In this document: one piece after another, positions 1 through 64,000 of the stretch
Position numbering within the stretch: the first letter of the stretch is position 1
Layout of the letters: the number at the start of each line of letters is the position of its first letter
Assembly: GCA_020402865.1 (NCBI GenBank)
Contig: JADBYT010000008.1
Location: 62,001-126,000, forward strand
Length of the DNA: 64,000 nt
Direction of reading: 5' to 3'
From: Bacteroidota bacterium
GTDB lineage: Bacteria; Bacteroidota; Bacteroidia; Palsa-965
Program-made: the position numbers and the translations under genes
Notes under the pieces: generated by a model
What the model saw: only the letters and a program-made list of their open reading frames with translations
Told to the model about the DNA's origin: nothing
Database searches by the model: none

Positions 1-10
1 TAAGTATGAA

Positions 11-448
11 TCACTGCTTGTCTGAAACCGGAAACCACTCACGTTCACTCCGGTAAACGGTGCCTTTGAAAAGGGCAACCGTATTTCCGGCAGCATTGCG
101 CACAGTTATGTGGTAAATGGCAATTTTATTGGTCAGACTCATTTCCTCGGCTGTGGCGGTAATTACATCGCCGGCTTTGAGCTTTTCGGTATGCGAGATG
201 GAAGTTTCTACAGATACCGACATACGCCCGTGTGCATTTACCGCAAAAGCAAGCGCACTATCTGCCAGCGAGTAAGTGATGCCGCCGTGTGCAATGCCAA
301 AACCATTGGTCATTTCGGGGCGCACAGTCATGCGCAGCACACAATTACCCGGCGCCACTTTTACACGTTCAATGCCAAGCCACTGGCTGAATGCATCGCC
401 GTTGTACATTTTATCCACTACGCTGCGGGCAAGTTCGGGCTGTTCCAT
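11..448 (-). CDS. PaaI-like hotdog thioesterase
   Basis: A 145-residue single hotdog-fold protein of the PaaI/hydroxyphenylacetyl-CoA thioesterase family. The hotdog helix is visible as GIAHGGITYSLADSALAFA (residues 51-69), with the HGG turn and the following acidic Asp typical of PaaI. Members hydrolyse aryl- or acyl-CoA thioesters in the cytosol. No other phenylacetate genes are in the window, so the substrate is open; a housekeeping CoA-salvage role is equally possible. The ATG start is preceded by TATCTTTA, a near match to the Bacteroidota -7 box, which overlaps the T-run of the upstream gene's terminator. Family assignment is firm, substrate is inference. Confidence 0.85.
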   Translation of the reverse strand: MEQPELARSVVDKMYNGDAFSQWLGIERVKVAPGNCVLRMTVRPEMTNGFGIAHGGITYSLADSALAFAVNAHGRMSVSVETSISHTEKLKAGDVITATAEEMSLTNKIAIYHITVRNAAGNTVALFKGTVYRSEREWFPVSDKQ

Positions 449-459
449 GGCTTAAAGAT

Positions 460-491
460 AAAAATCCCGCAGCTTTCGCCACGGGATTTTT
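460..491 (-). terminator. Rho-independent terminator
   Basis: AAAAATCCCG (460-469) pairs with CGGGATTTTT (482-491) around a 12-nt loop, followed on the minus strand by a T-rich tract. It lies downstream of the VWA protein gene ending at 523 and separates it from the PaaI-like gene. Confidence 0.75.
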
Positions 492-522
492 GTGTGTAAA
501 AGCAATGCCCGGTAATCCTGAT

Positions 523-1905
523 TTATGCTTCACACACGGTTTCTTTGCGCATAAAAACTACCGATGCTGTCACGAACGAAGTGCTTGCAGCGTATGCAGC
601 TGCGTCTGCTTTCCGCAGCTTAAAACTGTTGCAACACGAAGGCATGAGTGACCCTTCAGCAATAAACTTCCCCCCACGTAACGTAAACTTTTTGCTGCCC
701 ACGGTGAGTGTTTCACCCTCACGCATTTTGGCAAGATCCTCAAGATCTTTCTCCATCAGATGCACCGAGCCGCCTGTGGCGCGCGCAATATTCAAATACG
801 CCGGATTGATAAAATACTGTGCCCCGCAAAGAATAATTCGCACCGGCCTGTTCAGTTTCATAAGCAGCGATGTATCGCGCGGTGTGGCCCAGTTATCGGC
901 TATCATTACCAACTCGCCGCCTTGTGCTTTGTCTGATGAGTTTTGCGTATAAATCAGCGCCTCCAGATTATTTTCAGGCCCGTCGCCCCCACAACCGGCA
1001 TTCATGGTTTTGCGCATGGTTTCATATACTTCTGCAAACCGCCCGGTAGTGGTTTCATAAATTCCACCGGTCTCTCCGATCTTCTTCATATTATCCATCT
1101 TCAGATCACCGTCATTGAAAAACACAAAACGTTTCACCTTTTTGTCGTCCGTGTTCATTTTGTACCACGCCATAAGCTGTGAAGTGTAGGGCGACATGCT
1201 TCCGGTAGCATCGCACACCACTTCCATCTGCGTCCATTTTTTATTGCGGCGGAAAATACGCTGCACCAGTGTATCAGTGCCAAAAATGGCAAGCGCCGTG
1301 AGCGATTTTACCATCGGGCGGAGTACTTCTACTGCCCGTGGTTTGGAACCGGTGTAAAAATCAAACAGCATTTCGGTCCGGGGCGAATCGGAAGGCATGG
1401 CTCCGAGAAAGTAACGATCAAGCGCAGTAAGTTCCATCGCTACCGATTCTTTGGATACCGGCATGATCCACTGAATCACAAAGCCGTGAAAAAAATTATT
1501 CAGCTCACCCGCTTTTCCTGTACCTTTTTGCGACACCAGCTTCCACGTTACGGTAGGCATCAGCGCCTCGGGCAAAATTTTATTCAACTGATGCAGCCGC
1601 TGCCAGTTTAAATGCCGCTGATCAAAAAGCGAATCGCCGGGCGACTCGGTATATACAAGTTCAATTTTTTCGATACGCCCGGCTTTAATACTGTCGATGA
1701 GCTTTGTCTTTTTCAGCGTTTCGGTGCTGAAACGCGAATAAATAATACTCGTTTTCCGGCCGCCCGGCGCCTCTGTGGCCTTGTATTTAGCCACCGATGC
1801 GGGTTTCTGATTCAGTATGCGGTCGGTTTGTTTGCTGATTTGTGCAGATACCGGCGCGCAAAAGCACATCAGGCCGGCGAATAAGGAAAATAAAACAGGT
1901 TTCAT
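523..1905 (-). CDS. Exported VWA-domain protein (paralog 1)
   Basis: A 460-residue protein with an N-terminal signal peptide (MKPVLFSLFAGLMCFCAPVSAQ). Residues about 80-150 form a conserved module containing FFHGFVI. From residue 228 there is a VWA-like domain with a DATGS metal-site motif (D232, T234, S236), then GGDGPENNLEAL and IADNWATPRD. The canonical DxSxS has Thr in place of the first Ser. The neighbour upstream (2025-3509) is a clear paralog sharing all these blocks, so this is a tandem duplication. Probably periplasmic or envelope-located; I recognise no characterised member. The function is unknown; metal-dependent protein binding is the inference from the fold. Confidence 0.8.
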   Translation of the reverse strand: MKPVLFSLFAGLMCFCAPVSAQISKQTDRILNQKPASVAKYKATEAPGGRKTSIIYSRFSTETLKKTKLIDSIKAGRIEKIELVYTESPGDSLFDQRHLNWQRLHQLNKILPEALMPTVTWKLVSQKGTGKAGELNNFFHGFVIQWIMPVSKESVAMELTALDRYFLGAMPSDSPRTEMLFDFYTGSKPRAVEVLRPMVKSLTALAIFGTDTLVQRIFRRNKKWTQMEVVCDATGSMSPYTSQLMAWYKMNTDDKKVKRFVFFNDGDLKMDNMKKIGETGGIYETTTGRFAEVYETMRKTMNAGCGGDGPENNLEALIYTQNSSDKAQGGELVMIADNWATPRDTSLLMKLNRPVRIILCGAQYFINPAYLNIARATGGSVHLMEKDLEDLAKMREGETLTVGSKKFTLRGGKFIAEGSLMPSCCNSFKLRKADAAAYAASTSFVTASVVFMRKETVCEA

Positions 1906-2024
1906 GATCGTGTATTTATCCTCTTAATACCGGAAGAGGGTAAAAGGTAACCACTGCCTGAAAATATTTTTTGGGGGAGTATGAAAGATGAAAAATATAG
2001 CGATAAAAAAAGGGGGGGGCTAAA

Positions 2025-3509
2025 TCAGTTTATCATCAACTCATCCGTCACCATTATAAAACGTTCATCGCGCAGAATAAATCGCTGCCGACCGATCTGC
2101 ACATACTCTCCGTCCTTCATCGTTCCAAGATTATTGATATCCTGATTTACGGTGTGTAGCGAACCACCAGTTTGCCGCGCCAGAAAGAGGTAATCAATAT
2201 TTACTCCGGTGCGCGATCCGCAAAGGATAATGTGTACAGGGCGGTTCAGCTTTTCGAAAAGTTCGAGATCGCGCGGACTGGCCCAGTTGTCGGCAATGAG
2301 TACAATTTCGGTGGTGGCGGGAAATTGTTTGAGTGCGGCCAGCAGGGCTTCAATGTAGTTTTCGGGAATGTCGCCGCCATCGCCGGCGTGCATGCACTCG
2401 GCTGCTTTGCGGCATACAGTATCAAAATCGCCGCTCATTACCGGATACAGGCCGCCGGTTTTGCCGTTTGTTTTCTGGCCGGTGCGTTTATTATCGCCAT
2501 CGTTAAAAAAGAGGTAATGTTTGCAGCGGCCCGATGCCTGCGTTTGCTCAATCCACGCAAAGAGCTGGGCCGTATAGGGCGACATGCTTCCCGTTACATC
2601 ACACACAATGGCAATGTTGCTCCAGTTGTTTCGCCGCAGCGTACTCATAATTACCGAGTCTGGATTGTGTTTGCTGTAGCCGCTGAGTAAGCGCGAGCGT
2701 GGCCCGGCCGCAAACAGCGAATCTTCCGAAAGCGTAATGGAAAGGCGGCGGCGATGATCCATTACACGCTCGGTATAGGCAATGGTGGTGTGTGCACTGT
2801 CGGTCCAGCGCGCTTCTACCACAGTGCCGTCGCTGTGCGATGCGCGCAGGTAAAAACGCAGGCTGTCGTCGGGAATGCTGCGGCGTATGCGCACAGGCAC
2901 ACCGCCCATTGTTACAATGCCCGTAGTGCCTTTAAGTATTCCGCCGCCGGACGTAGTGCCACTGCTGCCGGTTGTGCCGCCTGTTACCACACTCCCGCCG
3001 TCTCCGGGCGGTTTTCCAAGCAGCGAATCGAGAAAACGCAGCTCTTTGCGCGTAAGTTCGGGCGAGGCTGTTTCGCGCACCACCACCACAAAGCCGTGAA
3101 AAAATGTGCGTCCGCTTGCAGGCGACGTTGCGCCGGTTTGCCCCACCAGCCGCCATTCGGTAAGCGCATTGGCAAATATCGCCGGCACCTGTCGCTGCAA
3201 TTCATCCAGGCGGCGGTTGTTTAATGTTTGCTGGTCAAACCGCGGCGACACCGCAAACTGCGTGTACACCAGATCCACGCGCTCCACCTGTTTACCCCGC
3301 AACGATGCCGCCTGCCGTGCATCCACAAAAGCCGACGAAGCAAACGGCATTTCAAGCCACAACACCTGCCGCCCGGCCAGCACGGCTTCAGGCGAATACT
3401 TCACCGGCTGCAAGCCGGTGCGCGCAAGCTGCGCAGCCACAGCCGCCCGGTTTTGCGCAGGAAGAACTGCACTAAGCATACAGAAAAAACATACAACGGC
3501 AAGGCGCAT
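2025..3509 (-). CDS. Exported VWA-domain protein (paralog 2)
   Basis: Paralog of the downstream 523-1905 gene, 494 residues from the chosen start. An in-frame start exists 81 nt further out, but only ATG at 3509 begins directly with a signal peptide (MRLAVVCFFCMLSAVLPAQ) and has AGGA upstream. It shares the FFHGFVV block and the VWA motifs DVTGSMSPYT (D304 in this numbering), GGDIPENYIEAL and IADNWASPRD. Between the two blocks it carries an extra Gly/Thr/Ser-rich linker and about 90 residues that the paralog lacks. It follows the arylsulfotransferase-like gene on the same strand, so the three may be one transcription unit. Role unknown. Confidence 0.8.
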   Translation of the reverse strand: MRLAVVCFFCMLSAVLPAQNRAAVAAQLARTGLQPVKYSPEAVLAGRQVLWLEMPFASSAFVDARQAASLRGKQVERVDLVYTQFAVSPRFDQQTLNNRRLDELQRQVPAIFANALTEWRLVGQTGATSPASGRTFFHGFVVVVRETASPELTRKELRFLDSLLGKPPGDGGSVVTGGTTGSSGTTSGGGILKGTTGIVTMGGVPVRIRRSIPDDSLRFYLRASHSDGTVVEARWTDSAHTTIAYTERVMDHRRRLSITLSEDSLFAAGPRSRLLSGYSKHNPDSVIMSTLRRNNWSNIAIVCDVTGSMSPYTAQLFAWIEQTQASGRCKHYLFFNDGDNKRTGQKTNGKTGGLYPVMSGDFDTVCRKAAECMHAGDGGDIPENYIEALLAALKQFPATTEIVLIADNWASPRDLELFEKLNRPVHIILCGSRTGVNIDYLFLARQTGGSLHTVNQDINNLGTMKDGEYVQIGRQRFILRDERFIMVTDELMIN

Positions 3510-3591
3510 CTGTCCTAATAATTCCGAACGATCCGAAAAGATACACCACATACACTGAAAACGTTTACCCCTCGGTTTTCGCATCGCCACC

Positions 3592-5316
3592 TCAAATAAC
3601 TTTCAAAATCAGTTTACGCTCAAACTGCCGGTTGGTTTCAGAATACACTTTCACTTCCACGCTGCCCGAAGCACGCTGAATAATATTTTCAGGTATCACA
3701 ATCACCGTTTCACTTCCGGCACCAAGATCAAGCTGCTGCAAAGATTCTGTAACTACTTTCGACGTGTTGCGGTCTGTAAACTGCAGCGTGTAAGCATAAC
3801 TATCAGCCTCTGAACCTTCGTTGGTTACAGCAAAAGCAGTAATACCATTATTACCGGTCATTTGCCGCACAGTAAAAAAACACGGATAAAGCGATGAGGC
3901 ATAATGCACGCGTGTGTGCTGAAACTCCTCAAACAGTTTACTGCGCGGATTCCAGTTTTCGCAGTAGGCCTGCCACACAATGGCTTTATCGGGCGTTACC
4001 TCCAGCACACTCGCCAGCGATCCGCCGCCGATAAGAATATTTCCGTTGCGCAGCATTTCTGCATTGCCATACTTTGTGGCGTTGCGGGTATAACCTGCAT
4101 CGCGCCGCAAGTCAAATTCCCAGAGCGTAATCAGCTCGTTACTACCCGGCTTCATTTGCATGAGTTGTACCGATGAATTCCCTTTGTTACGCAGCGAATC
4201 GCCATTGTTGTTGAACAAAAGCAGCGAATCGCCGTTCAACACATTTACATCATGCTGGTTCGAAAAATTACCCGTGTAGCGGGCCAGCACTTTTCCTGTC
4301 ATCCGCTCAATCTTAAGCACAATGCCAAGCATTCTGAAACCGGCATACACAAACTGCCCCGTGGCATCTGTACTAATACTGCTCAGAAAGGCTTTCGAAT
4401 AGGGCGTACCTCCCTTTCCCGGATTCACAAGTATTTCTTGTTCTTTGAAATAGTTGCGGGATGACCACATCCAGGTTTGCTTCCCCATCCAGTTGTATTC
4501 GGTAATGTAAGGGTAGTTTAACACAACTGTATCGCCGCCGTTTACCACTGTTTTCACCGCTTCATTGCCCAGCGTAAGGTAATTGCCGGCAGCAGTGCGT
4601 ATCAGGTTGCCATGATAATAATCGGTTCCTGAATTTTTGCGGATTGCCTTATTGTTGGGCCCGGTCCACAAAATTTTTCCGTCCACATCAACTTCAAACA
4701 CACTTTGCGCCGCAATAAATGTAAACGTTCCCTGCGGCGTAATCCGCAAATCGCGCACAATATCCCCCCGCCCTATTTTCTCATCTACTGCAGGAACCAC
4801 CCATACTATTTGTCCGTTCCGGTCATAAACCGCCCGTGCAAAATCAATGGCAACAAGACCGCTATCAGAGGTCGTATTTTTTGTTACACGTAAAATATTC
4901 CGTTGCGAATCGTTCCAGTTTTCAACTGCAGTGGTAAACTCGAGATATTGTGATTTTGAAATGGATTTACCTTCCTTGTTCAATGCAATTACCATCCAGC
5001 GGTAACTTGTACCCAGCTTCAGGTTTTTAATCAACGTAGCCGTTGAATAATCATTTTGCTCTGCAACAGTTATATACAGGGGCTCCTGTTTCCCGCGTAA
5101 AACAATTTCTTCCACCACTACCCGGTATTCCACTGCATTTTCCACCGCCGGATATTCAAACATAACCTGCGTATGGTTGAGCGATGCGCCCGGCTCAGGC
5201 ATGTAGGCCGAAACGGGTGTTACGGAAGGACGTGTAAGCACCCCGGAAAGTGTTTGCCGTGGCTGCGCTGCTAGACTAAGCGCATGGAGTAATAGTATGC
5301 TGAATAAATAACGCAT
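3592..5316 (-). CDS. Arylsulfotransferase (ASST)-like exported propeller protein
   Basis: 574 residues from ATG 5316 (MRYLFSILLLHALSLAAQ is a good signal peptide; a TTG lies three codons upstream). Residues about 40-125 look like a fibronectin-type-III module ending LEFTT. The next ~330 residues match the bacterial ASST beta-propeller pattern: GQIVWVVP, DVDGKILW, YYHGNLIRTAAGNYL, YITEYNWMGKQTWMW, NQHDVNVL and GNILIGGG. Characterised ASSTs move sulfuryl groups between phenolic compounds in the periplasm using a histidine; histidines are present (HGN, QHD) but I cannot establish catalytic equivalence. A short Ig-like tail ends the protein; no T9SS sorting domain is seen. Confidence 0.7.
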   Translation of the reverse strand: MRYLFSILLLHALSLAAQPRQTLSGVLTRPSVTPVSAYMPEPGASLNHTQVMFEYPAVENAVEYRVVVEEIVLRGKQEPLYITVAEQNDYSTATLIKNLKLGTSYRWMVIALNKEGKSISKSQYLEFTTAVENWNDSQRNILRVTKNTTSDSGLVAIDFARAVYDRNGQIVWVVPAVDEKIGRGDIVRDLRITPQGTFTFIAAQSVFEVDVDGKILWTGPNNKAIRKNSGTDYYHGNLIRTAAGNYLTLGNEAVKTVVNGGDTVVLNYPYITEYNWMGKQTWMWSSRNYFKEQEILVNPGKGGTPYSKAFLSSISTDATGQFVYAGFRMLGIVLKIERMTGKVLARYTGNFSNQHDVNVLNGDSLLLFNNNGDSLRNKGNSSVQLMQMKPGSNELITLWEFDLRRDAGYTRNATKYGNAEMLRNGNILIGGGSLASVLEVTPDKAIVWQAYCENWNPRSKLFEEFQHTRVHYASSLYPCFFTVRQMTGNNGITAFAVTNEGSEADSYAYTLQFTDRNTSKVVTESLQQLDLGAGSETVIVIPENIIQRASGSVEVKVYSETNRQFERKLILKVI

Positions 5317-5402
5317 CAGAAACAAGGGCCAGGTGAATTGTAGTGTGTGAAGTTACGCAAACTTCAAAAATCCGGCCACTTCCGGTGCGGCATTGCTGCC
5401 AA

Positions 5403-5450
5403 TAAAAACAGCCCGGCAACAAATTTCGCAGCGTTGCACCGGGCTGTTTC
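5403..5450 (-). terminator. Terminator of the YCF48-like gene
   Basis: ACAGCCCGG (5408-5416) pairs with CCGGGCTGT (5439-5447), with an inner CAAC/GTTG pairing. On the minus strand the stem is followed by TTTTTA. It sits between the T9SS cargo gene (stop at 5469) and the ASST-like gene. Confidence 0.8.
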
Positions 5451-5468
5451 ACAAAAGCGGGATGTGCT

Positions 5469-6755
5469 TTATCGGGTTACCACTATTCGTGCAGTGGCTT
5501 TCAGTCCGGAATCGTCCTGTACGTGCATCATATATACGCCGGGCATTTGCGTAAAGGCCGACACGGATACAACGCCTGTAAAACGCTCGTCGCGCAGAGT
5601 GTAGAGCAGTTTACCGGCTACATCGGTCACATCAATTTTCACGGCATGGTTGCGCAGGCTGCTTATCACCACATTGTCCTGCATCTGCACCGGGTTGGGA
5701 TACACATTTATTTCTGGTGCAACTTCGTTATGCAATCCCACGCTGGCGGTTAGTGCATAACGGTAAATGGCACCACTGTCGCCTACAGCAAATGCAAGTG
5801 TGCTGTCAACCACAAACACGCCGCGTACAATCTGGTCCACAGCATCATAGCTGCCTGCAGACCAGCCGCCGGTGGCCGCACGGGTTTGCAAAAATCCGGC
5901 GCCGGTGGTCATGCTGTAACCGCCGGCCACCGCAAAACCGTTGGGCAGCGCCTCAAAATCAAGAAAGCCTGGATAGTAAAATGTCCATGCAAAATTCTGA
6001 TCCGGCGCAAAGGTTTGTCCGCCGTCGGTTGATAGCCATACGTTGGCAAAATTCGAAGCATCATTCACCGCAATAAACGAATTGTTGCCAATGTAATCCA
6101 CCGCCGTAAAATTGGCGGTATCGTTTATGCTCAGTGTATCAAACGTGCTGAAACCATCGGTTGACGAAAACATTTTTCCATAATCGCCAACAGCTACATA
6201 ACGACCTGAAGCCGGACTGTAAGCCACACCGGTTATACCTATATTTTCAAACTGCGCGGTCACACCAAAATAAAGCAGTTGCGCATTGCCCCAGCCGCTT
6301 CCATTCCAGCGCGACACAAATGCACCATTGAAGCAGCCGTTGCCAAACAAGTAACCTTCATTGGCATTCACAAAAAATATTCCGTCAGGAAAACAAAGCG
6401 ACGGTGCACCGGGAAAATCCATCCAGCTGTTGCCACCATTGGAGGTTTGCTTCACATCGCCGCCGTGATATTCGGGCACTATCATTCCCGTATTTCCCCA
6501 CATCCATATATCATTCAGATTTCCCGGGAAAAGTGAACTCACATTGTTCAGTTGCACCCAGGTATTTCCACCATCTGTAGTACGCAGCAACACACTGTCT
6601 TCTCCTACCACATAACCAGTATCAGATGAGGTGAAAAATACTTCACGCAAATTTTTAGTGGTACCCGAACTAAGCGGCTGCCAGCTGCTTTGTGCGTTTG
6701 CGGCTATTCCACCAAGCAGCACACACATCAGAATAAGAAATTGAAGAGGTCTCAT
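5469..6755 (-). CDS. YCF48/BNR-repeat secreted protein with T9SS sorting domain
   Basis: A 428-residue protein: signal peptide (MRPLQFLILMCVLLGGIAANAQ), then repeated propeller blades of the YCF48/BNR type (SSDTGYVVGEDSVLLRTTDGG, ANEGYLFGNG, STDGGQTFAPD, TLAFAVGDSGAIYR). The last ~75 residues are a Type A T9SS C-terminal domain, recognised by NVYPNPVQ, a central VAGKLLY strand and the terminal TARIVVTR. It should cross the outer membrane through the PorSS machinery and be released or anchored at the surface. Ligand unknown. It is transcribed alone, with its own -7 box and terminator. Confidence 0.9.
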   Translation of the reverse strand: MRPLQFLILMCVLLGGIAANAQSSWQPLSSGTTKNLREVFFTSSDTGYVVGEDSVLLRTTDGGNTWVQLNNVSSLFPGNLNDIWMWGNTGMIVPEYHGGDVKQTSNGGNSWMDFPGAPSLCFPDGIFFVNANEGYLFGNGCFNGAFVSRWNGSGWGNAQLLYFGVTAQFENIGITGVAYSPASGRYVAVGDYGKMFSSTDGFSTFDTLSINDTANFTAVDYIGNNSFIAVNDASNFANVWLSTDGGQTFAPDQNFAWTFYYPGFLDFEALPNGFAVAGGYSMTTGAGFLQTRAATGGWSAGSYDAVDQIVRGVFVVDSTLAFAVGDSGAIYRYALTASVGLHNEVAPEINVYPNPVQMQDNVVISSLRNHAVKIDVTDVAGKLLYTLRDERFTGVVSVSAFTQMPGVYMMHVQDDSGLKATARIVVTR

Positions 6756-6779
6756 GTTTCATTTTTTTACGGAGTAAAA

Positions 6780-6787
6780 CAAAAATA
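6780..6787 (-). promoter_or_regulatory. -7 box for the YCF48-like gene
   Basis: On the minus strand this reads TATTTTTG, a full match to TAnnTTTG, 24 nt before the ATG at 6755. I see no convincing -33 TTTG at the usual spacing. Confidence 0.5.
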
Positions 6788-6908
6788 AGTGTGTCAAAAA
6801 ATTAATATGAACAAAGCTAAAATCTGTTTAGGCCAGACAGGTAGGTCAAAAAAAGGCTCTCGTTGGACAAATTACTGATTATCCGTCCGGAAAAAGAACA
6901 TCCGGCAT

Positions 6909-6941
6909 TTTGGTTTACAAAATAAACTACTTTATATTTGC
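6909..6941 (+). promoter_or_regulatory. Bacteroidota-type promoter (-33/-7)
   Basis: TTTG at 6909-6912, a 20-nt spacer, then TATATTTGC at 6933-6941, matching the TTTG / TAnnTTTG consensus of the Bacteroidota housekeeping sigma factor. The ATG at 6958 follows with a leader of roughly 10 nt. It would drive the three-gene operon 6958-8132. Confidence 0.7.
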
Positions 6942-6957
6942 CTCAAACAAAGTCAAA

Positions 6958-7563
6958 ATGACCGATCAGCCCATCACCGAACAGGAAAGCGTTCAGCTCA
7001 TCCGCACCATGTTGCAGCGCACGCAGCACCAGCTGCGCGATAATGGTTTTTTCTATCTGCTCTGGGGCTGGCTGGTATTTGCAGCGGCGGCCATTAACTA
7101 CACGTTGTGGCTTGCACTGGGGCCGGTGCAGCTTGCATTTTTACCTTGGGCTGTACTCATGCCGCTTGGCGGCGTGATCACAAGTATTGTAAGTGCGCGC
7201 TACAAAAAACAACACACGGGCGTAACTACCTACACGCAGGATTTGCTCAACCGGCTTGTACTGGCCTATCTCATCAGCTTATTCCTCATGCTTTTCTTCG
7301 GCATCTGGCTTGTAGGCTGGGAAAAAACGTATCCGTTCATCATTATTATTTACGGCATCTGGCTGTTTGTATCGGGCAGTGCCCTGCAGTTTAAATGGCT
7401 GGTGGCCGGTGGCATTTTCAGCTGGTGCATGGCTGTGGTGGCTTTCTTTGTGCCCTCGCCGCATCAGTTACTGGTGCTTGCCGTGGCCGTGCTGGGCGGA
7501 TTCATTGTGCCGGGGCATTTGCTGCGCAGTCATTTCAGAAACACAGCCCATGAAACCGTTTAA
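6958..7563 (+). CDS. Multi-pass inner-membrane protein
   Basis: 201 residues from ATG 6958; a longer in-frame start at 6910 lies inside the promoter, so I reject it. An amphipathic N-terminus (SVQLIRTMLQRTQHQLRDNG) is followed by about five hydrophobic helices in two or three hairpins (FFYLLWGWLVFAAAAI, LAFLPWAVLMPLGGVI, LVLAYLISLFLMLFFGIWL, YPFIIIIYGIWLF, then two more). It overlaps the next gene, a winged-helix regulator, by 14 nt. In Bacteroidota, small membrane proteins often accompany such regulators and may signal to them, but that is inference. No enzymatic motif is visible. Confidence 0.75.
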   Translation: MTDQPITEQESVQLIRTMLQRTQHQLRDNGFFYLLWGWLVFAAAAINYTLWLALGPVQLAFLPWAVLMPLGGVITSIVSARYKKQHTGVTTYTQDLLNRLVLAYLISLFLMLFFGIWLVGWEKTYPFIIIIYGIWLFVSGSALQFKWLVAGGIFSWCMAVVAFFVPSPHQLLVLAVAVLGGFIVPGHLLRSHFRNTAHETV

Positions 7564-7843
7564 GGAACTCGATCCTTTGCTGCATTCGCAACTCAGGCTT
7601 GCCGTGGTATCAGTGCTGGCCGGAGTGAAAGAGGCCGAGTTCAATTACCTCAAGGAAGTTACCGCCTCCACTGCGGGCAACCTCAGTGTGCAACTCACCA
7701 AACTCAAAGACGCTGGCTACATCACCGTCGAAAAATCGTTCCGCGACAATTATCCGCTCACCCAGTGCCGCCTTACGGCAAAAGGCCGCAAGGCGTTTAC
7801 CGAATACGTGGACGCACTTCAGCAATACATCAACAGAAAATAA
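7550..7843 (+). CDS. Winged-helix transcriptional regulator
   Basis: 97 residues. The start is ATG 7550, inside the end of the preceding membrane-protein gene, giving a 14-nt overlap and probable translational coupling; upstream in-frame codons encode the shadow of that gene. The sequence is a compact wHTH of the PF13601 type: helices around LDPLLHSQLRLAVVSVL and NYLKEVTASTAGNLSVQLTKLKDAG, then wing YITVEKSFRDNYPLTQCRLTAKG and a C-terminal dimerisation helix. It most likely controls its own operon. Ligand and targets unknown. Confidence 0.85.
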   Translation: MKPFKELDPLLHSQLRLAVVSVLAGVKEAEFNYLKEVTASTAGNLSVQLTKLKDAGYITVEKSFRDNYPLTQCRLTAKGRKAFTEYVDALQQYINRK

Positions 7844-7847
7844 ACCC

Positions 7848-8132
7848 ATGAACACACAACCAACCGATCAGCGCGATCACGATCTCTGGAAACAGGCGAA
7901 AAAACGCGTAAGCTTTCGCCGCCATCTTGCCGCTTACGTAATCGTAAACAGCTTTCTCTGGTGCATGTGGTTCTTTACCGGTGCTGAAACAGACCATGGT
8001 TTTCCGTGGCCCGTATTCCCCATGCTCGGCTGGGGCATCGGTCTCGCGTTCGACTATTACGGCGCTTATCACAGCCCCGGCAATGATGCGGTATCACGCG
8101 AATATGAAAAGCTGAAAAATAAATCGCGCTGA
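7848..8132 (+). CDS. 2TM-domain protein
   Basis: 94 residues from ATG 7848, four nucleotides after the regulator's stop. A charged N-terminus (DLWKQAKKRVSFRRHLAAYVIVNSFLWCMWF) leads into two transmembrane helices flanking a short loop (TGAETDHGFPWPVFPMLGWGIGLAFDYYGAY), then a charged tail. This is the pattern of the 2TM domain family (PF13239), in other proteins fused to histidine kinases or present alone. Third gene of the operon; role unknown, probably membrane signalling with the winged-helix protein. Confidence 0.8.
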   Translation: MNTQPTDQRDHDLWKQAKKRVSFRRHLAAYVIVNSFLWCMWFFTGAETDHGFPWPVFPMLGWGIGLAFDYYGAYHSPGNDAVSREYEKLKNKSR

Positions 8133-8151
8133 TATAAAAAAGCGTAATAGT

Positions 8152-8250
8152 GAGGAGCGAAACGGAGGGTGCAATAAATTACCTTTCGGCTCCAGCCTTC
8201 GCTATTCCCCGCAGCCATTGCGGGGAAAGCGCTCAGTCTGGGCTAGAAAT
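8152..8250 (+). repeat. Intergenic modular repeat, copy 1 (short hairpin core)
   Basis: Left arm GGAGCGAAACGGAGGGTGCA...TTTCGGCTCC and right end CAGTCTGGGCTAG align by eye with the outer arms of the repeats at 56338-56516 (plus) and 51214-51398 (minus). Here the core between the arms is a short hairpin, TTCCCCGCA-N5-TGCGGGGAA, instead of the ~95-bp palindrome of the other two copies. It lies between the 2TM gene and the GMC oxidoreductase gene. Confidence 0.65.
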
Positions 8251-8308
8251 TCATTCCTCCCGCCTTTCAAAGTTCCTTGCATTTGGCAGAAATAACGATC
8301 TTTCTGCA

Positions 8309-9919
8309 ATGAATGAGCCTGACGTGCTTGTGGTAGGTGCCGGGTGCACCGGCGTAATGGCAGCGCGCACGCTGGCCGAAGCCGGCCTGCAGGTGCTGCT
8401 GCTCGACGGCGGTGTGCGCAACAATAATGCGCTGCCTCAGCCCGGGGCCGATTTCATTACACTCCGGCAAACCGATGCGCAGCAGCACCGCTACTTTCTG
8501 GGCGATGCATTTGAGAGTGTGCCGCAGGGGCAAATCGGCACCGGCGCACAGCTCACACCTGCGCGCCGCTACCTCATTGCGCATACCGAACGCTGGCTGC
8601 AGCTGCTTTCCGATACATTTGCCCCCATCGAAAGTCTGGCCGAAGGCGGACTGGGTGGTGGCTGGGGCCTTGGCTGCTGCGTGTTTTCCGATGCCGAGCT
8701 GCAGGCCGCCGGCTTACCCGCTGCAGTCATGCACGCCGCTGCGCAAACCGTGTGCAACCGCATCGGCATAAGCGCCACGGCCGACGATGCGCAGCCTTAC
8801 ACCTTTGCGCACCTCACCGGCACACAACCCTCTGTTCCGCCCGATGCACTGGCGCAAAAACTGCTCAGCCGCTACACCACACAGCGCAGCGCATTACACA
8901 AAAACGGCTTCGTACTTGGCCGCCCGGCGCTGGCGCTGCTCACGCAACACAAAGACCACCGCCGCGCCACACAGCTGCGCGACATGGAGTTTTACGACAA
9001 CCTCGGCCACGCTGCCTGGCGTCCGCAGGTAGAGCTTGAACAGCTGCGCAAGTTACCCAACCTGCATATCGAAAGCGGCTGGCTCGTTACGCGCTTCACA
9101 TCAACCGAAAATGGTGTTAGCGTAGAAGCCACACACATTCACAACGGCACAAAAAAAACAGTTCAGGCCAAACGGCTTGTGCTTTCGCCCGGTGTGCTCG
9201 GTACAGCGCGCATTGTACTGCGTTCGCTGCCCGGCGGACAATCGCAAAAACTTCCGCTGCTCTGCAATCCTTACACCTACATGCCCTGCCTTGTTCCGTC
9301 AATGCTGGGCAAGAACATGAATCAGCACAACATTTCCTACGCGCAGCTTTCGCTGTTTCATGATCCCGGTGGCACGCAGCGCAGCATTGCCATGGCTTCG
9401 CTTTATACGTACCGCTCGTTGCTGCTGTTCAGATTGCTGCACGAAACGCCGCTAAATTTCCGCGACGGGCGCATCCTTCAGCAATATCTGCTTCCGGCCT
9501 TACTCATTGCCGGCATTCATCACCCCGAAACGCCCGGCAGCGAACAATGGCTGCAACTTGCACCTTCGTCCGTTTCACCCACCGGCGATGTGCTTACGGC
9601 CAGCTACATACGTGGCGCAGAAAAAGACAATGAAGTGCGCAACCGCGAGCAGCTCTACATCAAAGCCCTTCGCCGTCTTGGTGCGTGGAAACTCAAAACC
9701 GTGCATCCCGGTCACGGCTCCAGCATCCACTATGCGGGGTGTTTGCCTTTCAGCCAGCACGAAAATGCCTTTACGCTGCATCCTTCAGGCCGCCTGCACG
9801 GCACCGCCAATGTGTTTGTGGCCGACGGCAGCGGCTTTACCTTTTTGCCTGCCAAAGGCCTCACACTTTCGCTCATGGCCAATGCGCACCGCGTGGCACA
9901 AAATGTAATCAGCTCATGA
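8309..9919 (+). CDS. GMC-family FAD oxidoreductase
   Basis: 536 residues from ATG 8309, chosen because the ADP-binding fold (DVLVVGAGCTGVMAARTLAEAG) follows at once; the longer frame reads through a repeat element. The C-terminus has the GMC_oxred_C signature: HYAGCLPFS, then NVFVADGSGFTFLPAKGLTLSLMANAHR, with the flavin-proximal His-Tyr pair. GMC enzymes oxidise alcohols or sugars with FAD. The stop overlaps the ATG of an extended-SDR gene by 4 nt, so the two products probably act on one substrate, perhaps a sugar or lipid alcohol. Substrate not predictable. Confidence 0.8.
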   Translation: MNEPDVLVVGAGCTGVMAARTLAEAGLQVLLLDGGVRNNNALPQPGADFITLRQTDAQQHRYFLGDAFESVPQGQIGTGAQLTPARRYLIAHTERWLQLLSDTFAPIESLAEGGLGGGWGLGCCVFSDAELQAAGLPAAVMHAAAQTVCNRIGISATADDAQPYTFAHLTGTQPSVPPDALAQKLLSRYTTQRSALHKNGFVLGRPALALLTQHKDHRRATQLRDMEFYDNLGHAAWRPQVELEQLRKLPNLHIESGWLVTRFTSTENGVSVEATHIHNGTKKTVQAKRLVLSPGVLGTARIVLRSLPGGQSQKLPLLCNPYTYMPCLVPSMLGKNMNQHNISYAQLSLFHDPGGTQRSIAMASLYTYRSLLLFRLLHETPLNFRDGRILQQYLLPALLIAGIHHPETPGSEQWLQLAPSSVSPTGDVLTASYIRGAEKDNEVRNREQLYIKALRRLGAWKLKTVHPGHGSSIHYAGCLPFSQHENAFTLHPSGRLHGTANVFVADGSGFTFLPAKGLTLSLMANAHRVAQNVISS

Positions 9920-10779
9920 GTGCGCCGGTAATTGTCATTACAGGAGCCAATGGCTTTATTGGCAGCGCCGCCGCCGCTTACTTTGCCGCGCTTGGCTGGC
10001 AGGTGGTTACAGCAGGCCGCACACCGCACCGCAGCGGCTACGCACACCTTGCATTTAACCTCGAAAGCGAAAGACCGCTGCAAGCAGATTTGCCGCAAAA
10101 CACGGATGTTGTTTTGCATGCTGCATACCTCACACTCACGCAAAACAACCGCGCATACGAACTCAACCGCGCAGGCACACAAGCCTTGCTCCATGCAGCA
10201 GCGCAGTGCGGGGCAACACAGTTTATCTTTCTCTCCAGCCTCTCGGCCAAAGCCGGTGCGGTTTCGGTGTACGGCCGACAGAAGTTTGCCTGCGAAAAAA
10301 TGGTGCTTGCACAAAACGGCTGCGTGGTGCGTCCCGGCTTAGTGATTGGTAACGGTGGCTTGTTTGCACAAATGCACACACACCTTGCGGCGGGCAGGCG
10401 CATACCACTTTTCAACGGCGGGCAGCAGCCGCTGCAAACTGTTTACATCAATGATTTGCTGGAGGCGCTGCACATCATTATCACACAACAGCGCAAAGGT
10501 GCATACACCATTGCCACGCCGCAAAGCATTCCCTACCGGCAGTTTTTCGAAATTATGGCAAGGCACCTCGACAAGCCGGCACGTTTCCTTCATTTTCCGC
10601 TTGCTCCTGTAAAACTTATGCTCCGCATTGCACGCAAACTGGGCATTCGCCTCGCCGCCGGCGACGATAATCTGGCCGGTTTACAAAGCATGCAACACGT
10701 GGCCAGCGAAAGCGATTTGCATACGCTTGGTCTCACCCTCAAAACTGCCGAAGAAAGTATTGCCGCCCTTCAATCCTGA
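9916..10779 (+). CDS. NAD-dependent epimerase/dehydratase (extended SDR)
   Basis: 287 residues. Rossmann motif VIVITGANGFIGSAAAAYFA at residues 5-24 (GxxGxxG), conserved Ser cluster FLSSLSAKAG, and the catalytic YGRQK (YxxxK). The C-terminal substrate lobe (VYINDLLEALHIII, AYTIATPQSIPYRQFFEIMA) matches NAD-dependent sugar-nucleotide epimerases and 3-beta-HSD-like members. The ATG overlaps the GMC gene stop (ATGA), which is strong evidence for coupling. Its stop abuts the csaA stop on the other strand with no gap. Substrate unknown. Confidence 0.85.
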   Translation: MSAPVIVITGANGFIGSAAAAYFAALGWQVVTAGRTPHRSGYAHLAFNLESERPLQADLPQNTDVVLHAAYLTLTQNNRAYELNRAGTQALLHAAAQCGATQFIFLSSLSAKAGAVSVYGRQKFACEKMVLAQNGCVVRPGLVIGNGGLFAQMHTHLAAGRRIPLFNGGQQPLQTVYINDLLEALHIIITQQRKGAYTIATPQSIPYRQFFEIMARHLDKPARFLHFPLAPVKLMLRIARKLGIRLAAGDDNLAGLQSMQHVASESDLHTLGLTLKTAEESIAALQS

Positions 10780-11109
10780 TCAGGCAATGCGCAAACCGTT
10801 TTCTACTACCCTGTCAGGCCGCAGCAAAATCACATCACAGCCTTCGCCCAGCGCGCCCAGCACTAATACTTCCGACACAAACTTACCGATCTGTCGCGGC
10901 GGAAAATTCACTACCGCCACAATCTGCCTGCCCATCAGCATTTCGGGCGTGTAAGACACCGTAACCTGCGCCGATGATTTTTTTACGCCAAGTTCGCCAA
11001 AGTCAATATGCAGCTTGATGGCGGGCTTTCGGGCTTCCGGAAACGGCTCGGCTTTTATGATTGTGCCGGTGCGTATGTCGAGTTGTTCGAAATCGTGAAT
11101 GGTTGGCAT
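10780..11109 (-). CDS. csaA: CsaA-type tRNA-binding-domain protein
   Basis: 109 residues, the usual CsaA length, consisting of one OB-fold of the EMAP-II/MetRS-C type: FEQLDIRTGTIIKAEPFPEARKP, LHIDFGELGVKKSSAQ, LMGRQIVAVVNFPPRQIG, SEVLVLGA and VILLRPD. CsaA is a homodimer reported to bind tRNA and to have chaperone or export-related activity in Bacillus. Convergent with the epimerase gene, with abutting stop codons and no terminator between them. Confidence 0.9.
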   Translation of the reverse strand: MPTIHDFEQLDIRTGTIIKAEPFPEARKPAIKLHIDFGELGVKKSSAQVTVSYTPEMLMGRQIVAVVNFPPRQIGKFVSEVLVLGALGEGCDVILLRPDRVVENGLRIA

Positions 11110-11143
11110 TGACTGGTTCCTTAAAAATGGGTAACAATGAAAA

Positions 11144-12112
11144 TCAATCTCCGCATTTAATATGTAGAAATGGCTTATCCCCTGCTACTACATAGTTACT
11201 CAGATTTTCGGAAATTATTTCATCAATAAGTCGAAACACGGTTACATTCGCAAATCTGTAATTTCTGATAGGCGAATGCCATTCAATTTCACTTTCCGGT
11301 AAGTCAATCAGAATAGTCGCAACGTAATTTCCGTTTAAGATCACTCTTAACTTCTCAAATGACTTAAATAATGCTTGTTGAAGTACTTTAATCTGTATTC
11401 CTTCATCATACAGCTGATACATCCCGTTAACATAACTTTTCACCAGCCTCTCCTGATTATCATGAAACCCGACAGTCAGTTTTACACTTACATTACCCGA
11501 GACAGCCTCACCGCGAAAAGGAGCTTTACTCAATGAAACAGTCTTTAAAAGCCCCTCAAACAACACATCTGTGCCTCTGGGCTGATAAAGTAGCTCCGTT
11601 TTATCAGTTTCATGCGAATAATAATTAACGCTGAGCGAAGAATGAAAGGTAAGCCAGTGCAATAAATCATTCCTTAACCGGGAATCCGTCAGTTTAAGAA
11701 ACTGAAGGATGTGTTCATTAAAGTTAAATTCAATAAAAAAGCCCTCGTATTCAGACTCATTCATTACAAGTTCATCGTTATCGAATTCCAAAGAGACTTT
11801 TCCTTGCCCCTCAATGACACAATGAATCACTGGCTGTTCCGATACAAGAAGCAAAAACATACCCTCGTTATCGCGTTCATTAACGCCTGTATCATCATTA
11901 AGTTTTATATAAGGGAAATTACCTGTCCGTATAAATTCAAATTCCTGAGCACAATACAACTGTAATCTGTTCTGATGATGATTAATGTTAATCGACAAAT
12001 CAGTCTTGTTCCGAAAAAAGAAATTAAGAAGATTGTAAAACCATTCTGTTCCATTGCCAAAAAACATTGCTGGCCTCTTTGCAATAGCTTCTTTTATTCC
12101 CATAATTTCCAT
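11144..12112 (-). CDS. Degenerate GyrB/ParE-like GHKL-transducer protein lacking the ATP site
   Basis: 322 residues. Aligning by eye with E. coli GyrB from memory, the collinear landmarks are: GIKEAIAKRPAMFFG (5-19) for the LxxVRKRPGMYIG start; VIHCVIEGQGKV (95-106) for the region after the ATP lid; LLYQPRGTDVLFEGLLK (174-190) for the F-YxGGI-FV-LN block; VGFHDNQERLVKSYVNGMYQLYDEG (214-238) for the SFVNNI-EGGTH block; and NGNYVATILIDLPESE (260-275) for the transducer strand GLTAVISVKVP-P. Missing are the catalytic Glu/Asn helix residues, the DnGRGIP motif, the GxHGVG lid and the QTK loop. There is no TOPRIM domain. It appears unable to bind ATP, and may pair with or mimic gyrase/topo IV. The gene is clearly more AT-rich than its neighbours, which suggests transfer. 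Confidence 0.6.
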   Translation of the reverse strand: MEIMGIKEAIAKRPAMFFGNGTEWFYNLLNFFFRNKTDLSININHHQNRLQLYCAQEFEFIRTGNFPYIKLNDDTGVNERDNEGMFLLLVSEQPVIHCVIEGQGKVSLEFDNDELVMNESEYEGFFIEFNFNEHILQFLKLTDSRLRNDLLHWLTFHSSLSVNYYSHETDKTELLYQPRGTDVLFEGLLKTVSLSKAPFRGEAVSGNVSVKLTVGFHDNQERLVKSYVNGMYQLYDEGIQIKVLQQALFKSFEKLRVILNGNYVATILIDLPESEIEWHSPIRNYRFANVTVFRLIDEIISENLSNYVVAGDKPFLHIKCGD

Positions 12113-12223
12113 ATTTTAAATATAAGGAAAAAACCGCGGAGCGGCCAATTTTAACGGCCAAAAAAATTAAGCAAACACAATGAAAAACAACATTTTAACC
12201 CTACAACACAACCTATAAACAAC

Positions 12224-12255
12224 AAAAAAACCGCAGAAGAATCTGCGGTTTTTTA
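12224..12255 (-). terminator. metK terminator
   Basis: CCGCAGA (12231-12237), loop AGAA, TCTGCGG (12242-12248), flanked by A-runs and T-runs on both sides so that it could work in both directions. It lies 17 nt after the metK stop. Confidence 0.85.
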
Positions 12256-12272
12256 TATCTGAATAACGAAAC

Positions 12273-13514
12273 TTACTTCGTACCAAATGCTTTTTTGAAA
12301 GCAGGAACGAGTTCAAGCTTTTCCCAGCCGAAGGTTTCGTACTTCTTGCCGTTTACGGTTTTTACACCGGGCGTGCGGCCCATGTGGCCGTATGCAGCGG
12401 TCTCGCCGTAGATCGGATTTTTGAGGCCGAAGCGTTTTACAATGGCAGCGGGTTTCATATCAACCAGCTTGGCCACTTTGGCGGCAATTTCGCCATCGCT
12501 CATTTTCACTTTCGAGGTGCCGTAGGTGTTTACGTAGAGGCCCACGGGCTCGGCTACGCCAATGGCGTAAGCTACCTGCACAAGACACTCGTCGGCAACG
12601 CCGGCGGCTACCAGGTTTTTGGCAATGTGACGTGTAGCGTAGGCTGCAGAGCGGTCAACTTTCGAGCTGTCTTTGCCCGAAAAAGCACCGCCACCGTGTG
12701 CACCACGACCGCCGTAGGTATCCACAATAATTTTGCGGCCGGTAAGACCGGTATCGCCGTGCGGGCCACCGATTACGAATTTGCCGGTGGGGTTGATATG
12801 GAACTTGATGTCTTTGCCAAACAGTTTCTGTACGCGGGCAGGAAGTTGTTTTTTCACACGCGGCACAAGTACATTGATAATGTCTTTGCGAATCTGGTCG
12901 AGCATTTTCTTGTCGGTGCCAAACTCGTCGTGCTGGGTGCTTACCACAATGGTGTCAATACGCTTGGGTGTGCCATTGTCATCGTATTCAATGGTTACCT
13001 GCGATTTGGCATCGGGGCGGAGATACTTCATGGTTTTGCCTTCGCGGCGGATTTTCGCAAGCTCGCGCAGGAGCATGTGCGAAAGTTCGAGCGGAAGCGG
13101 CATGAGGTTGTCGGTTTCGCGGCAGGCAAAACCAAACATCATTCCCTGATCGCCGGCGCCCTGCTCGGCTTCCTTGCCGCGCTCCACACCCTGATTAATG
13201 TCTGACGACTGTTCGTGCAGGGCATTGAGAATGCCGCAGGAAATAGCATCAAACTGGTATTCTGATTTGGTGTAACCGATACGGCGTATTACATCGCGGG
13301 CAATTTCCTGCACATCCACTTTGCCTTTGGCTTCGGGAGTGGTTTTGATTTCGCCGCCAATTACCACGAGGCCGGTGGTTACAAAAGTTTCACAAGCCAC
13401 TTTGGCGTTGGGATCGTGTGTCAGAAATGCGTCAATAATAGCATCTGAAATCTGATCGGCCACCTTATCGGGGTGACCTTCCGAAACTGACTCGGAAGTG
13501 AAGAGATAAGACAT
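12273..13514 (-). CDS. metK: S-adenosylmethionine synthetase
   Basis: 413 residues. It makes S-adenosylmethionine from methionine and ATP in the cytosol. Signatures: [20 protein letters not shown] near the N-terminus, the [12 protein letters not shown] hexapeptide region at about 121, and the P-loop-like [19 protein letters not shown] at about 276. Length and all three domains are complete. Transcribed alone, with its own -7 box and terminator; no SAM riboswitch is apparent in the short leader. Confidence 0.98.
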
Positions 13515-13540
13515 TGATGGATACGGATTTGAATTGGTGC

Positions 13541-13549
13541 GCTAAAGTA
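13541..13549 (-). promoter_or_regulatory. -7 box for metK
   Basis: Minus strand TACTTTAGC, one mismatch to TAnnTTTG, about 27 nt upstream of the metK ATG. No clear -33 element. Confidence 0.35.
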
Positions 13550-13592
13550 CGATTTTTTAACGTTACCAATGCCCGCCATCCGATATTCTCTT

Positions 13593-14033
13593 CTATAACC
13601 TCACCATCCACAATTCATGAGCCATGTTGGTATTACCGACTTGTGCATGAATGGAATCCGGAAGACCAGGTTGATTACTTTCTTCGTTGTACTGAAAATA
13701 ACCGTAGGGTGGAATATTCATTCTCAGAATAAACTGACTGTAATTTAAAGCAGGCGTAAGTGCCCAATAAGTCGATGTATCACCCCTGAACTTAAAAAAT
13801 TCATCGGTTAAAAAGACTAACGTATCCTGCAGGGGATAAATAACAAATGATGAATCGCCGGGAAGTGAATCCGTCGCCTGATAAAGCAGATACCTTTCAC
13901 CCGTCATATCAACCGGGAGAAACATTGGACGATCTGTGCCACCAGTTGAGTAAGGCTCAGGAGTTTCTTCCTGCTTACAGGAACAAACGAAAAGCAACAT
14001 GCCCATGTAAGCAAAAAGAGAAAATGGTTTCAT
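13593..14033 (-). CDS. Putative lipoprotein
   Basis: 146 residues with a lipoprotein signal peptide: MKPFSLFAYMGMLLFVCSC, with the likely lipidated Cys at position 19 after VCS, followed by an acidic KQEETPEP tether. The mature part is a small, probably beta-rich domain with DMTGERYLLYQATD and ALTPALNYSQFILRMNIP. No known family recognised. The gene stands alone between metK and the FKBP-like gene and is divergent from the latter. Confidence 0.65.
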   Translation of the reverse strand: MKPFSLFAYMGMLLFVCSCKQEETPEPYSTGGTDRPMFLPVDMTGERYLLYQATDSLPGDSSFVIYPLQDTLVFLTDEFFKFRGDTSTYWALTPALNYSQFILRMNIPPYGYFQYNEESNQPGLPDSIHAQVGNTNMAHELWMVRL

Positions 14034-14143
14034 GACGCACTATTTATTGCACTATATCCATTAAATTTAATAAATATCCAATCAAACAGAGATAGAAGCT
14101 ATCTAAACTTCACCTCACATTTCCTGAATTTCAAACAATAACG

Positions 14144-14151
14144 CACCTTTG
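14144..14151 (+). promoter_or_regulatory. -7 box for the FKBP-like gene
   Basis: CACCTTTG, one mismatch to TAnnTTTG, ending 6 nt before the ATG at 14158. This spacing implies a very short or absent leader. Confidence 0.4.
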
Positions 14152-14157
14152 TAAAAG

Positions 14158-14955
14158 ATGAAACGACAGGTTTTTCTTTTGCTGGTTATCTTATTTTTCT
14201 GTCAGGTTGCGGCAATAGCCAAAGCCCCACGCTGGAAAATGAATGCGCCCAAAACTTCCCCAACCGGCATTCACTATTCACTCACCAAACCGGGCAAAGG
14301 CGCTTACCCATCCGACAGCAACCTGGCCCGCATCGACTATTGCCGCTACAACAGTGCACGCACACAAGTGGTGGAAAGCAGCCTCAGACAATTCCGCAAA
14401 GGCACCGTCATCGACCTTCACGAAACACAAATTGACCCCGGCTTTCGCAATGCCATAAAGTTGCTGCGCAAAGGGGGCAAGGGCTTTTTCAGCTGGCGCA
14501 ACCCGAAGGGCGATTCCGTGCACTACTACATCCGCCTGCGCGAAATTTTACCGCCGCCAAACTACAGCAGCTTTTTCATCGAAATCCCGCCCGATTCAAT
14601 TCCTGTGCGCATCAACGACCCTGAAAAAGAAAATTTCGGCGATTCTACCATTCTCATTGTCACACTCGCCGAACTGCCCGCGCTCATGCCCGGCTGCGAC
14701 AGCGCACATGCACAGATGTATGTAATGCTCAAATTCCGCGAACGCTATTTCGACAACGGCATTAAATACCGCGATGTGCTGGTGGCTGTGCCCTGCGTAA
14801 ACAATTTTGAAACAGGATTTTTTTACCCGGGCAATCGCTACCTCATTACTGCGCTCAGCTGGCACAAAAGCGATGACGTATTCCGCGAAGTAACCGATGC
14901 CTACAGTGCTTCCGATGCCAGACGCTACCGGTGTTTACGCATTACCAAAGGCTGA
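14158..14955 (+). CDS. Exported degenerate FKBP-like protein
   Basis: 265 residues with a signal peptide (MKRQVFLLLVILFFCQVAAIAKA). Residues about 35-120 follow an FKBP peptidyl-prolyl isomerase layout: TGIHYSLTKPGKGAYPSDSN, then an IDYCRYN strand for VxVxYxG, VVESS for the FDSS strand, and DPGFRNAIKLLRKGGKGFFSW for PGWxEALxxMxxG. The lPxxlaYG end of the active site is replaced by NPKGDSVHYY. The remaining ~140 residues may hold a second related unit (FIEIPPDSIPVRINDPE). Gliding organisms encode the FKBP lipoprotein GldI; this gene converges on gldA but is not GldI by length or lipobox. Isomerase activity is doubtful. Confidence 0.55.
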   Translation: MKRQVFLLLVILFFCQVAAIAKAPRWKMNAPKTSPTGIHYSLTKPGKGAYPSDSNLARIDYCRYNSARTQVVESSLRQFRKGTVIDLHETQIDPGFRNAIKLLRKGGKGFFSWRNPKGDSVHYYIRLREILPPPNYSSFFIEIPPDSIPVRINDPEKENFGDSTILIVTLAELPALMPGCDSAHAQMYVMLKFRERYFDNGIKYRDVLVAVPCVNNFETGFFYPGNRYLITALSWHKSDDVFREVTDAYSASDARRYRCLRITKG

Positions 14956-14960
14956 TGCGC

Positions 14961-15875
14961 TTACTTTTTCTTCCCGGTAAGCTCTTTAAACACATCCTCA
15001 ATTTTCCGCTCCTCGCGCTGCATTTCCAGCACGGTGAGTTTGTTGTCCACTGCAAAGCGGAATAAATCGGGGCGGATGTCTTTTTCGGCGGAGGTGATAA
15101 TTTGCCATACATGGCCGCGCACATGCTGCACTTCTTCCACCCCGGGCAGGCGCTTCAGGTCGTGGCGGTTGGGCTCCTTGTCGAATTCCACCACCACCAC
15201 CATACGGTTCTGGCTTGTTTGCTGCAGGTTTGCAGTATCATCGTTGGCTACAATGCGGCCCTGATTGATGATAATTACACGGTTGCAAAGTGCTTCCACT
15301 TCCTGCATAATGTGGGTAGAAAGCATTACGGTTTTTTGCTGCCCGATGCGGCGGATGAGTTCGCGGATTTCGGCAAGCTGGTTGGGGTCGAGACCGGTGG
15401 TGGGTTCGTCGAGAATAAGCACGGCCGGGTCGTGAATGAGTGCCTGCGCAAGGCCCACACGCTGGCGATAGCCTTTTGAAAGCATTCCGATGCGTTTGTG
15501 CTGCTCAATTTCGAGGCCGGTAAGCTGCACCATTTCATCCACACGCTGCTTTTTATTGGGCAGTTTGTGAATGCCTGCAATAAACTCGAGATATTCTTTC
15601 ACATACATATCCAGGTAAAGCGGATTGTGTTCGGGCAAATACCCCACGCAGCGCCGCACGTCGATAGACTGTGAAGCCACGTCGAAACCGTTTACCGAAG
15701 CCTGCCCGGCATCTTGCGGAATAAAGCAGGTGAGAATTTTCATCATGGTTGATTTGCCGGCACCGTTGGGCCCGAGAAACCCCACAATTTCACCCGTTTT
15801 CACTTCAAACGATACATTGTCAAGTGCTCGTTGCTTACCGTAGAGCTTGGAGATATATTCAACTTTTATAGACAC
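14961..15875 (-). CDS. gldA: Gliding-motility ABC transporter ATPase GldA
   Basis: 304 residues. Walker A GPNGAGKST at 34-42, Q-loop region GYLPEHNPLY, ABC signature LSKGYRQR at about 132, Walker B LILDEPTTGLD, and the switch His in LSTHIMQEVEALC. The N-terminus IKVEYISKLYGKQRALDNVSFEV and the overall length match GldA of Flavobacterium and Cytophaga, which works with the permeases GldF and GldG. Those genes are not in the window. Similar YhaQ/NatA-type ATPases cannot be fully excluded. Confidence 0.8.
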   Translation of the reverse strand: MSIKVEYISKLYGKQRALDNVSFEVKTGEIVGFLGPNGAGKSTMMKILTCFIPQDAGQASVNGFDVASQSIDVRRCVGYLPEHNPLYLDMYVKEYLEFIAGIHKLPNKKQRVDEMVQLTGLEIEQHKRIGMLSKGYRQRVGLAQALIHDPAVLILDEPTTGLDPNQLAEIRELIRRIGQQKTVMLSTHIMQEVEALCNRVIIINQGRIVANDDTANLQQTSQNRMVVVVEFDKEPNRHDLKRLPGVEEVQHVRGHVWQIITSAEKDIRPDLFRFAVDNKLTVLEMQREERKIEDVFKELTGKKK

Positions 15876-15900
15876 AGGCTTGTGAAATGAAATTAGAATT

Positions 15901-15933
15901 CAAAAGTAAGAAAACAACGCGGGTTTTGTCCAA
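15901..15933 (-). promoter_or_regulatory. gldA promoter
   Basis: Minus strand TTGG (15933-15930), a 21-nt spacer, then TACTTTTG (15908-15901), a full TAnnTTTG match about 25 nt upstream of the gldA ATG. Confidence 0.5.
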
Positions 15934-15950
15934 CTATTGCGGGCCGGGGC

Positions 15951-15992
15951 AAAAAGCACGATGCCTGCGCCACATCGCGGCTACAGGCATCG
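15951..15992 (-). terminator. Terminator of the 16015 gene
   Basis: CGATGCCTG (15959-15967) pairs with CAGGCATCG (15984-15992), 9 bp perfect. On the minus strand it is followed by TGCTTTTT. Confidence 0.7.
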
Positions 15993-16014
15993 GTTCAGGG
16001 GATAGGCACAATAA

Positions 16015-16488
16015 TCAGCTCACGGCAGCATATTCGGGAACGTGCATTTCGCACTGGTAATAGCTTATGAGTTTGCGGGTTTTCACAAACACTTTGCGGT
16101 AAACGGGATCGCCCGTAAAACTTTGTCCGGTGTACAGCGTGCGGTATTGCCACATTTCAACCGGGAAACTGAGTTTGCGGTAGAAACGGTTTTCGCATCC
16201 GTTTATTTCTTCGGCAGCCAGCGGCACCATAAACTCATAGCCGCCATAGGCAAACTGAATTTTTTCGGCTACGGTGGCATTTCGGATGATGCCGGTTACA
16301 ATTTGTTCAAGCCCTTTAAGGCGCTCGGTTTTGCACACAAAAAGCAGGTAATCGAGACTGAAATCGGCCGCACCGGGAGTAACAGCCAGCAGCCCTTGCG
16401 GCAACTGTCCGTCAACAACAAGATCAACCGGCTCGGTAAAGCGTTGTTTACGCAAAAAAGCAGCGAGGTGGCGTTCGGAAGGAATCAT
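16015..16488 (-). CDS. Conserved-looking protein of unknown function
   Basis: 157 residues, soluble, with no signal peptide or membrane helix. Mixed composition with a His/Arg/Lys-rich N-terminus (SERHLAAFLRKQRF), a hydrophobic core LPQGLLAVTPGAADFSLDYLLFVCK and an aromatic C-terminal half (MWQYRTLYTG, KLISYYQCEMHVPEY). I do not recognise the family. Divergent from rsgA with about 60 nt between the start codons; a single-gene unit with its own terminator. Confidence 0.7.
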   Translation of the reverse strand: MIPSERHLAAFLRKQRFTEPVDLVVDGQLPQGLLAVTPGAADFSLDYLLFVCKTERLKGLEQIVTGIIRNATVAEKIQFAYGGYEFMVPLAAEEINGCENRFYRKLSFPVEMWQYRTLYTGQSFTGDPVYRKVFVKTRKLISYYQCEMHVPEYAAVS

Positions 16489-16549
16489 GGCGGTAAGGTG
16501 TTGGGATAAATGCGGTGTTTATTGTGTAGTTTCGTACGGATATTTCGAT

Positions 16550-17488
16550 ATGAATGCTTTAACTGGAACAGTAATTAAATCGACCGGAAGCTGGTATCTG
16601 GTACATCTCGACAGTGGTTTGTCGGTTGAATGCCGTATCAAGGGGCAGTTTCGCATCAAGGGACTGAACACCAAGAATACCAACCCGCTGGCAGTGGGCG
16701 ATCGTGTAGAAGTGCAGCATGAGCGCAGCGGTGATTATGTAATTGACAAACTTCACGAGCGCACGAATTACATCATCAGGCGAAGCACCAAACTTTCGAA
16801 ACAAACGCACATTATTGCGGCCAATATCAACCGGGCTTATGTAATGGCTACACTCATTGAGCCACGTACATCAACCGGCTTCATCGACCGTTTTCTGGTC
16901 ACTGCAGAGGCGTATTCCATTCCGGCTTCCATCATTTTCAACAAACGCGATTTGCTTGATGAGGAGCTCTGCGAATATGTAGAGGCGCTTATGCAATTGT
17001 ATCGCGGTTTGGGATACGGCTGCTGGTTTATTTCGGCTACCGACGCAACAGCAGTAAACGCCTTGCGCGAGGAAATGAGCCATCAGGTAAGCCTTATTGC
17101 AGGGCATTCGGGTGTGGGAAAAAGCACACTCATCAATGCACTGCGACCCGATCTTGATTTGCGCACGGGCAAACTATCGGAGGCACACAGCAAGGGTATG
17201 CACACCACCACATTTGCCGAAATGCACCGCCTGGGCGAAGGCTGGATTATTGATACGCCCGGCATCAAGGAATTTGGCATTGTGGACCTGGAGCGGGCCG
17301 AGCTCTCACATTTCTTTCCCGAAATGCGCGAACGTTTCGGACAGTGCCGTTTTAATAACTGCCTGCACCTGAACGAACCCGGCTGCGCCGTGCGTGATGC
17401 GGTGGAGAACAGCGAAATTGCCCTTACCCGCTACGAGTGTTACCTTGCCATCCTCAATGGCGATGAACTCGAAAAGGAATACGAATAA
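16550..17488 (+). CDS. rsgA: Ribosome small subunit-dependent GTPase A
   Basis: 312 residues from ATG 16550; the upstream in-frame codons overlap the divergent gene's start. RsgA is a circularly permuted GTPase that matures the 30S subunit. N-terminal OB-fold (GTVIKSTGSWYLVHL), then G4 NKRD, G5 SAT, G1 GHSGVGKST, G2 HTTT and G3 DTPG in permuted order, ending with the zinc knuckle CRFNNCLHLNEPGC. All elements are complete. A weak -7-like TAGTTTCG lies about 20 nt upstream. Confidence 0.97.
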   Translation: MNALTGTVIKSTGSWYLVHLDSGLSVECRIKGQFRIKGLNTKNTNPLAVGDRVEVQHERSGDYVIDKLHERTNYIIRRSTKLSKQTHIIAANINRAYVMATLIEPRTSTGFIDRFLVTAEAYSIPASIIFNKRDLLDEELCEYVEALMQLYRGLGYGCWFISATDATAVNALREEMSHQVSLIAGHSGVGKSTLINALRPDLDLRTGKLSEAHSKGMHTTTFAEMHRLGEGWIIDTPGIKEFGIVDLERAELSHFFPEMRERFGQCRFNNCLHLNEPGCAVRDAVENSEIALTRYECYLAILNGDELEKEYE

Positions 17489-17512
17489 TCAAAGAACGTA
17501 ACGGCTGAGCTG

Positions 17513-17544
17513 AAAAAGCCGGCCGGTGCTCAACTCCGGCCGGC
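17513..17544 (-). terminator. GC-rich terminator
   Basis: GCCGGCCGG (17518-17526) pairs with CCGGCCGGC (17536-17544). On the minus strand it is followed by TTTTTCAG. It serves the lipoprotein gene ending at 17552 and also lies beyond the rsgA stop. Confidence 0.8.
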
Positions 17545-17551
17545 CACGCAA

Positions 17552-17911
17552 TCAGGGCATCCGGCAAACGGCCCAGTCATTTCCGTCTGTCCAAACTTTC
17601 ACCCCGTTGTTAATTTGAATGGTAGTAGGTGCAGCGCCGCCCGAATTGGGCACAAAATTGATGCAGTTGCACCCGAATGTCATGTTGTAACTGTCCTGTG
17701 CAAAACGAAACTGCTCACGCGAATCACCAACTTTATCGTTGTGACTGACAATGGTATCACAGGGTTCTGGCTCGTGATGCACAATAATAACATCCGACAA
17801 ATCGGTAGTGCCGATAATTTCATATACCACAGCTTCTTTGTCTGACGAGCAGGAGCTGGCTCCGATTATTAACAGCATACACGCTGCAACGCTAAGGAAG
17901 AGGTTTTTCAT
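17552..17911 (-). CDS. Small lipoprotein
   Basis: 119 residues with a clear lipobox: MKNLFLSVAACMLLIIGASSC, Cys at about position 21, then SSDKE. The mature domain contains several cysteines (EPCDT, FGCNCINF, AVCRMP) that may form disulfides. No family recognised. The mature sequence ends with VKVWTDGNDWAVCRMP. Convergent with rsgA, separated by a terminator. Confidence 0.75.
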   Translation of the reverse strand: MKNLFLSVAACMLLIIGASSCSSDKEAVVYEIIGTTDLSDVIIVHHEPEPCDTIVSHNDKVGDSREQFRFAQDSYNMTFGCNCINFVPNSGGAAPTTIQINNGVKVWTDGNDWAVCRMP

Positions 17912-18290
17912 TTTGATTACTGGTATTAAGGTTTGACTGGTTTTGCGGTAAGATAGCCGTTTTGAGCTGTTCGGCTCCCGTAATCAGGCTACGGGCGAAA
18001 GGAAAATGAATTCCACACTAAGCACTGAATCTGTTTTATCGTTCCGTCGCTTACGCAGACGCGATTTGGATTCACGGGGAGAGGAAATGTGCAAAGGGCG
18101 CGAGGCCGGAACGGATACAGATGAGGTTTTCATGGGCGCTGGTGTTATGCTTGTGCTAAAGTATCCGGCATCAAGTGGAAGGGGAAACCAATCTTAATTT
18201 TAAATCAGATGTCTTACTATTGATATTCTATTATAAAAAACTGTTTTACAAGCTAATATTTAGCTATTTTTAATTTTTAAATCAGATTTC
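17912..18290. other. Intergenic region without a recognised gene
   Basis: A 63-codon plus-strand frame (18006-18197) is rich in Arg and low-complexity sequence, has no start context and resembles nothing I know, so I do not call it. The left part contains TTCGGCTCCC and AATCAGGCTA, faintly like the arms of the modular repeat family but too diverged to claim. The right ~100 nt are AT-rich and form the promoter region of the 18291 gene. Confidence 0.5.
18196..18287 (+). repeat. Direct repeat in a promoter region
   Basis: AATTTTAAATCAGAT at 18196-18210 and AATTTTTAAATCAGAT at 18272-18287, 76 nt apart, the second ending 3 nt before the ATG at 18291. Possible regulator sites or remnants of a small duplication; no regulator is assigned. 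Confidence 0.5.
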
Positions 18291-19814
18291 ATGCAGGAAG
18301 ATATTGGACTTTTTCAGCTCATTTCCAGCCTGTCGCCCACCGAAAAACGTTACTTCAAATTATTTGCACGACGGCACGTGGTAGGCGACACCAATGATTA
18401 TGTGCTGATTTTTGATGCGATTGACGAACAGGTAGCTGCCGGCGATACGTATGATGAGCAACTGGTGCGTAAACGCCTTCATACATCGGGCCGGAAACCG
18501 GCACTGCGTGCAGCAAAGAGTTATTTATCCGGACTTATACTTCGCAGCATGCGGCAATTTGCCGATGAGTCGGACACCAACCGTATGCTTGAAGCGCGCC
18601 TGCACGACATACGATTTCTGCTCGAAAAAGGGCTTATCAACAAAGCACAGGCTGTATTACGCAAGGCAAAAAAAATTGCGGCGCATTATGAAAAACCACA
18701 GCTCGTGCTCGAACTGCTGGCTGCCGAACGACAAATTGTGCGTCTGCTCCAAAGCCGTCACACCGAGGTGCTGCTCGATCAGCTGGAAAACGATGAAAAC
18801 CGGGCACTGGCGCAGATGCAAACCGAGCTTGAACTGCGCCGGCTTTACGACAGGTTGCACTTGTTGCTGCGCAGTGCGGGCCGCCACACCGCAGCCGACC
18901 GCCAGCTTACCGTGGCCGACATCGCCTCGCATCCGCTTGTGCGAAAACGCTCCGATACGCATACGTTTGGCGCCGAAGTCCTCCGCCTCAATATCCTATC
19001 CGACCTCGCCACACTCGAAGGCGACCACAAAAAATCGCGAAGCCAGCGCAAACGCATCATGGCCTTGTACGAATCACACCCGCACCAGCAGCGCGATCAG
19101 GTGTTACGTTACATCAATGTACTCAACAACTACCTCACGAGCTGCTTTCAGCTGAGCATGTTCGATGAGTTCCCTTCAGTAATCGAAAAAATGAAATCGC
19201 TCGAAAGTATCTCGCGCGAAGTCAGGTATCAGGTGTTCCGAAACGGCATGTTCCTCGAACTGGTGTACCTCATCAACAGCCGCCGCCCCGAGAAAGGCCT
19301 GCAGCTACTGCCCGAAATTGAAAACGGCCTTCGTCTGTTTGAACGCAAACTCCCCGTGGCCCGCATGCTCAGCTTCCGTTACAATGTGGTAATGCTGTAT
19401 TTCATAAACGAACGCATGAGTGAGGCCCTGCGTGCACTTAATCTCCTGCGCCGGCGTGAACATCCTGACGTGCGCCGCGATATCCAGCATGCAGCCCGGC
19501 TGTTTCAGCTCATCCTCCACTTCGAACTCAACCGTACCGACGATTTCCTCGACTCACTCATGCGCAGTACACAACGCCACCTGCGCGAACATAAACTCTT
19601 CGGCCAGTTCGAACAATGGCTTTTCCGCACCCTGCGCAATCTTGCAGAAACTACCAGCGAACGCGAAAAAAAACAAGTCTTTACCTCTGCCCTTGCCGAA
19701 CATCAGGAACTCGTAAGCAGCGGCGCCCGCGATTTGCTGATTGATGAAACCGGACTCTGGCTCACCAGTCGTTCAACTGGCAAATCGCTGCGTGATGTGT
19801 TTGTGAATTTGTAA
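18291..19814 (+). CDS. Helical-repeat (TPR-like) cytosolic protein
   Basis: 507 residues, almost entirely alpha-helical, with no signal peptide. It opens with a block I associate with Bacteroidota-specific proteins (LFQLISSLSPTEKRYFKLFARRH) and continues as degenerate tetratricopeptide-like helix pairs (LLEKGLINKAQAVLRKAKKIA, LRRLYDRLHLLLRSAGRH, VLNNYLTSCFQLSMFDEFPSVIEKM). Proteins like this are generally hypothetical and probably act as scaffolds. Its ATG is preceded by the AT-rich repeat region, and no terminator hairpin follows directly. Confidence 0.75.
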   Translation: MQEDIGLFQLISSLSPTEKRYFKLFARRHVVGDTNDYVLIFDAIDEQVAAGDTYDEQLVRKRLHTSGRKPALRAAKSYLSGLILRSMRQFADESDTNRMLEARLHDIRFLLEKGLINKAQAVLRKAKKIAAHYEKPQLVLELLAAERQIVRLLQSRHTEVLLDQLENDENRALAQMQTELELRRLYDRLHLLLRSAGRHTAADRQLTVADIASHPLVRKRSDTHTFGAEVLRLNILSDLATLEGDHKKSRSQRKRIMALYESHPHQQRDQVLRYINVLNNYLTSCFQLSMFDEFPSVIEKMKSLESISREVRYQVFRNGMFLELVYLINSRRPEKGLQLLPEIENGLRLFERKLPVARMLSFRYNVVMLYFINERMSEALRALNLLRRREHPDVRRDIQHAARLFQLILHFELNRTDDFLDSLMRSTQRHLREHKLFGQFEQWLFRTLRNLAETTSEREKKQVFTSALAEHQELVSSGARDLLIDETGLWLTSRSTGKSLRDVFVNL

Positions 19815-19879
19815 GAAACAGAACTGCTTTGTTAAACAGAATGTGGTTTTCAACAGATCTGGTTATCGTTAAATTTTTT

Positions 19880-19922
19880 GCAGTATTTATTGAATGTGAT
19901 AACCATGATTATCGAATACTGC
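19880..19922 (+). other. Nested inverted repeat in an intergenic region
   Basis: GCAGTATT (19880-19887) pairs with AATACTGC (19915-19922), enclosing GATAA (19898-19902) and TTATC (19909-19913). No T-run follows on either strand, so it is not a canonical terminator. It may be a regulator site or RNA structure upstream of the T9SS gene at 20015. Confidence 0.35.
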
Positions 19923-20014
19923 CATTTGTACAATTGATCCCGCAATTTACTCATTTGTGATTGCGGAAGGGTAATTTCAGAGGATACTTTTAGCCGAAAC
20001 CAAAAAATACGGCT

Positions 20015-22045
20015 ATGAAAACAATTATGAAAACTTTAATCACTTCTGCGCTAATGTGCATATCCACTTACGCCAGCGCAGACAGTCAAACATCTACTTA
20101 TACTACAGGAAAAAAAATGCTCGGCTATTCAATGGTCGCGACCACTCTCAATCCAAGGGATGTTGTTGCCGGCGGCACGTTAGTTACCAGCACCAACCCA
20201 CCTTCTGACACGGCAGATATTGAAGTATTAAAATATGATAATGATAACAGAATTCTTTGGAGTATAAGAATTAATGGTGGCACTAATGAATATTGCTACA
20301 ATGTGAACAGCTATGACTTTGGAGGATCGAATAATGGTTATATTTTATCTGGTGCGTCGTTAGAGGGTGGTGTTCTTCGTCCGCATATCTGGCTTATAGA
20401 CCAGTCAGGGAATTTAATTAATCATAAGTATTATACCAGCGGAACACTTGCAGGAAATGCGTTGCATGCGTTTCAGACACAAGATGGTAATTTCCTGGTC
20501 ACTGGTTTTTATTATGCAGGTACACTAAGCAGCAACGCTAAACAAGGTGTTGCCATCAAATTAAACCAGAGTCTTAATGTAGTTTGGCGGAAATTTGTAA
20601 ATACTACATCAACAAATGGTTCAAATGACTGGGATATGTGTGAGTTTGGAATTGAAACATCGTTGGGATATTTTATTACAGGCTCACGCAATCAAAGTAA
20701 TTCTACCGGCGGCGTAAAATCAGTGTTAGCAATCTGGTTAGATAAAACAACAGGAGCAATTTCATTCAACAGATCATATAAAGCTTCATCATCGACTGCA
20801 AATGAAGTGGGTGCATCTGCTGCTTATAATGCAACCACCAATAAACTGTATGTGCTTTCCAACAACTCAAGCTCACGTGGTTTTCTAGTTACTGAATTTA
20901 CCATTATCACTACCCCTGCTTCAGTTTCTGTCCCTACTACAAATCGCAGATATAATTATCTTGATCCGGCAATTATTGATGCTTATGGTTATTCGATCAA
21001 AATAGATAACACAAATTCGAACGTACTTATGGTTGCCGGTATGCTGGCGGGAGAAAGTGTTACTGATGCTTTGGGAAATACTGCGCTTAGTAAAGTTCCG
21101 TTTATTGCAGATCTAAATCTTACCAATGGTACTGTAAATTATGACCGTTATCATGAAATTCCGTGTGCCGGCCTTAATGGTTTTGGCACACCCTTTATGA
21201 CTCTTGGTGGCTCAACGAGTATGCCAGATATATTCACACCTGAAATTTTAATTTCTCGCCGAAATACTGAAAATTATTACTTCGGCTATCGTCGTGAGTA
21301 TAATCCAGATATTCGTCTTGAACTCATCAGAGTTGCCAACCCTACACCTGGGTTGGTATGCAGCTCCCCGGATGTTTCTCTTGATTTTATATCAAATAAT
21401 ATTACTACACAATCAACGGCTACAGTTGCTAATGGAACCTTTGCCACTGTGATCCCACCGCTAGAGGTAATATCTGTCTTTTTCCCAAAATCACAAATTA
21501 ACTGTTTTGAAGCTCCCTGCGTAAATGAAGTGGCAAATGCAGGCGCGGATCAGATATGTTTTGGCAGCGCAATTGGATCTCCAGCACTACCCGGAGCCAC
21601 TTATGTTTGGACTTCGGTTCCCACTACCGGAATTACATTCAGCAGTATGACAGTAGCACAACCTGTTATTACTTCTGTTACCGGATCTCATACATTAACC
21701 GTTACAATGACGAACCGTTGTAAAGAAGTATCGACTGATGTAATGACTATTACAAACAGCGGATGTCGTTTGGCCGGAACTGCCAATAATAGTGGGGAAC
21801 AACAACAAGCTAATGTATTCCCGAATCCGGGCAACGGAACATTCACATTCAACTACCAAGCCGAGGAAACAGATGCCGTTCAGGTACAGATACTCGACAT
21901 GAGCGGACGTACTGTTGCTGTGCGCAGCCTCACTGCTTCAGGCCAGCAGCTTACATTCGATGAACTTTCTGACGGCATTTATATTTACCAGCTTACAATA
22001 AATAGTAAGATGGTCAAACAAGATCGTCTTATCATTAACCGATAG
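20015..22045 (+). CDS. Secreted propeller/PKD-like protein with T9SS sorting domain
   Basis: 676 residues with a short signal peptide (MKTLITSALMCISTYASA; a second in-frame ATG lies five codons in). Residues about 30-480 are repeat strands with WSIRINGG, YILSGASL, FLVTGFYYAG and YFITGSRN, typical of Bacteroidota delayed-propeller secreted proteins. An Ig/PKD-like segment follows (ANAGADQICFGSAIG...YVWTS), then the Type A T9SS domain (NVFPNPGNGTFTF, VQILDMSGRTV, DGIYIYQLTINSKMVKQDRLIINR). Codon use is visibly more AT-rich than in neighbouring genes. The surface ligand is unknown. Confidence 0.85.
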   Translation: MKTIMKTLITSALMCISTYASADSQTSTYTTGKKMLGYSMVATTLNPRDVVAGGTLVTSTNPPSDTADIEVLKYDNDNRILWSIRINGGTNEYCYNVNSYDFGGSNNGYILSGASLEGGVLRPHIWLIDQSGNLINHKYYTSGTLAGNALHAFQTQDGNFLVTGFYYAGTLSSNAKQGVAIKLNQSLNVVWRKFVNTTSTNGSNDWDMCEFGIETSLGYFITGSRNQSNSTGGVKSVLAIWLDKTTGAISFNRSYKASSSTANEVGASAAYNATTNKLYVLSNNSSSRGFLVTEFTIITTPASVSVPTTNRRYNYLDPAIIDAYGYSIKIDNTNSNVLMVAGMLAGESVTDALGNTALSKVPFIADLNLTNGTVNYDRYHEIPCAGLNGFGTPFMTLGGSTSMPDIFTPEILISRRNTENYYFGYRREYNPDIRLELIRVANPTPGLVCSSPDVSLDFISNNITTQSTATVANGTFATVIPPLEVISVFFPKSQINCFEAPCVNEVANAGADQICFGSAIGSPALPGATYVWTSVPTTGITFSSMTVAQPVITSVTGSHTLTVTMTNRCKEVSTDVMTITNSGCRLAGTANNSGEQQQANVFPNPGNGTFTFNYQAEETDAVQVQILDMSGRTVAVRSLTASGQQLTFDELSDGIYIYQLTINSKMVKQDRLIINR

Positions 22046-22063
22046 TCCGAAGAATGTTTATCT

Positions 22064-22102
22064 AAAAAACTGTCCCGGCAGCAATTGCAGGGACAGTTTT
22101 TT
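22064..22102. terminator. Bidirectional terminator
   Basis: AAAAAACTGTCCC (22064-22076) pairs with GGGACAGTTTTTT (22090-22102). It separates two convergent genes, the T9SS protein and the LytTR regulator, and has T-runs on both strands. Confidence 0.9.
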
Positions 22103-22105
22103 AAC

Positions 22106-22858
22106 TCAGCTAATATTTAAAATCCGCAATAAATCAGCCTTGCGTCTTCGTGAAACTTCCAGCTGCCTGCCATCAATCATCTCCACAAATCCACCTTCTC
22201 CTCTTATATAACGGGTAATGTAGCGCAACTGAATCAGAAAACTATTGTGTGCTCTGAAAAACCTGACTTTCGATAACTGACTTTCAAAGAAAGCCAAATT
22301 ACGCGATGCTGTAATTGATTTACCCTGTCTGAAATGAAACGTGGTGTAATTTGAGGATGCTTCCATATAAAGAATATTCTCAATATCAATTATATGTATG
22401 CCGTCTGAAGATGCTACCGGCAAACGCTGTGGTATTTCGTTAGATGCTGATTGCTCAGGCAAATGAAGACGCGGAGGCGTAACATCAAACAATACCTTTT
22501 TTTCAATTTTTTTAACCGCAGCTATCAATTCGTGCACATCAACCGGCTTAAGCAGATAATCGAGTGCATTATATCGAAATGCTTTCACTGCATACGTATC
22601 ATGTGCGGTTACAAAAATAACTTCGAATGAATGAATTCCTATTTTCCCAAGTAACTCGAAACCAGTCATTACCGACATTTCAACATCTACAAAAAGCAAA
22701 TCAAACGATAAATCAGGTATCGCTTCCAGTGCTTCGTCAGGCGAATTGAATGTAGCCAGTATTTCTATATGAGGACAATGATGTTGAAGTAAATTGCTAA
22801 GTACACTTGTTAGCAATGGTTCATCATCGACAAGCACAGCCTTGAGATGTTTATACAT
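22106..22858 (-). CDS. LytTR-family response regulator
   Basis: 250 residues. Receiver domain 5-120: acidic pair DDEP, phosphoacceptor Asp in LLFVDVEMS, T in FVTAHD and Lys in YLLKPVD. The C-terminal LytTR DNA-binding domain (about 150-248) has HIIDIENILYMEASSNYTTFHF, the FFRAHNSFLIQLRYI block and RRRKADLL. This is the AlgR/AgrA/LytR class, which normally pairs with a LytS/YehU-type 5TM histidine kinase. No kinase gene is adjacent, so it is an orphan here. A perfect palindrome sits immediately upstream of its start. Confidence 0.92.
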   Translation of the reverse strand: MYKHLKAVLVDDEPLLTSVLSNLLQHHCPHIEILATFNSPDEALEAIPDLSFDLLFVDVEMSVMTGFELLGKIGIHSFEVIFVTAHDTYAVKAFRYNALDYLLKPVDVHELIAAVKKIEKKVLFDVTPPRLHLPEQSASNEIPQRLPVASSDGIHIIDIENILYMEASSNYTTFHFRQGKSITASRNLAFFESQLSKVRFFRAHNSFLIQLRYITRYIRGEGGFVEMIDGRQLEVSRRRKADLLRILNIS

Positions 22859-22860
22859 GT

Positions 22861-22876
22861 TTTAACATTTGTTAAA
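22861..22876. promoter_or_regulatory. Palindrome upstream of the LytTR gene
   Basis: TTTAACATTTGTTAAA, arms TTTAACA/TGTTAAA with a 2-nt centre, lying 2-18 nt upstream of the regulator ATG. The position suits autoregulation. LytTR proteins usually bind direct repeats, so another regulator is possible. Confidence 0.45.
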
Positions 22877-23249
22877 CCAATCAGAGGGGATGAGCTTTCA
22901 TTGAAAAAGGGAAACAATGAAATCGGTATTAATTATATAGGATTATGTACTGTTTGTAAGACGTAAAAAAACAAAAATAGTTTCCTTGAAACTTGTTATA
23001 CATATTTCAAACAATCAGCAGCAATTATACAGAGAAAGAACATTAACTTAATTGAGATAAATAACGCAATTAATAGGTTAAATTCACATATACAGCTTGC
23101 GATAATTAGTCAAAAAAAATATTTATGCTGATTATCAATAGAATAATTTTAAACATTACCAACAATTTTAATCCTGATTCCTGAAAATCAAAAAATAGCT
23201 TGTTGCGACATACATCCGCAACGATCCGCTATTCGTACATTCGCAAACT
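22877..23249. other. AT-rich intergenic region
   Basis: Lies between the divergent LytTR and dtd genes. Strongly AT-rich with no open frame of note. TACATTCGC at 23235-23243 resembles a -7 box and ends 6 nt before the dtd ATG. GTTGCG/CGCAAC arms around 23203-23222 could form a small hairpin. Confidence 0.4.
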
Positions 23250-23702
23250 ATGCGCTGCGTTATACAAAGAGTTACTCATGCATCGGTTCACATCAACGGA
23301 AATGAACACAGCCAGATCGGCCATGGCCTGCTGGTACTGGCAGGTTTTGAAGATGCCGATACAGATGAAGACATCCGGTGGATGACTCAGAAAATAATCA
23401 GCCTCCGTATTTTTGCTGATGCAGATGGTGTGATGAATCTTTCAGTGCGCGATGTAAATGGCGAGATTTTAATTGTGAGTCAGTTTACACTTCACGCCGC
23501 CACAAAAAAAGGCAACCGCCCCTCCTACATCCGCGCAGCAAAACCACCCGTGGCGGTGCCGCTTTACGAAAAATTTATTGAAGAAACCGGCATCCAGCTC
23601 GGAAAACCAGCAGCCACCGGTGTATTCGGAGCCGACATGAAAGTTACTCTGTTGAACGACGGACCGGTGACTATTCTCATCGATACAAAAAATAAAGAAT
23701 AA
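23250..23702 (+). CDS. dtd: D-aminoacyl-tRNA deacylase
   Basis: 150 residues, full DTD length. It hydrolyses D-aminoacyl-tRNA and glycyl-tRNA-Ala mischarges in the cytosol. The signatures are SQFTL (about 72-76) and the cross-subunit NxGPVT motif (NDGPVTI, about 137-143), plus MRCVIQRVTHASV at the N-terminus. Two nucleotides separate its stop from the TTG start of the next gene, suggesting cotranscription. Confidence 0.97.
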   Translation: MRCVIQRVTHASVHINGNEHSQIGHGLLVLAGFEDADTDEDIRWMTQKIISLRIFADADGVMNLSVRDVNGEILIVSQFTLHAATKKGNRPSYIRAAKPPVAVPLYEKFIEETGIQLGKPAATGVFGADMKVTLLNDGPVTILIDTKNKE

Positions 23703-23704
23703 GC

Positions 23705-24973
23705 TTGAGCTCACTCGCCATCATCGGAACCGGAATTGCCGGTATGAGTTGCGGATATTTTCTGCACAAAAAGTATGACATTACCGTGTTTGAACAAGCA
23801 GGTTATGCAGGCGGACATACCAATACGATTTCAGTGGATGAAAACGGATCGCCCGTGTATTTCGACACCGGATTTATGGTGTTTAACCACATCACCTATC
23901 CCCTGCTCACAAATTTGTTTCGTGAACTGAATGTGGATACTAAACCCACCAGCATGTCGTTTAGTGTACAACATACAGAAAGCGGGCTTGAGTATTGCGG
24001 ATCAGGATTGAACGGATTGTTTGCACAGCGCAAGAACCTGCTCAGTGTGCGGTTTATTAAAATGCTCATGCAGATTTCGCGATTCAACAGCGAGAGCGTG
24101 AAACTGCTCGAACGCAGCGAAACCAGCCACCTGAGTATCGCCGAATTTTGCAGCAGACTCGGTCTGGGCGATGATTTTTTGCAGAAATACCTCATTCCCA
24201 TGAGCGGTGCAGTATGGTCAACCCCGCCTGATAAAATGCTGCACTTCCCGGCATACACGCTGGTTCGCTTTTTTCATAACCACGGCTTTCTGGGGTTGCA
24301 CACACAGCATCAGTGGTACACTGTTGCCGGCGGGAGCAGAATGTACCGCGATAAAATTATTGCGCCTTACAAAGACCGGCTTCGCCTGAATGATGCCGTT
24401 GTGGCTGTAACACGCCTCGAAAACGGCAAAGCCGAAGTGCGCACACAAAGCGGCCATACGCAAACATTCGACAAAGTTATTCTTGCCTGCCATGCCGATC
24501 AGGCATTACGCATGCTGCAAAATCCCACTGAGCAAGAAAAACGGCTGCTTAGTTGTTTCCGCTACCAGCCCAACCGCGCCATCGTACATACCGACGAAAC
24601 GGTGATGCCACGCACGCGCCGCGCCTGGTCATCATGGAATTACCGCATTGGCCAAAACCTTGTGCCTTCAACCATCTACTGGATGAACAGCCTGCAGGGC
24701 GTATCGGAAAAGCAGAATTACTTCGTGTCAATTAATGGCGCCGATGCCATTAACCCCAAAAAAATCATCACTGAAATCGACTACGAGCATCCGCTTTTTG
24801 ATGTGGCCGCACAACAGGCGCAGACCGAATTAACCCAATTAAATGGAAAAGACTGCATTTACTTTTGTGGAAGTTATTTCAGATATGGATTTCACGAAGA
24901 CGCCCTGCTTTCTGCTGATTCACTGTGCAAAATGTTAATCCGGAAAACTGATTACGCGAATATGAATACGTAA
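23705..24973 (+). CDS. FAD-dependent amine-oxidase-like protein of the Cfa cluster
   Basis: 422 residues. I use a TTG start because the FAD-binding motif begins at once (LAIIGTGIAGMSCGYFL) and the next ATG would delete it; an in-frame stop lies four codons upstream. Other blocks: EQAGYAGGHTNTI, FDTGFMVFNHITYPLL, AGGSRMYRDKI, ILACHADQALRML and the C-terminal FCGSYFRYGFHEDALLSA. This protein, DUF1365 and a cyclopropane-fatty-acid-synthase-like methyltransferase form a widely conserved gene trio; both partners lie downstream (27732, 29974). Proposed to act in modification of unsaturated acyl chains; the exact reaction is unproven. Confidence 0.85.
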   Translation: MSSLAIIGTGIAGMSCGYFLHKKYDITVFEQAGYAGGHTNTISVDENGSPVYFDTGFMVFNHITYPLLTNLFRELNVDTKPTSMSFSVQHTESGLEYCGSGLNGLFAQRKNLLSVRFIKMLMQISRFNSESVKLLERSETSHLSIAEFCSRLGLGDDFLQKYLIPMSGAVWSTPPDKMLHFPAYTLVRFFHNHGFLGLHTQHQWYTVAGGSRMYRDKIIAPYKDRLRLNDAVVAVTRLENGKAEVRTQSGHTQTFDKVILACHADQALRMLQNPTEQEKRLLSCFRYQPNRAIVHTDETVMPRTRRAWSSWNYRIGQNLVPSTIYWMNSLQGVSEKQNYFVSINGADAINPKKIITEIDYEHPLFDVAAQQAQTELTQLNGKDCIYFCGSYFRYGFHEDALLSADSLCKMLIRKTDYANMNT

Positions 24974-25057
24974 GAAGTTCACGTATCTGGGTTTTGAGAA
25001 TGCCAGAATCGCCATAGATTAGCTTTTGAAATCATTTTTATACTAACCTCATTTCTC

Positions 25058-27462
25058 ATGCAATTCAAACTACTCACTTTTTTATACTGCTTGCCTTTTG
25101 CAGCGTAAAAAGCGGATTTTCACAAACTATAAACAGATCAAATTCCTCCCTGTGGGGAAACGGATGCTTTTCAACGTCCGCAACTGCCTCAAGCTGGATT
25201 ACGACCGAATGTCCCACATGTACACCGTATGTGGACTCTGTAGATTATTCGTTCGACTTTGGTGATGCTACACCACCCGTTCTCACTTCTACTCCGGTTT
25301 ATCCGGGCTATCTGAACCTCTCAAATTACAGTTCCGCGTTTATCAATCACACCTATTCAAATCCGGGAGCCTATACAGTAACCGTTATTGCCCGCTTCCC
25401 GAACAATGTTACAGACACGGCAGTGTGGGTAAACGGAATTACACTTACCACCACCTGCAACAACCTTACCGGCACTGTATTTCGCGATAATAACAGTAAT
25501 TGTGTGTATGATGTTGGCGATATACCGGTAGCTTGTACACTAAAAGTGTGGGTCAATGATTATGACGCATCTCAGTACATGGGCACCAATATGGTTAGCG
25601 GACAATATACAGGCTCCGTACTTCAGGGAATAAATTATAAAATTCAGCCTGAAATATGGCAGACCATGAGTTACATTGTACCTCCGTTATCCTGTGGCCT
25701 TACCGATTCTTTTCCTTTTACCGCTTCCGCAACTAATACCATCGACTTCCCGATTAAAGACACAACTGCGTTTTTCAATCATTATGTAGATGACTCGGCG
25801 GCTGTTACCTGTTTCAATACTAACAACGGTGTTGCATTCATTCGCGGTGCTACTGTCTATTATACCGATGTGGCCTCGCCGGTTTTTCAGGTTCAGGTAT
25901 TTTTTGGCGACGGCCACGATACCATTGCCCCGGCATACGCATATAACACACCACCGTTTTTCCCCATCACCTATGGTTTTTACCACCAGTACCAATCGGC
26001 TGGCACATACAGTGTAATGGCAATAATTACCGAATTAACATCCGGAATTACAGATACTGTATTTTCACAAAATCTTGTGGAGCTAAGCGACTCCTGCGGC
26101 TCAGTATCTGGACATATATTCGACGATCTGGATTTATCATGCACCTTTAACACGGGAGAAGAAATCAGCTATATAGCCAGTGTTTCGGTTTATCAAAACA
26201 ATGTTTTCCTTACTGCCGATTTTACTGATGCAAACGGATTTTATTCATTGGATCTTCCGCCGGGCACTTATGATCTTGATGTAAGCAATCTTGTTTATAA
26301 CCTGGGCTATTCAATGTCGTGTGCCCAAAGTTTCACAACTACAATTACAATCCCCCCCAGCACAAATCTTACACAGGATTTTGCGGTGGTCTGCAATCAA
26401 ACATCTGTTGATTTTAGTACCGGTATCACAGCATGGTCATTCAGACCGGGAACAATCCGAAGCCTTTACACATCGGTACTGGTTGCAAGTTGTAATGCGG
26501 CGAGTGGCACTGCAACACTGATACTTGATCCGCTGGTTAGTTTTGTAAGTTCATGCGATTCATCGTTTACGCCCACCATAAATGGAAATGTACTGACATG
26601 GCCGTTAACCACTACACAAACGTTTAACTGGAACAGTTTCTGGGATTGCTTTTTACTGCTTACAGACAGCAGTGCACAAATTGGCGACTCACTCTGCTTT
26701 ACATTTTACTTTACACCCAATGTACCCGACTCCAATCCGCAAAACGACACCATACACATGTGTTATCCGGTCATAAACTCTTATGATCCGAATATCAAAG
26801 AAGTAAACGTGCCCGGTATGTTTGCCAATGGCGATGTACTCAATAACCGTACACATGACTATACGGTGCACTTTCAGAATACCGGTAATGATGTGGCGTA
26901 CAATATCTTTATTCTCGACACACTCGACAATAACCTGAACCCGGCTACACTACAGATTCTGGGAAGCAGCCACACCATGGAAGTGGATTATCTGCAGGGC
27001 AATGTATTGAAGTTTAATTTCAACAATATAAATCTGCCCGACAGCAACAGCAATGAACCACTAAGTCATGGATGGTTGCGCTACACCATTGCACAGGATC
27101 CCAACCTGGCTGCTGGTTCAGTAATTGAGAACACCGCATACATTTATTTCGACATCAACCCGGCAATTATTACCAATACTACGGTAAATACAATTGTAAA
27201 TCCAACGGGGCTACCGGTGCAGACCGCAGTCAACACTGAAGTCTATCCGGTGCCCGCCAGCGAATTTGTTCAGGTTAACCTCAGCACTCCCGTTTCCGGC
27301 AGCCTCACTCTTTTCAATATGCTTGGTCAACCCGTTGTTGTGCTCCCGCTAAACGGCCAGACTGCAATGGTAGATGTACGCAGTCTCCCGGCCGGAGTTT
27401 ATCAACTGCAAATTCAGACTGCACATAAAGTTGTAAGCAAACCCGTTGTTATCAGGCATTAA
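25058..27462 (+). CDS. Secreted multidomain T9SS protein with apparent signal-peptide frameshift
   Basis: The uninterrupted frame starts at a GTG (25231), but coding sequence clearly continues upstream (KSGFSQTINRSNSSLWGNGC). ATG 25058 opens MQFKLLTF and then hits a stop after 16 codons. Adding one T to the six-T run at 25078-25083 restores MQFKLLTFFILLAFCSVKSGFSQ, a textbook signal peptide, and about 801 residues. Domains: PKD-like (DYSFDFGDATPP), SdrD-B-like (LTGTVFRDNNSNCVYDVGD; SGHIFDDLDLSC), a conserved DUF11-like block (SYDPNIKEV, DYTVHFQNTGNDVA, TAYIYFDINPAIITNT) and a Type A T9SS domain (VYPVPASEFVQVNL). Either a sequencing slip, a broken gene or phase variation. Confidence 0.75.
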
Positions 27463-27482
27463 TTAACTACAAGCATTATCAG

Positions 27483-27525
27483 AGAGGAGGCTGTTTCAAC
27501 GATTGAAACAGCCTCCTCTTTTTTG
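27483..27525 (+). terminator. Strong terminator of the T9SS gene
   Basis: A perfect 17-bp stem (27483-27499 with 27503-27519; AGAGGAGGCTGTTTCAA) closes a CGA loop and is followed by TTTTTT. It comes 20 nt after the stop. Confidence 0.95.
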
Positions 27526-27715
27526 TCCAACATTTGTATAGGACTATTCTTTACACCTCAGTTAAATCAATCTACAAGACAATTTTTAGAATTAAGCACT
27601 CCTCCAAACGCAAAGCGCATATATTTCGTAAATCTGACTTTAGAATAATCAATCATTGAAATGCTTCTGGCTCCTCTCAAAAATAACAGTATTCTTTAAA
27701 TACTCTTACTTCACC

Positions 27716-27723
27716 TATCTTTA
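27716..27723 (+). promoter_or_regulatory. -7 box for DUF1365 gene
   Basis: TATCTTTA, one mismatch to TAnnTTTG, ending 8 nt before the ATG at 27732. It suggests that DUF1365 is transcribed apart from the upstream T9SS gene. Confidence 0.4.
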
Positions 27724-27731
27724 TACATTAT

Positions 27732-28523
27732 ATGCAATCCTGTCTGTACCGCGCTACTGTAATGCATAACCGGCTGGAACCGAAAAAACATCGGTTTCAC
27801 TACGGGCTGTTCTTTTTTTATCTTAATCTGGACACGTTAGATCAGGAACTTTCACGTATTCCCATTATCAGCAGAAACCGGTTTAATCTATTCGGATTTT
27901 ATGACCGCGATCACATACAGGCCGATGAAAAAAAACCTCTGCCTCTGCGCGAATCATTTAACAATTGGTTACTGCAACAGGGCGTGAATGAATTACCGGC
28001 TCAGGTAATGTTGCTCACTCATCTGCGTGTGCTTGGCTATGTGTTTAATCCGGTTTCGTTTTATTATTGTTTTAATGAAACCGGAGCGCCTTTATATGTT
28101 GTTGCAGAGGTTCGGAATACATTTCATGAAATGAAACTGTATTTGCTTGACTGCTCCAATTTCAACGGCAAGTGCTTCAACAAAAGACAACCGAAGTATT
28201 TTTATGTATCCCCATTTATTGAACATGACGCAGAATTTGACTTTTCACTTTTTGTGCCTTCGGAAAAACTGAACATACGGATAGATGACTATTCAAAAGA
28301 CCGACGCATTTTTATAAGTACGCTCACCGGCATTCAAAAGCCGCTGAGTACATTGCGGCTTCTTGGTTTCGGACTACGGTTTCCCTTTATCACCTTGCAG
28401 GTTATTACACTTATCCACTGGCATGCACTGAGGCTCTGGTTCAAAAAAATCCGCTTCTTCCGTAAAGCCGAACATGCAGATTTGCAGCGGGAAGTGATGC
28501 GGCCTTACAGGAAAGACCATTAA
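27732..28523 (+). CDS. DUF1365 family protein
   Basis: 263 residues. Typical DUF1365 landmarks: opening LYRATVMHNRLEPKKHRFHYGLF, FYDRDHI, VMLLTHLRVLGYVFNPVSFYYCF, VAEVRNTFHEM, YVSPFIEHDAEFDF and a C-terminal hydrophobic/basic segment. Found next to the FAD oxidoreductase and Cfa-like methyltransferase in many bacteria. Biochemical activity unknown; genetic linkage implies a role in acyl-chain modification. Two unrelated genes separate it from its usual partners here. Confidence 0.92.
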   Translation: MQSCLYRATVMHNRLEPKKHRFHYGLFFFYLNLDTLDQELSRIPIISRNRFNLFGFYDRDHIQADEKKPLPLRESFNNWLLQQGVNELPAQVMLLTHLRVLGYVFNPVSFYYCFNETGAPLYVVAEVRNTFHEMKLYLLDCSNFNGKCFNKRQPKYFYVSPFIEHDAEFDFSLFVPSEKLNIRIDDYSKDRRIFISTLTGIQKPLSTLRLLGFGLRFPFITLQVITLIHWHALRLWFKKIRFFRKAEHADLQREVMRPYRKDH

Positions 28524-28582
28524 TTGTGGTCCACCTGTGCATCGGATTTTTTTGCAATTCCTGTTATTTCCTAAATTTACCT

Positions 28583-29917
28583 ATGCTTTTCCGCCTTACA
28601 CTCCTTCTGCTGTTGCTTACAACACTTGGCTCGTGCTTTCATAAAGATGTAATGGAAGATCGCGCTGACGATATTAAATGCGTGTTGCTTTATCACGATA
28701 ACTCGGGGGCGCGTATCATTGCGCGCGAAGAAATTTTCCAGGCCACCAGTAAATCGTCGGGTGGTGGAATGACCCGTATTTCGGGATATTCTGAATATCG
28801 TCTTTCTGCCTACGACGTGGCTACGGGTAAACTCCTTGCACGGGTTGAACTTGGCGAAGGCATGGAAGAAAGTGAATGCCTTGTACTGGGCATTGCCGAT
28901 CAAAAAATCTGGCTATTCAGCATGAATCCCGAACTTGGCTTTCACAGCCGGAGTCCGAAAACGCTGGAAATAATTGAAACCCAAACTCAACTTGCCGCTA
29001 CAGCTCCGTTTACCGGCTTTAAATTTGCCGTATGCGAATGGTCTCAAATCAACCGGCACTACGGAATGAGTGTGGATCAAAAAAATGTAATGCTTTCTGA
29101 CATTGCCGGCTTTCGTTACGCATTCGACCCAAAAGCCAAAACGCTCCGGCAAACTACCGAAGAGATTATGTGCAACGACAGCTGGTCATCATCGAACAGC
29201 ATAACCAACAATTCGCTGCGCCTTTCAAAAGAGGAAACGGTTAGTCTTTCAGGTGAACCAAGACGCTTCGTAGAATATCAATATAAGCCTACCGGTTTCA
29301 AAAACTCATACTTAAAAGGCGAATTCCTGATGGTTACTGATCTTATGCATCTTGCGGCATTACGGTCAAAAGAAATCGCTGCAATTGACCATGAAACAGA
29401 TTCTCTCACGCAAATTATCCGCCAGCTCAGACAGCAGTTTCCGCGCCTGACAGACGAATCGGGCTGGTTCAGCGAAATGAGTAACGACGAACGGGATGCT
29501 TACCGCCAAATTGACAATATAAAGCGCGATACTACGGAGCTGATGCGAAACAAAAGAGACATCAACAGCAATTCATCCTCCTACATGCGCTACACTGCCC
29601 TTATGAATGGCCGTAATGCATTTATCATGCACAGTGCAGACGTAACAGACACCAGCAAACTCATGCTCACTTCGCTGGAAATTGCTGATAAAAGTTCGTA
29701 CCGCGAAAAGTGGACTACCCGTTTGAACCGCTACTATTTCAATCCCGACAAAGCGGATGCTGCAGGTGCTTTTGAAACTGTTTTTTCGGATGGAAATCCG
29801 GAATTCCGCTTTCGCTGGTTCGAAATAGCTGACGATAAACTTATCGTGATCAGTCAGCTCCAGATGTGCTGTATTGATTTGAATACGGGACGGATTTTGT
29901 GGGATAATGACTTGTAA
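28583..29917 (+). CDS. Putative lipoprotein, PQQ-propeller-like
   Basis: 444 residues from ATG 28583 (MLFRLTLLLLLLTTLGSC, lipobox LGSC); a GTG 57 nt upstream would bury the signal. The mature part alternates beta-strand motifs such as YRLSAYDVATGKLLARVELGEG near the N-terminus and LIVISQLQMCCIDLNTGRILWDNDL at the end, the pattern of a PQQ/WD-like propeller closing N- to C-terminally. A helical, charged insertion sits around residues 255-340 (LRSKEIAAIDHETDSLTQII). TTTG (28551) and TAAATTTA (28572) give a plausible promoter placing transcription start at the ATG. It lies between DUF1365 and cfa; its relation to them is unclear. Confidence 0.65.
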   Translation: MLFRLTLLLLLLTTLGSCFHKDVMEDRADDIKCVLLYHDNSGARIIAREEIFQATSKSSGGGMTRISGYSEYRLSAYDVATGKLLARVELGEGMEESECLVLGIADQKIWLFSMNPELGFHSRSPKTLEIIETQTQLAATAPFTGFKFAVCEWSQINRHYGMSVDQKNVMLSDIAGFRYAFDPKAKTLRQTTEEIMCNDSWSSSNSITNNSLRLSKEETVSLSGEPRRFVEYQYKPTGFKNSYLKGEFLMVTDLMHLAALRSKEIAAIDHETDSLTQIIRQLRQQFPRLTDESGWFSEMSNDERDAYRQIDNIKRDTTELMRNKRDINSNSSSYMRYTALMNGRNAFIMHSADVTDTSKLMLTSLEIADKSSYREKWTTRLNRYYFNPDKADAAGAFETVFSDGNPEFRFRWFEIADDKLIVISQLQMCCIDLNTGRILWDNDL

Positions 29918-29973
29918 TTTCCTGCCTGAAATCTGTCAGAGCCTTTTTCGCGTAAATTGACGCAAACCTGAAT

Positions 29974-31215
29974 ATGTCGCAAGCTACTGCCTATCCTGCT
30001 GCCCGTGGTTCGTTTTACGAGCGCACAGTTCTTGAACTGCTTATGCGTATGTCGCGCGGACGGCTCGAATTACAGCTGCCCTCGGGAGAGGAATTACGCA
30101 TTGGCGACGGCACAGGCGGCATACATGCCCGCGCCGAAATCAAAGACCCGGATTTTTTCCGCCGCTGCCTGCTGTATGGCGATATTGGTTTTGGGGAAAC
30201 GTATGTGGACGGGCTCTGGAACACGCCCGATATTACGGCTGTAATTTCGTGGATGCTGCTTAATATTGACAATGCGCCTACCGTTTCGGGCAGCAGTGCC
30301 AAGGGTACGGTGCTTAACATACTTCGTTTCTGGAACCGCATTACACATCGCCGCCGGAAGAACAGCAAAGCGGGCTCACAGCGAAACATCAGCGAACATT
30401 ACGACCTGAGTAACGATTTTTTTGCTGCCTGGCTTGACCGGTCCATGACCTATTCAAGTGCATATTTCGAACGCGAAGGGATGACACTTGATGAAGCCCA
30501 GCAGGCAAAATATGCGCGGCTCAGTGCATTGCTGCATCTCCGCCCCGAACATCACGTGCTTGAAATTGGCAGCGGATGGGGCGGAAACGCCATTTACATG
30601 GCCAGTACATTTGGCTGTAAAGTTACCAGCATCACCATTTCGAAAGAACAGCAGCAACTTGCACAACAACGGGTAAATGCAGCCGGACTGACACACCTGG
30701 TGGAGATACGGCTTGAAGATTACCGCAACATCAAAGGCAGTTTCGACCGCATTGTGAGTATTGAAATGCTTGAGGCCGTGGGTGCCGAGTTTTTTGAGCC
30801 CTACTTTGCCCAGTGTCACAAACTGCTGAAAAAAGACGGACTTCTCGCACTTCAGGTGATCACCTGCCCCGATTCGCGGTTTGAAGAATTGCGCACAGGA
30901 GTGGACTGGATTCAGAAACATATTTTCCCCGGCTCGCTGCTGCCCTCGCTGGGCGCCATGAACAATGCAATAAACCGCACCGGCGATATGACACTGCTCG
31001 ATGTAAAAGATCTCGGCAAACATTACGCAAAAACACTGGCGCTTTGGCGAAACAATTTTAACACCGCGCAAGACAAAATAAAAACGCTGGGCTTTGATGA
31101 TCGCTTTGCCCGCAAATGGAACTACTACCTCTGCTATTGCGAAGCGGCGTTTGCGATGCGCAACATTAACGTGCTGCAACTTCTTTACAGCAGGCCCAAC
31201 AATTTATCCTATTAA
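29974..31215 (+). CDS. cfa: Cyclopropane-fatty-acid-synthase-like SAM methyltransferase
   Basis: 413 residues. The N-terminal ~110 residues are the Cfa lipid-binding region (GDIGFGETYVDGLW). The methyltransferase core starts with ISEHYDLSNDFFAAWLDRSMTYSSAYFE; SAM motif I is VLEIGSGWGG, then ISKEQQQLAQQR, SIEMLEAVG and the C-terminal LALWRNNF/YCEAAFAMRNINVLQLLYSRPN. Cfa enzymes methylate cis double bonds of membrane phospholipids. Together with the FAD protein (23705) and DUF1365 (27732) it completes the conserved trio, so the product could be a cyclopropane or another methylated acyl chain. Confidence 0.9.
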   Translation: MSQATAYPAARGSFYERTVLELLMRMSRGRLELQLPSGEELRIGDGTGGIHARAEIKDPDFFRRCLLYGDIGFGETYVDGLWNTPDITAVISWMLLNIDNAPTVSGSSAKGTVLNILRFWNRITHRRRKNSKAGSQRNISEHYDLSNDFFAAWLDRSMTYSSAYFEREGMTLDEAQQAKYARLSALLHLRPEHHVLEIGSGWGGNAIYMASTFGCKVTSITISKEQQQLAQQRVNAAGLTHLVEIRLEDYRNIKGSFDRIVSIEMLEAVGAEFFEPYFAQCHKLLKKDGLLALQVITCPDSRFEELRTGVDWIQKHIFPGSLLPSLGAMNNAINRTGDMTLLDVKDLGKHYAKTLALWRNNFNTAQDKIKTLGFDDRFARKWNYYLCYCEAAFAMRNINVLQLLYSRPNNLSY

Positions 31216-31244
31216 TCTCATCATTCACCCCACGCAATTCACAC

Positions 31245-31958
31245 ATGGCGGTATTGCGGCTGCGCACCATCATTTCGCGCGCATTGAAAATATCAAACGA
31301 TGAGGCCGATTTAATTATCGGAGCCGGACGTGTGCGGGTAAGCGGGAATGCATTGCCCCCTTCGGCCAAAATTGAGCCTCACCAGCAAATTACACTCGAT
31401 GGCAATGTGCTGCGCGAAGAAACCAATTTCACCTACCTGCTTTTTCACAAACCGCGTGGTGTGGAATGTACGCTCAACAAAAATATTGCTGACAATCTCC
31501 TCACCGCATTTCACTTTCCCGAAAGGCTTTACCCCGTTGGGCGTCTCGACAAGGAATCGGAAGGCTTGCTGCTTATGACCAACAATGGCACAGTATTTAA
31601 GCACATTGCATGGAGTGAAATGAATAAGGAGAAAGAGTACGTGGTGCAGGTAAATGCGCCGGTAAGTCCTGCGTTCTTACAGCAAATGGCCGCAGGCGTT
31701 GAAATTATGGGGAAACTTACGCGGCCCGCACTCACATTCCCGGTCGAAAATGCCCCTCAGCAATTCCGGATTATCCTTACACAAGGCCTCAACCGTCAGA
31801 TCAGGCGCATGTGCCGGAAACTCGGTTACGAAGTAACCCTGCTCAAACGCATACGCATTATGCACCTGCAGCTTACAGGTATTGCACCCGGACAGTGGAG
31901 GCACCTCACACCGGAAGAAAAAAACCGGCTGTTGCGCGAACTTGAAATTGAATTATAA
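31245..31958 (+). CDS. rluF: 23S rRNA pseudouridine synthase, RluF type
   Basis: 237 residues: an N-terminal S4 domain (LRTIISRALKISNDEADLIIGAGRVRVSG) and a RsuA/RluB-family catalytic domain with LLFHKPRGVECT, the catalytic Asp in GRLDKESEGLLLMT, EKEYVVQV and GLNRQIRRMCRKLGYEV. RluF modifies U2604 (and tRNA-Tyr U35) in E. coli; RluB/E are close relatives, so position specificity is inference. It follows cfa after 29 nt on the same strand, and its stop is 6 nt from the der stop. Confidence 0.85.
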   Translation: MAVLRLRTIISRALKISNDEADLIIGAGRVRVSGNALPPSAKIEPHQQITLDGNVLREETNFTYLLFHKPRGVECTLNKNIADNLLTAFHFPERLYPVGRLDKESEGLLLMTNNGTVFKHIAWSEMNKEKEYVVQVNAPVSPAFLQQMAAGVEIMGKLTRPALTFPVENAPQQFRIILTQGLNRQIRRMCRKLGYEVTLLKRIRIMHLQLTGIAPGQWRHLTPEEKNRLLRELEIEL

Positions 31959-31964
31959 CTACGC

Positions 31965-33269
31965 TTACTTTTTGCGCATCAGAATGGCAATGGGTACGCC
32001 GTTGAAGTCGAACTCGTCGCGGAGTTTGTTTTCAAGGAAACGTTTGTACGGATCTTTTACATACTGCGGCAAGTTGCAGAAAAACGCAAACATGGGCGTT
32101 TTGGTGGGCAGCTGCATCACGTATTTAATTTTCACGTACTTGCCTTTGAGTGAGGGCGGAGGCTGGTTTTCGATAATGGGCAGCAGTATTTCGTTGAGCT
32201 TCGAAGTGGCGATGCGGCGGCTCCGGTTTTCGTAAACTTTCATACCAATTTCGAGTGCTTTGAGCACGCGCTGCTTGGTAGTAGCCGAGATAAAAAGAAT
32301 AGGTACATCGCGGAAAGGCGCAAGTTTCTGGCGAATGGTTTCTTCAAACGTTTTTGACGTTTTGGTGTCTTTTTCTACCAGATCCCACTTGTTAACCAGT
32401 ATAGCCACCCCTTTGTTGTTTTTGATGGCGAGGTGGAAAATATTCATATCCTGCGCTTCGAGGCCTTGTGTGGCATCAATCATCAGCAGGCATACATCGC
32501 AGTCTTCTACGGCACGCAGGGTGCGCATTACCGAGTAGAACTCAAGATCTTCGTGTACTTTGCTTTTCTTGCGCAAACCGGCTGTATCAATCAGGCGCAC
32601 GTCAAAGCCAAAACCGGTAAAGCGGGTATCAATGGCATCGCGGGTGGTGCCGGCAATGTCGGTTACAATGTGGCGGTTTTCGCCGATGAGCGCGTTTACA
32701 AACGATGATTTGCCCACGTTGGGACGCCCCACAATAGCTAAGCGGGGCAGATTATCCTGCTCTTCTTCGGGTTCAGGCCCAAGCTGCGCCACAAGTTCGT
32801 CGAGCAGTTCGCCCGTACCCGAGCCGTTAATGCCCGAAATACTGTACGGATCGCCGAGTCCGAGGCTGTAGAACTCGGCCGAAAGGGCCAGACGTTCGGG
32901 TGTATCCACTTTGTTGGTAACCAGCAAAGCGGGCTTTTTGCTGCGGCGAATCAAATCGGCCACGGCTTCGTCGAGCGGGGTAATGCCCTCCACGGCATCC
33001 ACCACAAAAAGCAGAATGGCCGCTTCTTCGATAGCGATTTTTACCTGACGGCGGATTTCGTCTTCAAAAATATCGTCGGAGCCTTGAACATAGCCGCCCG
33101 TATCCACCAGCGAGAACCGGCGGCCATTCCACTCGGCATGACCATAATGACGATCGCGGGTTACGCCGGCAGTGGGATCGACAATAGCCTGACGCGATCC
33201 GGTGAGGCGGTTAAAGATGGTTGACTTGCCCACATTGGGGCGGCCTACTATGGCCACAAGATTCGACAT
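31965..33269 (-). CDS. der: Ribosome-associated GTPase Der (EngA)
   Basis: 434 residues with the double G-domain unique to Der: G1 GRPNVGKST at residues 8-16 and a second GRPNVGKSS at about 181, G3 DTGG and DTAG, G4 NKVD and NKWD. The C-terminal KH-like domain ends [15 protein letters not shown]. Required for 50S subunit assembly. Upstream of it lies era, also minus, but each has its own TACCTTTGC box. Confidence 0.98.
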
Positions 33270-33273
33270 GGCC

Positions 33274-33282
33274 GCAAAGGTA
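33274..33282 (-). promoter_or_regulatory. der -7 box, nearly leaderless
   Basis: Minus strand TACCTTTGC, a full TAnnTTTG match, only 4 nt before the der ATG (TACCTTTGC-GGCC-ATG). Transcription should start at or just before the initiation codon. Confidence 0.6.
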
Positions 33283-33300
33283 ACGTAAAACGGGCAATGC

Positions 33301-34182
33301 TTACCGCGGCAGGTAGCCGTATGCCTTCAAACGCCGCTCACTGTCGCGCCAGTCCTTGTCCACTTTCACATGCATTTCCAGAAATACCTTCTTTTGAAGA
33401 AACTCCTCCATCGCAAGCCGGGCGCGGGTCCCAAGTTCTTTTATGGCCTTGCCCTGGTGTCCGATAATGATTGCTTTCTGCGTTTCACGCATCGTATAAA
33501 TCTGTGCACGGATGCGGATAATTTGTTCAGTTTCCTTGAATTCCTCCACCACCACCTCTATCGAATAGGGTATTTCCTTGTCGTAAATCTCCAACGCCTT
33601 ACCGCGGATTATTTCTGATACAAAGAAACGCTCGGGGCGGTCGGTAAGTTCATCTTTCGGATAATAGGCCGGATGCTCGGGCAGCAGCTCCAGGATGCGG
33701 GCCAGAACTTGCTCCACATGAATACCTTTAAGTGCCGAAAGTGTAAATATTTCCGCCCGTGGCAATTCAGTTTTCCAGTGGGCAATTGCGGCATTCACCT
33801 GTTCGTCGCTAACCGCATCAATTTTATTGAGCAGCAAAAGCAAGGGTGCCTTACCGTTTACTATACGTTTATAATATTCTTCCGGAAAAGGTTCATCATC
33901 GGTAAGATCTACCATAAACAGCAGCACATCGGCGTCGGAAATAGCCGTACCCACAAACTGCATCATGCCTTCGTGCATTTTGTAGCGCGGACGAAGCATG
34001 CCGGGCGTATCGGAATACACAATCTGGTAATCATCGGCGTTAACAATACCCAGAATACGGTGGCGGGTTGTTTGTGCTTTGGGGGTAATAATAGAAAGAC
34101 GTTCACCCACCAGCACATTCATCAGCGTGCTCTTCCCGGCATTGGGGTTGCCTACAATATTTACAAATCCGGCTTTATGCAT
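33301..34182 (-). CDS. era: GTPase Era
   Basis: 293 residues from ATG 34182 ([19 protein letters not shown]); an outer in-frame start would lie upstream of the -7 box. G1 [10 protein letters not shown]3 DTPG, G4 NKID, G5 SAL, and the C-terminal KH domain with [20 protein letters not shown]. Era binds the 16S rRNA 3' end and assists 30S maturation, so with rsgA, der and rluF this window carries several ribosome-assembly genes. Confidence 0.98.
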
Positions 34183-34185
34183 GCC

Positions 34186-34194
34186 GCAAAGGTA
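34186..34194 (-). promoter_or_regulatory. era -7 box, nearly leaderless
   Basis: Minus strand TACCTTTGC followed by GGC and the era ATG. Identical to the der box, which supports its reality. Confidence 0.6.
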
Positions 34195-34211
34195 AGAAAC
34201 CCTGCTGCAAA

Positions 34212-34415
34212 TCAATTCCTGCGTTCGGCACGAAGCTGTTCTACCACCGCTTTACCAAAAACACAAATCCCGCTGTTCAGCACAACAAGCGCAAGCGTTC
34301 CGTACCAAAACCAGCTGCCTCCGCCCGATCTGACAAAACCGGCATCAATAGCCATACTCACCCCCGCTCCGATCAAACAAAGCCCGAATGGGGCCCAAAA
34401 ATGGTGCTTTTTCAT
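34212..34415 (-). CDS. Small two-helix membrane protein
   Basis: 67 residues with two transmembrane helices (FWAPFGLCLIGAGVSMAIDAG and FWYGTLALVVLNSGICVFGKAVV) joined by a Gly-rich loop, and a basic tail QLRAERRN. Starts MKKHH. The stop precedes the era promoter box by about 17 nt. Such short membrane proteins are frequent upstream of era or der in Bacteroidota, but no function is known to me. Confidence 0.7.
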   Translation of the reverse strand: MKKHHFWAPFGLCLIGAGVSMAIDAGFVRSGGGSWFWYGTLALVVLNSGICVFGKAVVEQLRAERRN

Positions 34416-34676
34416 AGATATTTTACTTTTTTGGAATCCTTTGTGACAAATACCACGTTTTTTAGCTTAGAAAAAAAGCATAAGTTTTCAACAGATCAAG
34501 CTTAGCACACAAAACGACACTCAACACATTCACTGTAATGAAAACCCTCTATTTACAGCAATTTCCCCAGTAAACGAAGGTTCACAATGCATCAATTTTC
34601 TGTGAATGCGATTACTGGTAAACCCTTATTTAATAGAAAAAACAACGATTAGATAGTATTACTATTGTTTTATGAT
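34416..34676. other. AT-rich intergenic region
   Basis: No credible open frame. Contains the divergent upstream regions of the small membrane protein (minus) and the candidate ncRNA (plus). No tRNA or riboswitch fold was recognised. Confidence 0.4.
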
Positions 34677-34684
34677 TATTTTTG
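34677..34684 (+). promoter_or_regulatory. -7 box for the candidate ncRNA
   Basis: TATTTTTG matches TAnnTTTG and places a start near 34690, just at the first hairpin. No good -33 TTTG is seen at the expected position. Confidence 0.45.
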
Positions 34685-34688
34685 TAGT

Positions 34689-34800
34689 GATTACCGCCCG
34701 GTAATCGAAAAAGGTTTGATGCATTTAAGGGGTTAGGTGCATCAACCATCTTCTCGGAACAGCGCGTTTAAGGGGTTAGACGCGCTGTTTCATTTTTTAT
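34689..34800 (+). ncRNA. Candidate small RNA with twin identical hairpin loops
   Basis: Three consecutive hairpins end in a terminator. A: GATTACC-GCCC-GGTAATC (34689-34706). B: stem of 10 bp with one bulge (34713-34723 with 34738-34747), loop TTTAAGGGGTTAGG. C: 9-bp stem AACAGCGCG/CGCGCTGTT (34758-34766 with 34781-34789), loop TTTAAGGGGTTAGA, then TCATTTTTT. The B and C stems share no sequence, yet their 14-nt loops match at 13 positions, so the loop is what is conserved. The region has no open frame and no gene follows on the plus strand, so this is a free-standing transcript of about 110 nt. I do not recognise the class; loop-mediated binding to a protein or to C-rich target RNA is a guess. 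Confidence 0.6.
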
Positions 34801-35043
34801 ATCCGGTTCGTCTCAGGCAAATGTCTTCCCCTCATTACTTATTTATGCCGGATTTAACAATCAACCCCAACCCTCAAGCGGGCTGTCTGTAATATTGTAA
34901 AAAGGGATTGAGTTAAACCAATTGCACAGATAGAGAAGAATGCACCTCTGCATATCATTACAAACGAAAGCAAGTGAATGCGCATAACCTGCCACAAACC
35001 CGCTTCATGAATGAAGAATCCCGACAGTAAGTATTGAACCTGT

Positions 35044-36282
35044 TCAGGGATTGTACGTAATTTCCAGCGCACCACTCTTTTCTTTGGTGGATACCAGCGT
35101 TACATTTCGCCGCTTGTCTTTGGTGCGCACCTCCACTGCTGCGGTATTGGGCGGACGTGTACCAAGATTTTCGGCACGCATTACCACATAATTCTGTCCG
35201 GGCTTGAGCTTAACTTTCACTACTTTTTTACGGCGTTTGAGTGTATAGTCAGAAAGTACCACTTCGCCATTCACGATAAGCGTTATTCGGTCGCCGTCTA
35301 TTTCGTTTTTATCCCACACTGCAATTTCAATTTCCTGTTCGCCGCTGGTCATTTGTCCCTGCACGTCGAGGTTCATACCTGTAGTATCTACGGTGGCAAG
35401 GAAGGTGGTATCCGGCTTTTCTGTTTTCTCGGGCCGGGGTTTGGGTTCGGGCAGCTCATAATTAAATGAATAGCGAATACTGAAGTTGAGCGAACCGCCG
35501 AGATACTTCAACTGACCTTTCCCTACCGATACATTGCCTTCATAAAACTCATATTCCTCGGTGTATGTATGTTTAAACGGCACATGTACCGCCACGCCAA
35601 AATCGAGCATCCGGCTGCGGTCGAAGGCAAAATTGCGCATACCGAATTCGGCACTGATCATAAAACTTTGCGGATTATAGGCAATAATGCGCGATACCAT
35701 GCCGCGGCCGTTTTCGCGCCAATCTTCCACGTATCCGAGTTCAATTTTACGATCGAAATTACGGTGGAAATTGGTTTGACTGAAACCGAGCCGGCTGTAG
35801 AGGAACTGTTCCCCATCGCCTGTACTCGTATTTCCACGATACCACGAAAACTCAACACCCACGCCATATTTCAGGTACCGGTCGGTTTGCAGCCAGCCGC
35901 CAAATGTATCGCCCTGCACAGAAAATGTAAAGGGCGGATCAAACGAATAACAAATGCGGTTGGCCTGTACTTCGGCAAAAAAACCGGTGTAGCTTTTGCT
36001 TATTCCGTTACGCCTGATGTAACCTCCCGTAAGCCCGGCGGTTGAATTGGTAAGCAGTGAAAAATGCGCCCTGCCGTTGTTATCAATCACAGAACCCACT
36101 ACCGGGTTGAGTGTGCGGCTGTAATGCCGGTTGCCGCTGATTTTTGTCATTGGCGAGGGTGCCCAGCCAAAAATTCCCACGTTGGCTCCACCGGTAATAT
36201 AATGTTCGCGCGTTTGCGCAAATACATTGGTGAAATAAAATGCCGGGAGCAGGAATAAAATAAAATACCGGTAAAGTTTCAT
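35044..36282 (-). CDS. Outer-membrane-like protein with C-terminal beta domain
   Basis: 412 residues with a signal peptide (MKLYRYFILFLLPAFYFTNVFAQ). Residues about 25-275 have alternating amphipathic strands (YGVGVEFSWYRG, RIIAYNPQSFMISAEFGM, LNFSIRYSFNYEL) as in small outer-membrane barrels. A Pro-rich linker (PEPKPRPEKTEKPD) leads to a separate ~110-residue domain with EIEIAVWDKNEIDGDRITLIVNGEVVLSDY and NYVVMRAENLGTRPPNTAAVEV, a module I know from many Bacteroidota surface proteins. Function unknown; envelope location is likely. Single-gene unit. Confidence 0.7.
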   Translation of the reverse strand: MKLYRYFILFLLPAFYFTNVFAQTREHYITGGANVGIFGWAPSPMTKISGNRHYSRTLNPVVGSVIDNNGRAHFSLLTNSTAGLTGGYIRRNGISKSYTGFFAEVQANRICYSFDPPFTFSVQGDTFGGWLQTDRYLKYGVGVEFSWYRGNTSTGDGEQFLYSRLGFSQTNFHRNFDRKIELGYVEDWRENGRGMVSRIIAYNPQSFMISAEFGMRNFAFDRSRMLDFGVAVHVPFKHTYTEEYEFYEGNVSVGKGQLKYLGGSLNFSIRYSFNYELPEPKPRPEKTEKPDTTFLATVDTTGMNLDVQGQMTSGEQEIEIAVWDKNEIDGDRITLIVNGEVVLSDYTLKRRKKVVKVKLKPGQNYVVMRAENLGTRPPNTAAVEVRTKDKRRNVTLVSTKEKSGALEITYNP

Positions 36283-36524
36283 GTCTCAAAATGTGTTGCC
36301 TTATGTAAAGATACAACGAAGTTTATTGCTGGTGTGAGGCTGCCCGGGATTGAATGCCGGATTGACTATACCGGAAAAAAATCAACAGAACTACTTTACA
36401 CTGCCAGTAAACAAAGGCCATCTGATGAATCTGCAGGCTGGTAAAGTATTTCGGTTAAAAAGTATGCCCTGCATTTTCCGGTAACGCATATACGGTCTTT
36501 TTATTATTGCAAAAAACCTCTGCA

Positions 36525-39500
36525 ATGAAAACAAAAGCAATCATTTCACAACGAAGCGGCCAGAATGAAAAAATAACAGGGCCGGTATTCAGCAAAACCA
36601 AACTGAGTAAACTGGCTTTGCCGGTATTGCGCGAAATGCCGCAAGGCTTTCTTACCGAACTGGATACACAACAGGTGAGCACCATTGAAAAACTGGGCTA
36701 CCGCGTACAACTCCTGCCCGATGTGCACCTGATGCGCATTGGCAATTACACCATTAATACTGCCGATACAAAGAAAAGTACGGCACTGCCAAAGGAACTT
36801 GCACTTACTAAAACGGCGCTCCAGAACTGGACACACTACCTCGTGCAATTTGTGGCGCCGCCAGTACAAACCTGGATCAAAGGAGTGGAAGCACTGGGCA
36901 TTAATGTAATTGAGAAAATGGGCGAGTGCGGTTTGTTTGTCACTGCTAATGCCGCTACCATTGCACGCCTGAAAGAACTTGACACCATTGCGTGGTGGGG
37001 ACCGTTTGAACCCGCTTACCGTGTGCAGCCGGAATTGCTGAAAATGAAGGGTAAAATAAAGTATCTCGGCATTGCAGTAATGGGCAGCACTGCAATAACT
37101 GAAGTACGGAAAATAATTACAGACAAAAAAGCCAAAATTGTTCTTGAAACACTACCCAACACAGTACAGGGCAATCACTATCATGTATTTCGTGTTTTGG
37201 GCGATGCCCTGCTTGTGCAAACTCTTGCATTAAATCCTGATGTAAGATGGATTGAATATGATGATGACCCGGTAGGAACCGATGAACGCACTGCTTCAAT
37301 TACTGCCGAGGCGCTGAACAACGTAGCGGCTCCGAATACGGCACCGGTTACCGGATTCAACAATAAACTCAATGAATTCGGACTAACCGGCGGAACCGGC
37401 GTAATCATTTCTGTTTGCGACAGTGGTATTGATACGCACGATCTGAACCCGGGAAATCCTACAATACATGCCGATATACGTGGCCGTTTTGTATTTTTTA
37501 ATGATGTAACTGCTGGAAATGTAACCACAGATACGAATGGACATGGCACGCATGTAGCCGGCATCATTGCTGGTAACGGTGCAACAGGCGATACCGACCC
37601 TCAAGGCTTTATTCTCGGACAGGGAATTGCACCCGAAGCACAACTCGGAAGTGTAAATGCCATCGACACGGGTGCAAGCACAACTGTTACCCAACGCATT
37701 CAGGCATCAGGCAACAATGGTGCGGTAATAATGAATAACAGCTGGGGAAGTACAAGTATTAACAACAACTACGACAGCCGATGCCGCGAGGTGGATTCAG
37801 GCACACGCGACGGCAACTCGAATACCGCTGGAAACCAACCTCTTTGTATAGTGTTTGCATCAGGCAATGCAGGTGATAGTGCAAACAGTACACTGCTTTC
37901 GCCCGATGCTGCCAAAAACAGTATTGTGGTTGGAAATTCGTTAAACAGCAGAGCCGGTGAAGGCTTCCCGTCTGATGATATACGCGGCATCAATCCGTCA
38001 TCCGGTCGCGGGCCTTCGGCCGACGGAAGGATTTTCCCTACTGTAATTGCACCCGGAACTGATATTGTGTCAACCCGTTCATCGGCAAGCACCAACAGTC
38101 AATATTCCGACACAGGTGGCACGGCACATGCACAACACACATCAAAAACAGGTACATCAATGGCTGCACCAGTTGTTTCGGGTCTTGCAGCTCTTTTTAC
38201 CGAATGGTGGAGAAACAGAACCGGAGGTGTAAATCCTTCTCCGGCTCTGGCGAAAGCGGCAATTGTAAATGCAGCAATTGATGTATCGGGCGGACAAAAC
38301 TGGAAGCGACTTAACAATTCTTCCAGCCCTAACGATACAGCCAGCTGGGTAAATCACTCGGGCAGCATTTACCGCAGGCCCCTGCCCTACGCCCCAGCTC
38401 AATTACTTTTCGGGAATACTGCCATGACTCAGCAAGCCAGTTTAATTAACGTAACAGGAGCAGGCCAGTGGTTTTATGATAATGCAGCACAAATTTTATA
38501 TGTATGGCTGAGTGGAAATGCAAACCCCGGAAGTGGTTCGTCAGTCGTAGGCTCGGTAAATGCACTTCATCCGGTTGCTGTTGCCGCCATTCCCAACAAC
38601 GATCAGGGCTGGGGCCGTGTGAGCCTTGAAAACATGCTGATCCAAACGACCGACCGGGGGCCAAAAATTTTCTTCGACCGCAATACTGCCGATGTGGTGT
38701 TTACCGCAAACGGCCAATCGTATGTGCGCGAAATTGTAGTGGTTGACCACAATAAACCATTGCGCATTACTATGGCCTACTCCGATTGTCCCGGTGCAGC
38801 CAATGCAAATCCGGCACTGGTAAACAACCTGAATCTCGAAGTTGAGGAAATTTTACCCGACGGCACAACCGGCCTGCTTTATCTGGGTAATACGTTTAAT
38901 GCCGCCGGATTTTCTGTAACCGGCGGTGCAGCCGATGCGCGCAACAACCTGGAATGCGTGTATATTCAAAACCCGATAAGCCGCTACCGCATGCGGATTG
39001 TAGCCACGAGCGTTACATTCAATGCACAGCCTCCGTTTACCAATGCAACGCCGTGGCAGGATTTTGCATATGTAATTGACAATGCCATACGTACGGTTGA
39101 AAACCCGGTGTGTGTGGTGCCTGTGCTCGACCGCTCAGGAAGTATGATTTCGTATGGTTATGTAGATACCACACGCGTTACCACCAAAAACTTTATCGAC
39201 CTCATGTCGGTAAATGATTCAACCGCTGTGGTGAGCTTTGGCAGCACGGCAGTAAACGAGTATCACAATGCCGGCAATATTGTACAGATTGTAAGCAACA
39301 CCGAAAAAGACAATGCAAAGAATGCTGTTGATGCGATTGCCTTTGGTGGTTGCACCTACATGGGACAAGGTCTGCAAAACGGGCGTGCGTTGCTGAATAC
39401 AGGTCCGGCCGATCAGGAAAAAGCCATTGTGCTGCTTAGCGACGGATATGACAATGGCGGCTGCAATTCGGCCAATCCAACCGCACTGAGTATTGTAAGT

Positions 39501-40550
39501 GCGGGCTGGCCTGCAAACATGCCGGTTTACACCTGTGCAATGGGGGCCGCTGCCGATGCAGTGAGCCTGCAGGAAATTGCCACACGTACAAACGGCCGCT
39601 ATTACATGATGCCTGAGATTGAAGACCTTGGCGAAATTTACAACTACATTCGCGGTCAGGTTGCCGATACCGACGAAAGCATCATCACAAACACATCGGC
39701 GTTTGCATCTTACGCCACAGTAAAATCATTTGTAGAAAAAGGAGCTAAATGTGTAACGTTCTCCGTAAACTGGTTTACCGAGGCACTGAAGTTTACACCA
39801 CACGCGCCTAAAAGCACAAGTCAGATTTCGGTGCGGCTTATCGATCCGAAAGGTCGCAAGGTACACCCGCAATCTACACTCGTTGCACGCACAGTGGGTA
39901 AAAGTTATGTAGTGCTCCGCATCGAAGAACCGGCCGCCGGCAACTGGACCATTGAAGTGGAAACCACACTTAAAACGCACACCCGCTTTACCGTAGGCGG
40001 ATTTGTTAAATCACCAATCAAGCTCTACATACCCAATAGTGTGCAGCTCATGAAAGCCGGAACCAGCTTCAATCTTGTATCACAATTGCTTTACGGAGAC
40101 ACCGCCTTTTCTGCCGGCAACTTCAAAGTAAACCTGAATATACCGGCAGGCAACGTAAAGGCATTGCTTCAGAAATATGCAGCCGAACTCAAAAAAATTG
40201 ATCCGGGCAAAATCGACAAAGATGCCAATGCCGATTTCCGCAAACTTCAACTTCTCAATGCCGAGTATATTAAAGCAGGGAAACCGGGCATTTTCAGTGC
40301 CGGCTCCGAAACAATTCCTACCATTACCTATTCATCGCTAAAAGAAAAAGTAAACAACACAACCCTGCCCGAGTTGCTCAAAGCATCAGGCCAGAAATTA
40401 CCTAAACTGGTCAACGGCCCTGTGTTTAACACCTCTTTTACCTTACGCAACACCGGTACATACAATGCTGTGATCAACATCAGCGGTACCACACCCGACA
40501 ATTTCACTCGTTTTGTACGTAAAGATCTTATCTCGGTAGTGGCTGTATAA
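36525..40550 (+). CDS. Subtilase-VWA fusion protein without signal peptide
   Basis: 1341 residues from ATG 36525 (a TTG lies 6 codons upstream). Residues 1-255 hold two prodomain-like repeats (HYLVQFVAPPVQTWIKGVEALGI; the second ends VRWIEYDDDP). The S8 peptidase triad is complete: D299 in CDSGIDTH, H340 in GHGTHVAG, S545 in GTSMAAP. Next comes a beta-rich region, then a VWA domain with intact MIDAS: D869-R-S-G-S, T944 in GGCT, D973 in SDGYD. A CLCA-like beta tail follows (GNWTIEVETT). There is neither a signal peptide nor a T9SS domain on a protein whose modules are usually extracellular. It could be intracellular or leave by an unusual route. Confidence 0.85.
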   Translation: MKTKAIISQRSGQNEKITGPVFSKTKLSKLALPVLREMPQGFLTELDTQQVSTIEKLGYRVQLLPDVHLMRIGNYTINTADTKKSTALPKELALTKTALQNWTHYLVQFVAPPVQTWIKGVEALGINVIEKMGECGLFVTANAATIARLKELDTIAWWGPFEPAYRVQPELLKMKGKIKYLGIAVMGSTAITEVRKIITDKKAKIVLETLPNTVQGNHYHVFRVLGDALLVQTLALNPDVRWIEYDDDPVGTDERTASITAEALNNVAAPNTAPVTGFNNKLNEFGLTGGTGVIISVCDSGIDTHDLNPGNPTIHADIRGRFVFFNDVTAGNVTTDTNGHGTHVAGIIAGNGATGDTDPQGFILGQGIAPEAQLGSVNAIDTGASTTVTQRIQASGNNGAVIMNNSWGSTSINNNYDSRCREVDSGTRDGNSNTAGNQPLCIVFASGNAGDSANSTLLSPDAAKNSIVVGNSLNSRAGEGFPSDDIRGINPSSGRGPSADGRIFPTVIAPGTDIVSTRSSASTNSQYSDTGGTAHAQHTSKTGTSMAAPVVSGLAALFTEWWRNRTGGVNPSPALAKAAIVNAAIDVSGGQNWKRLNNSSSPNDTASWVNHSGSIYRRPLPYAPAQLLFGNTAMTQQASLINVTGAGQWFYDNAAQILYVWLSGNANPGSGSSVVGSVNALHPVAVAAIPNNDQGWGRVSLENMLIQTTDRGPKIFFDRNTADVVFTANGQSYVREIVVVDHNKPLRITMAYSDCPGAANANPALVNNLNLEVEEILPDGTTGLLYLGNTFNAAGFSVTGGAADARNNLECVYIQNPISRYRMRIVATSVTFNAQPPFTNATPWQDFAYVIDNAIRTVENPVCVVPVLDRSGSMISYGYVDTTRVTTKNFIDLMSVNDSTAVVSFGSTAVNEYHNAGNIVQIVSNTEKDNAKNAVDAIAFGGCTYMGQGLQNGRALLNTGPADQEKAIVLLSDGYDNGGCNSANPTALSIVSAGWPANMPVYTCAMGAAADAVSLQEIATRTNGRYYMMPEIEDLGEIYNYIRGQVADTDESIITNTSAFASYATVKSFVEKGAKCVTFSVNWFTEALKFTPHAPKSTSQISVRLIDPKGRKVHPQSTLVARTVGKSYVVLRIEEPAAGNWTIEVETTLKTHTRFTVGGFVKSPIKLYIPNSVQLMKAGTSFNLVSQLLYGDTAFSAGNFKVNLNIPAGNVKALLQKYAAELKKIDPGKIDKDANADFRKLQLLNAEYIKAGKPGIFSAGSETIPTITYSSLKEKVNNTTLPELLKASGQKLPKLVNGPVFNTSFTLRNTGTYNAVINISGTTPDNFTRFVRKDLISVVAV

Positions 40551-40559
40551 TTGAAAGCA

Positions 40560-40601
40560 CAAAAGAGTGGCGGATTCAAAAATGAATCCGCCACTCTTTT
40601 G
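40560..40601. terminator. Bidirectional terminator
   Basis: A perfect 19-bp stem (40560-40578 with 40583-40601; CAAAAGAGTGGCGGATTCA) with an AAAA loop lies between the convergent subtilase and GDSL genes. The arms end in A/T runs, so it can serve both. Confidence 0.85.
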
Positions 40602-40617
40602 TAAGTGTACTTATTAA

Positions 40618-41982
40618 TTAGTTAGCCGGGAAAACAACACCCGTGTATTTTGTAGCATCAACCTGCGGAATGGTTGAATTGTATTTGAGATTGATTGCTT
40701 TGATAAATTCATTGCAAAGCAACGCATTTCCGCGCGGAGTAAGATGTACACCATCGAGCGAGAAGCCGCCGCCCGAAACAAATGTGGTTGTTACTTCAAC
40801 GCCGTTATATACAATACTTGTGCGGGCTGCACCAAGGAATGCGTTTACATCCACAAAGGCAAGACCTTTTGCATCGGCCACGTTGCGAAGTTTTACATTG
40901 TATGCGGCCACTGCTGCATTGATGGGCGCAATTTCACCGGCATCAAGTACATAGCGGTCGGGAATGGGGCGTGTAGAACCCCAGCCGGCGCACTTGAGCG
41001 AATCCTGCGGTACAGAAAGCAGTACAAGTTCGCCCTGCTGAATCTGGCGGAAACCCGCAGGTGCAGCAGCGTCTTCAATGATAAATCCATTGGCACCGGC
41101 TGTAAACGTAATGCCCAGCGCAGCATAGGCCGCAGAAAGCTGAGCGGCCGAAGTCGCATCAAGGGTTAACCCATTCCACGGCACTGTAGTAAAATAAGGA
41201 ATTGAAGTAATGTCGGGCACATTACCAATTACACCCTGCGCACCATTGGCGGTCATTGTATTTACAGTAAGGTCAATAGACGCATCAAAACCCACACCTG
41301 CCGGACCAGCCGAAGGCGTTACCGCACCTGTAGTTCCGCCCGAAAGCGCATAACCAAGCACATCGTTGTTACCGATAAACAGCGAGAAGAAAGTAGGATT
41401 CTGCGCGGCGGCATACGACATCATTGATGAATTCGCCGGATCGTCTGTAAAACGGGTGAAGAACGGGTTGAACAATCCGGGACCATTAGCCGGATTACCA
41501 AAGCCGGGATATACTACCTCAATTGCACGCGCACCGGGCACACCTACACAGTTGTACGGGCCGTTTGCAGCAATGCTGTTGAGGAAAATATTGACATCGC
41601 CACTGGCAGCAACGGGTACCGGAGCAAGACCGGTAATGCCGCGGCAGTCGGTTGCATAACCCAATTTAAGCGGCGCATTCAGCGATCCGCCCACACCTAC
41701 CGATGTTTCGGGGACATACGGCATTTTAAATTCGCCGCCGCCCACCAGCTTAAGTTGCTCTGCAAGCAGGTTGGCATATGATACCTGCTGGCCTTTGTAG
41801 TAAAGACCATTATCGGCATAACCGGCAGTAATTGAGTTTCCGATGGCCACATATTTTGCAGCATTCAGGTTGCCTTTGTCGGGCGTTATTTCGTCAAACT
41901 CGGGTTTGCATGATTGCACGAGTACTGCGCTGCTCAACAGCACAAGCGAAAATGTTTTCAACTGTTTCATCTGGGCAGGCAT
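40618..41982 (-). CDS. SGNH/GDSL-hydrolase-like lipoprotein
   Basis: 454 residues with a lipobox signal (MKQLKTFSLVLLSSAVLVQSC). SGNH blocks are all present: I in YVAIGNSITAGYADN, III in LFIGNNDVLGYA, V in DGVHLTPRGNALL. It should be an esterase or lipase on the periplasmic or outer-membrane face. The ATG shares one base with the fadL stop (TAATG), so translation is coupled; a second ATG four codons in would still give the lipoprotein. Pairing with FadL suggests that it releases fatty acids from esters for uptake, which is inference. Confidence 0.85.
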   Translation of the reverse strand: MPAQMKQLKTFSLVLLSSAVLVQSCKPEFDEITPDKGNLNAAKYVAIGNSITAGYADNGLYYKGQQVSYANLLAEQLKLVGGGEFKMPYVPETSVGVGGSLNAPLKLGYATDCRGITGLAPVPVAASGDVNIFLNSIAANGPYNCVGVPGARAIEVVYPGFGNPANGPGLFNPFFTRFTDDPANSSMMSYAAAQNPTFFSLFIGNNDVLGYALSGGTTGAVTPSAGPAGVGFDASIDLTVNTMTANGAQGVIGNVPDITSIPYFTTVPWNGLTLDATSAAQLSAAYAALGITFTAGANGFIIEDAAAPAGFRQIQQGELVLLSVPQDSLKCAGWGSTRPIPDRYVLDAGEIAPINAAVAAYNVKLRNVADAKGLAFVDVNAFLGAARTSIVYNGVEVTTTFVSGGGFSLDGVHLTPRGNALLCNEFIKAINLKYNSTIPQVDATKYTGVVFPAN

Positions 41983-43208
41983 TAAAAGTGATACGATACG
42001 GAAAGACCGGGAATGTTTGCATACGTTTTAAACGTTCCGTCGAGGTTACTTTCCAGGTTTTTGTCTTTTCGGCTGAGCTGGGTGAATGTGAATGAAGCAT
42101 CCACACTCAGGTGCTCACCAATGTTATAACCCAAACCAGCGGTAAGGTTCAGACGGTTTGCATCTGTACTTTCGGGTGTAACGTAGCCATCCTGAATCGG
42201 AGAAATGGCATAACCCGCACCCGCGCGAAGCATGAACGATTGTGTAAGCGCATACTGCGCACCGAGGCGAAATGCAAACGAACTTTCATACATACGTGCC
42301 GATTTGGTGTCTTCGAGCGATGAGGTGTTGGTGGCATAATCGAAAGCAAGTGTATCGTATGCACTCCAGTCGCCGAAATTAAAATCAAACGCCAGTTTGA
42401 GTTTGTCGGAAGCCTTATAACCTACACCCAGCGAAATAATTTGCGGAAGCGGCAGTGTGGCAGAGAAAGTACCGTCGGGGAAATTTGCATCAAGCGACGG
42501 CGGTACGGTAAATGTAGCCGTACCATCAGTTACTTTCATTTTCACAGCCGAACGATAGGTAAGACCAAGCGAAAGTTTTTCAGTGGCCTGAAAATAAAGA
42601 CCTGCATTGAATCCATAGCCAAGTGCACTTCCGTCGAGTTCGGCATGTGAATAGTCTGTACCATTGAACACAGGTATATCGCGCTGCAGATTTACTTTAC
42701 CCGGAGCAATTACAAAACCGGCACCGAAACCAATTTTATCGGTGATTTTGTAGCTTACTGTAGGCTGAATAAAAATAGTTTGAAGCTGAAGTTGTGTAAG
42801 AATGAAACGGCCTGTCCAGCCATCTTCCCAGCTAACTGTGCTTCCGAAAGGCGTATAGGCACCAAGACCGAATTTGAGTTTGCTTTCGGGCATACCGTAA
42901 ACGGCATAAGCGGCAAACGGCGTGCCTACGGGCGAATTGGTACGGTAAACTGCATTTGTGTTGGCATCCTGAAAAGCAGTATTCCCGATAGTGGCGCTGG
43001 CACCGGCAGTGATGTGATTTTTTTCGAGAAAAGAAATACTGCCCGGGTTAAAGAAAACAGCAGCCCCGTCCATCGGCAGCGCAGTTCCGGCGCTACCCAT
43101 AGCCTGTTGCTTTTGTCCCTGCAGGTTTACCTGAAAGCCCTGTGCCGAAACACAGCCCGCTAAACCTGCCCCCAGCCATAATGCTGTTGTAAGGAGTTGT
43201 TTTTTCAT
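41982..43208 (-). CDS. fadL: FadL/OmpP1-family long-chain fatty-acid channel
   Basis: 408 residues from ATG 43208, where a signal peptide begins (MKKQLLTTALWLGAGLAGCVSAQ). The mature start GFQVNLQGQKQQAMGSAGTALPMDGAAVFFNPGSISFL is the FadL N-terminal hatch region with the conserved AVFFNPG. Alternating strands continue to a C-terminal aromatic end (SVSYHF) expected for barrel insertion. It imports long-chain fatty acids or other hydrophobic compounds through the outer membrane. Located next to beta-oxidation genes but with its own upstream inverted repeat. Confidence 0.92.
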   Translation of the reverse strand: MKKQLLTTALWLGAGLAGCVSAQGFQVNLQGQKQQAMGSAGTALPMDGAAVFFNPGSISFLEKNHITAGASATIGNTAFQDANTNAVYRTNSPVGTPFAAYAVYGMPESKLKFGLGAYTPFGSTVSWEDGWTGRFILTQLQLQTIFIQPTVSYKITDKIGFGAGFVIAPGKVNLQRDIPVFNGTDYSHAELDGSALGYGFNAGLYFQATEKLSLGLTYRSAVKMKVTDGTATFTVPPSLDANFPDGTFSATLPLPQIISLGVGYKASDKLKLAFDFNFGDWSAYDTLAFDYATNTSSLEDTKSARMYESSFAFRLGAQYALTQSFMLRAGAGYAISPIQDGYVTPESTDANRLNLTAGLGYNIGEHLSVDASFTFTQLSRKDKNLESNLDGTFKTYANIPGLSVSYHF

Positions 43209-43246
43209 TTGTGTGTAGTTTTGGTATTGGTGGTTAATGTGCAATA

Positions 43247-43264
43247 TATTGAATACAATCAATA
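43247..43264. promoter_or_regulatory. Inverted repeat upstream of fadL
   Basis: TATTGA-ATACAA-TCAATA, a perfect 6+6+6 inverted repeat 38-56 nt upstream of the fadL ATG. This is a likely regulator site overlapping the promoter. It differs from the marR-region palindrome. Confidence 0.45.
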
Positions 43265-43296
43265 CATTTCACACAGTACTAAGGTTTATTTATGAA

Positions 43297-43803
43297 TTAT
43301 TTTGCAGTGCGCACTTTGACCCACGATTTTATTTGCCAGTTGATGGTTCCGGTACAAATGTGTACTTCGTTTTCATCATACACATCCACCACAAACTCAT
43401 TGAACACACTTTCGGCCTGCTGAAGCGGGTTCAGAATTTCCTTTTCAATCCATTCGTGCGAAAGCCGGAATCTGGCTTTCACAGCTGTTTTTGCCTGATA
43501 GTGATAAGTCATTTGCAGACTTTTCATCACAATGCGGTATTCTTTCGGATTGAGATTCATTAGCAGGCAAAGTCCGCAAACATACTCGCAGAGTGTGGCC
43601 AGCGCACAGGCGTGAATGCCGCCTACGTGATTTTTGTTGGCGCGGATAAACGGCATCATCATAAGCACTTCATCATCGGTTAGTGCTGTTATCTGAGGAC
43701 GATGCGTTTTGTTGAACGGCACAACCCGCCATAAGGCAAAATTGAGCAGCTTCCTGTAAAAGGCCGATGTTTTTGCTTTGCGAATGAGTTGTGCCGTATC
43801 CAT
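43297..43803 (-). CDS. DUF4442-type hotdog thioesterase
   Basis: 168 residues of the DUF4442/YiiD-C hotdog type: LLNFALWRVVPFNKTHRPQI, LTDDEVLMMMPFIRANKNHVGGIHACALATLCEYVCGL, with the NHVGGIHA turn followed by the hotdog helix, then MTYHYQAKTAVKA. Probably an acyl-CoA thioesterase. Two nucleotides downstream of a second thioesterase gene and last in the beta-oxidation operon, where it may balance CoA pools. Substrate chain length unknown. Confidence 0.8.
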   Translation of the reverse strand: MDTAQLIRKAKTSAFYRKLLNFALWRVVPFNKTHRPQITALTDDEVLMMMPFIRANKNHVGGIHACALATLCEYVCGLCLLMNLNPKEYRIVMKSLQMTYHYQAKTAVKARFRLSHEWIEKEILNPLQQAESVFNEFVVDVYDENEVHICTGTINWQIKSWVKVRTAK

Positions 43804-43805
43804 TG

Positions 43806-44249
43806 TTATTCAGTTTCAGTGTATGCTTCGCTGCGTGGCAGGGTGTGAAACTGCGAGCGAAGCTGTTCGGGAATGGCGGTGAGCTTGCGGTGACGCGTAT
43901 CCAGCCACGCTCCGTCGGTATTTATCTGCGCAGCTTTTACACCATCGTTGCGGTAAATTTCCTGTATAAACGACCAGCGTGAACCGTCGCTGCGCATGCT
44001 GCGTATTTCGCAGGTTACCGAAAGCGTATCGCCCGGATGCACTTCGCGCAGGTAAATCAGTTCCTCACGAAAAAGAATCGGTCCGATATGATGCTCACGA
44101 AATGTTTCTTCAGTAATACCAATACTTTTCAGTGCCTCAATACGTGCCTGCGCCCCAAAATCGGCGTAAGCCGAATGGCGGAGATGCCGGTTGGAATCAA
44201 CCTGCGACCATAGCACCTGGCTCTGGAAGAAAACACGTTTACCGTTCAT
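43806..44249 (-). CDS. 4-hydroxybenzoyl-CoA thioesterase-type (YbgC-like) protein
   Basis: 147 residues from ATG 44249; a TTG four codons upstream overlaps the preceding gene. Hotdog fold with the YbgC-like active-site start VDSNRHLRHSAYADFGAQARIEAL, in which an Asn-Arg-His stretch takes the place of the usual DxxGHVNN. Continues with FREELIYLREVHPGDTLSVTCEI and GSRWSFIQEIYR. Acts on acyl-CoA, probably a short or medium chain. Starts 2 nt after the acyl-CoA dehydrogenase stop, so it is part of the same operon. Confidence 0.8.
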   Translation of the reverse strand: MNGKRVFFQSQVLWSQVDSNRHLRHSAYADFGAQARIEALKSIGITEETFREHHIGPILFREELIYLREVHPGDTLSVTCEIRSMRSDGSRWSFIQEIYRNDGVKAAQINTDGAWLDTRHRKLTAIPEQLRSQFHTLPRSEAYTETE

Positions 44250-44251
44250 AC

Positions 44252-46033
44252 TTAAAAGCAATAACGGTTTTCGGCAATGAGTTTCTGTGCCACAAGCTGC
44301 CGTGCTTCCTTCACATTAAACGGCTGCTGCTTAGTGAAACGGCGCAAGCCCATAAGCATCATACGCAGTTCATCGCCTTCGGCAAAGCTGTTAAGCGCAT
44401 CACGGCCCGAAAGCGAAATAATATCAGCCGCACGGCTGATGTACACACGCATCATGGCTATCTGCTCCTTGCAGGCATCAGCACCACGCATGCTCACCAG
44501 TTTCTCCGTGCGCAGCAATACTGATTCGGCCACATAGGTTTCAATACCCATGTCGGCAATATTCATAAGTATTTCCTGCTCTTTGCTGAGCGACATCATC
44601 AGCTTCTGCACGGCCGAACCGGCTACCATAAGCACTGCCTTTTTGAAATTGGCCACCATTACTTTCTCAGCAGCAAACAAAGTTTCATCAGGCTCGCTGA
44701 AATCGGGAATGCTCATCAGTTCGGCAGCCACAGCCTGTGCCGGGCCCATCAGATCAAGCTCGCCTTTCATGGCGCGCTTGAGCAGCATATCCACAATAAG
44801 CAGGCGGTTGATTTCATTTGTGCCTTCAAAAATCCGATTGATACGGGCATCACGATACGCACGATCCATAGGCGCTTCGGCACTGTAGCCCATACCGCCG
44901 TAAATCTGCACACCTTCATCCACCACATAGTCGAGTACTTCCGAAGCGTGTACTTTCAGCAGCGCCGCTTCCACAGCAAACTGCTCAATGCCTTTCAGCT
45001 TTGCTTTTGCATCATCCATGCCCGAAGCCTTGAGTGCTGCAATTGCATCTTCCATATTTTGCGAAGCACGATACGTTGCACTTTCAGACGCAAATGTGCG
45101 GATAGCCTGCTCGGCTAGTTTGAACCGTATTGCACCATATTTTGAAATCGGACGGCCAAACTGCTGACGTTCGTTTGCATATTGCACACCATGTGTAACA
45201 ACTGCTTTGCAACCACCAAGCGATGCACCGGCAAGCTTAATACGACCAATGTTCAGGATATTTACAGCAATCTTAAAACCATTACCGCGCTCTGAAAGCA
45301 GATTTTCAACCGGCACCATACAATCGTTGAAAAACACCTGACGGGTAGAACTTCCCTTGATGCCCATCTTGTGTTCTTCGGGATTCAATGTAATACCGCC
45401 AAAAGATTTTTCCACGATGAATGCAGAAAGATTTTCATCATCATCAATCTTTGCGAATACAGTAAAAATTTCTGCAAAACCACCGTTGGTGATCCACATC
45501 TTCTGACCGTTCAGTATATAATGCTTCCCGTCGGCCGAAAGTTTTGCCGAAGTTTTTCCGCTGTTGGCATCCGAACCGCTTCCAGGCTCAGTTAAGCAGT
45601 AGCAGGCCTTCCATTCGCCCGAAGCCATTTTCGGAACATACTTTTTCTTCTGCTCCTCATTGCCATAATACAATACCGGAAGAATACCGATACCTGTATG
45701 CGCAGCAATTGAAACAGCTATTGAATGCCCTGTACCAATAACTTCTGTTGTGAGCATTGAAGTCACAAAATCGGCACCCATTCCGCCGTATTCTTCGGGT
45801 ACCGAAATACCAAGAATACCCAGTTCGCCCGCTTTATCAAGAATTGAAGGCACCAGCCCTTCTTCCTGATTGTCGATGCGGTCTAAAAAAGGATATACTT
45901 CCTGCGCGATGAAATCTTCACAGGTCTTTTTCATCATCAGTTGCTCCTCGTTCCACTGCTCGGGAATGAAAATATCCTGTGCCGGTGTTTCTTTAATCAG
46001 AAACTCGCCGCCTTTGGTTGAATTGGTTGCCAT
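44252..46033 (-). CDS. Acyl-CoA dehydrogenase (VLCAD-like, C-terminally extended)
   Basis: 593 residues from ATG 46033 (MATNSTKGGEFLIKETPAQDIFIPEQW); the longer frame reads upstream spacer. First step of beta-oxidation, an FAD-dependent desaturation. Blocks: GILGISVPEEYGGMGADFV, CYCLTEPGSGSDANS, KMWITNGGFA, GGMGYSAEAPMDRAYRDARINRIFEGTNEINR with the C-terminal catalytic Glu region. The extra ~190 residues are helical, as in VLCAD/ACAD9-type enzymes, suggesting long-chain substrates. 35 nt after fadA. Confidence 0.93.
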   Translation of the reverse strand: MATNSTKGGEFLIKETPAQDIFIPEQWNEEQLMMKKTCEDFIAQEVYPFLDRIDNQEEGLVPSILDKAGELGILGISVPEEYGGMGADFVTSMLTTEVIGTGHSIAVSIAAHTGIGILPVLYYGNEEQKKKYVPKMASGEWKACYCLTEPGSGSDANSGKTSAKLSADGKHYILNGQKMWITNGGFAEIFTVFAKIDDDENLSAFIVEKSFGGITLNPEEHKMGIKGSSTRQVFFNDCMVPVENLLSERGNGFKIAVNILNIGRIKLAGASLGGCKAVVTHGVQYANERQQFGRPISKYGAIRFKLAEQAIRTFASESATYRASQNMEDAIAALKASGMDDAKAKLKGIEQFAVEAALLKVHASEVLDYVVDEGVQIYGGMGYSAEAPMDRAYRDARINRIFEGTNEINRLLIVDMLLKRAMKGELDLMGPAQAVAAELMSIPDFSEPDETLFAAEKVMVANFKKAVLMVAGSAVQKLMMSLSKEQEILMNIADMGIETYVAESVLLRTEKLVSMRGADACKEQIAMMRVYISRAADIISLSGRDALNSFAEGDELRMMLMGLRRFTKQQPFNVKEARQLVAQKLIAENRYCF

Positions 46034-46068
46034 AATAAAAGTAATTACAGTTATAAATGTGATTATGA

Positions 46069-47244
46069 TTAAAGGAGTTCGAATACACCTGCCGCACCCT
46101 GACCGGTGCCTACGCACATAGTAACAACTCCGTATTTTTTATTCTGGCGGCGCAGCTCGTTGAAAAGCTGCACCGAAAGTTTGGCGCCGCTGCAGCCGAG
46201 CGGGTGGCCAAGCGAAATAGCACCGCCGTTTACATTGATCTTTGACGGATCAAGTTCGAGGCCGCGGATAACAGCCAGCGACTGTGAAGCGAAAGCTTCA
46301 TTAAGCTCAAACAGATCAATGTCGGAGGCTTTGAGTCCGGCCTTTTCAAGTGCTTTCGGGATGGCATACAGCGGCCCGATACCCATGATGCGCGGAGGCA
46401 CCCCGGCCAGCGCATGCGATACGAGGCGGGCAATGGGTTTAAGATTGTGCTGCTTGAGGAAACGCTCGCTTACCACCATTACAAACGCAGCACCGTCGCT
46501 GGTTTGCGAGGAATTGCCGGCGGTTACCGAACCATCAGCTGCGAATACCGGTTTGAGTTTGGCCAATGCTTCGATAGATGTATCGGCACGCGGGCCTTCG
46601 TCGGTATCGGCAATGTATTCGCGGGTTTTGCGCTTTTCATTCGCATCGAGATAGGTTTCGGTAATTGTTACCGGTACAATCTCATCTTTGAATTTACCCG
46701 AGCTGATTGCAGCAATTGCTTTCTGGTGCGAATTAAATCCAAACGCATCCTGATCCTCGCGCGATACATTGTATTCTTTGGCCACCGCTTCGGCAGTGAG
46801 ACCCATGCCCCAATACCAGTCGGCATGCGCTTTGGCTATCTGCGGATTTGGAATTACGCGCCAGCCACCCATCGGGATCAGGCTCATGCTTTCCACGCCG
46901 CCGGCCACAATACAGTCGGCCATACCGGCGTGAATTTTTGCGCTTGCAATGGCAATGGTTTCCAGCCCCGATGCGCAGTAGCGGTTTACGGTCTGGCCGG
47001 GCACCTTGTCGGTATCCAGCGCAAGCAGCGAAATGAGCCTGCCCACGTTGAGGCCGTGTTCGGCTTCGGGCATGGCATTGCCCACAATTACATCTTCAAT
47101 GAGGTTGTTGTCGAAGCCGGGAATAGAATTCACCAGATGGCGGATTACCACGGCGGCAAGATCATCAGGCCGGTAGAAACGAAACATGCCACGTGGTGCT
47201 TTGCCCACGGCTGTGCGGAAACCGGCTACGATATATGCATTCAT
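46069..47244 (-). CDS. fadA: Acetyl-CoA acyltransferase (3-ketoacyl-CoA thiolase)
   Basis: 391 residues. It cleaves 3-ketoacyl-CoA to acetyl-CoA plus a shortened acyl-CoA. Nucleophilic Cys in VNRYCASGLETIAIA (about residue 89), the conserved His in GGAISLGHPLGCSGAK (about 350) and second Cys in VTMCVGTGQGAAGVFE (about 381). N-terminus AYIVAGFRTAVGKA. 20 nt behind fadN and 35 nt ahead of the dehydrogenase, all minus strand. It probably forms a trifunctional complex with the FadN product. Confidence 0.95.
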   Translation of the reverse strand: MNAYIVAGFRTAVGKAPRGMFRFYRPDDLAAVVIRHLVNSIPGFDNNLIEDVIVGNAMPEAEHGLNVGRLISLLALDTDKVPGQTVNRYCASGLETIAIASAKIHAGMADCIVAGGVESMSLIPMGGWRVIPNPQIAKAHADWYWGMGLTAEAVAKEYNVSREDQDAFGFNSHQKAIAAISSGKFKDEIVPVTITETYLDANEKRKTREYIADTDEGPRADTSIEALAKLKPVFAADGSVTAGNSSQTSDGAAFVMVVSERFLKQHNLKPIARLVSHALAGVPPRIMGIGPLYAIPKALEKAGLKASDIDLFELNEAFASQSLAVIRGLELDPSKINVNGGAISLGHPLGCSGAKLSVQLFNELRRQNKKYGVVTMCVGTGQGAAGVFELL

Positions 47245-47264
47245 CGGAATACTGTTTTAATGCG

Positions 47265-49667
47265 TTAATTGCGAAGTACTTTGCCGCCGCTTACAATGCT
47301 TTGCAGGCGTTCGAGTGTTTTGCGTTCAGTACAGAGCTGCAAGAATGTTTCGCGCTCCAGATCGAGCAGGTATTGCTCAGATACAAGCGTGGGCTGTGAA
47401 AGATTTCCGCCTGCAAGTACGTAGCCAAGCTTTTCGGAAATTTTCTGATCATGCTCGCTGATGTAGTTGCCGCTGCGCATGGTGTTTGCGCCCACATACA
47501 CCAGACCAAGTGCCTGCTGTCCGAGCACGCGTATATCTTTGCGCCGGGCAGGCATGGTGTAGCCTTCATCAGCAAGGCGCAGGCACTCGGCTTTGGCTTC
47601 GGCCAGCTGCCTGCTGCGCGATACCACCACACGGTCAATTCCTTTGCGGAAAATACCGAGGTCGAATGCTTCGTGTGCAGAGGTGGCTACTTTGGCCTGG
47701 CCAATGGTGAGGAATTTTTCGCGGAAGGTATTCAGTTCCACATCACCTTCGCGCAGGGCATCGCTCAGACGCACGGCAAACTCTTTGGTACCGCCGCCGC
47801 CGGGAATTACACCTACACCAAATTCAACCAGACCAATATATGTTTCGGCGTGAGCCACCACCGCATCGGCATGCAAACAAATTTCGCAGCCGCCGCCCAG
47901 CGTAAGGTTGTGCGGCGCCACCACTACCGGTATGGATGAATAGCGGATACGCATAGTGGTGTTCTGAAACATGCGCACAGCCATGTTCAGTTCGTCCCAC
48001 TCCTGCTCTACCGCCAGCATAAAGATCATGCCCACGTTTGCGCCTGCCGAGAAGTTTGCCCCTTCGTTGCTGATTACAAGTCCGCGATAGTCTTTCTCGG
48101 CAATATCAATGGCCTTGTTAATGCCCGAAAGCACTTCGCCGCCAATGGTATTCATTTTTGTATGGAATTCACAATTCAGAATACCATCGCCGAGATCGGT
48201 AAGGGTTACACCCGCATTTTTCCATACCGTGCGTGTGCTGCGGATATTTTCGAGTGAAATGAAATTTTCGGTGCCCGGAATTGTTTTATATGATTTAGAC
48301 GGAATGTCGTAATACTTTTTCGCCCCGTCTTCTACCTTATAAAACGTATCACAACCGGCAGCAAGCATTTCAGTAACCCATGCCGCCGGTGCTTTTCCGG
48401 ACTGCGTCATAAGTTCGGCAGCCTGTTTTACGCCAATGGCATCCCAATATTCAAACGGGCCGAGTTCCCAGGCAAATCCGGCTTTCAGCGCATCATCAAT
48501 TTTGTAAAGTTCGTCGGAAATTTCGGGAATGCGGTTTGATACGTATTGGAACAACCCGGCAAAGGTGGCACGGTAAAAATCGCCGGCTTTGTCTTTTCCG
48601 CTTACCAGTATTTTGATTCTGTCGCGGAGGTTTTCAATGGGTTTGGTTTGTTCTAATGTAGCAAACTTTACTTTTTGCGAAGGCTTGTACTCGAGCGTTT
48701 CGAGGTCGAGCGCATGAATTTCTGATTTGCCTGCGCCTTTTACTTTTTTGTAAAAGCCTTGGCCGGTTTTATCGCCCAGCCATTTCTGCTCAATCATTTT
48801 CTGCAAAAATGCAGGCAGCACAAAAAGGTCTTTTGCTTCGTCGTTTGGGCAATTCTGCGTAAGGCCGTTGGCCACCATGACCAGCGTATCAAGCCCCACC
48901 ACATCGGCCGTGCGGAAAGTGGCCGACTTGGGGCGGCCCAGCACAGGGCCGGTGAGTTTATCAATTTCCTCAACTGTGAGTTTCATTTGCTGCGCAATGT
49001 GCAGCGTGGCCATCATACCGAATACGCCTACGCGGTTGGCGATAAAGGCCGGCGTGTCTTTACAGAGCACGGTGGTTTTGCCGAGGAATTGCTCGCCGTA
49101 ATTCATCAGGAAGGAAACCACATCGGCACTGGTGTGCGGGGTGGGAATAATTTCGAGCAGACGCAGGTAGCGCGGCGGGTTGAAGAAGTGAGTACCGCAG
49201 AAATGCGCTTTAAAATCGTCGCTGCGACCCTCGGTCATGAGGTGAATGGGAATGCCCGAGGTGTTTGACGTAATGAGTGTGCCGGGCTTGCGGAACTGCT
49301 CTACTTTTTCGAACACCGTTTTTTTGATGGCGAGATTTTCAACCACCACTTCAATCACCCAGTCGCAGGCTGCAATTTTCGGCATATCATCGTCGAAATT
49401 GCCTGTAGTGATGCGTGCGGCAAACGACTTGTGATAAATGGGCGAAGGGTTTGACTTGAGGGCAAACTGCAGTGCGTCGTTTACAATACGGTTGCGCACG
49501 GCTTTGCTTTCGAGCGTGAGTCCTTTGGCTTTTTCGGCATCGTTTGGCTCTTTAGGTACAATATCAAGCAGCAGCACTTCGCAGCCGATATTGGCAAAGT
49601 GACAGGCAATGCGGGATCCCATAACCCCGGAGCCGAGCACGGCTATTTTATGAATATTGCGCTTCAT
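47265..49667 (-). CDS. fadN: 3-hydroxyacyl-CoA dehydrogenase/enoyl-CoA hydratase (FadN type)
   Basis: 800 residues with dehydrogenase first: NAD motif IAVLGSGVMGSRIACHFANIG (8-28), active-site His in CGTHFFNPPRYLRLLEII, then the 3HCDH C-terminal domain (DKTGQGFYKK). The crotonase half follows (about 480-700): ISNEGANFSAGANVG oxyanion loop and IPGGGGTKEF. This order is that of Bacillus FadN and opposite to E. coli FadB. Catalyses hydration and NAD-dependent oxidation in beta-oxidation. Its ATG lies within the end of the marR gene (20-nt overlap). Confidence 0.93.
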   Translation of the reverse strand: MKRNIHKIAVLGSGVMGSRIACHFANIGCEVLLLDIVPKEPNDAEKAKGLTLESKAVRNRIVNDALQFALKSNPSPIYHKSFAARITTGNFDDDMPKIAACDWVIEVVVENLAIKKTVFEKVEQFRKPGTLITSNTSGIPIHLMTEGRSDDFKAHFCGTHFFNPPRYLRLLEIIPTPHTSADVVSFLMNYGEQFLGKTTVLCKDTPAFIANRVGVFGMMATLHIAQQMKLTVEEIDKLTGPVLGRPKSATFRTADVVGLDTLVMVANGLTQNCPNDEAKDLFVLPAFLQKMIEQKWLGDKTGQGFYKKVKGAGKSEIHALDLETLEYKPSQKVKFATLEQTKPIENLRDRIKILVSGKDKAGDFYRATFAGLFQYVSNRIPEISDELYKIDDALKAGFAWELGPFEYWDAIGVKQAAELMTQSGKAPAAWVTEMLAAGCDTFYKVEDGAKKYYDIPSKSYKTIPGTENFISLENIRSTRTVWKNAGVTLTDLGDGILNCEFHTKMNTIGGEVLSGINKAIDIAEKDYRGLVISNEGANFSAGANVGMIFMLAVEQEWDELNMAVRMFQNTTMRIRYSSIPVVVAPHNLTLGGGCEICLHADAVVAHAETYIGLVEFGVGVIPGGGGTKEFAVRLSDALREGDVELNTFREKFLTIGQAKVATSAHEAFDLGIFRKGIDRVVVSRSRQLAEAKAECLRLADEGYTMPARRKDIRVLGQQALGLVYVGANTMRSGNYISEHDQKISEKLGYVLAGGNLSQPTLVSEQYLLDLERETFLQLCTERKTLERLQSIVSGGKVLRN

Positions 49668-50127
49668 TGCTTCGTTCGGTTTGTATGTTTAGCCGGTAAC
49701 GTTCTTCGGCAAATTCTGTGATCTGATCAATGGTTTTGAAGAAGGCCGCGATTTTGGCTGCGCCGATGCGCTTTTCAAGTTCGCGGTTAAACTCACGCAC
49801 TACCTGCTTGGCTTCATTCTTTTGCTGAATACCTTTTTCGGTAAGGCGGATAAGTGTTTTGCGGCGGTCGTCCTTATCAGCCTCACGAATAATAAGTTCC
49901 TTTTCTTCGAGCGAATTGATAAGGCGGGTAAGCGAGGTTTGCTCCATGCCCAGCTGCGGGGCAATATCTGAAGCGTACGAACCCTCGGTACTGTCCACAT
50001 TAAGCAGGAAGTGCGCCATGGCAATGGTTGCATCGCGCAAAGCCGCTTCGGCATTGTACATCCTGCTCACAACCTGCCAGGCTGTTTTAAGCTTCGAATC
50101 GACCGTTTCTGTATGTTTCTTTGACAT
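49648..50127 (-). CDS. MarR-family transcriptional regulator
   Basis: 159 residues. Winged-helix: helices YASDIAPQLGMEQTSLTRLINSLEEKELI, wing READKDDRRKTLIRLTEKG, and coiled dimerisation helices at both ends. First gene of the beta-oxidation operon, overlapping fadN by 20 nt. Divergent from a nitronate monooxygenase gene across a 73-nt spacer that holds a perfect palindrome. Best read as a fatty-acyl- or aromatic-acyl-CoA-responsive repressor of this operon; the ligand is inference. Confidence 0.92.
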   Translation of the reverse strand: MSKKHTETVDSKLKTAWQVVSRMYNAEAALRDATIAMAHFLLNVDSTEGSYASDIAPQLGMEQTSLTRLINSLEEKELIIREADKDDRRKTLIRLTEKGIQQKNEAKQVVREFNRELEKRIGAAKIAAFFKTIDQITEFAEERYRLNIQTERSNEAQYS

Positions 50128-50156
50128 AGCTTAAAACAATGTTAGGAAAAATTTTA

Positions 50157-50170
50157 TTATGCACGCATAA
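50157..50170. promoter_or_regulatory. Candidate MarR operator
   Basis: TTATGC-AC-GCATAA, a perfect 14-bp inverted repeat in the 73-nt spacer between marR (minus) and the nitronate monooxygenase gene (plus). It sits where the -33 region of the plus-strand promoter would be. Confidence 0.55.
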
Positions 50171-50200
50171 AATTCTATTAAATTTTTGTAGTTTTATCTC

Positions 50201-51196
50201 ATGAAGCGCAGTTTTACTGAAATGGCGGGCATTACGCATCCGCTTATTATGGCTCCGATGTTTTTGGTGACCAATGCCGCCATGCTGGAAGCCGGAATGA
50301 AGGCCGGTGTGCTGGCGGCCTTTCCCACGCTCAATTACCGGAACGAGGGCGAGCTGGAAGCCGTGTTGCAGCGGCTGAATGCATTTAAGGCAGCCCACGC
50401 GGGCGGAAGCTATGCGGTGAATCTGATTACGCAGCAATCCAATCCGTTATATAAAAAGCACCTGGCCATTTGCGCAGCGGCTAAAGTGCCGGTATATATT
50501 ACGTCGCTGGGCAGCCCGAAGGAAGTGATTGAAACGGCAAACAGCTACGGCGCTCTGGTGCTTTGTGATGTAACCAACCTGACGCATGCGCGAAAAGCTG
50601 CTGCACTGGGCTGCCACGGGTTTATTGCCGTGGGACAGGGCGCGGGCGGACATGCCGGGCCGCATCCGCTGCAAATACTTGTGCCGGCGCTGAAGAAAGA
50701 ATTTCCGGACAAGCTGGTAATAGCAGCCGGCGGCATAGCCGACGGGCGCGGCATGCTTTCGGTGGAAGTGCTTGGGGCCGATGCTGTTTCGGTAGGCACA
50801 CGTTTTATTGCCAGCACCGAAGCAGGCGTAAATGATGCGTACAAACAGGCTGTGGTGAATGCCGGCATGGATGATATTGTAATGACCACCAAACTCTCGG
50901 GCACACCCTGCACCATTATTGATACGCCCGAGGCCAAACGCATGGGCTACGAGCAAAACTGGTTTGAGCGTTTTATGAGCAACAACCCGCGCACAAAAAA
51001 ATGGTTTAAAACAATTGTACACGTGCGCGGCATGAAACGCCTCGAACAATCGGTGCTGCCTAATAACTATAAGCGTTTGTGGTGTGCAGGTAAATCGGCT
51101 GAACTTATTGGTGAAATAATTCCCTGCGAAGAAATTGTGGAGCGGATGATGCGTGAGTATGCCGAGGCGCGCAAGGCGCTGTGCGGGGGGAACTGA
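50201..51196 (+). CDS. Nitronate monooxygenase / 2-nitropropane dioxygenase family
   Basis: 331 residues, TIM-barrel FMN enzyme. PLIMAPMFLVTNAAMLEAGMKAG at the N-terminus, VPVYITSLG, GFIAVGQGAGGHAG with the active-site GGHxG, VIAAGGIADGRGM for phosphate binding, and GADAVSVGTRFIASTEA. These flavoproteins oxidise alkyl nitronates or act on related substrates; in fatty-acid clusters some reduce enoyl intermediates, but I cannot choose. Divergent from marR and probably under the same operator. Confidence 0.88.
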   Translation: MKRSFTEMAGITHPLIMAPMFLVTNAAMLEAGMKAGVLAAFPTLNYRNEGELEAVLQRLNAFKAAHAGGSYAVNLITQQSNPLYKKHLAICAAAKVPVYITSLGSPKEVIETANSYGALVLCDVTNLTHARKAAALGCHGFIAVGQGAGGHAGPHPLQILVPALKKEFPDKLVIAAGGIADGRGMLSVEVLGADAVSVGTRFIASTEAGVNDAYKQAVVNAGMDDIVMTTKLSGTPCTIIDTPEAKRMGYEQNWFERFMSNNPRTKKWFKTIVHVRGMKRLEQSVLPNNYKRLWCAGKSAELIGEIIPCEEIVERMMREYAEARKALCGGN

Positions 51197-51213
51197 TTTT
51201 TACTGCTACGGAC

Positions 51214-51398
51214 GGTTTGAATATCTAGCCGGGATTGGAGTGGAAATTAACTAAAACAAAAAAACGGGTAGTACCCCTACGAGGTCTTAAAGACCTCGTA
51301 GGGGTGAAGGCCGGAATTCTATTTTTTGTTTTAGTTAATTGGAACGAAAAGCCCGAGCCAAGCAATTTTTAGCTGCACCATACGGTCCGCTCCTCCTC
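51214..51398 (-). repeat. Nested modular repeat, copy 3 (palindromic core 51245-51340)
   Basis: The outer arms read on the minus strand as GGAGGAGCGGACC...GGCTCGGGCTTTTCGTTCC and CAATCCCGGCTAG, matching copy 2 (56338-56516) in inverse orientation and copy 1 (8152). The core 51245-51340 (96 bp) has terminal inverted repeats AATTAACTAAAACAAAAA/TTTTTGTTTTAGTTAATT. A perfect 16-bp-arm palindrome (ACCCCTACGAGGTCTT, one central base) sits in its middle. It separates the nitronate monooxygenase gene from the membrane-protein gene. No transposase is present. Confidence 0.85.
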
Positions 51399-51434
51399 CA
51401 TTTATTTTCAGAATAACTACATTAGCCGCTTCTG

Positions 51435-52523
51435 ATGAAGCGGAACAAAAACTTGTGGCAGTATCTGATATTTGCTGTTTGCCTGGTATTTCTGGGCTAC
51501 AGGCTTTACGAGAAGCTGTGCCATTACCGTTTTTCGGAAGATGATCTGTTCTTTACTGCACAAGTAAAGGAAAAGGGCATTTACAATGCGGTAAGTTTCT
51601 TTTACGCCGAACAAAACGGCCGCCTTGCCGCGCATATACTTTGCTGCTGGGTTTATGCACTTGGCCTGAAATGGAGCGGGATTTTTTATGTGTGGACAGC
51701 TGTGATTACCGGAGGATTAATTGTGATGCTGAGGAATGCAGTAAAGCATATTTCTGTGGCAATTACCGGTATTTCCTATTCACGAAGCGATTTATGGATT
51801 ACCGCACTTCTGTGTTTTACACTGATCACTTTTTCTTTTAAAACAATAACCGGCGAAGCCATATTCTGGATTGCGGGAAGCATGGTGCACACTGTGCCAA
51901 TATTACTGATGCTTGCAGGAATTGGTTTTGTACTGAAACGCAACCATAAAAAGGTAGTTGCAGCCAATGTGGCGATGTTCATTTTATTTTTTGTGGCGGG
52001 CGGATTTTCAGAAGCCACCTTACTTACTGCGTTGGTTACTGTTTTTATTTTTCTGATTGTGTATTTCAAAAAAGACACAACGCTGCGTTTGCGCTTGCTG
52101 GTGGTGTTTCTGGGATTAGTGGCTGCGTTGCTGGTAAACATGCTTTCGCCGGGTGTGGAGGTGCGGCTGGCACAGCTGCCTGATTTCAGGTTCTGGCAGG
52201 CTGTAAAAAATACGCTGCACGCGTTCTGGCTGATTGCGGATGATTCGGGAATAGTGGGAATGATAATACTGATGCGTTTTGTACTGAATCTGGCTGTGCG
52301 CGATGTGGCACCGTTTCATGTATGGAAAGCTTATTTGCCCTGGTCGCTGGTGGCTACGGCAATGGGCTTTTTGCACTTGTTTATTACCTGCTGGCTGCTT
52401 TCGGATGTGGCGCCGCCGCGTGCAATGCTGTTTCCGGCGCTATGTTTTATTGCAGCGATAATGCTGGTGGGTATCCGCAAAGAGGAAGACGGAAACGCAT
52501 TGAAGCTGCCTAAGCTGGTTTGA
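51435..52523 (+). CDS. Multi-pass membrane protein (DUF6056/glycosyltransferase-like)
   Basis: 362 residues with about nine hydrophobic helices. After the first helix comes YRFSEDDLFFTAQVKEKG, a paired-acidic exo-loop as in GT-C lipid-carrier glycosyltransferases, then a motif EAIFWIAGSMVHTVPILLML, which resembles the W-GS-Y-P loop of DUF6056/GtrII-like proteins. It may transfer sugars to an envelope polymer; that is inference. Its promoter region is the nested repeat. Slightly shorter than the full-length relatives I recall, so the C-terminal domain may be reduced. Confidence 0.6.
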   Translation: MKRNKNLWQYLIFAVCLVFLGYRLYEKLCHYRFSEDDLFFTAQVKEKGIYNAVSFFYAEQNGRLAAHILCCWVYALGLKWSGIFYVWTAVITGGLIVMLRNAVKHISVAITGISYSRSDLWITALLCFTLITFSFKTITGEAIFWIAGSMVHTVPILLMLAGIGFVLKRNHKKVVAANVAMFILFFVAGGFSEATLLTALVTVFIFLIVYFKKDTTLRLRLLVVFLGLVAALLVNMLSPGVEVRLAQLPDFRFWQAVKNTLHAFWLIADDSGIVGMIILMRFVLNLAVRDVAPFHVWKAYLPWSLVATAMGFLHLFITCWLLSDVAPPRAMLFPALCFIAAIMLVGIRKEEDGNALKLPKLV

Positions 52524-52533
52524 AAAATTGCGT

Positions 52534-53409
52534 TTACTTCCGGTTCACCATCCACACCCCGGTGAGAATTACGCCGATGCACAGGAGCGGAAGCAAACCA
52601 AACGCCTCGCCGTCTGTCATGCCCCACGCTATGGCCACAGCCGGAATGAGGTAAGCCACCGAAGCGGCAAACAGCGGCCCTGCATCGCGTATGAGCATGT
52701 TATACACAATAACGCTGAGCGCGGTGCCAAACACGGCAAGTATGCACACAAACAGCAGCGAATTAATTGCCTGCGGATGTGTGGTGAGGCGGTGAATAAA
52801 ATCGGTAGTAAACAAATAGCCGAGTGCCACCGGCCCGATGATGCACATAGCCAGCACGGTTGCGCCCACGGCATTCACCCCGTCGAGCTTTGCCTTGATT
52901 ATGTTTACGCTTACACCATAGAAAAACGTGGCAATAATTACCAGCACACTGCCCAGCCATACATTGCCCGGATGCTCGTCCTGTTTACCTGTAGCAATTA
53001 ATGTAAGCGCACCGGCCAAACCAATAAACGTACCGGCTACCTGCCACGCATTGGTTTTACGCTTAAACATACTCAACCCCACCAGCAGCGTAAACAGCGG
53101 CGTAAGCGAATTGAGCATGCCGGTGAGCGAACTGCTTATCATGGTTTCGGCCTTGGTAAACAGGAAAGCCGGAATGAGATTGCCGGTAACCCCCATGCCG
53201 ATGAGACCCGCCCACGGCTTCGGATTAATGCTGCGGAAATAACGGTAAGCCAGCGGCAGCAGAAACAAAAATGCAATACCGATACGCAGCGCCGCCACCT
53301 GATCGGGCGAATACACATCGAGCCCGCGTTTCATGAGGATGAACGAACTGCCCCAGGTTAAGGCAAGTGCAATAAAAATGACCCAGTGTAAAACGCTGCG
53401 CTGCTGCAT
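52534..53409 (-). CDS. EamA-family (DMT) transporter
   Basis: 291 residues from ATG 53409 (MQQRSVLHWVIFIALALTWGSSFILMKRGL); the outer in-frame start lies beyond the -7 box. Ten transmembrane helices as two EamA repeats, with the characteristic ALTWGSSFI and GLIGMGVTGNLIPAFLFTKAE of repeat 1, and AASVAYLIPAVAIAWGMTDGEA of repeat 2. Drug/metabolite exporter of unknown substrate, probably an amino acid or small metabolite. Single gene, divergent from the copper-chaperone-like gene. Confidence 0.9.
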   Translation of the reverse strand: MQQRSVLHWVIFIALALTWGSSFILMKRGLDVYSPDQVAALRIGIAFLFLLPLAYRYFRSINPKPWAGLIGMGVTGNLIPAFLFTKAETMISSSLTGMLNSLTPLFTLLVGLSMFKRKTNAWQVAGTFIGLAGALTLIATGKQDEHPGNVWLGSVLVIIATFFYGVSVNIIKAKLDGVNAVGATVLAMCIIGPVALGYLFTTDFIHRLTTHPQAINSLLFVCILAVFGTALSVIVYNMLIRDAGPLFAASVAYLIPAVAIAWGMTDGEAFGLLPLLCIGVILTGVWMVNRK

Positions 53410-53414
53410 AAGCG

Positions 53415-53423
53415 GCAAAGATA
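53415..53423 (-). promoter_or_regulatory. -7 box for the EamA gene
   Basis: Minus strand TATCTTTGC, a full TAnnTTTG match, 5 nt before the chosen ATG at 53409. It decides that start over the longer one. Confidence 0.6.
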
Positions 53424-53506
53424 CTGTGTTGCCGCGTTGGGCTGTTTGCTTTGCGCGAATTAATTGAACACTGGCGCAAAGCATACCATTCAACGCGCCT
53501 GATTTA

Positions 53507-53514
53507 TACCTTTA
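53507..53514 (+). promoter_or_regulatory. -7 box for the HMA gene
   Basis: TACCTTTA, one mismatch to TAnnTTTG, 4 nt before the ATG at 53519. Same short-leader layout as der and era. Confidence 0.5.
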
Positions 53515-53518
53515 CCGT

Positions 53519-53728
53519 ATGAAACATCTCACACTCCATATCACCGGCATGACCTGCGGACACTGCGAAAATTTTGTAAAAGGAATTATTGCCGAAATGC
53601 CCGGCACGGCAAACGTGGCAGTTGACCATAAATCTGGCCTTGCCGAACTGGATATTGACGAAACCGTGCTGCAGGCCGACACGGTGAAAGCCGCTATTAA
53701 CGAAACGCAGGTTTATCAGGCAAACTAA
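53519..53728 (+). CDS. Heavy-metal-associated (HMA) domain protein
   Basis: 69 residues, one ferredoxin-like HMA domain with the metal site GMTCGHC (residues 9-15), as in CopZ/Atx1 copper chaperones. Cytosolic. No copper ATPase lies next to it; the following gene, 5 nt away, is an aldehyde dehydrogenase, so it may be cotranscribed with that without a functional link. Copper(I) binding is the family expectation. Confidence 0.9.
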   Translation: MKHLTLHITGMTCGHCENFVKGIIAEMPGTANVAVDHKSGLAELDIDETVLQADTVKAAINETQVYQAN

Positions 53729-53733
53729 CTTAC

Positions 53734-55152
53734 ATGGCCGCACCGCATTATCCGATTTACGTGGGTGGAAAATTTACCGACACGTCAACACCGCTTGAAG
53801 TAATTAATCCATACACCGGCCTGCTGCTGGCCACTACTTCGCTGGCAGGTGAGGCTGAGCTGAATGCAGCCATTGAAGCGGCGCAGGCGGTGCGCAAAGA
53901 AATGCAGCGGTTGCCTGCGTGGAAAAAATTTCAGGCGTTGCGGCAAATTTCCGACAGCATTCTTGCGCATCAGGACCGGCTGGCGCTGGTGCTTTGCCGC
54001 GAATCGGGCAAGCCGATGCGGTATGCGCGGGCCGAAATTTTGCGTGCGGCGCAAACGTTTCTGGATGCAGCCGAAGAAGCCAAGCGCATGCCCGGCGAGT
54101 ATATGGCTTTAGACCGCACTGCCGCCGGGCAAAACCTTGAGGGCTGGGTAAAATATTTCCCGGTGGGTATTGTGGCCGGCATTGCGCCGTTCAACTTTCC
54201 GCTCAATCTGGCTGTGCATAAAATTGCACCGGCCATTGCAGCGGGTTGCCCCATTGTGCTCAAGCCGGCTTCGTCAACTCCGCTCTCTACGCTTGAGCTG
54301 GCAAAGATTATTGATGAAACGGAACTGCCCAAAGGCGCAGTATCCGTTTTGCCCATGAACCGCACGGCCGGCAACCAGCTTGTCACCGACCAACGTTTTG
54401 CGCTGCTTAGTTTTACCGGTTCGCCCGAGGTGGGCTGGAAAATGAAAGCGCAGGCCGGCAAGAAAAAAGTGGTGCTTGAACTTGGTGGCAATGCCGGCGT
54501 AATTGTAGCACCCACGGCCGATATGCAGCAGGCCGTGAGCAAATGCGTAAACGGCGGCTTTGCCTATTCGGGACAAATCTGCATTCATGCCCAGCGCATT
54601 TTTGTGCAGCAGGAAATCTTTCACGCGTTTGCCGGGGCATTTGTGCAACGCGTACAGGGCCTGCGCAAAGGCGAGCCCGAAATTGACGGCGTGGATGTAT
54701 CGGTAATGATTGACGAGGCCAATGCCCTGCGTGTGGAAAGCTGGGTGAACGAAGCCGTGGCCGCAGGCGCACAGCTGCTTTGCGGCGGCACACGCCAAGG
54801 TGCATTCTACGCGCCCACCGTGCTCACGCGCACACACACAAGCATGAAAGTGGTGTGCGAAGAAGTGTTTGGCCCGGTGGTGATTCTTGAAGCGTATGAA
54901 ACGTTCGACGATGCGCTGCGCATGATAAACGACTCACGTTTTGGTTTGCAGGCCGGTGTGTTTACCAACGATGTGCGCGAAATGGATTATGCTTTCGCAA
55001 ACATCGAAGCCGGTGGAATTATTTTGAATGATGTCCCCACGTTCCGCGTCGATCACATGCCTTATGGCGGTGTAAAAGACTCCGGCCTTGGCCGCGAAGG
55101 CGTGGCGTATGCCATGCGCGATATGCTGGAAGCGCGGATTCTGGTGAAGTAA
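53734..55152 (+). CDS. NAD(P)-dependent aldehyde dehydrogenase
   Basis: 472 residues. ALDH landmarks: APFNFPLNLAVHKIAPAIAAGCPIVLKPAS for cofactor and oxyanion site, SFTGSPEVGWKMKAQAG, the general base Glu in VLELGGNAG, catalytic Cys in YSGQICIHAQR (about residue 285), and EEVFGPVVILEAY. Similar to lactaldehyde/glyceraldehyde-3-phosphate-type members; the substrate is not predictable. Starts 5 nt after the HMA gene. Confidence 0.92.
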   Translation: MAAPHYPIYVGGKFTDTSTPLEVINPYTGLLLATTSLAGEAELNAAIEAAQAVRKEMQRLPAWKKFQALRQISDSILAHQDRLALVLCRESGKPMRYARAEILRAAQTFLDAAEEAKRMPGEYMALDRTAAGQNLEGWVKYFPVGIVAGIAPFNFPLNLAVHKIAPAIAAGCPIVLKPASSTPLSTLELAKIIDETELPKGAVSVLPMNRTAGNQLVTDQRFALLSFTGSPEVGWKMKAQAGKKKVVLELGGNAGVIVAPTADMQQAVSKCVNGGFAYSGQICIHAQRIFVQQEIFHAFAGAFVQRVQGLRKGEPEIDGVDVSVMIDEANALRVESWVNEAVAAGAQLLCGGTRQGAFYAPTVLTRTHTSMKVVCEEVFGPVVILEAYETFDDALRMINDSRFGLQAGVFTNDVREMDYAFANIEAGGIILNDVPTFRVDHMPYGGVKDSGLGREGVAYAMRDMLEARILVK

Positions 55153-55198
55153 TGGGGAATCTTTTTTCATTAAAATGCTTTAGCTATACAACTCAACC

Positions 55199-55705
55199 AT
55201 GAAATTTCTCTTCTACGACAAACTCACGCTCGAAACGCGCCTTTCTAAAAATGAAGTGTATTACAAACTTCAGCATTATGTATTGAAACGAGATAATTTC
55301 TTTTGGGGATTTGTAACCAAACAACAACAACATTTGTATGAAGGCCGGTACACCGACCAGCACTTTCTGATACGCAGAATTATCAATTACAGAAACAGTT
55401 TTTTACCTGTAATTGATGGCGAATATGATGTTGCGGGAAATCGTACACGTATAAAAATCAAAATGCGTTTATACAAATTCATTTATTTCATTTTTATTCC
55501 ATTAATGATCATTATTCCACTTGGAATAATCTTCAACATCAACGCAGTGCCGGAAAATAAATTCAGTCCCGAAATGCTTTTACCCTTACTGATGCCCTTT
55601 GTTTTTTACAGCATCATCGTTGGCTTTTTCATTTACGAAGCCACCCGCGCCAAGAAAGAACTCATACGCCTCTTTGAAGCCGAAGAAATAACAACGGGTA
55701 ATTAA
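55199..55705 (+). CDS. Membrane protein of unknown function
   Basis: 168 residues. A basic, aromatic N-terminal domain (YYKLQHYVLKRDNFFWGFV, YTDQHFLIRRIINYRNSFLPVIDGEY) precedes two transmembrane helices (FIYFIFIPLMIIIPLGIIF and LLPLLMPFVFYSIIVGFFIY) and a short charged tail. No signal peptide. I do not recognise a family. It follows the aldehyde dehydrogenase by 46 nt on the same strand. Confidence 0.7.
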   Translation: MKFLFYDKLTLETRLSKNEVYYKLQHYVLKRDNFFWGFVTKQQQHLYEGRYTDQHFLIRRIINYRNSFLPVIDGEYDVAGNRTRIKIKMRLYKFIYFIFIPLMIIIPLGIIFNINAVPENKFSPEMLLPLLMPFVFYSIIVGFFIYEATRAKKELIRLFEAEEITTGN

Positions 55706-55718
55706 TTCCGGAACGCAC

Positions 55719-56285
55719 GTGACTCACGAATCTGCCGCAAAAATTCTCGCCGCTGCTTTTCAAACCAACCTCAGCGTAAACGATACCGTGCGCAACGATG
55801 AAAAACGCGATGCACGTTTACTCGAACTCATGCGTTACTCGGTAGCGTTAGGCAAACGCCGCAACGGCTTACACATCAGCAGCGATGAACATTCGGTAGC
55901 CGTGTGTTTCGACCCCACGCAGCGCACATCGTTCCTCACCGAAACGCTTGCCCAACTCAAACTCGTACACAGGGTCATTGGCTGGAACCGCTTGTTTTAC
56001 ATCGCTAAAAAAGACAAGCAGGTTTCTTCACGTCGCCCGGCATATCCGCATTACTACCTTTTTCTGCTTGGCACGCATCCCGCTGCACAAGGCACAGGAT
56101 CGGGCAGTAAATTGCTTGCTCAGTTACTTCAGCGCGCACAGCAAGAAGGAAAAGAAGTGTATCTCGAAACTTCGGTAGAAAAGAATATTCCGTTTTATGA
56201 AAAACGCGGCTTCGAAATTTTTGATACCTGGCAGGTGCGTGAAGGCTATCTAATTCGCTTTATGCGTTGGATGCCTGCGGCGTAG
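55719..56285 (+). CDS. GNAT-family N-acetyltransferase
   Basis: 188 residues from a GTG start 13 nt after the previous stop. GNAT fold: LFLLGTHPAAQGTGSGSKLLAQLLQRAQQEG holds the acetyl-CoA-binding Q/RxxGxG/A motif (about 122-132), then VYLETSVEKNIPFYEKRGFEIFD for the conserved C-terminal strand-helix. The N-terminal ~100 residues (LLELMRYSVALGKRRNG) are typical of acetyltransferases of unassigned substrate. Cytosolic. Confidence 0.85.
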   Translation: MTHESAAKILAAAFQTNLSVNDTVRNDEKRDARLLELMRYSVALGKRRNGLHISSDEHSVAVCFDPTQRTSFLTETLAQLKLVHRVIGWNRLFYIAKKDKQVSSRRPAYPHYYLFLLGTHPAAQGTGSGSKLLAQLLQRAQQEGKEVYLETSVEKNIPFYEKRGFEIFDTWQVREGYLIRFMRWMPAA

Positions 56286-56337
56286 TGCATAATTTCAATT
56301 GTGATTTTGTGTCGCAAAATGCACAGCGAATAATAAT

Positions 56338-56516
56338 AAGGAGCGAAAGTAGGGTTCATTAAAGTTCCGTTCGGCTCCTGCTTTCCGCTCCAATTAACTA
56401 AAACAAAAATAGAATTCCGGCCTTCACCCCTACGAGGTCTTAAAGACCTCGTAGGGGTACTACCCGTTTTTTGTTTTAGTTAATTTCCGCTGCAATCAGG
56501 GCTAGGTTAAATACCT
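56338..56516 (+). repeat. Nested modular repeat, copy 2 (palindromic core 56392-56485)
   Basis: Outer left arm AAGGAGCGAAAGTAGGGTTC...TTCGGCTCCTGCTTTCCGC and right arm CAATCAGGGCTAGG flank a 94-bp core that is nearly the exact reverse complement of 51245-51340: same terminal inverted repeats, same GAATTCCGGCCTTC and GTACTACCCG flanks, same central palindrome. Differences are one base in each of two homopolymer runs and the central A/T. Short TTTCCGCT repeats flank the core. The two copies are inverted, 5.1 kb apart. Confidence 0.85.
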
Positions 56517-56591
56517 TCCACGCATCAAAAAAACAGTAAAATTCCCGTTAGTCCCGAAGGCAAACGCACAAATAAAAAACTGCCATGCAAT

Positions 56592-56685
56592 GTGTGAGTC
56601 CTCGCAAGCCTGCGGAGACTCACACGCCGGGAAAAGACTCTCCCTCACGGCCATACGGTGGTTGAGCTTGTCGAAAACACCGTAT
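56592..56685. repeat. Two intergenic hairpins
   Basis: First: GTGTGAGTC (56592-56600) with GACTCACAC (56617-56625), enclosing CGCA/TGCG. Second: ATACGGTG (56653-56660) with CACCGTAT (56678-56685), with the loop GTTGAGCTTGTCGAAAA, a motif I know as a frequent dispersed repeat in Bacteroidota and other genomes. No T-run follows either stem on either strand, so they are not clear terminators. The rest of 56517-56700 holds no gene. Confidence 0.5.
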
Positions 56686-56700
56686 CTGCTTTACTGCTTT

Positions 56701-57495
56701 TCACTCTTTCGGCTGTTTGCGGATAATCCGCGCAAACAACGCCGGGAAATGCCGCTTTATCCAAACCGCTTTTATTTCGCGGCCGCCAATCAGCACTTCT
56801 TCCTTGCCTTTGCGCATGGCTGAAATAATCTGCCGCGCACACTCATCGGCGGGCATGCCAAGCTCCTGACTTTTATCCATCACATTATGCGCAGTGCCAT
56901 CGGGCCGCAGGGCGTGCAGCGAAATATCGGTGCGTATTTTTCCGGGGCAGGCAATGAGTACCTGCAAACCATCGCCCTCCACTTCCATACGCAGCGATTC
57001 GAAAAAGCCGTGCAGCGCATGCTTGGAGGCCGAGTAAGCCGTGCGGTACCAGAAACCAAACTTACCCGCAATGCTGCTCATCACTACAATATGTCCGCTG
57101 CGCTGTTTCAGCATTACCGGCAGCACGCTTTTGGTAAGCGCCACCTGCCCGAAGAAATTTACTTCCATAATGCGCCGGTCAATTTCTACCGGAGCATCCT
57201 TAGCCAGCGCACGTTGCGAAATACCGCCGTTGTTTACCAGCACATCAATGCGGCCAAATGCATTTACCACCTGCTGCGTCAACGCATCCACGCCCGACGT
57301 ATCGGCCAGATCAAGCGGAAGAATCAGGCAGCGGTCGTTGCTTAATCCGCAGGCTTTTTGCACCCGCTCCAGTTCACTTTGCCGGCGCGACGAAAGTACA
57401 AGCCTGGCACCCTGCCGTGCAAATTCCACCGCCAGCGCCTCACCAATGCCCGACGAGGCGCCGGTAATCCATACTACTTTATCAGAAAAACTCAT
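56701..57495 (-). CDS. Short-chain dehydrogenase/reductase
   Basis: 264 residues from ATG 57495 (a TTG lies two codons upstream). Classical SDR: GASSGIGEA (10-18), NNGG in VLVNNGGIS, catalytic Ser in VVMSSIAGKFG and YSASKHAL (YxxxK). Resembles the DHRS7-like group (SDR acting on steroids/retinoids/fatty aldehydes), with a C-terminal basic helix IKRHFPALFARIIRKQPKE that may touch membranes. 23 nt after the DUF5723 gene, probably cotranscribed. Substrate unknown. Confidence 0.88.
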   Translation of the reverse strand: MSFSDKVVWITGASSGIGEALAVEFARQGARLVLSSRRQSELERVQKACGLSNDRCLILPLDLADTSGVDALTQQVVNAFGRIDVLVNNGGISQRALAKDAPVEIDRRIMEVNFFGQVALTKSVLPVMLKQRSGHIVVMSSIAGKFGFWYRTAYSASKHALHGFFESLRMEVEGDGLQVLIACPGKIRTDISLHALRPDGTAHNVMDKSQELGMPADECARQIISAMRKGKEEVLIGGREIKAVWIKRHFPALFARIIRKQPKE

Positions 57496-57518
57496 TGGCA
57501 AATAAATCGTATCCTCGC

Positions 57519-58940
57519 TTACTTGTTATCGTTATCGAGCGGATTTTTGAGATTGAAACGCAGCACACCCACGGCTACCGAGAGGTGCGGATTATCGGTT
57601 TTGGTAAAGAACGAAAGTACATCGCCCGTGGCTACGTACACTTCAAAAATTCCAAACGTACCTATTGTGAAACCTGCCGGTACCGACCAGCCAAGCTCGC
57701 TGTTGCCTGATACGCCGAGGCTGAGTTTGGCGGTACCAAATACATTTACTTCGCCGCCAATGGCCAGATAAGGCTTGCCGAGGTTGAAGAGTTCGTTGTT
57801 GAGCGGAATCACGTAATCGGCGCCAATGTCAATGCGTTTACCTACGCGCATGCTGGCGCCCAGTCGCAGGCGGGCGGGCAGCGCGGTGGTGTAATCGGGG
57901 CCGGGCGTCATGTTCAGCAAACCATTCTGCCCGAACAGATTTCCGCTCTGGCTGCCCAGCTGCCACGAGTTGAGTCCGGTGCTGGTGCTGTCGAGCGCGG
58001 GCATCAGTGTATCGCTTGTAATGAGCACGTTGTTGCCCCAGGTTATGGAGCCTATGTCGGTAATGGAAGCGCCGAAGCGGAATTTGTTGTTGAGAATGAG
58101 TGATGCACCGGCATCAAAACCAAGTCCTTTACCCACGGCATCAAAAAGCAGATCGGTGCTTTGCGGCGTAAAGTTTTGCAGGTTGCCGTAGTTAATGTTG
58201 TAGCTGTTTACAAACGAGGCATGCCCGTTGAGTTTACCGTCTTTTACTTCCACATCCATATTGCCAAGTCCCCACACATATTTTGCACCCACCCCGGCAA
58301 AAAGCTGCACGGCGGGTACACCGTCGGCATCTTCGGTACCGGCTTTAAGTATGCGGCGGCCGTAGGCTAAGTTCAGTTCGCGGTAGTGCAGCAGGCTGGC
58401 ATTGGTGCCGTCAAATACGGTTGAAATGTTTTTGGCAAGAATGGTGCTGTCCTGATAGGCGGCTGAGTTGATGCCGTTGAACAGAATATCGGCGCCGTCT
58501 TTGTTCAGCCCTACGTGAGCAAAAGCGCGGTCGCGCACGTTTATGGCCAGCCCGCCAAATTTCGGGAACGCAATGGATGCCGCCAGCCAGTTTACATGCA
58601 GCTGCATATTGAGTCCGTCCTGCGTAGAAAACAAGTTGGCAAATTCCTGTTTCTGCTGCGGGGTAAACTGGGCCGAAGGATTGGTGAACGCTTTGCGCAG
58701 CGTGGGCATATCCAGCGCGCGCGACTGTGCCGTGAAACCAAAGTTGAGCAGGCCTATGGAGAATTTGTAATTGGTGCTCCAGCCTAAGTTGGCGGGGTTT
58801 ATGCCTATTACTTCCCAGTTTTGCAGCAGCGCGGTTGACACGCCGCCTTTACCGGTGGCCGCGGGCACGCCCATATCAATCTGGGCATTGAGCGTAAGGC
58901 CGGCGGCCAGTAAAGAGGCAGAAAGCAGGATGCGTTTCAT
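57519..58940 (-). CDS. DUF5723-like outer-membrane protein
   Basis: 473 residues from ATG 58940, where a signal peptide starts (MKRILLSASLLAAGLTLNAQ); the longer frame overlaps the divergent gene. A mature PorV/FadL-like start (GVPAATGKGGVSTALLQNWEVIGINPANLGW) with many barrel strands such as FSIGLLNFGFTAQSR, AGASLILNNKFRFGASITDIG and KLSLGVSGNSELGWSVPAGF. The N-terminal half fits DUF5723 outer-membrane proteins, some linked to T9SS or gliding. Function not assigned. Confidence 0.7.
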   Translation of the reverse strand: MKRILLSASLLAAGLTLNAQIDMGVPAATGKGGVSTALLQNWEVIGINPANLGWSTNYKFSIGLLNFGFTAQSRALDMPTLRKAFTNPSAQFTPQQKQEFANLFSTQDGLNMQLHVNWLAASIAFPKFGGLAINVRDRAFAHVGLNKDGADILFNGINSAAYQDSTILAKNISTVFDGTNASLLHYRELNLAYGRRILKAGTEDADGVPAVQLFAGVGAKYVWGLGNMDVEVKDGKLNGHASFVNSYNINYGNLQNFTPQSTDLLFDAVGKGLGFDAGASLILNNKFRFGASITDIGSITWGNNVLITSDTLMPALDSTSTGLNSWQLGSQSGNLFGQNGLLNMTPGPDYTTALPARLRLGASMRVGKRIDIGADYVIPLNNELFNLGKPYLAIGGEVNVFGTAKLSLGVSGNSELGWSVPAGFTIGTFGIFEVYVATGDVLSFFTKTDNPHLSVAVGVLRFNLKNPLDNDNK

Positions 58941-58963
58941 TGGTTTCGGGCTTGGTTTATGCT

Positions 58964-58989
58964 CAAAGATATTCATTTCCGTACCTTTG
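58964..58989. promoter_or_regulatory. Divergent -7 boxes
   Basis: Minus strand TATCTTTG (58971-58964) serves the DUF5723 gene and plus strand TACCTTTG (58982-58989) serves the DUF4296 gene; both are full TAnnTTTG matches only 10 bp apart. Polymerases could hardly occupy both together, so the two genes may compete for transcription. Confidence 0.6.
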
Positions 58990-58993
58990 TGCC

Positions 58994-59413
58994 ATGCGCA
59001 GGTATTTTGCATGGCTGCTTTTACTGTTTACCCTCGGCTGCTCAAGTCCCGAAGGCACAAAACTCCCGCCCCAACCCGATGATTTAATTGAGCAGGATAA
59101 GCTGGTAAACGTGCTGGCCGATGTGCATTTGCTCGAAGCGGCACTGGGCATGCGCAGCCCGGTAATGGTCTCGCGCCCGCTCCGCCCGGCCGATTTAACC
59201 AAACCCAACCAGCCGGTTACACCCGTTCCTGCTCCAGGCAGCGGCAACCAGCTTGGCTACTACAATATTTTCAAGCAGCATGGCGTTACGTGGAAGCAGT
59301 ACGAAAGCAGCATGAACTGGTACGCCGCGCAGCCCGATGTGCTGGATAAAATTTATGAGCAGGTGGTGGAGGAGTTAAGTGCGCGGCAAACGAAAGAGGC
59401 GGTGGGGAAATAA
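58994..59413 (+). CDS. DUF4296 lipoprotein
   Basis: 139 residues from ATG 58994, 4 nt after a full -7 box. Lipoprotein signal MRRYFAWLLLLFTLGC (Cys 16). The mature domain has the DUF4296 pattern: LIEQDKLVNVLADVHLLEAAL, a Pro-rich variable linker, then YYNIFKQHGVTWKQYESSMNWYAAQPDVLDKIYEQVVEEL. A Bacteroidota-specific helical lipoprotein family of unknown function. Confidence 0.88.
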   Translation: MRRYFAWLLLLFTLGCSSPEGTKLPPQPDDLIEQDKLVNVLADVHLLEAALGMRSPVMVSRPLRPADLTKPNQPVTPVPAPGSGNQLGYYNIFKQHGVTWKQYESSMNWYAAQPDVLDKIYEQVVEELSARQTKEAVGK

Positions 59414-59446
59414 ATTATTGTTGTTACGGCACGCACCTCAAATACA

Positions 59447-59887
59447 TCACCAGAATTTCCACCACGGTTTTGAGTTTTTGTGTGCATCTCTTTCATTCTG
59501 TAAAGCCGGGTAACTGATCAATCGGCCCTCACCATCCAAAGCATAAATTTCACATTCTTCACCCTGCACTTTTGCACCCAGCTTTTCAGCAATACGCACA
59601 AGCTTTATTATCATTGCATCGTGCGGATTTTTACATTCAATGTTTCCATCTCCATAATACATACCGGCCTCATCACCCGAATCATCAGCTTCCGGATTTT
59701 TCCAAAACACAAATTCCTTCCCGTCAGGCAGGGGTGGACGGTCTTTCGCACTTTCTTTACCGCTTAAATCAGGTTTTAACTCCTTATCATTCAGGAAAAC
59801 ATTAATCCATTCCTTTGCAGTAATACTGTTTACTGTTTCCGGATCAAACCAATTCTCTTTTCTGGTTATGAAAAGACAGTATCCCAT
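59447..59887 (-). CDS. Small soluble protein of unknown function
   Basis: 146 residues, no signal peptide. N-terminus MGYCLFITRKENWFD, then ITAKEWINVF, FVFWKNPEADDSGDEAGMYYGDGNIECKNPHDAMIIKLVRIAEKLGAKVQGEECEIYALDG. The pattern of a Trp/acid-rich first half and an ALGAKVQGDEGE-like end is one I associate with small hypothetical proteins of polymorphic-toxin immunity type, but no toxin is adjacent. Function unknown. Confidence 0.6.
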   Translation of the reverse strand: MGYCLFITRKENWFDPETVNSITAKEWINVFLNDKELKPDLSGKESAKDRPPLPDGKEFVFWKNPEADDSGDEAGMYYGDGNIECKNPHDAMIIKLVRIAEKLGAKVQGEECEIYALDGEGRLISYPALQNERDAHKNSKPWWKFW

Positions 59888-60008
59888 ACCTGCAAAATGT
59901 CTTTGTAATCGTTTCGAATAATGGGAATATCTATCCTCCCATTTTCAGCGCGCTTAAAATTAACGCTAAGCGCACATCCCACAATACACTCATACTCCTT
60001 TTCAGGGC

Positions 60009-60145
60009 GTGTTCCGGGCCGGAAAAGGCCCGGAACCGCGCTGTCGGCTGTAGTTTCGCGGGGCAGGCTATGTGCTGCTCGCGCTGCGGGGTCTTTCCTG
60101 AAAAAGCAAAGCCTCCTCGCTGCGGCATCACAAAGCCCGCCCCGC
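60009..60145. repeat. GC-rich long-stem palindromic element
   Basis: In the 59888-60238 gap. A perfect 10-bp hairpin, GTTCCGGGCC-GGAAAA-GGCCCGGAAC (60009-60034), is followed by a long imperfect stem (60058-60074 with 60129-60145; 15 of 17 positions pair, beginning GCGGGGC/GCCCCGC). No copy elsewhere in the window, but the shape is that of a dispersed non-coding repeat. A 138-codon minus-strand frame runs through it; I do not believe it codes. Confidence 0.55.
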
Positions 60146-60238
60146 AAAAGCTGCCGCCTCCATCCCTCACGCAGACAGTGTGGCAAAACATTTTCCCCTT
60201 TCAGCTGTTCCTCCTGCGGTTTTGTGTAACATCGCAGT

Positions 60239-61705
60239 ATGAAAGCAGTAATCATCGGCAGCGGCATTGCCGGCTTGTCCACCGCAGTGCGGCTGGCGCG
60301 GGCTGGGCATGCTGTTACCGTGCTCGAAGCAGCAGCCGGCCCGGGCGGTAAGCTCAGCGAGTTTTACGTGGGGCCTTACCGGTTCGACCGCGGCCCTTCG
60401 CTGTTTACCATGCCGCAGTATGTAACCGAGCTTTTTGAATGCTGCGGCGAAGATCCGGCGCAGTTTCAATACAAAAAGCTGGAGGTAAACTGCGCGTATT
60501 TTTACGAAGACGGCACCCGCTTTCACGCCCTCGCCAACCGCCAGGCATTTGCGGCCGAACTGCAACACAAACTCGGCATCGATCCGGCTCCGGCACTGGC
60601 ACACCTGCAGCGCAGCGAAAAAATTTACCAGCTCACCGGCCGCCTTTTTATGGAGCGCAGCCTCGAACTGCGCAACTTCCTCGACCGCGATACGCTGAAA
60701 GCCCTGCTGCGCCTGCCCTTTTACAAACTCAGCAGCACGCTGCACCAGCTCAACACGGCCAAATTAAACGATAAGCGCCTGGTGCAATACTTCAACCGCT
60801 TTGCCACCTACAACGGCAGCGATCCGTACCGCGCACCGGCCATGCTGCATGTCATTCCGCATATCGAACACGGCATCGGCGCATTCTTTCCGCGCAAAGG
60901 CATGTTCGATATTACGCGCAGCATTTACGAACTTGCCTTGCGGCAGGGTGTGCAGTTCCGCTTCAACACCCGTGCTGAGGAAATTATTGTGCAACACGGC
61001 AAAGCCACCGGCGTGCGCACCGGCAGCGAAACACTTGCGGCCGATATTGTGGTGAGCAACATGGACATGACGCCCACCTACCGCAAGCTGCTGCCCACGC
61101 AAAAAGCGCCGGAAAAACTGCTGAAGCAGGAAAAATCCTCCTCGGCACTCATCTTCTACTGGGGCATCAGCCGCACATTTGCCGAGTTGCATCTGCACAA
61201 CATCTTTTTCGCGGCCGACTACGAAGCCGAGTTCCGCAGCCTGTTTGAAGCGCGCGCGCTTTACCACGATCCTACCGTGTACATCAACATCACATCTAAA
61301 GAAAAACCCGACGATGCGCCTCCCGGCTGCGAAAACTGGTTTGTGATGATTAATGTGCCTAATCACGACAATCAGCCGTGGGACGAACGCGTGGCGCAGG
61401 CGCGGCAGCATATTCTCAAAAAACTCAGCGCCGCCCTGCATACCGATGTGGGCGCGCACATTGCCGAAGAAACCGTGTGGACGCCGCAGGGCATTGAGGA
61501 ATTAACTTCTTCGTACCGCGGTTCGCTTTACGGCAATGCATCCAATTCAAAAATGGCGGCCTTTTTGCGGCACCGCAATTTTTCCGATTCCATAAAAGGC
61601 CTGTATTTTTGCGGCGGCAGTGTGCATCCCGGCGGAGGCATACCGCTTTGCCTGCTTTCGGGCAAAATAACCGCCCAGCTTGTGGCCGAACATTATTCTG
61701 CGTGA
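60239..61705 (+). CDS. crtD: CrtI-family carotenoid desaturase, probably CrtD
   Basis: 488 residues. FAD motif VIIGSGIAGLSTAVRLARAGHAVTVLEA (4-31), GPGGKLSEFYVGPYRFDRGPSLFTMP, and the C-terminal GLYFCGGSVHPGGGIPLCLLSGKITAQLVAE typical of bacterial CrtI/CrtD. The coupled downstream gene is cruF, encoding the 1',2'-hydratase, and CrtD (1-hydroxycarotenoid 3,4-desaturase) acts on its product, so I favour CrtD over phytoene desaturase. No crtB or second desaturase is in the window. Overlaps the next gene start (GTGA). Confidence 0.75.
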   Translation: MKAVIIGSGIAGLSTAVRLARAGHAVTVLEAAAGPGGKLSEFYVGPYRFDRGPSLFTMPQYVTELFECCGEDPAQFQYKKLEVNCAYFYEDGTRFHALANRQAFAAELQHKLGIDPAPALAHLQRSEKIYQLTGRLFMERSLELRNFLDRDTLKALLRLPFYKLSSTLHQLNTAKLNDKRLVQYFNRFATYNGSDPYRAPAMLHVIPHIEHGIGAFFPRKGMFDITRSIYELALRQGVQFRFNTRAEEIIVQHGKATGVRTGSETLAADIVVSNMDMTPTYRKLLPTQKAPEKLLKQEKSSSALIFYWGISRTFAELHLHNIFFAADYEAEFRSLFEARALYHDPTVYINITSKEKPDDAPPGCENWFVMINVPNHDNQPWDERVAQARQHILKKLSAALHTDVGAHIAEETVWTPQGIEELTSSYRGSLYGNASNSKMAAFLRHRNFSDSIKGLYFCGGSVHPGGGIPLCLLSGKITAQLVAEHYSA

Positions 61706-62358
61706 AACTGACACTTCCTCTCCTGCCCGACCGTTTTTTGCTCCACGCCCGCATTGTGCTTATCATTTTCACTGCGGTGGGCATTGGCGGCATGCTGCTT
61801 TTTCCCGACTGGTTTCCGCGCCTCACCCCGCTCAACCTGCTGCTCAATGCAGGGCTGCTCATCGCCGTGCTGCCGGGTGCCGATGTGAACTACCTGCGCT
61901 GGAGTCTGCTTTGTGCCGCCGCCGGCTTTGGCATTGAGCTTATGGGCGTGCGCACGGGTGTCATTTTCGGGCAGTACACCTACGGCCCCAGTCTGGGCAT
62001 TGCCGCCGGCGGTGTGCCGCTTATGATTGCCGTAAACTGGTGGATGACAGCCGTGTGCGCCTTTGCCATTGCCGCACGCATAAGCAGCCACACCTGGGTG
62101 CGCGCACTGCTGGGCGCCGCCCTCATGACTTTTCTCGACGCGCTGATTGAGCCTATGGCCACACCGCTCAATTTCTGGTATTTCGAGGGCGGTCTGGCGC
62201 CGCTGCGCAACTACATGGCCTGGTTCGGTATGGGCTTTTTTCTGCAGCTTATGGGCATTACGCTGGGTGTAAATCCGCGCAATCCGCTTGCTGTGGCCGT
62301 ATTTTGCCTTCAGGCCCTGCTTTTTATTGTACTCAATGCCGTGAACATTTTTAGCTGA
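61702..62358 (+). CDS. cruF: CruF-type carotenoid 1',2'-hydratase
   Basis: 218 residues from GTG 61702, overlapping the crtD stop by 4 nt. About seven hydrophobic helices. DUF422/CruF landmarks: GIELMGVRTGVIFGQYTYGPSLG, VPLMIAVNWWMT, FLDALIEPMATPLNFW and RNYMAWFGMGF. CruF adds water across the psi end of gamma-carotene to give a 1'-hydroxyl in myxol- and flexixanthin-type pathways. Inner membrane. Confidence 0.88.
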   Translation: MKLTLPLLPDRFLLHARIVLIIFTAVGIGGMLLFPDWFPRLTPLNLLLNAGLLIAVLPGADVNYLRWSLLCAAAGFGIELMGVRTGVIFGQYTYGPSLGIAAGGVPLMIAVNWWMTAVCAFAIAARISSHTWVRALLGAALMTFLDALIEPMATPLNFWYFEGGLAPLRNYMAWFGMGFFLQLMGITLGVNPRNPLAVAVFCLQALLFIVLNAVNIFS

Positions 62359-62366
62359 AATCTGTT

Positions 62367-62374
62367 CATCTTTG
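62367..62374 (+). promoter_or_regulatory. Possible -7 box for crtZ
   Basis: CATCTTTG, one mismatch to TAnnTTTG, about 28 nt upstream of the crtZ ATG, with T-rich sequence ATTTTTAG upstream. May provide a second promoter within the carotenoid cluster. Confidence 0.35.
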
Positions 62375-62402
62375 TGGTAATTCCATTCCGCATTTACACC
62401 AC

Positions 62403-62864
62403 ATGAACATATTACTTAACATTGGCATTGTACTGGCTACGTTTTTCTTCATGGAATTCATGGCCTGGTTTACGCACAAGTTTGTGATGCACGGCTTTCT
62501 CTGGTACCTCCACCGCGATCATCATCAGGGCAAGGAAGGCTGGTTCGAAAAAAACGATTCGTTCTTCCTCATCTTCGCCGTGCCCAGCGCATATTGTTTC
62601 ATGACCGGCATCATGTACAATGATTTTCGTTTGTTCATCGGCATTGGCATTGCGCTTTACGGCTTGTGCTACTTCCTTGTTCACGACATCATCATTCACC
62701 AGCGTTTCAAAATCTGGCGCAAGTGGGACAATAAATATGTGCTTGGCATCCGCCGCGCACATAAAATTCACCACAAGTATCTGGGCAAGGAAGACGGCGA
62801 AAATTTCGGCATGCTCATCGTCCCCATGCGCTACTTCCGTCAGGGTTACAAAGAACAGGCCTGA
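62403..62864 (+). CDS. crtZ: Beta-carotene hydroxylase CrtZ
   Basis: 153 residues, a fatty-acid-hydroxylase-superfamily di-iron membrane enzyme that hydroxylates the beta-ionone ring at C-3. The histidine motifs are all visible: HKFVMH (25-30), HRDHH (37-41), HDIIIHQR and HKIHHK. Four hydrophobic helices. Its TGA shares a base with the ATG of the cyclase gene (TGATG). Confidence 0.95.
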   Translation: MNILLNIGIVLATFFFMEFMAWFTHKFVMHGFLWYLHRDHHQGKEGWFEKNDSFFLIFAVPSAYCFMTGIMYNDFRLFIGIGIALYGLCYFLVHDIIIHQRFKIWRKWDNKYVLGIRRAHKIHHKYLGKEDGENFGMLIVPMRYFRQGYKEQA

Positions 62865-63559
62865 TGAGTCCCAACCTCACCTACATCATGCTGCATGCGG
62901 GCGCATTTACGTTTCCGTTTCTGCTCAGCTTCGATAAAAAAGTAGCATTCTGGCGCAGCTGGAAGTTTTTGTTTCCTGCAATATTAGTGGTAGCCGCACT
63001 GTTTGTAGCGTGGGATATTTATTTTACCAAACTCGGCGTGTGGGGTTTTACGCCGGAATATGTGCTTGGCTATTATCTGGTTAACCTTCCGCTCGAAGAA
63101 GTTCTTTTCTTCATTACCATTCCCTATTGCTGCATTTTTATTTACGCCTGTCTTGAAGCGTATATCAAGCGCGATTATTTTACCAATGTACACCGCTGGA
63201 TTACCGGAATGGTAATGCTCATTGCCTTCACACTCGGCTTTTTATATTTCGACCGTTACTACACTTCGTGGACGGGATTGATTTCGGGTGTGTTGCTGGC
63301 GTATTTGCTTTTTGTGGAAAAAGCAAAATGGATGGGGCGTTTCTGGATGAGTTATGTGGTGGTGCTGTTGCCGTTTTTTATCTGCAACGGCATACTTACT
63401 TCAAAGCCGGTAGTGTGGTATAATGATGCGGAGAATCTGGGCATCAGAATGTGGACCATTCCGGCCGATGATTTGTTGTATAATCTGATTATGCTGCTTG
63501 GCGTAACGTGGATTTTTGAGCGGCTGCGTACACGCTGGAAAACCTCAAGTGCAGCTTAG
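62864..63559 (+). CDS. crtYcd: CrtYcd-type lycopene beta-cyclase
   Basis: 231 residues, the fused length of the heterodimeric actinobacterial CrtYc/CrtYd. Six transmembrane helices in two repeats; first repeat signature LPLEEVLFF (PxEE) at about residue 74, second a related DDLLYNL at about 208. Cyclises psi ends to beta ends. With only one end cyclised and CruF on the other, the pigment would be monocyclic. Start codon overlaps crtZ. Confidence 0.9.
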   Translation: MSPNLTYIMLHAGAFTFPFLLSFDKKVAFWRSWKFLFPAILVVAALFVAWDIYFTKLGVWGFTPEYVLGYYLVNLPLEEVLFFITIPYCCIFIYACLEAYIKRDYFTNVHRWITGMVMLIAFTLGFLYFDRYYTSWTGLISGVLLAYLLFVEKAKWMGRFWMSYVVVLLPFFICNGILTSKPVVWYNDAENLGIRMWTIPADDLLYNLIMLLGVTWIFERLRTRWKTSSAA

Positions 63560-63562
63560 TCT

Positions 63563-64000
63563 TCAGGTAAAGATCTCTTTTCCTCTTTTTTCAAGCTCCT
63601 GCTTTATTTCGTTGTAATAACGGATATAGTTTTTTCTGGCCTTTTTATGCACTTCGGCAATTACCTGTTCATAATGCAGGGCAAGTTTTCTGAGTTCTCC
63701 CTCCGATAATTTATATAACGGTGTATGAGCCAATTCTTCCGCACTCGGCTCGTAAGTTGAATTAAACGCTTCCTCTGCAATTGATTTAGCAGGCACGTTA
63801 TTGAGTTTTTTCAACACAAATTTATTTTTGGGCAATTCACTTAACCCAGTAAAATCAAGATATTCACTTACCACACTTTCATCCATAGTTATCGGCACCC
63901 GTTCGTTGTACAAACGGTCTGTACCGTCTTTTTTAACGCCCGATATCCAGTATTCCTCACCTGTTTCCACATCAAAATGATTGTATTTGTAGCCTTGTGT
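63563..64000 (-). CDS. Partial gene of unknown function at window edge
   Basis: The frame is open to the end of the window; 145 residues are visible and the N-terminus lies outside. Contains YKYNHFDVETGEEYWISGVKKDGTDRLY, VPITMDESVVSEYLDF and a helical, basic C-terminus (HYEQVIAEVHKKARKNYIRYYNEIKQELEKRGKEIFT). No internal start is likely. I recognise no family. Converges on crtYcd, with 3 nt between stops. Confidence 0.65.
   Translation of the reverse strand, partial: TQGYKYNHFDVETGEEYWISGVKKDGTDRLYNERVPITMDESVVSEYLDFTGLSELPKNKFVLKKLNNVPAKSIAEEAFNSTYEPSAEELAHTPLYKLSEGELRKLALHYEQVIAEVHKKARKNYIRYYNEIKQELEKRGKEIFT

Follow-up and report, generated by a model that had tools for sequence, protein, structure and literature searches.

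Between metK and csaA in a Bacteroidota genome lies a gene for a stand-alone protein, here called Q, that is very likely derived from the N-terminal half of GyrB and carries a dead ATP site. Q belongs to a recurrent and undescribed kind of protein already present in databases, one solved structure included. The explanation taken as a whole, that Q is a pseudo-enzyme derived from the GyrB/ParE 43-kDa fragment and serves as a non-catalytic modulator, is offered with some reserve, at a little less than an even chance. Positions in the Q genome refer to the window, the whole stretch of 64,000 nucleotides that was analyzed, and the features discussed are collected in Table 1.

Table 1. Features of the Q locus, with window positions, strand, and type of support
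Feature	Q residues	Position	Strand	Support
Q coding sequence, stand-alone pseudo-GyrB	322 aa	11144..12112	-	ORF, NCBIfam, profile, shuffles, codon pattern
Hairpin and T-run 3′ of metK (inverted repeat I1)		12225..12254	-	sequence
KRPAMFFG, equivalent of GyrB KRPxMYIG	12-19	12056..12079	-	profile match, sequence
Place of DxGRGxP and ATP-lid segments; motifs lost, shortened, AF2 pLDDT mostly <35	56-125	11738..11947	-	
GHKL C-terminal strand/helix block, GFFIEFNFNEHIL...LYQPRG	122-190	11543..11749	-	NCBIfam parE, profile
Transducer domain; most of it at AF2 pLDDT near 90	195-310	11183..11530	-	hhalign, AF2, Foldseek
QTK-loop place, WHSPIRN; lysine lost, low pLDDT	278-284	11261..11281	-	AF2, alignment

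Coding status and genomic setting

The Q frame, which opens with ATG, is a real coding frame, since 322 codons in a row without a stop would have a probability of about 1e-11 at the local base composition and the GC content of the three codon positions (0.47/0.28/0.35) follows a coding pattern. The other five frames across the gene contain 12-47 stops each. With a GC content of 36.7%, Q is AT-rich against neighbors that mostly range from 51 to 58%, as had been noticed in the sequence-only reading of this DNA; a second low-GC neighbor is the open reading frame at 13593-14033 (41.7%).

Q lies downstream of metK and 34 bases before csaA, and the hairpin with its T-run is probably the metK terminator, parting metK from Q. 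In another genome of the same family (G011), whose metK is 90% identical, the gap between metK and csaA is about 0.3 kb and holds no Q, so that Q is either an insertion in its own genome or has been lost from G011. This G011 belongs to a different genus, and metK of the Q genome (12273-13514) is only 72-76% identical to that of genomes labeled as the same genus, a pattern that possibly reflects exchange or an odd genus label. A 14-base direct repeat (13/14) around Q, at 11134-11147 and 12177-12190, with its copies 1043 bases apart, may be due to chance or may be the trace of an insertion. The same genome encodes a single intact GyrB (L023) and a single intact ParE (L024), and besides these two, Q is the only match in the genome that covers the GyrB/ParE region.

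Relationship to GyrB and ParE

The NCBIfam model parE_Gneg matches residues 122-254 of Q (profile positions 159-292) with an E-value of 2.2e-4. A GyrB profile built from 29 GyrB/ParE N-terminal halves, of the same class as the Q genome, scores 10.8 bits on Q through two segments that are collinear with it (residues 3-28 and residues 117-253). None of 5000 shuffles reached this score, the best of them attaining 7.2 bits, and reversed Q and the best unrelated natural open reading frame scored -2.1 and 4.2 bits, respectively. Residues 198-310 were aligned by hhalign with the GyrB transducer at P=4.7e-4, with a probability of only 32% from a single sequence, and in a MAFFT alignment the whole of Q is collinear with GyrB/ParE at about 15% identity. 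Taken together, these four results make homology to GyrB/ParE highly probable at the sequence level, and the NCBIfam match, the collinear profile match, and the hhalign result bear out the ATPase-transducer order of elements that had been read from the letters alone.

A contrary reading, that Q is an orphan protein unrelated to GyrB and that its GyrB motifs are only apparent, draws on the low identity, on the absence of a Pfam match, and on a phmmer search of Q against the PDB that returned only a designed TPR protein; PHROGs likewise held no match. Chance resemblance was rejected on the NCBIfam match, the profile score, and the shuffles, and since independent significant profile matches fall in the right order and two further proteins described below (L231 and L257) bridge Q to GyrB, it is highly improbable.

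Kept and lost elements

The 43-kDa fragment of GyrB/ParE and Q have in common the order of their elements and the predicted fold, whereas Q is without the ATP site and TOPRIM and has a shortened lid region and arm. Every full-length GyrB/ParE protein aligned, those of the host included, retains E42, N46, D73, and K337. In Q, E42 is replaced by F, D73 is lost (R or G by alignment), and DxGRGxP, the GxHGVG lid, and QTK are lost as well. The earlier statement that every ATP landmark is missing stands for these motifs and was slightly too strong in view of three other positions: N35 can be aligned with the Mg-binding N46, and G102 and G104 with lid glycines, the latter two in a region (residues 56-125) where the alignment is uncertain and residue letters shift between alignments. 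Because of these three positions, erasure of the ATP site appears nearly, not perfectly, complete.

Only 11 residues precede the KRP motif in Q compared with 28 in the host GyrB, making the arm about 17 residues shorter, and an in-frame TAA stop precedes the ATG by two codons. Most of the GyrB N-terminal dimer arm, with its Tyr, is thus missing from Q, which argues against the standard arm-swapped N-gate dimer; such a dimer is not expected. At the other end, the frame stops at the transducer and the next open reading frame is csaA, confirming the lack of a TOPRIM domain that had been read from the sequence. The transducer is present according to profile comparison and AF2, and its QTK switch is lost in the alignment. 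We infer from these sequence features that Q neither binds nor hydrolyzes ATP and cannot make a topoisomerase.

Structure prediction with AF2 from the Q sequence alone gave no usable model (pLDDT 30.5). An alignment that included 25 GyrB-type proteins gave a pTM of 0.67, with most of the transducer at a pLDDT of about 90 and above and the former lid (residues 56-125) below 35. Foldseek matched this second model to GyrB/ParE throughout (E about 1e-12). Because the alignment contained GyrBs, the model is consistent with a GHKL plus transducer fold rather than proof of it, and the comparison with GyrB by structure prediction that the sequence-only reading had put forward came out in agreement to that extent.

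Search for close orthologs

The sequence-only reading had spoken of a conserved protein, and this was not upheld: whole-genome searches of roughly 740 genomes and scans of collections turned up no close ortholog, with none in genome contigs, viral contigs, plasmids, phages, the family, the class sample, or the phylum sample. Two weak matches from the class sample (L002 and L003) were rejected as orthologs, as their frames contain stops. The pattern KRP[AS]M[FY]FG, run over 84,980 species, gave 42 matches and no full-length relative of Q. Among these matches, four loci (L064, L089, L092, and L094) have the entry motif KRPAMYFG and no GHKL domain, some of them with two halves, and possibly form a separate KRPxMYxG family. 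With a profile of lid-less N-termini, the matches listed from the phylum sample were confined to Q and what appears to be ordinary GyrB, for the most part in frames of 640-790 amino acids. Peptide patterns found no GyrB/ParE in viral contigs, and viral GyrB-type proteins were gathered by a DNA motif scan of these contigs; the best match of Q among them, at 8.8 bits, is a GyrB-like protein with an intact ATP site (L142:9124-10389).

The single copy of Q, its patchy occurrence, its AT-richness, the lack of an ortholog, and the identity of about 15% to GyrB would all suit a gyrB fragment that arrived by horizontal transfer and is now a decaying, non-functional relic. Neutral drift to such divergence, however, would have broken a frame of 966 bases, and the frame is intact, with a coding GC pattern and with fold-defining positions still collinear. 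Full-length frames are also retained in three members of the class and in the Myxococcus protein 3cwv described below, and a relic is therefore improbable.

Other stand-alone GyrB-like proteins lacking ATP-site residues

Two proteins from the same class as Q have a comparable architecture. A family search over genomes with extra matches, followed by reading of the locus, found L231 (genome G164, 4806-5861, minus strand), a protein of 332-352 amino acids with the entry RKRPAMFIG and QTK changed to STK, which scores 55 bits on Pfam DNA_gyraseB (cut-off 27) and has no HATPase match. The same family search also yielded G289, G041, and G136, which were rejected as GyrB relatives, being one methyltransferase-like and two aminotransferase-like open reading frames. 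A search with the N-terminal half of the L231 protein led to L257 (genome G308, 5039-6091, plus strand), a protein of 350 amino acids with the entry RPAMYLG and QTK changed to CVR, which scores 104 bits on the GyrB profile. Both proteins share with Q an RPAMFIG/RPAMYLG-type entry, a kept transducer, the loss of all ATP motifs, and the lack of TOPRIM, but they are nearer to GyrB than to Q and their gene neighborhoods differ. Short orphan open reading frames surround the L231 gene, and the L257 gene stands alone between unrelated genes. In direct scoring with Q, L231 is the best relative at 11.4 bits, whereas L257 (0.6) and 3cwv (-0.5, phmmer) are at noise level.

Foldseek also pointed to PDB entry 3cwv from Myxococcus xanthus (title 'DNA gyrase, B subunit, truncated'), for which no paper was found and which is apparently unpublished. 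Like Q, it is a stand-alone GHKL plus transducer protein of about 325-369 amino acids with a short N-terminus and no TOPRIM. Its sequence, read from alignments, has VYFLLDV at the E42/N46 helix and FCTSRTVT at DxGRGIP; E42 is changed to F as in Q, N46 is changed to V, and DxGRGxP and the lid are erased as in Q. Unlike Q, it keeps T336/K337 and a full-length GHKL region, and the two proteins have no direct sequence similarity, being connected only via GyrB.

A tblastn search with 3cwv retrieved plasmid proteins of 383-396 amino acids from Streptomyces and Kitasatospora (L219-L230), which carry the annotations 'ATP-binding protein' or 'DNA gyrase subunit B'. Like Q, these proteins stop after the transducer, have no TOPRIM, and have lost ATP-site residues: N46 (changed to Y, W, or R) and Q335 (changed to S or A) are gone from 12/12 aligned, and E42 and D73 are kept in most of the 12. 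They are far nearer to real GyrB than Q is, and they keep the dimer arm and mostly the lid glycines. At three of the loci (L219, L228, and L230), which lie on linear plasmids at a distance of a few kb from the end, the GyrB-like gene has a gene annotated 'Helicase associated domain protein' as its neighbor, and Streptomyces NBC_01006 has such a pair near both plasmid ends, which suggests a terminal gene pair. In the actinobacterium Herbidospora, a 172-aa frame (L085:6000-6600) with a GyrB N-terminus (NCBIfam E 7e-7), DDGRGIP, and a replaced lid is another, shorter pseudo-GyrB. Microbulbifer encodes a stand-alone GyrB-type GHKL protein (L090:4426-5181) with a largely intact ATP site and no complete transducer or TOPRIM.

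As judged from these alignments, Q shares the features of stand-alone pseudo-GyrBs, namely an end after the transducer, no TOPRIM, and loss of ATP-site residues, and ATP-site decay in TOPRIM-less GyrB copies is graded and occurs in at least three phyla. For Q, L231, L257, 3cwv, and the Streptomyces proteins, independent origins seem as likely as one family. A family or paper describing stand-alone pseudo-GyrBs was found neither in Pfam, NCBIfam, PHROGs, or PADLOC nor in the literature searched. To that extent the earlier remark that no such family had been described holds; the architecture itself was already to be seen in the 3cwv structure and in Streptomyces plasmids.

Possible functions

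A non-catalytic role for Q is suggested because its frame is intact at such divergence, the transducer is kept, and the ATP site is gone; such a role would also predict that the ATP residues, and just these, are lost repeatedly while the transducer fold is kept. The specific step from there to a modulator that acts on the ATPase gate of gyrase or topoisomerase IV is, taken alone, tentative. The sequence-only reading had likewise put forward a gyrase modulator, or a heterodimer with GyrB or ParE. Q would have been acquired, or kept, as an accessory gene standing alone between metK and csaA. Its product would lie against the GHKL-transducer unit of GyrB/ParE or occupy transducer cavity contacts, and would thereby alter how the gate of DNA gyrase or topoisomerase IV closes and how strands are passed. 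GyrB contacts GyrA through parts that Q lacks, and the GHKL/transducer gate is therefore the only place where Q could meet the topoisomerase. Lacking TOPRIM, Q is unable to bind GyrA/ParC in the manner of GyrB; this counts against a modulator, as do the shortened arm and the failure to find a partner, an operon, or a phylogenetic link that would tie Q to gyrase. A regulator on the gyrase N-terminal fragment has a precedent, going by the title of a Foldseek match, PDB 6zt5 (MfpA with GyrB47), and a degenerate GHKL protein that works in the absence of ATP has one in MTOPVIB (PMC11077084).

Q could also be a scaffold or a DNA-binding protein in which the GHKL-transducer fold serves a purpose outside gyrase, by analogy with plant MTOPVIB, a degenerate GHKL protein that is functional without ATP binding and retains DNA binding (PMC11077084). 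MTOPVIB and TOPOVIBL, which are eukaryotic type IIB proteins, resemble Q in keeping a degenerate GHKL fold without ATP binding (PMC11077084) and differ from it in that they belong to the Topo VI B lineage and work with SPO11, so the likeness is one of analogy only. The position of Q as a lone gene, unlinked to gyrase genes, would fit a scaffold. The acidity of the protein (pI 5.2, charge about -13.6) nevertheless disfavors general DNA binding, and the gyrase entry motif KRPxMxxG is kept, making this role unlikely.

The sequence-only reading had further raised a defense or immunity factor, and in that capacity Q might be a decoy or immunity protein guarding the ATPase domain of GyrB/ParE against attack by a toxin or a phage inhibitor. 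Immunity genes normally adjoin their toxin, and this counts against such a role: the neighbors of Q are metK and csaA, no toxin or defense gene adjoins it, PADLOC gave no match, and no toxin or defense gene was found beside L257 by reading of open reading frames. On the other side, the L231 gene sits among short orphan open reading frames, and the Cpe1 toxin cuts GyrB/ParE within the ATPase domain, at a GG motif (PMC12136450). A substrate decoy of the Cpe1 type was rejected because Q contains no GG motif anywhere, and protection of this general kind is decidedly unlikely. A modulator of the topoisomerase gate is favored ahead of a scaffold, a decoy, and a relic.

Implications

Gyrase is essential and a main antibiotic target. 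It is rather doubtful, though conceivable, that GyrB has been made over and over, in at least three bacterial phyla, into small ATP-dead regulators of the gyrase or topoisomerase IV gate, with Q as an extreme member. Annotation pipelines label some of these proteins 'DNA gyrase subunit B' or 'ATP-binding protein' despite the loss of key ATP residues, and the site altered in pseudo-GyrBs is the pocket that aminocoumarin-type drugs bind in real GyrB. If ATP-dead copies of the gyrase motor do evolve repeatedly, they would point to a hidden layer of supercoiling control, or to a means of gyrase protection.

Follow-up and report, generated by a model that had tools for sequence, protein, structure and literature searches.

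A putative small RNA family of uncultured Bacteroidia that keeps a G-rich loop on changing stems

What is encoded by an element that stands alone between protein genes and repeats one loop on two different stems? This question is raised by one locus (copy A) of the window, the whole 64,000-nt stretch of DNA analysed here, which corresponds to bases 62001-126000 of contig C8 in a genome of 4.89 Mb (G000). The first-pass annotation had proposed an unrecognised small RNA. In this study, we found homologs of the element in seven genomes, no match to it in Rfam, and a promoter that recurs at a fixed distance, all of which bear this proposal out. Copy A belongs to a new small RNA family that is ordinary as a kind.

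The window locus and its predicted fold

Copy A lies on the plus strand and, as had been noted, is the sole element in a protein-free interval of some 627 nt. This gap is bordered upstream by era/der genes and the frame of a small membrane protein on the minus strand, and downstream by the gene of a 412-aa protein with no Pfam family, also on the minus strand. Two hairpins with the same loop had been described here, and they were read directly in the sequence (Table 1); the G-loops of hairpins 2 and 3 are both TTTAAGGGGTTAG. The fold of copy A was far more stable than the folds of shuffled sequences (z-score -7.4). Neighbouring hairpins with stems of six Watson-Crick pairs, loops of 12-14 nt and a common loop 11-mer were found at four places in 1.66 Mb of G000, copy A being one, and at none in five mononucleotide shuffles. 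The two G-loop hairpins of copy A are not a product of chance. The other three places, at L186 (30 and 144), L170 (4389 and 4428) and L237 (11547 and 11648), carry the loops TTCGACAAGCTCA, TGAGTTTATCGAA and TGGCAAAATGCCA, and look like REP-like or direct repeats or palindromes.

Table 1. Coordinates of the element in the window and of neighbouring frames at other loci
Feature	Location	Strand	Details and basis
Bacteroidota -7 promoter element TATTTTTG (TAnnTTTG)	34677..34684	+	12 nt before hairpin 1; direct reading
Hairpin 1, GATTACC-GCCC-GGTAATC	34689..34706	+	7 bp; tetraloop GCCC, closing pair C-G; 5' end of the predicted transcript (fold and stem covariation)
Hairpin 2	34713..34747	+	G-loop TTTAAGGGGTTAGG at 34724-34737; 8 bp, bulged T, 2 bp; fold, covariance-model matches in own and related genomes, pair counts
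Hairpin 3	34756..34791	+	G-loop TTTAAGGGGTTAGA at 34767-34780; stem of the intrinsic terminator
T-run TTTTTT	34793..34798	+	completes the terminator; direct reading and terminator scoring
Predicted small-RNA transcript, ~110 nt	34687..34798	+	start placed from the promoter; predicted from DNA signals
~510-aa TPR-solenoid gene	L040:5738-7288	+	
~510-aa TPR-solenoid gene	L039:2343-3887	-	
~510-aa TPR-solenoid gene	L136:3625-5133	-	
~510-aa TPR-solenoid gene	L160:1501-2979	-	
~510-aa TPR-solenoid gene	L137:4236-5591	-	
~510-aa TPR-solenoid gene	L133:4438-5961	+	
~510-aa TPR-solenoid gene	L135:136-1695	-	
~510-aa TPR-solenoid gene	L042:5407-6873	-	
Tiny frames	L039 ~3988-4057	+	
Tiny frames	L136 ~5248-5458	+	
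Tiny frames	L160 ~3140-3589	+	
Tiny frames	L040	-	~106 nt before the TPR start
Tiny frames	L140		
93-114-aa frames upstream of TPR genes	L149, L154, L142, L150, L146, L285, L144, L145, L135		

Several details of the proposed structure had to be amended. Both stems had been called perfect, which does not hold for hairpin 2 with its bulged T. The promoter box and the 5' hairpin are present as described, and so is a 3' terminator, but the latter is hairpin 3 itself, which was scored as an intrinsic terminator, and not a separate structure. The loop had been taken as single-stranded throughout. In the minimum-energy fold of copy A, however, the flanking UUAA and UUAG pair with each other and leave a GGGG tetraloop. 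At this pairing position, A-U is replaced by G-C in two copies of another genome (G006 e and f), and part of the 14-nt loop may be stem.

Copies, stems and promoters in related genomes

Copies were searched for with a hairpin covariance model and a sequence-only pattern. The family numbers 15 copies, spread over 7 of 12 genomes from one family-level Bacteroidota clade. Four of them are in G000: copy A, copy B on C15, whose three-hairpin layout is identical to that of A, and copies C and D in tandem on C22, with the related loops GTTTAAGGGGTTAA and TTTTTTGGGGTTAA and a separate terminator. A and B each contain the exact 12-mer TTAAGGGGTTAG twice, and these are its only four occurrences in the 4.9-Mb genome. 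G006 carries six copies (a-f), and one copy each was found in G001, G002, G003, G004 and G007; the last genome belongs to another genus, and its copy has two G-loop hairpins, as in A and B. Some copies have a single G-loop hairpin, so that repetition is not required. Within the genus of the window, the element is present in 6 of 7 genomes, the exception (G005) being 66% complete.

The pattern CNCCCG..TTNNGGGGTTA, applied to the 12 genomes with no stem required, recovered nine family loci and four chance matches, compared with two matches in total for the backward control. A strict pattern gave 51 matches over 84,980 species genomes, 46 of which were rejected for lack of stems. The five that had both stems (21-25 pairs; 11 in the next best match) all lie in two Bacteroidota MAGs corresponding to G006 and G003. 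Since only the loop and the pairing are conserved, searching at the level of plain DNA sequence yielded no full-length homolog in 148 relatives. Later models, run on relatives up to class level behind a lossy first-look filter, gave no convincing member outside the clade; more distant copies may have been missed by this filter and by model R1, which misses C and D. The inspected matches of model R3 outside the clade were rejected by their fold, and the others had E values of 0.04-1. Among direct pairs AAGGGGTTA..AAGGGGTTA in 395 genomes of the class, A and B look real, and the other five had no hairpins by eye. No Rfam 15 family exceeded its curated cut-off on the element. These results indicate that this multicopy RNA family is restricted to a single clade of uncultured Bacteroidia at about the rank of family.

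In the usual layout, TAnnTTTG lies 12-13 nt before a 5' hairpin, whose tetraloop is NCNN and in most cases NCCC; then come one or two hairpins with GGGGUYAR in the loop, the last of which is the terminator. The claim that loops are preserved on changed stems had been made dependent on homologs with covarying stems, and such homologs were found. In stems of the hairpin 2 type, 100% of 70 cells were paired (ten distinct rows), with double changes in 6 of 7 pairs; covariation was 1.07, whereas shuffles gave 0.31 and slid controls no more than 0.19. In hairpin 1, 96% of cells were paired over 10 distinct copies, with double changes in 7 of 8 pairs. Both shares of paired cells are inflated by the trimming of alignment rows to hairpins by hand, but trimming alone does not explain the double changes. 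Even the five copies in a common syntenic block differ in the stem (GGG/CCC to GAG/CTC). In contrast to the stems, the loop keeps UU..GGGGU.A invariant, and its conserved motif, (U)UUxxGGGGUYAR, occurs once or twice per molecule. The change of the stems around a fixed GGGGUUA loop suggests that the loop is probably recognised by a partner. That partner is not hairpin 1 of the same RNA: its tetraloop departs from NCCC in G002 (GCTA), G006 e (GCTC) and G006 f (GCCT), which rules out kissing of a C-rich hairpin 1 loop with the G-loop. No conserved micro-ORF was noticed by eye in the element, and its pairing with the anti-SD sequence is weak and variable.

TAnnTTTG is the Bacteroidota -7 consensus (PMC7366714). 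It precedes the first hairpin by 12-19 nt in 9 of the 15 copies, where 0.01 is expected per 30-nt stretch; the distance is 12-13 nt in A, G006 c, G006 d, G001, G003, G004 and G007, and 18-19 nt in C and D. No such motif precedes B and G006 a, e and f, which sit just behind coding genes. The element therefore appears in two settings, as a gene of its own and at the 3' end of mRNAs, and these four copies may be just 3' UTR terminators. At copy A, an own promoter and an intrinsic terminator, both features of intergenic trans-encoded small RNAs, were found together, and conserved secondary structure, another such feature, was found in the covariation of hairpins 1 and 2.

TPR genes and tiny frames beside the element

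A gene for a multicopy protein of about 510 aa, with 27 matches in the clade, is located no more than about 1.5 kb from eight copies (B, G006 a, b, d, e and f, G003, G004). By our own arithmetic (27 genes, ~45 Mb), the chance of such proximity is below 1% per copy. The cases are not all independent, as d, G003 and G004 form one syntenic block and e and f are near-duplicates; at least five events remain. The orientation of RNA and TPR gene is variable. Copies A, C, D and those of G001, G002 and G007 have no TPR neighbour, and in G001 and G002 the RNA is at the same place though the TPR gene is absent. A profile search found the protein family in 22 of 59 relatives, well beyond the range of the RNA. 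No Pfam cut-off was exceeded in the four members scanned. Structure prediction (pLDDT 89.5) gave the protein a TPR-type superhelix that lacks any extra catalytic domain, and its best Foldseek matches were LGN and consensus TPRs (E ~2e-4), with Rap of phage phi3T at E 2.7e-3. A second repeated element was seen in G006 near two TPR genes, at L040 7326 (+) and L136 8229 (-); it reads GAACATCCCY..AAGGG..CAAC...TAGGGGTTTG..GTTGTGTTTG.

Seven of the eight TPR neighbours have a gene for a tiny peptide or a small, possibly secreted protein that diverges from their start; copy A has none. The tiny frames would encode 22-24 aa with the consensus M..I..IL.ALGI.NP...GG. and occur up to four in a row: MSSIVEILKKLGIIVGETNGGD in G006 a, MELIQAILRALGIIGTDGNGGW in b, MNTINAILAALGIVNPIDIGGKP and MSNIINTVLQALGIVNPMDGGGKP in e, four in f, and one near G007:C24. 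The peptide arrays of e and f end with the G-loop element. Another sub-group of TPR genes has a divergent frame of about 93-114 aa with a signal-peptide-like start, and several of these frames share a similar C-terminal end (VAVQDLP / GHEDLP-like); judged from these features, they are possible secreted signals. RRNPP systems, which have been described in Firmicutes and their elements (PMC10075063), characteristically combine a propeptide with a neighbouring TPR receptor. By analogy, the tiny frames and TPR genes are candidate RRNPP-like peptide-receptor pairs in Bacteroidota, and might represent a peptide-signalling system outside Firmicutes. The RNA could itself be part of such a module, together with the TPR receptor and the product of the divergent gene, be it a short peptide or a small secreted protein. 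In that case, its loop would be a binding site for the receptor or for a protein under the receptor's control, and copy A would have become detached from the module. We regard this extension as improbable.

What the loop may recognise

The family, its layout, the covariation, the conserved loop and the promoter and terminator signals are all read from the DNA, and the case for an RNA is strong. We infer that it is transcribed and acts in trans on a partner. Copy A would be a stand-alone small-RNA gene read from its TAnnTTTG promoter; hairpin 1 would protect the 5' end, and hairpin 3 would end the transcript as terminator. The stems would be free to change provided that pairing is kept, while the G-loop, as the conserved working part, would likely serve as recognition site for a partner in trans. 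We put the probability that the element is a structured small RNA recognised through its G-loop at about 0.75, a figure that does not extend to the kind of partner. For the latter, we tentatively favour an RNA-binding protein, with the RNA as decoy or scaffold, over base-pairing to C-rich RNA. This is our best guess because complements of the loop are not enriched, TPR leaders show no consistent pairing, and CsrA and RRM proteins were not found in G000.

Base-pairing would make the RNA an antisense regulator whose GGGGUUAG loop is a seed for CUAACCCC-type mRNA sites, near start codons or elsewhere. A conserved loop on unconserved stems is what a loop-borne seed would give, there is a mild excess of CTAACCC upstream of starts (12 counted, 5.9 expected), and the loops of G006 b and d somewhat exceed shuffles in their pairing to the leader of the adjoining TPR gene. 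However, 5 of 7 such leaders pair no better than shuffles, and the earlier suggestion of a seed for C-rich mRNA found no echo at start codons: with composition modelled, 8.7 occurrences of TAACCCC were expected upstream of the 1190 predicted starts and 8 were counted, and CTAACCCC is absent from -60 to +20 of predicted starts, in a test that covered 34% of the genome and only regions near predicted starts. A raw 3.3-fold enrichment of TAACCC at starts was gone against upstream composition. We consider antisense action possible, if rather doubtful.

The hairpins might also merely end or stabilise transcripts, with no function in trans and a loop that aids folding. A T-run follows the last G-loop hairpin in most copies, and B and G006 a, e and f trail coding genes as noted above. 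But such a cassette is unlikely: in nine copies a promoter immediately precedes the first hairpin with no reading frame between, termination needs no invariant GGGGUYAR, and the inner G-loop hairpin of A and G007 is not the terminator. Very unlikely is a REP- or MITE-like origin, with hairpins spreading as mobile or repetitive DNA. It would account for several dispersed copies per genome, for the C/D tandem, for the near identity of G006 e and f and for the duplicated hairpin in A and B, but the copies have little sequence in common outside the loop, their stems covary and do not drift, and five of them keep one syntenic place across species. Moreover, no transposase gene was noticed among the neighbours examined, no plasmid matched, and two pattern matches in viral contigs were rejected as they had no hairpins.

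A structured small RNA with a recognition loop can be set beside several known systems. Flavo-1 RNA (RF01705) is a structured RNA of the same window, but at separate sites: 51223-51362 (+) and 56370-56507 (-), both barely above the gathering score. A Flavo-1 match at 34535-34591, near copy A, had 13.5 bits and an E value of 9 and is a chance match. The TwoAYGGAY RNA motif, a family in Rfam, likewise has two hairpins with the same conserved terminal-loop sequence; it differs from our element in loop sequence and hosts, and Rfam gave no match to the element.

The element resembles CsrB/RsmZ in that a short G-containing motif, in some cases repeated, is displayed in the hairpin loops of a small RNA whose stems vary. 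It differs in having GGGGUYAR in one or two GGGG loops per copy, whereas CsrA sites are GGA and many. The frozen loop on free stems could be used as a bait in the search for an RNA-binding protein. A CsrA/RsmA gene was found in none of the 12 clade genomes, the control genomes being positive, and an RbpB-type RRM protein was not found in G000. RRM proteins (93-aa frame) are patchy in the clade, with 2 of 12 genomes positive (G001:C161:3065-3274 and G005:C56:16540-16749).

FopS/GibS, the RbpB-associated RNAs of Bacteroides, resemble the element as multicopy paralogous RNAs with Bacteroidota-type promoters and an intrinsic terminator. In FopS, a single-stranded seed at the 5' end is combined with one hairpin, the terminator, and the structure is stated to be deposited in Rfam (PMC11697453). 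No match to FopS/GibS reached the gathering score in Rfam release 15, which may not hold the FopS model. In contrast to these RNAs, the conserved part of our element lies in hairpin loops. The small RNAs of this phylum are known mostly from Bacteroides, and the element adds to them a well-defined RNA family with covariation evidence.
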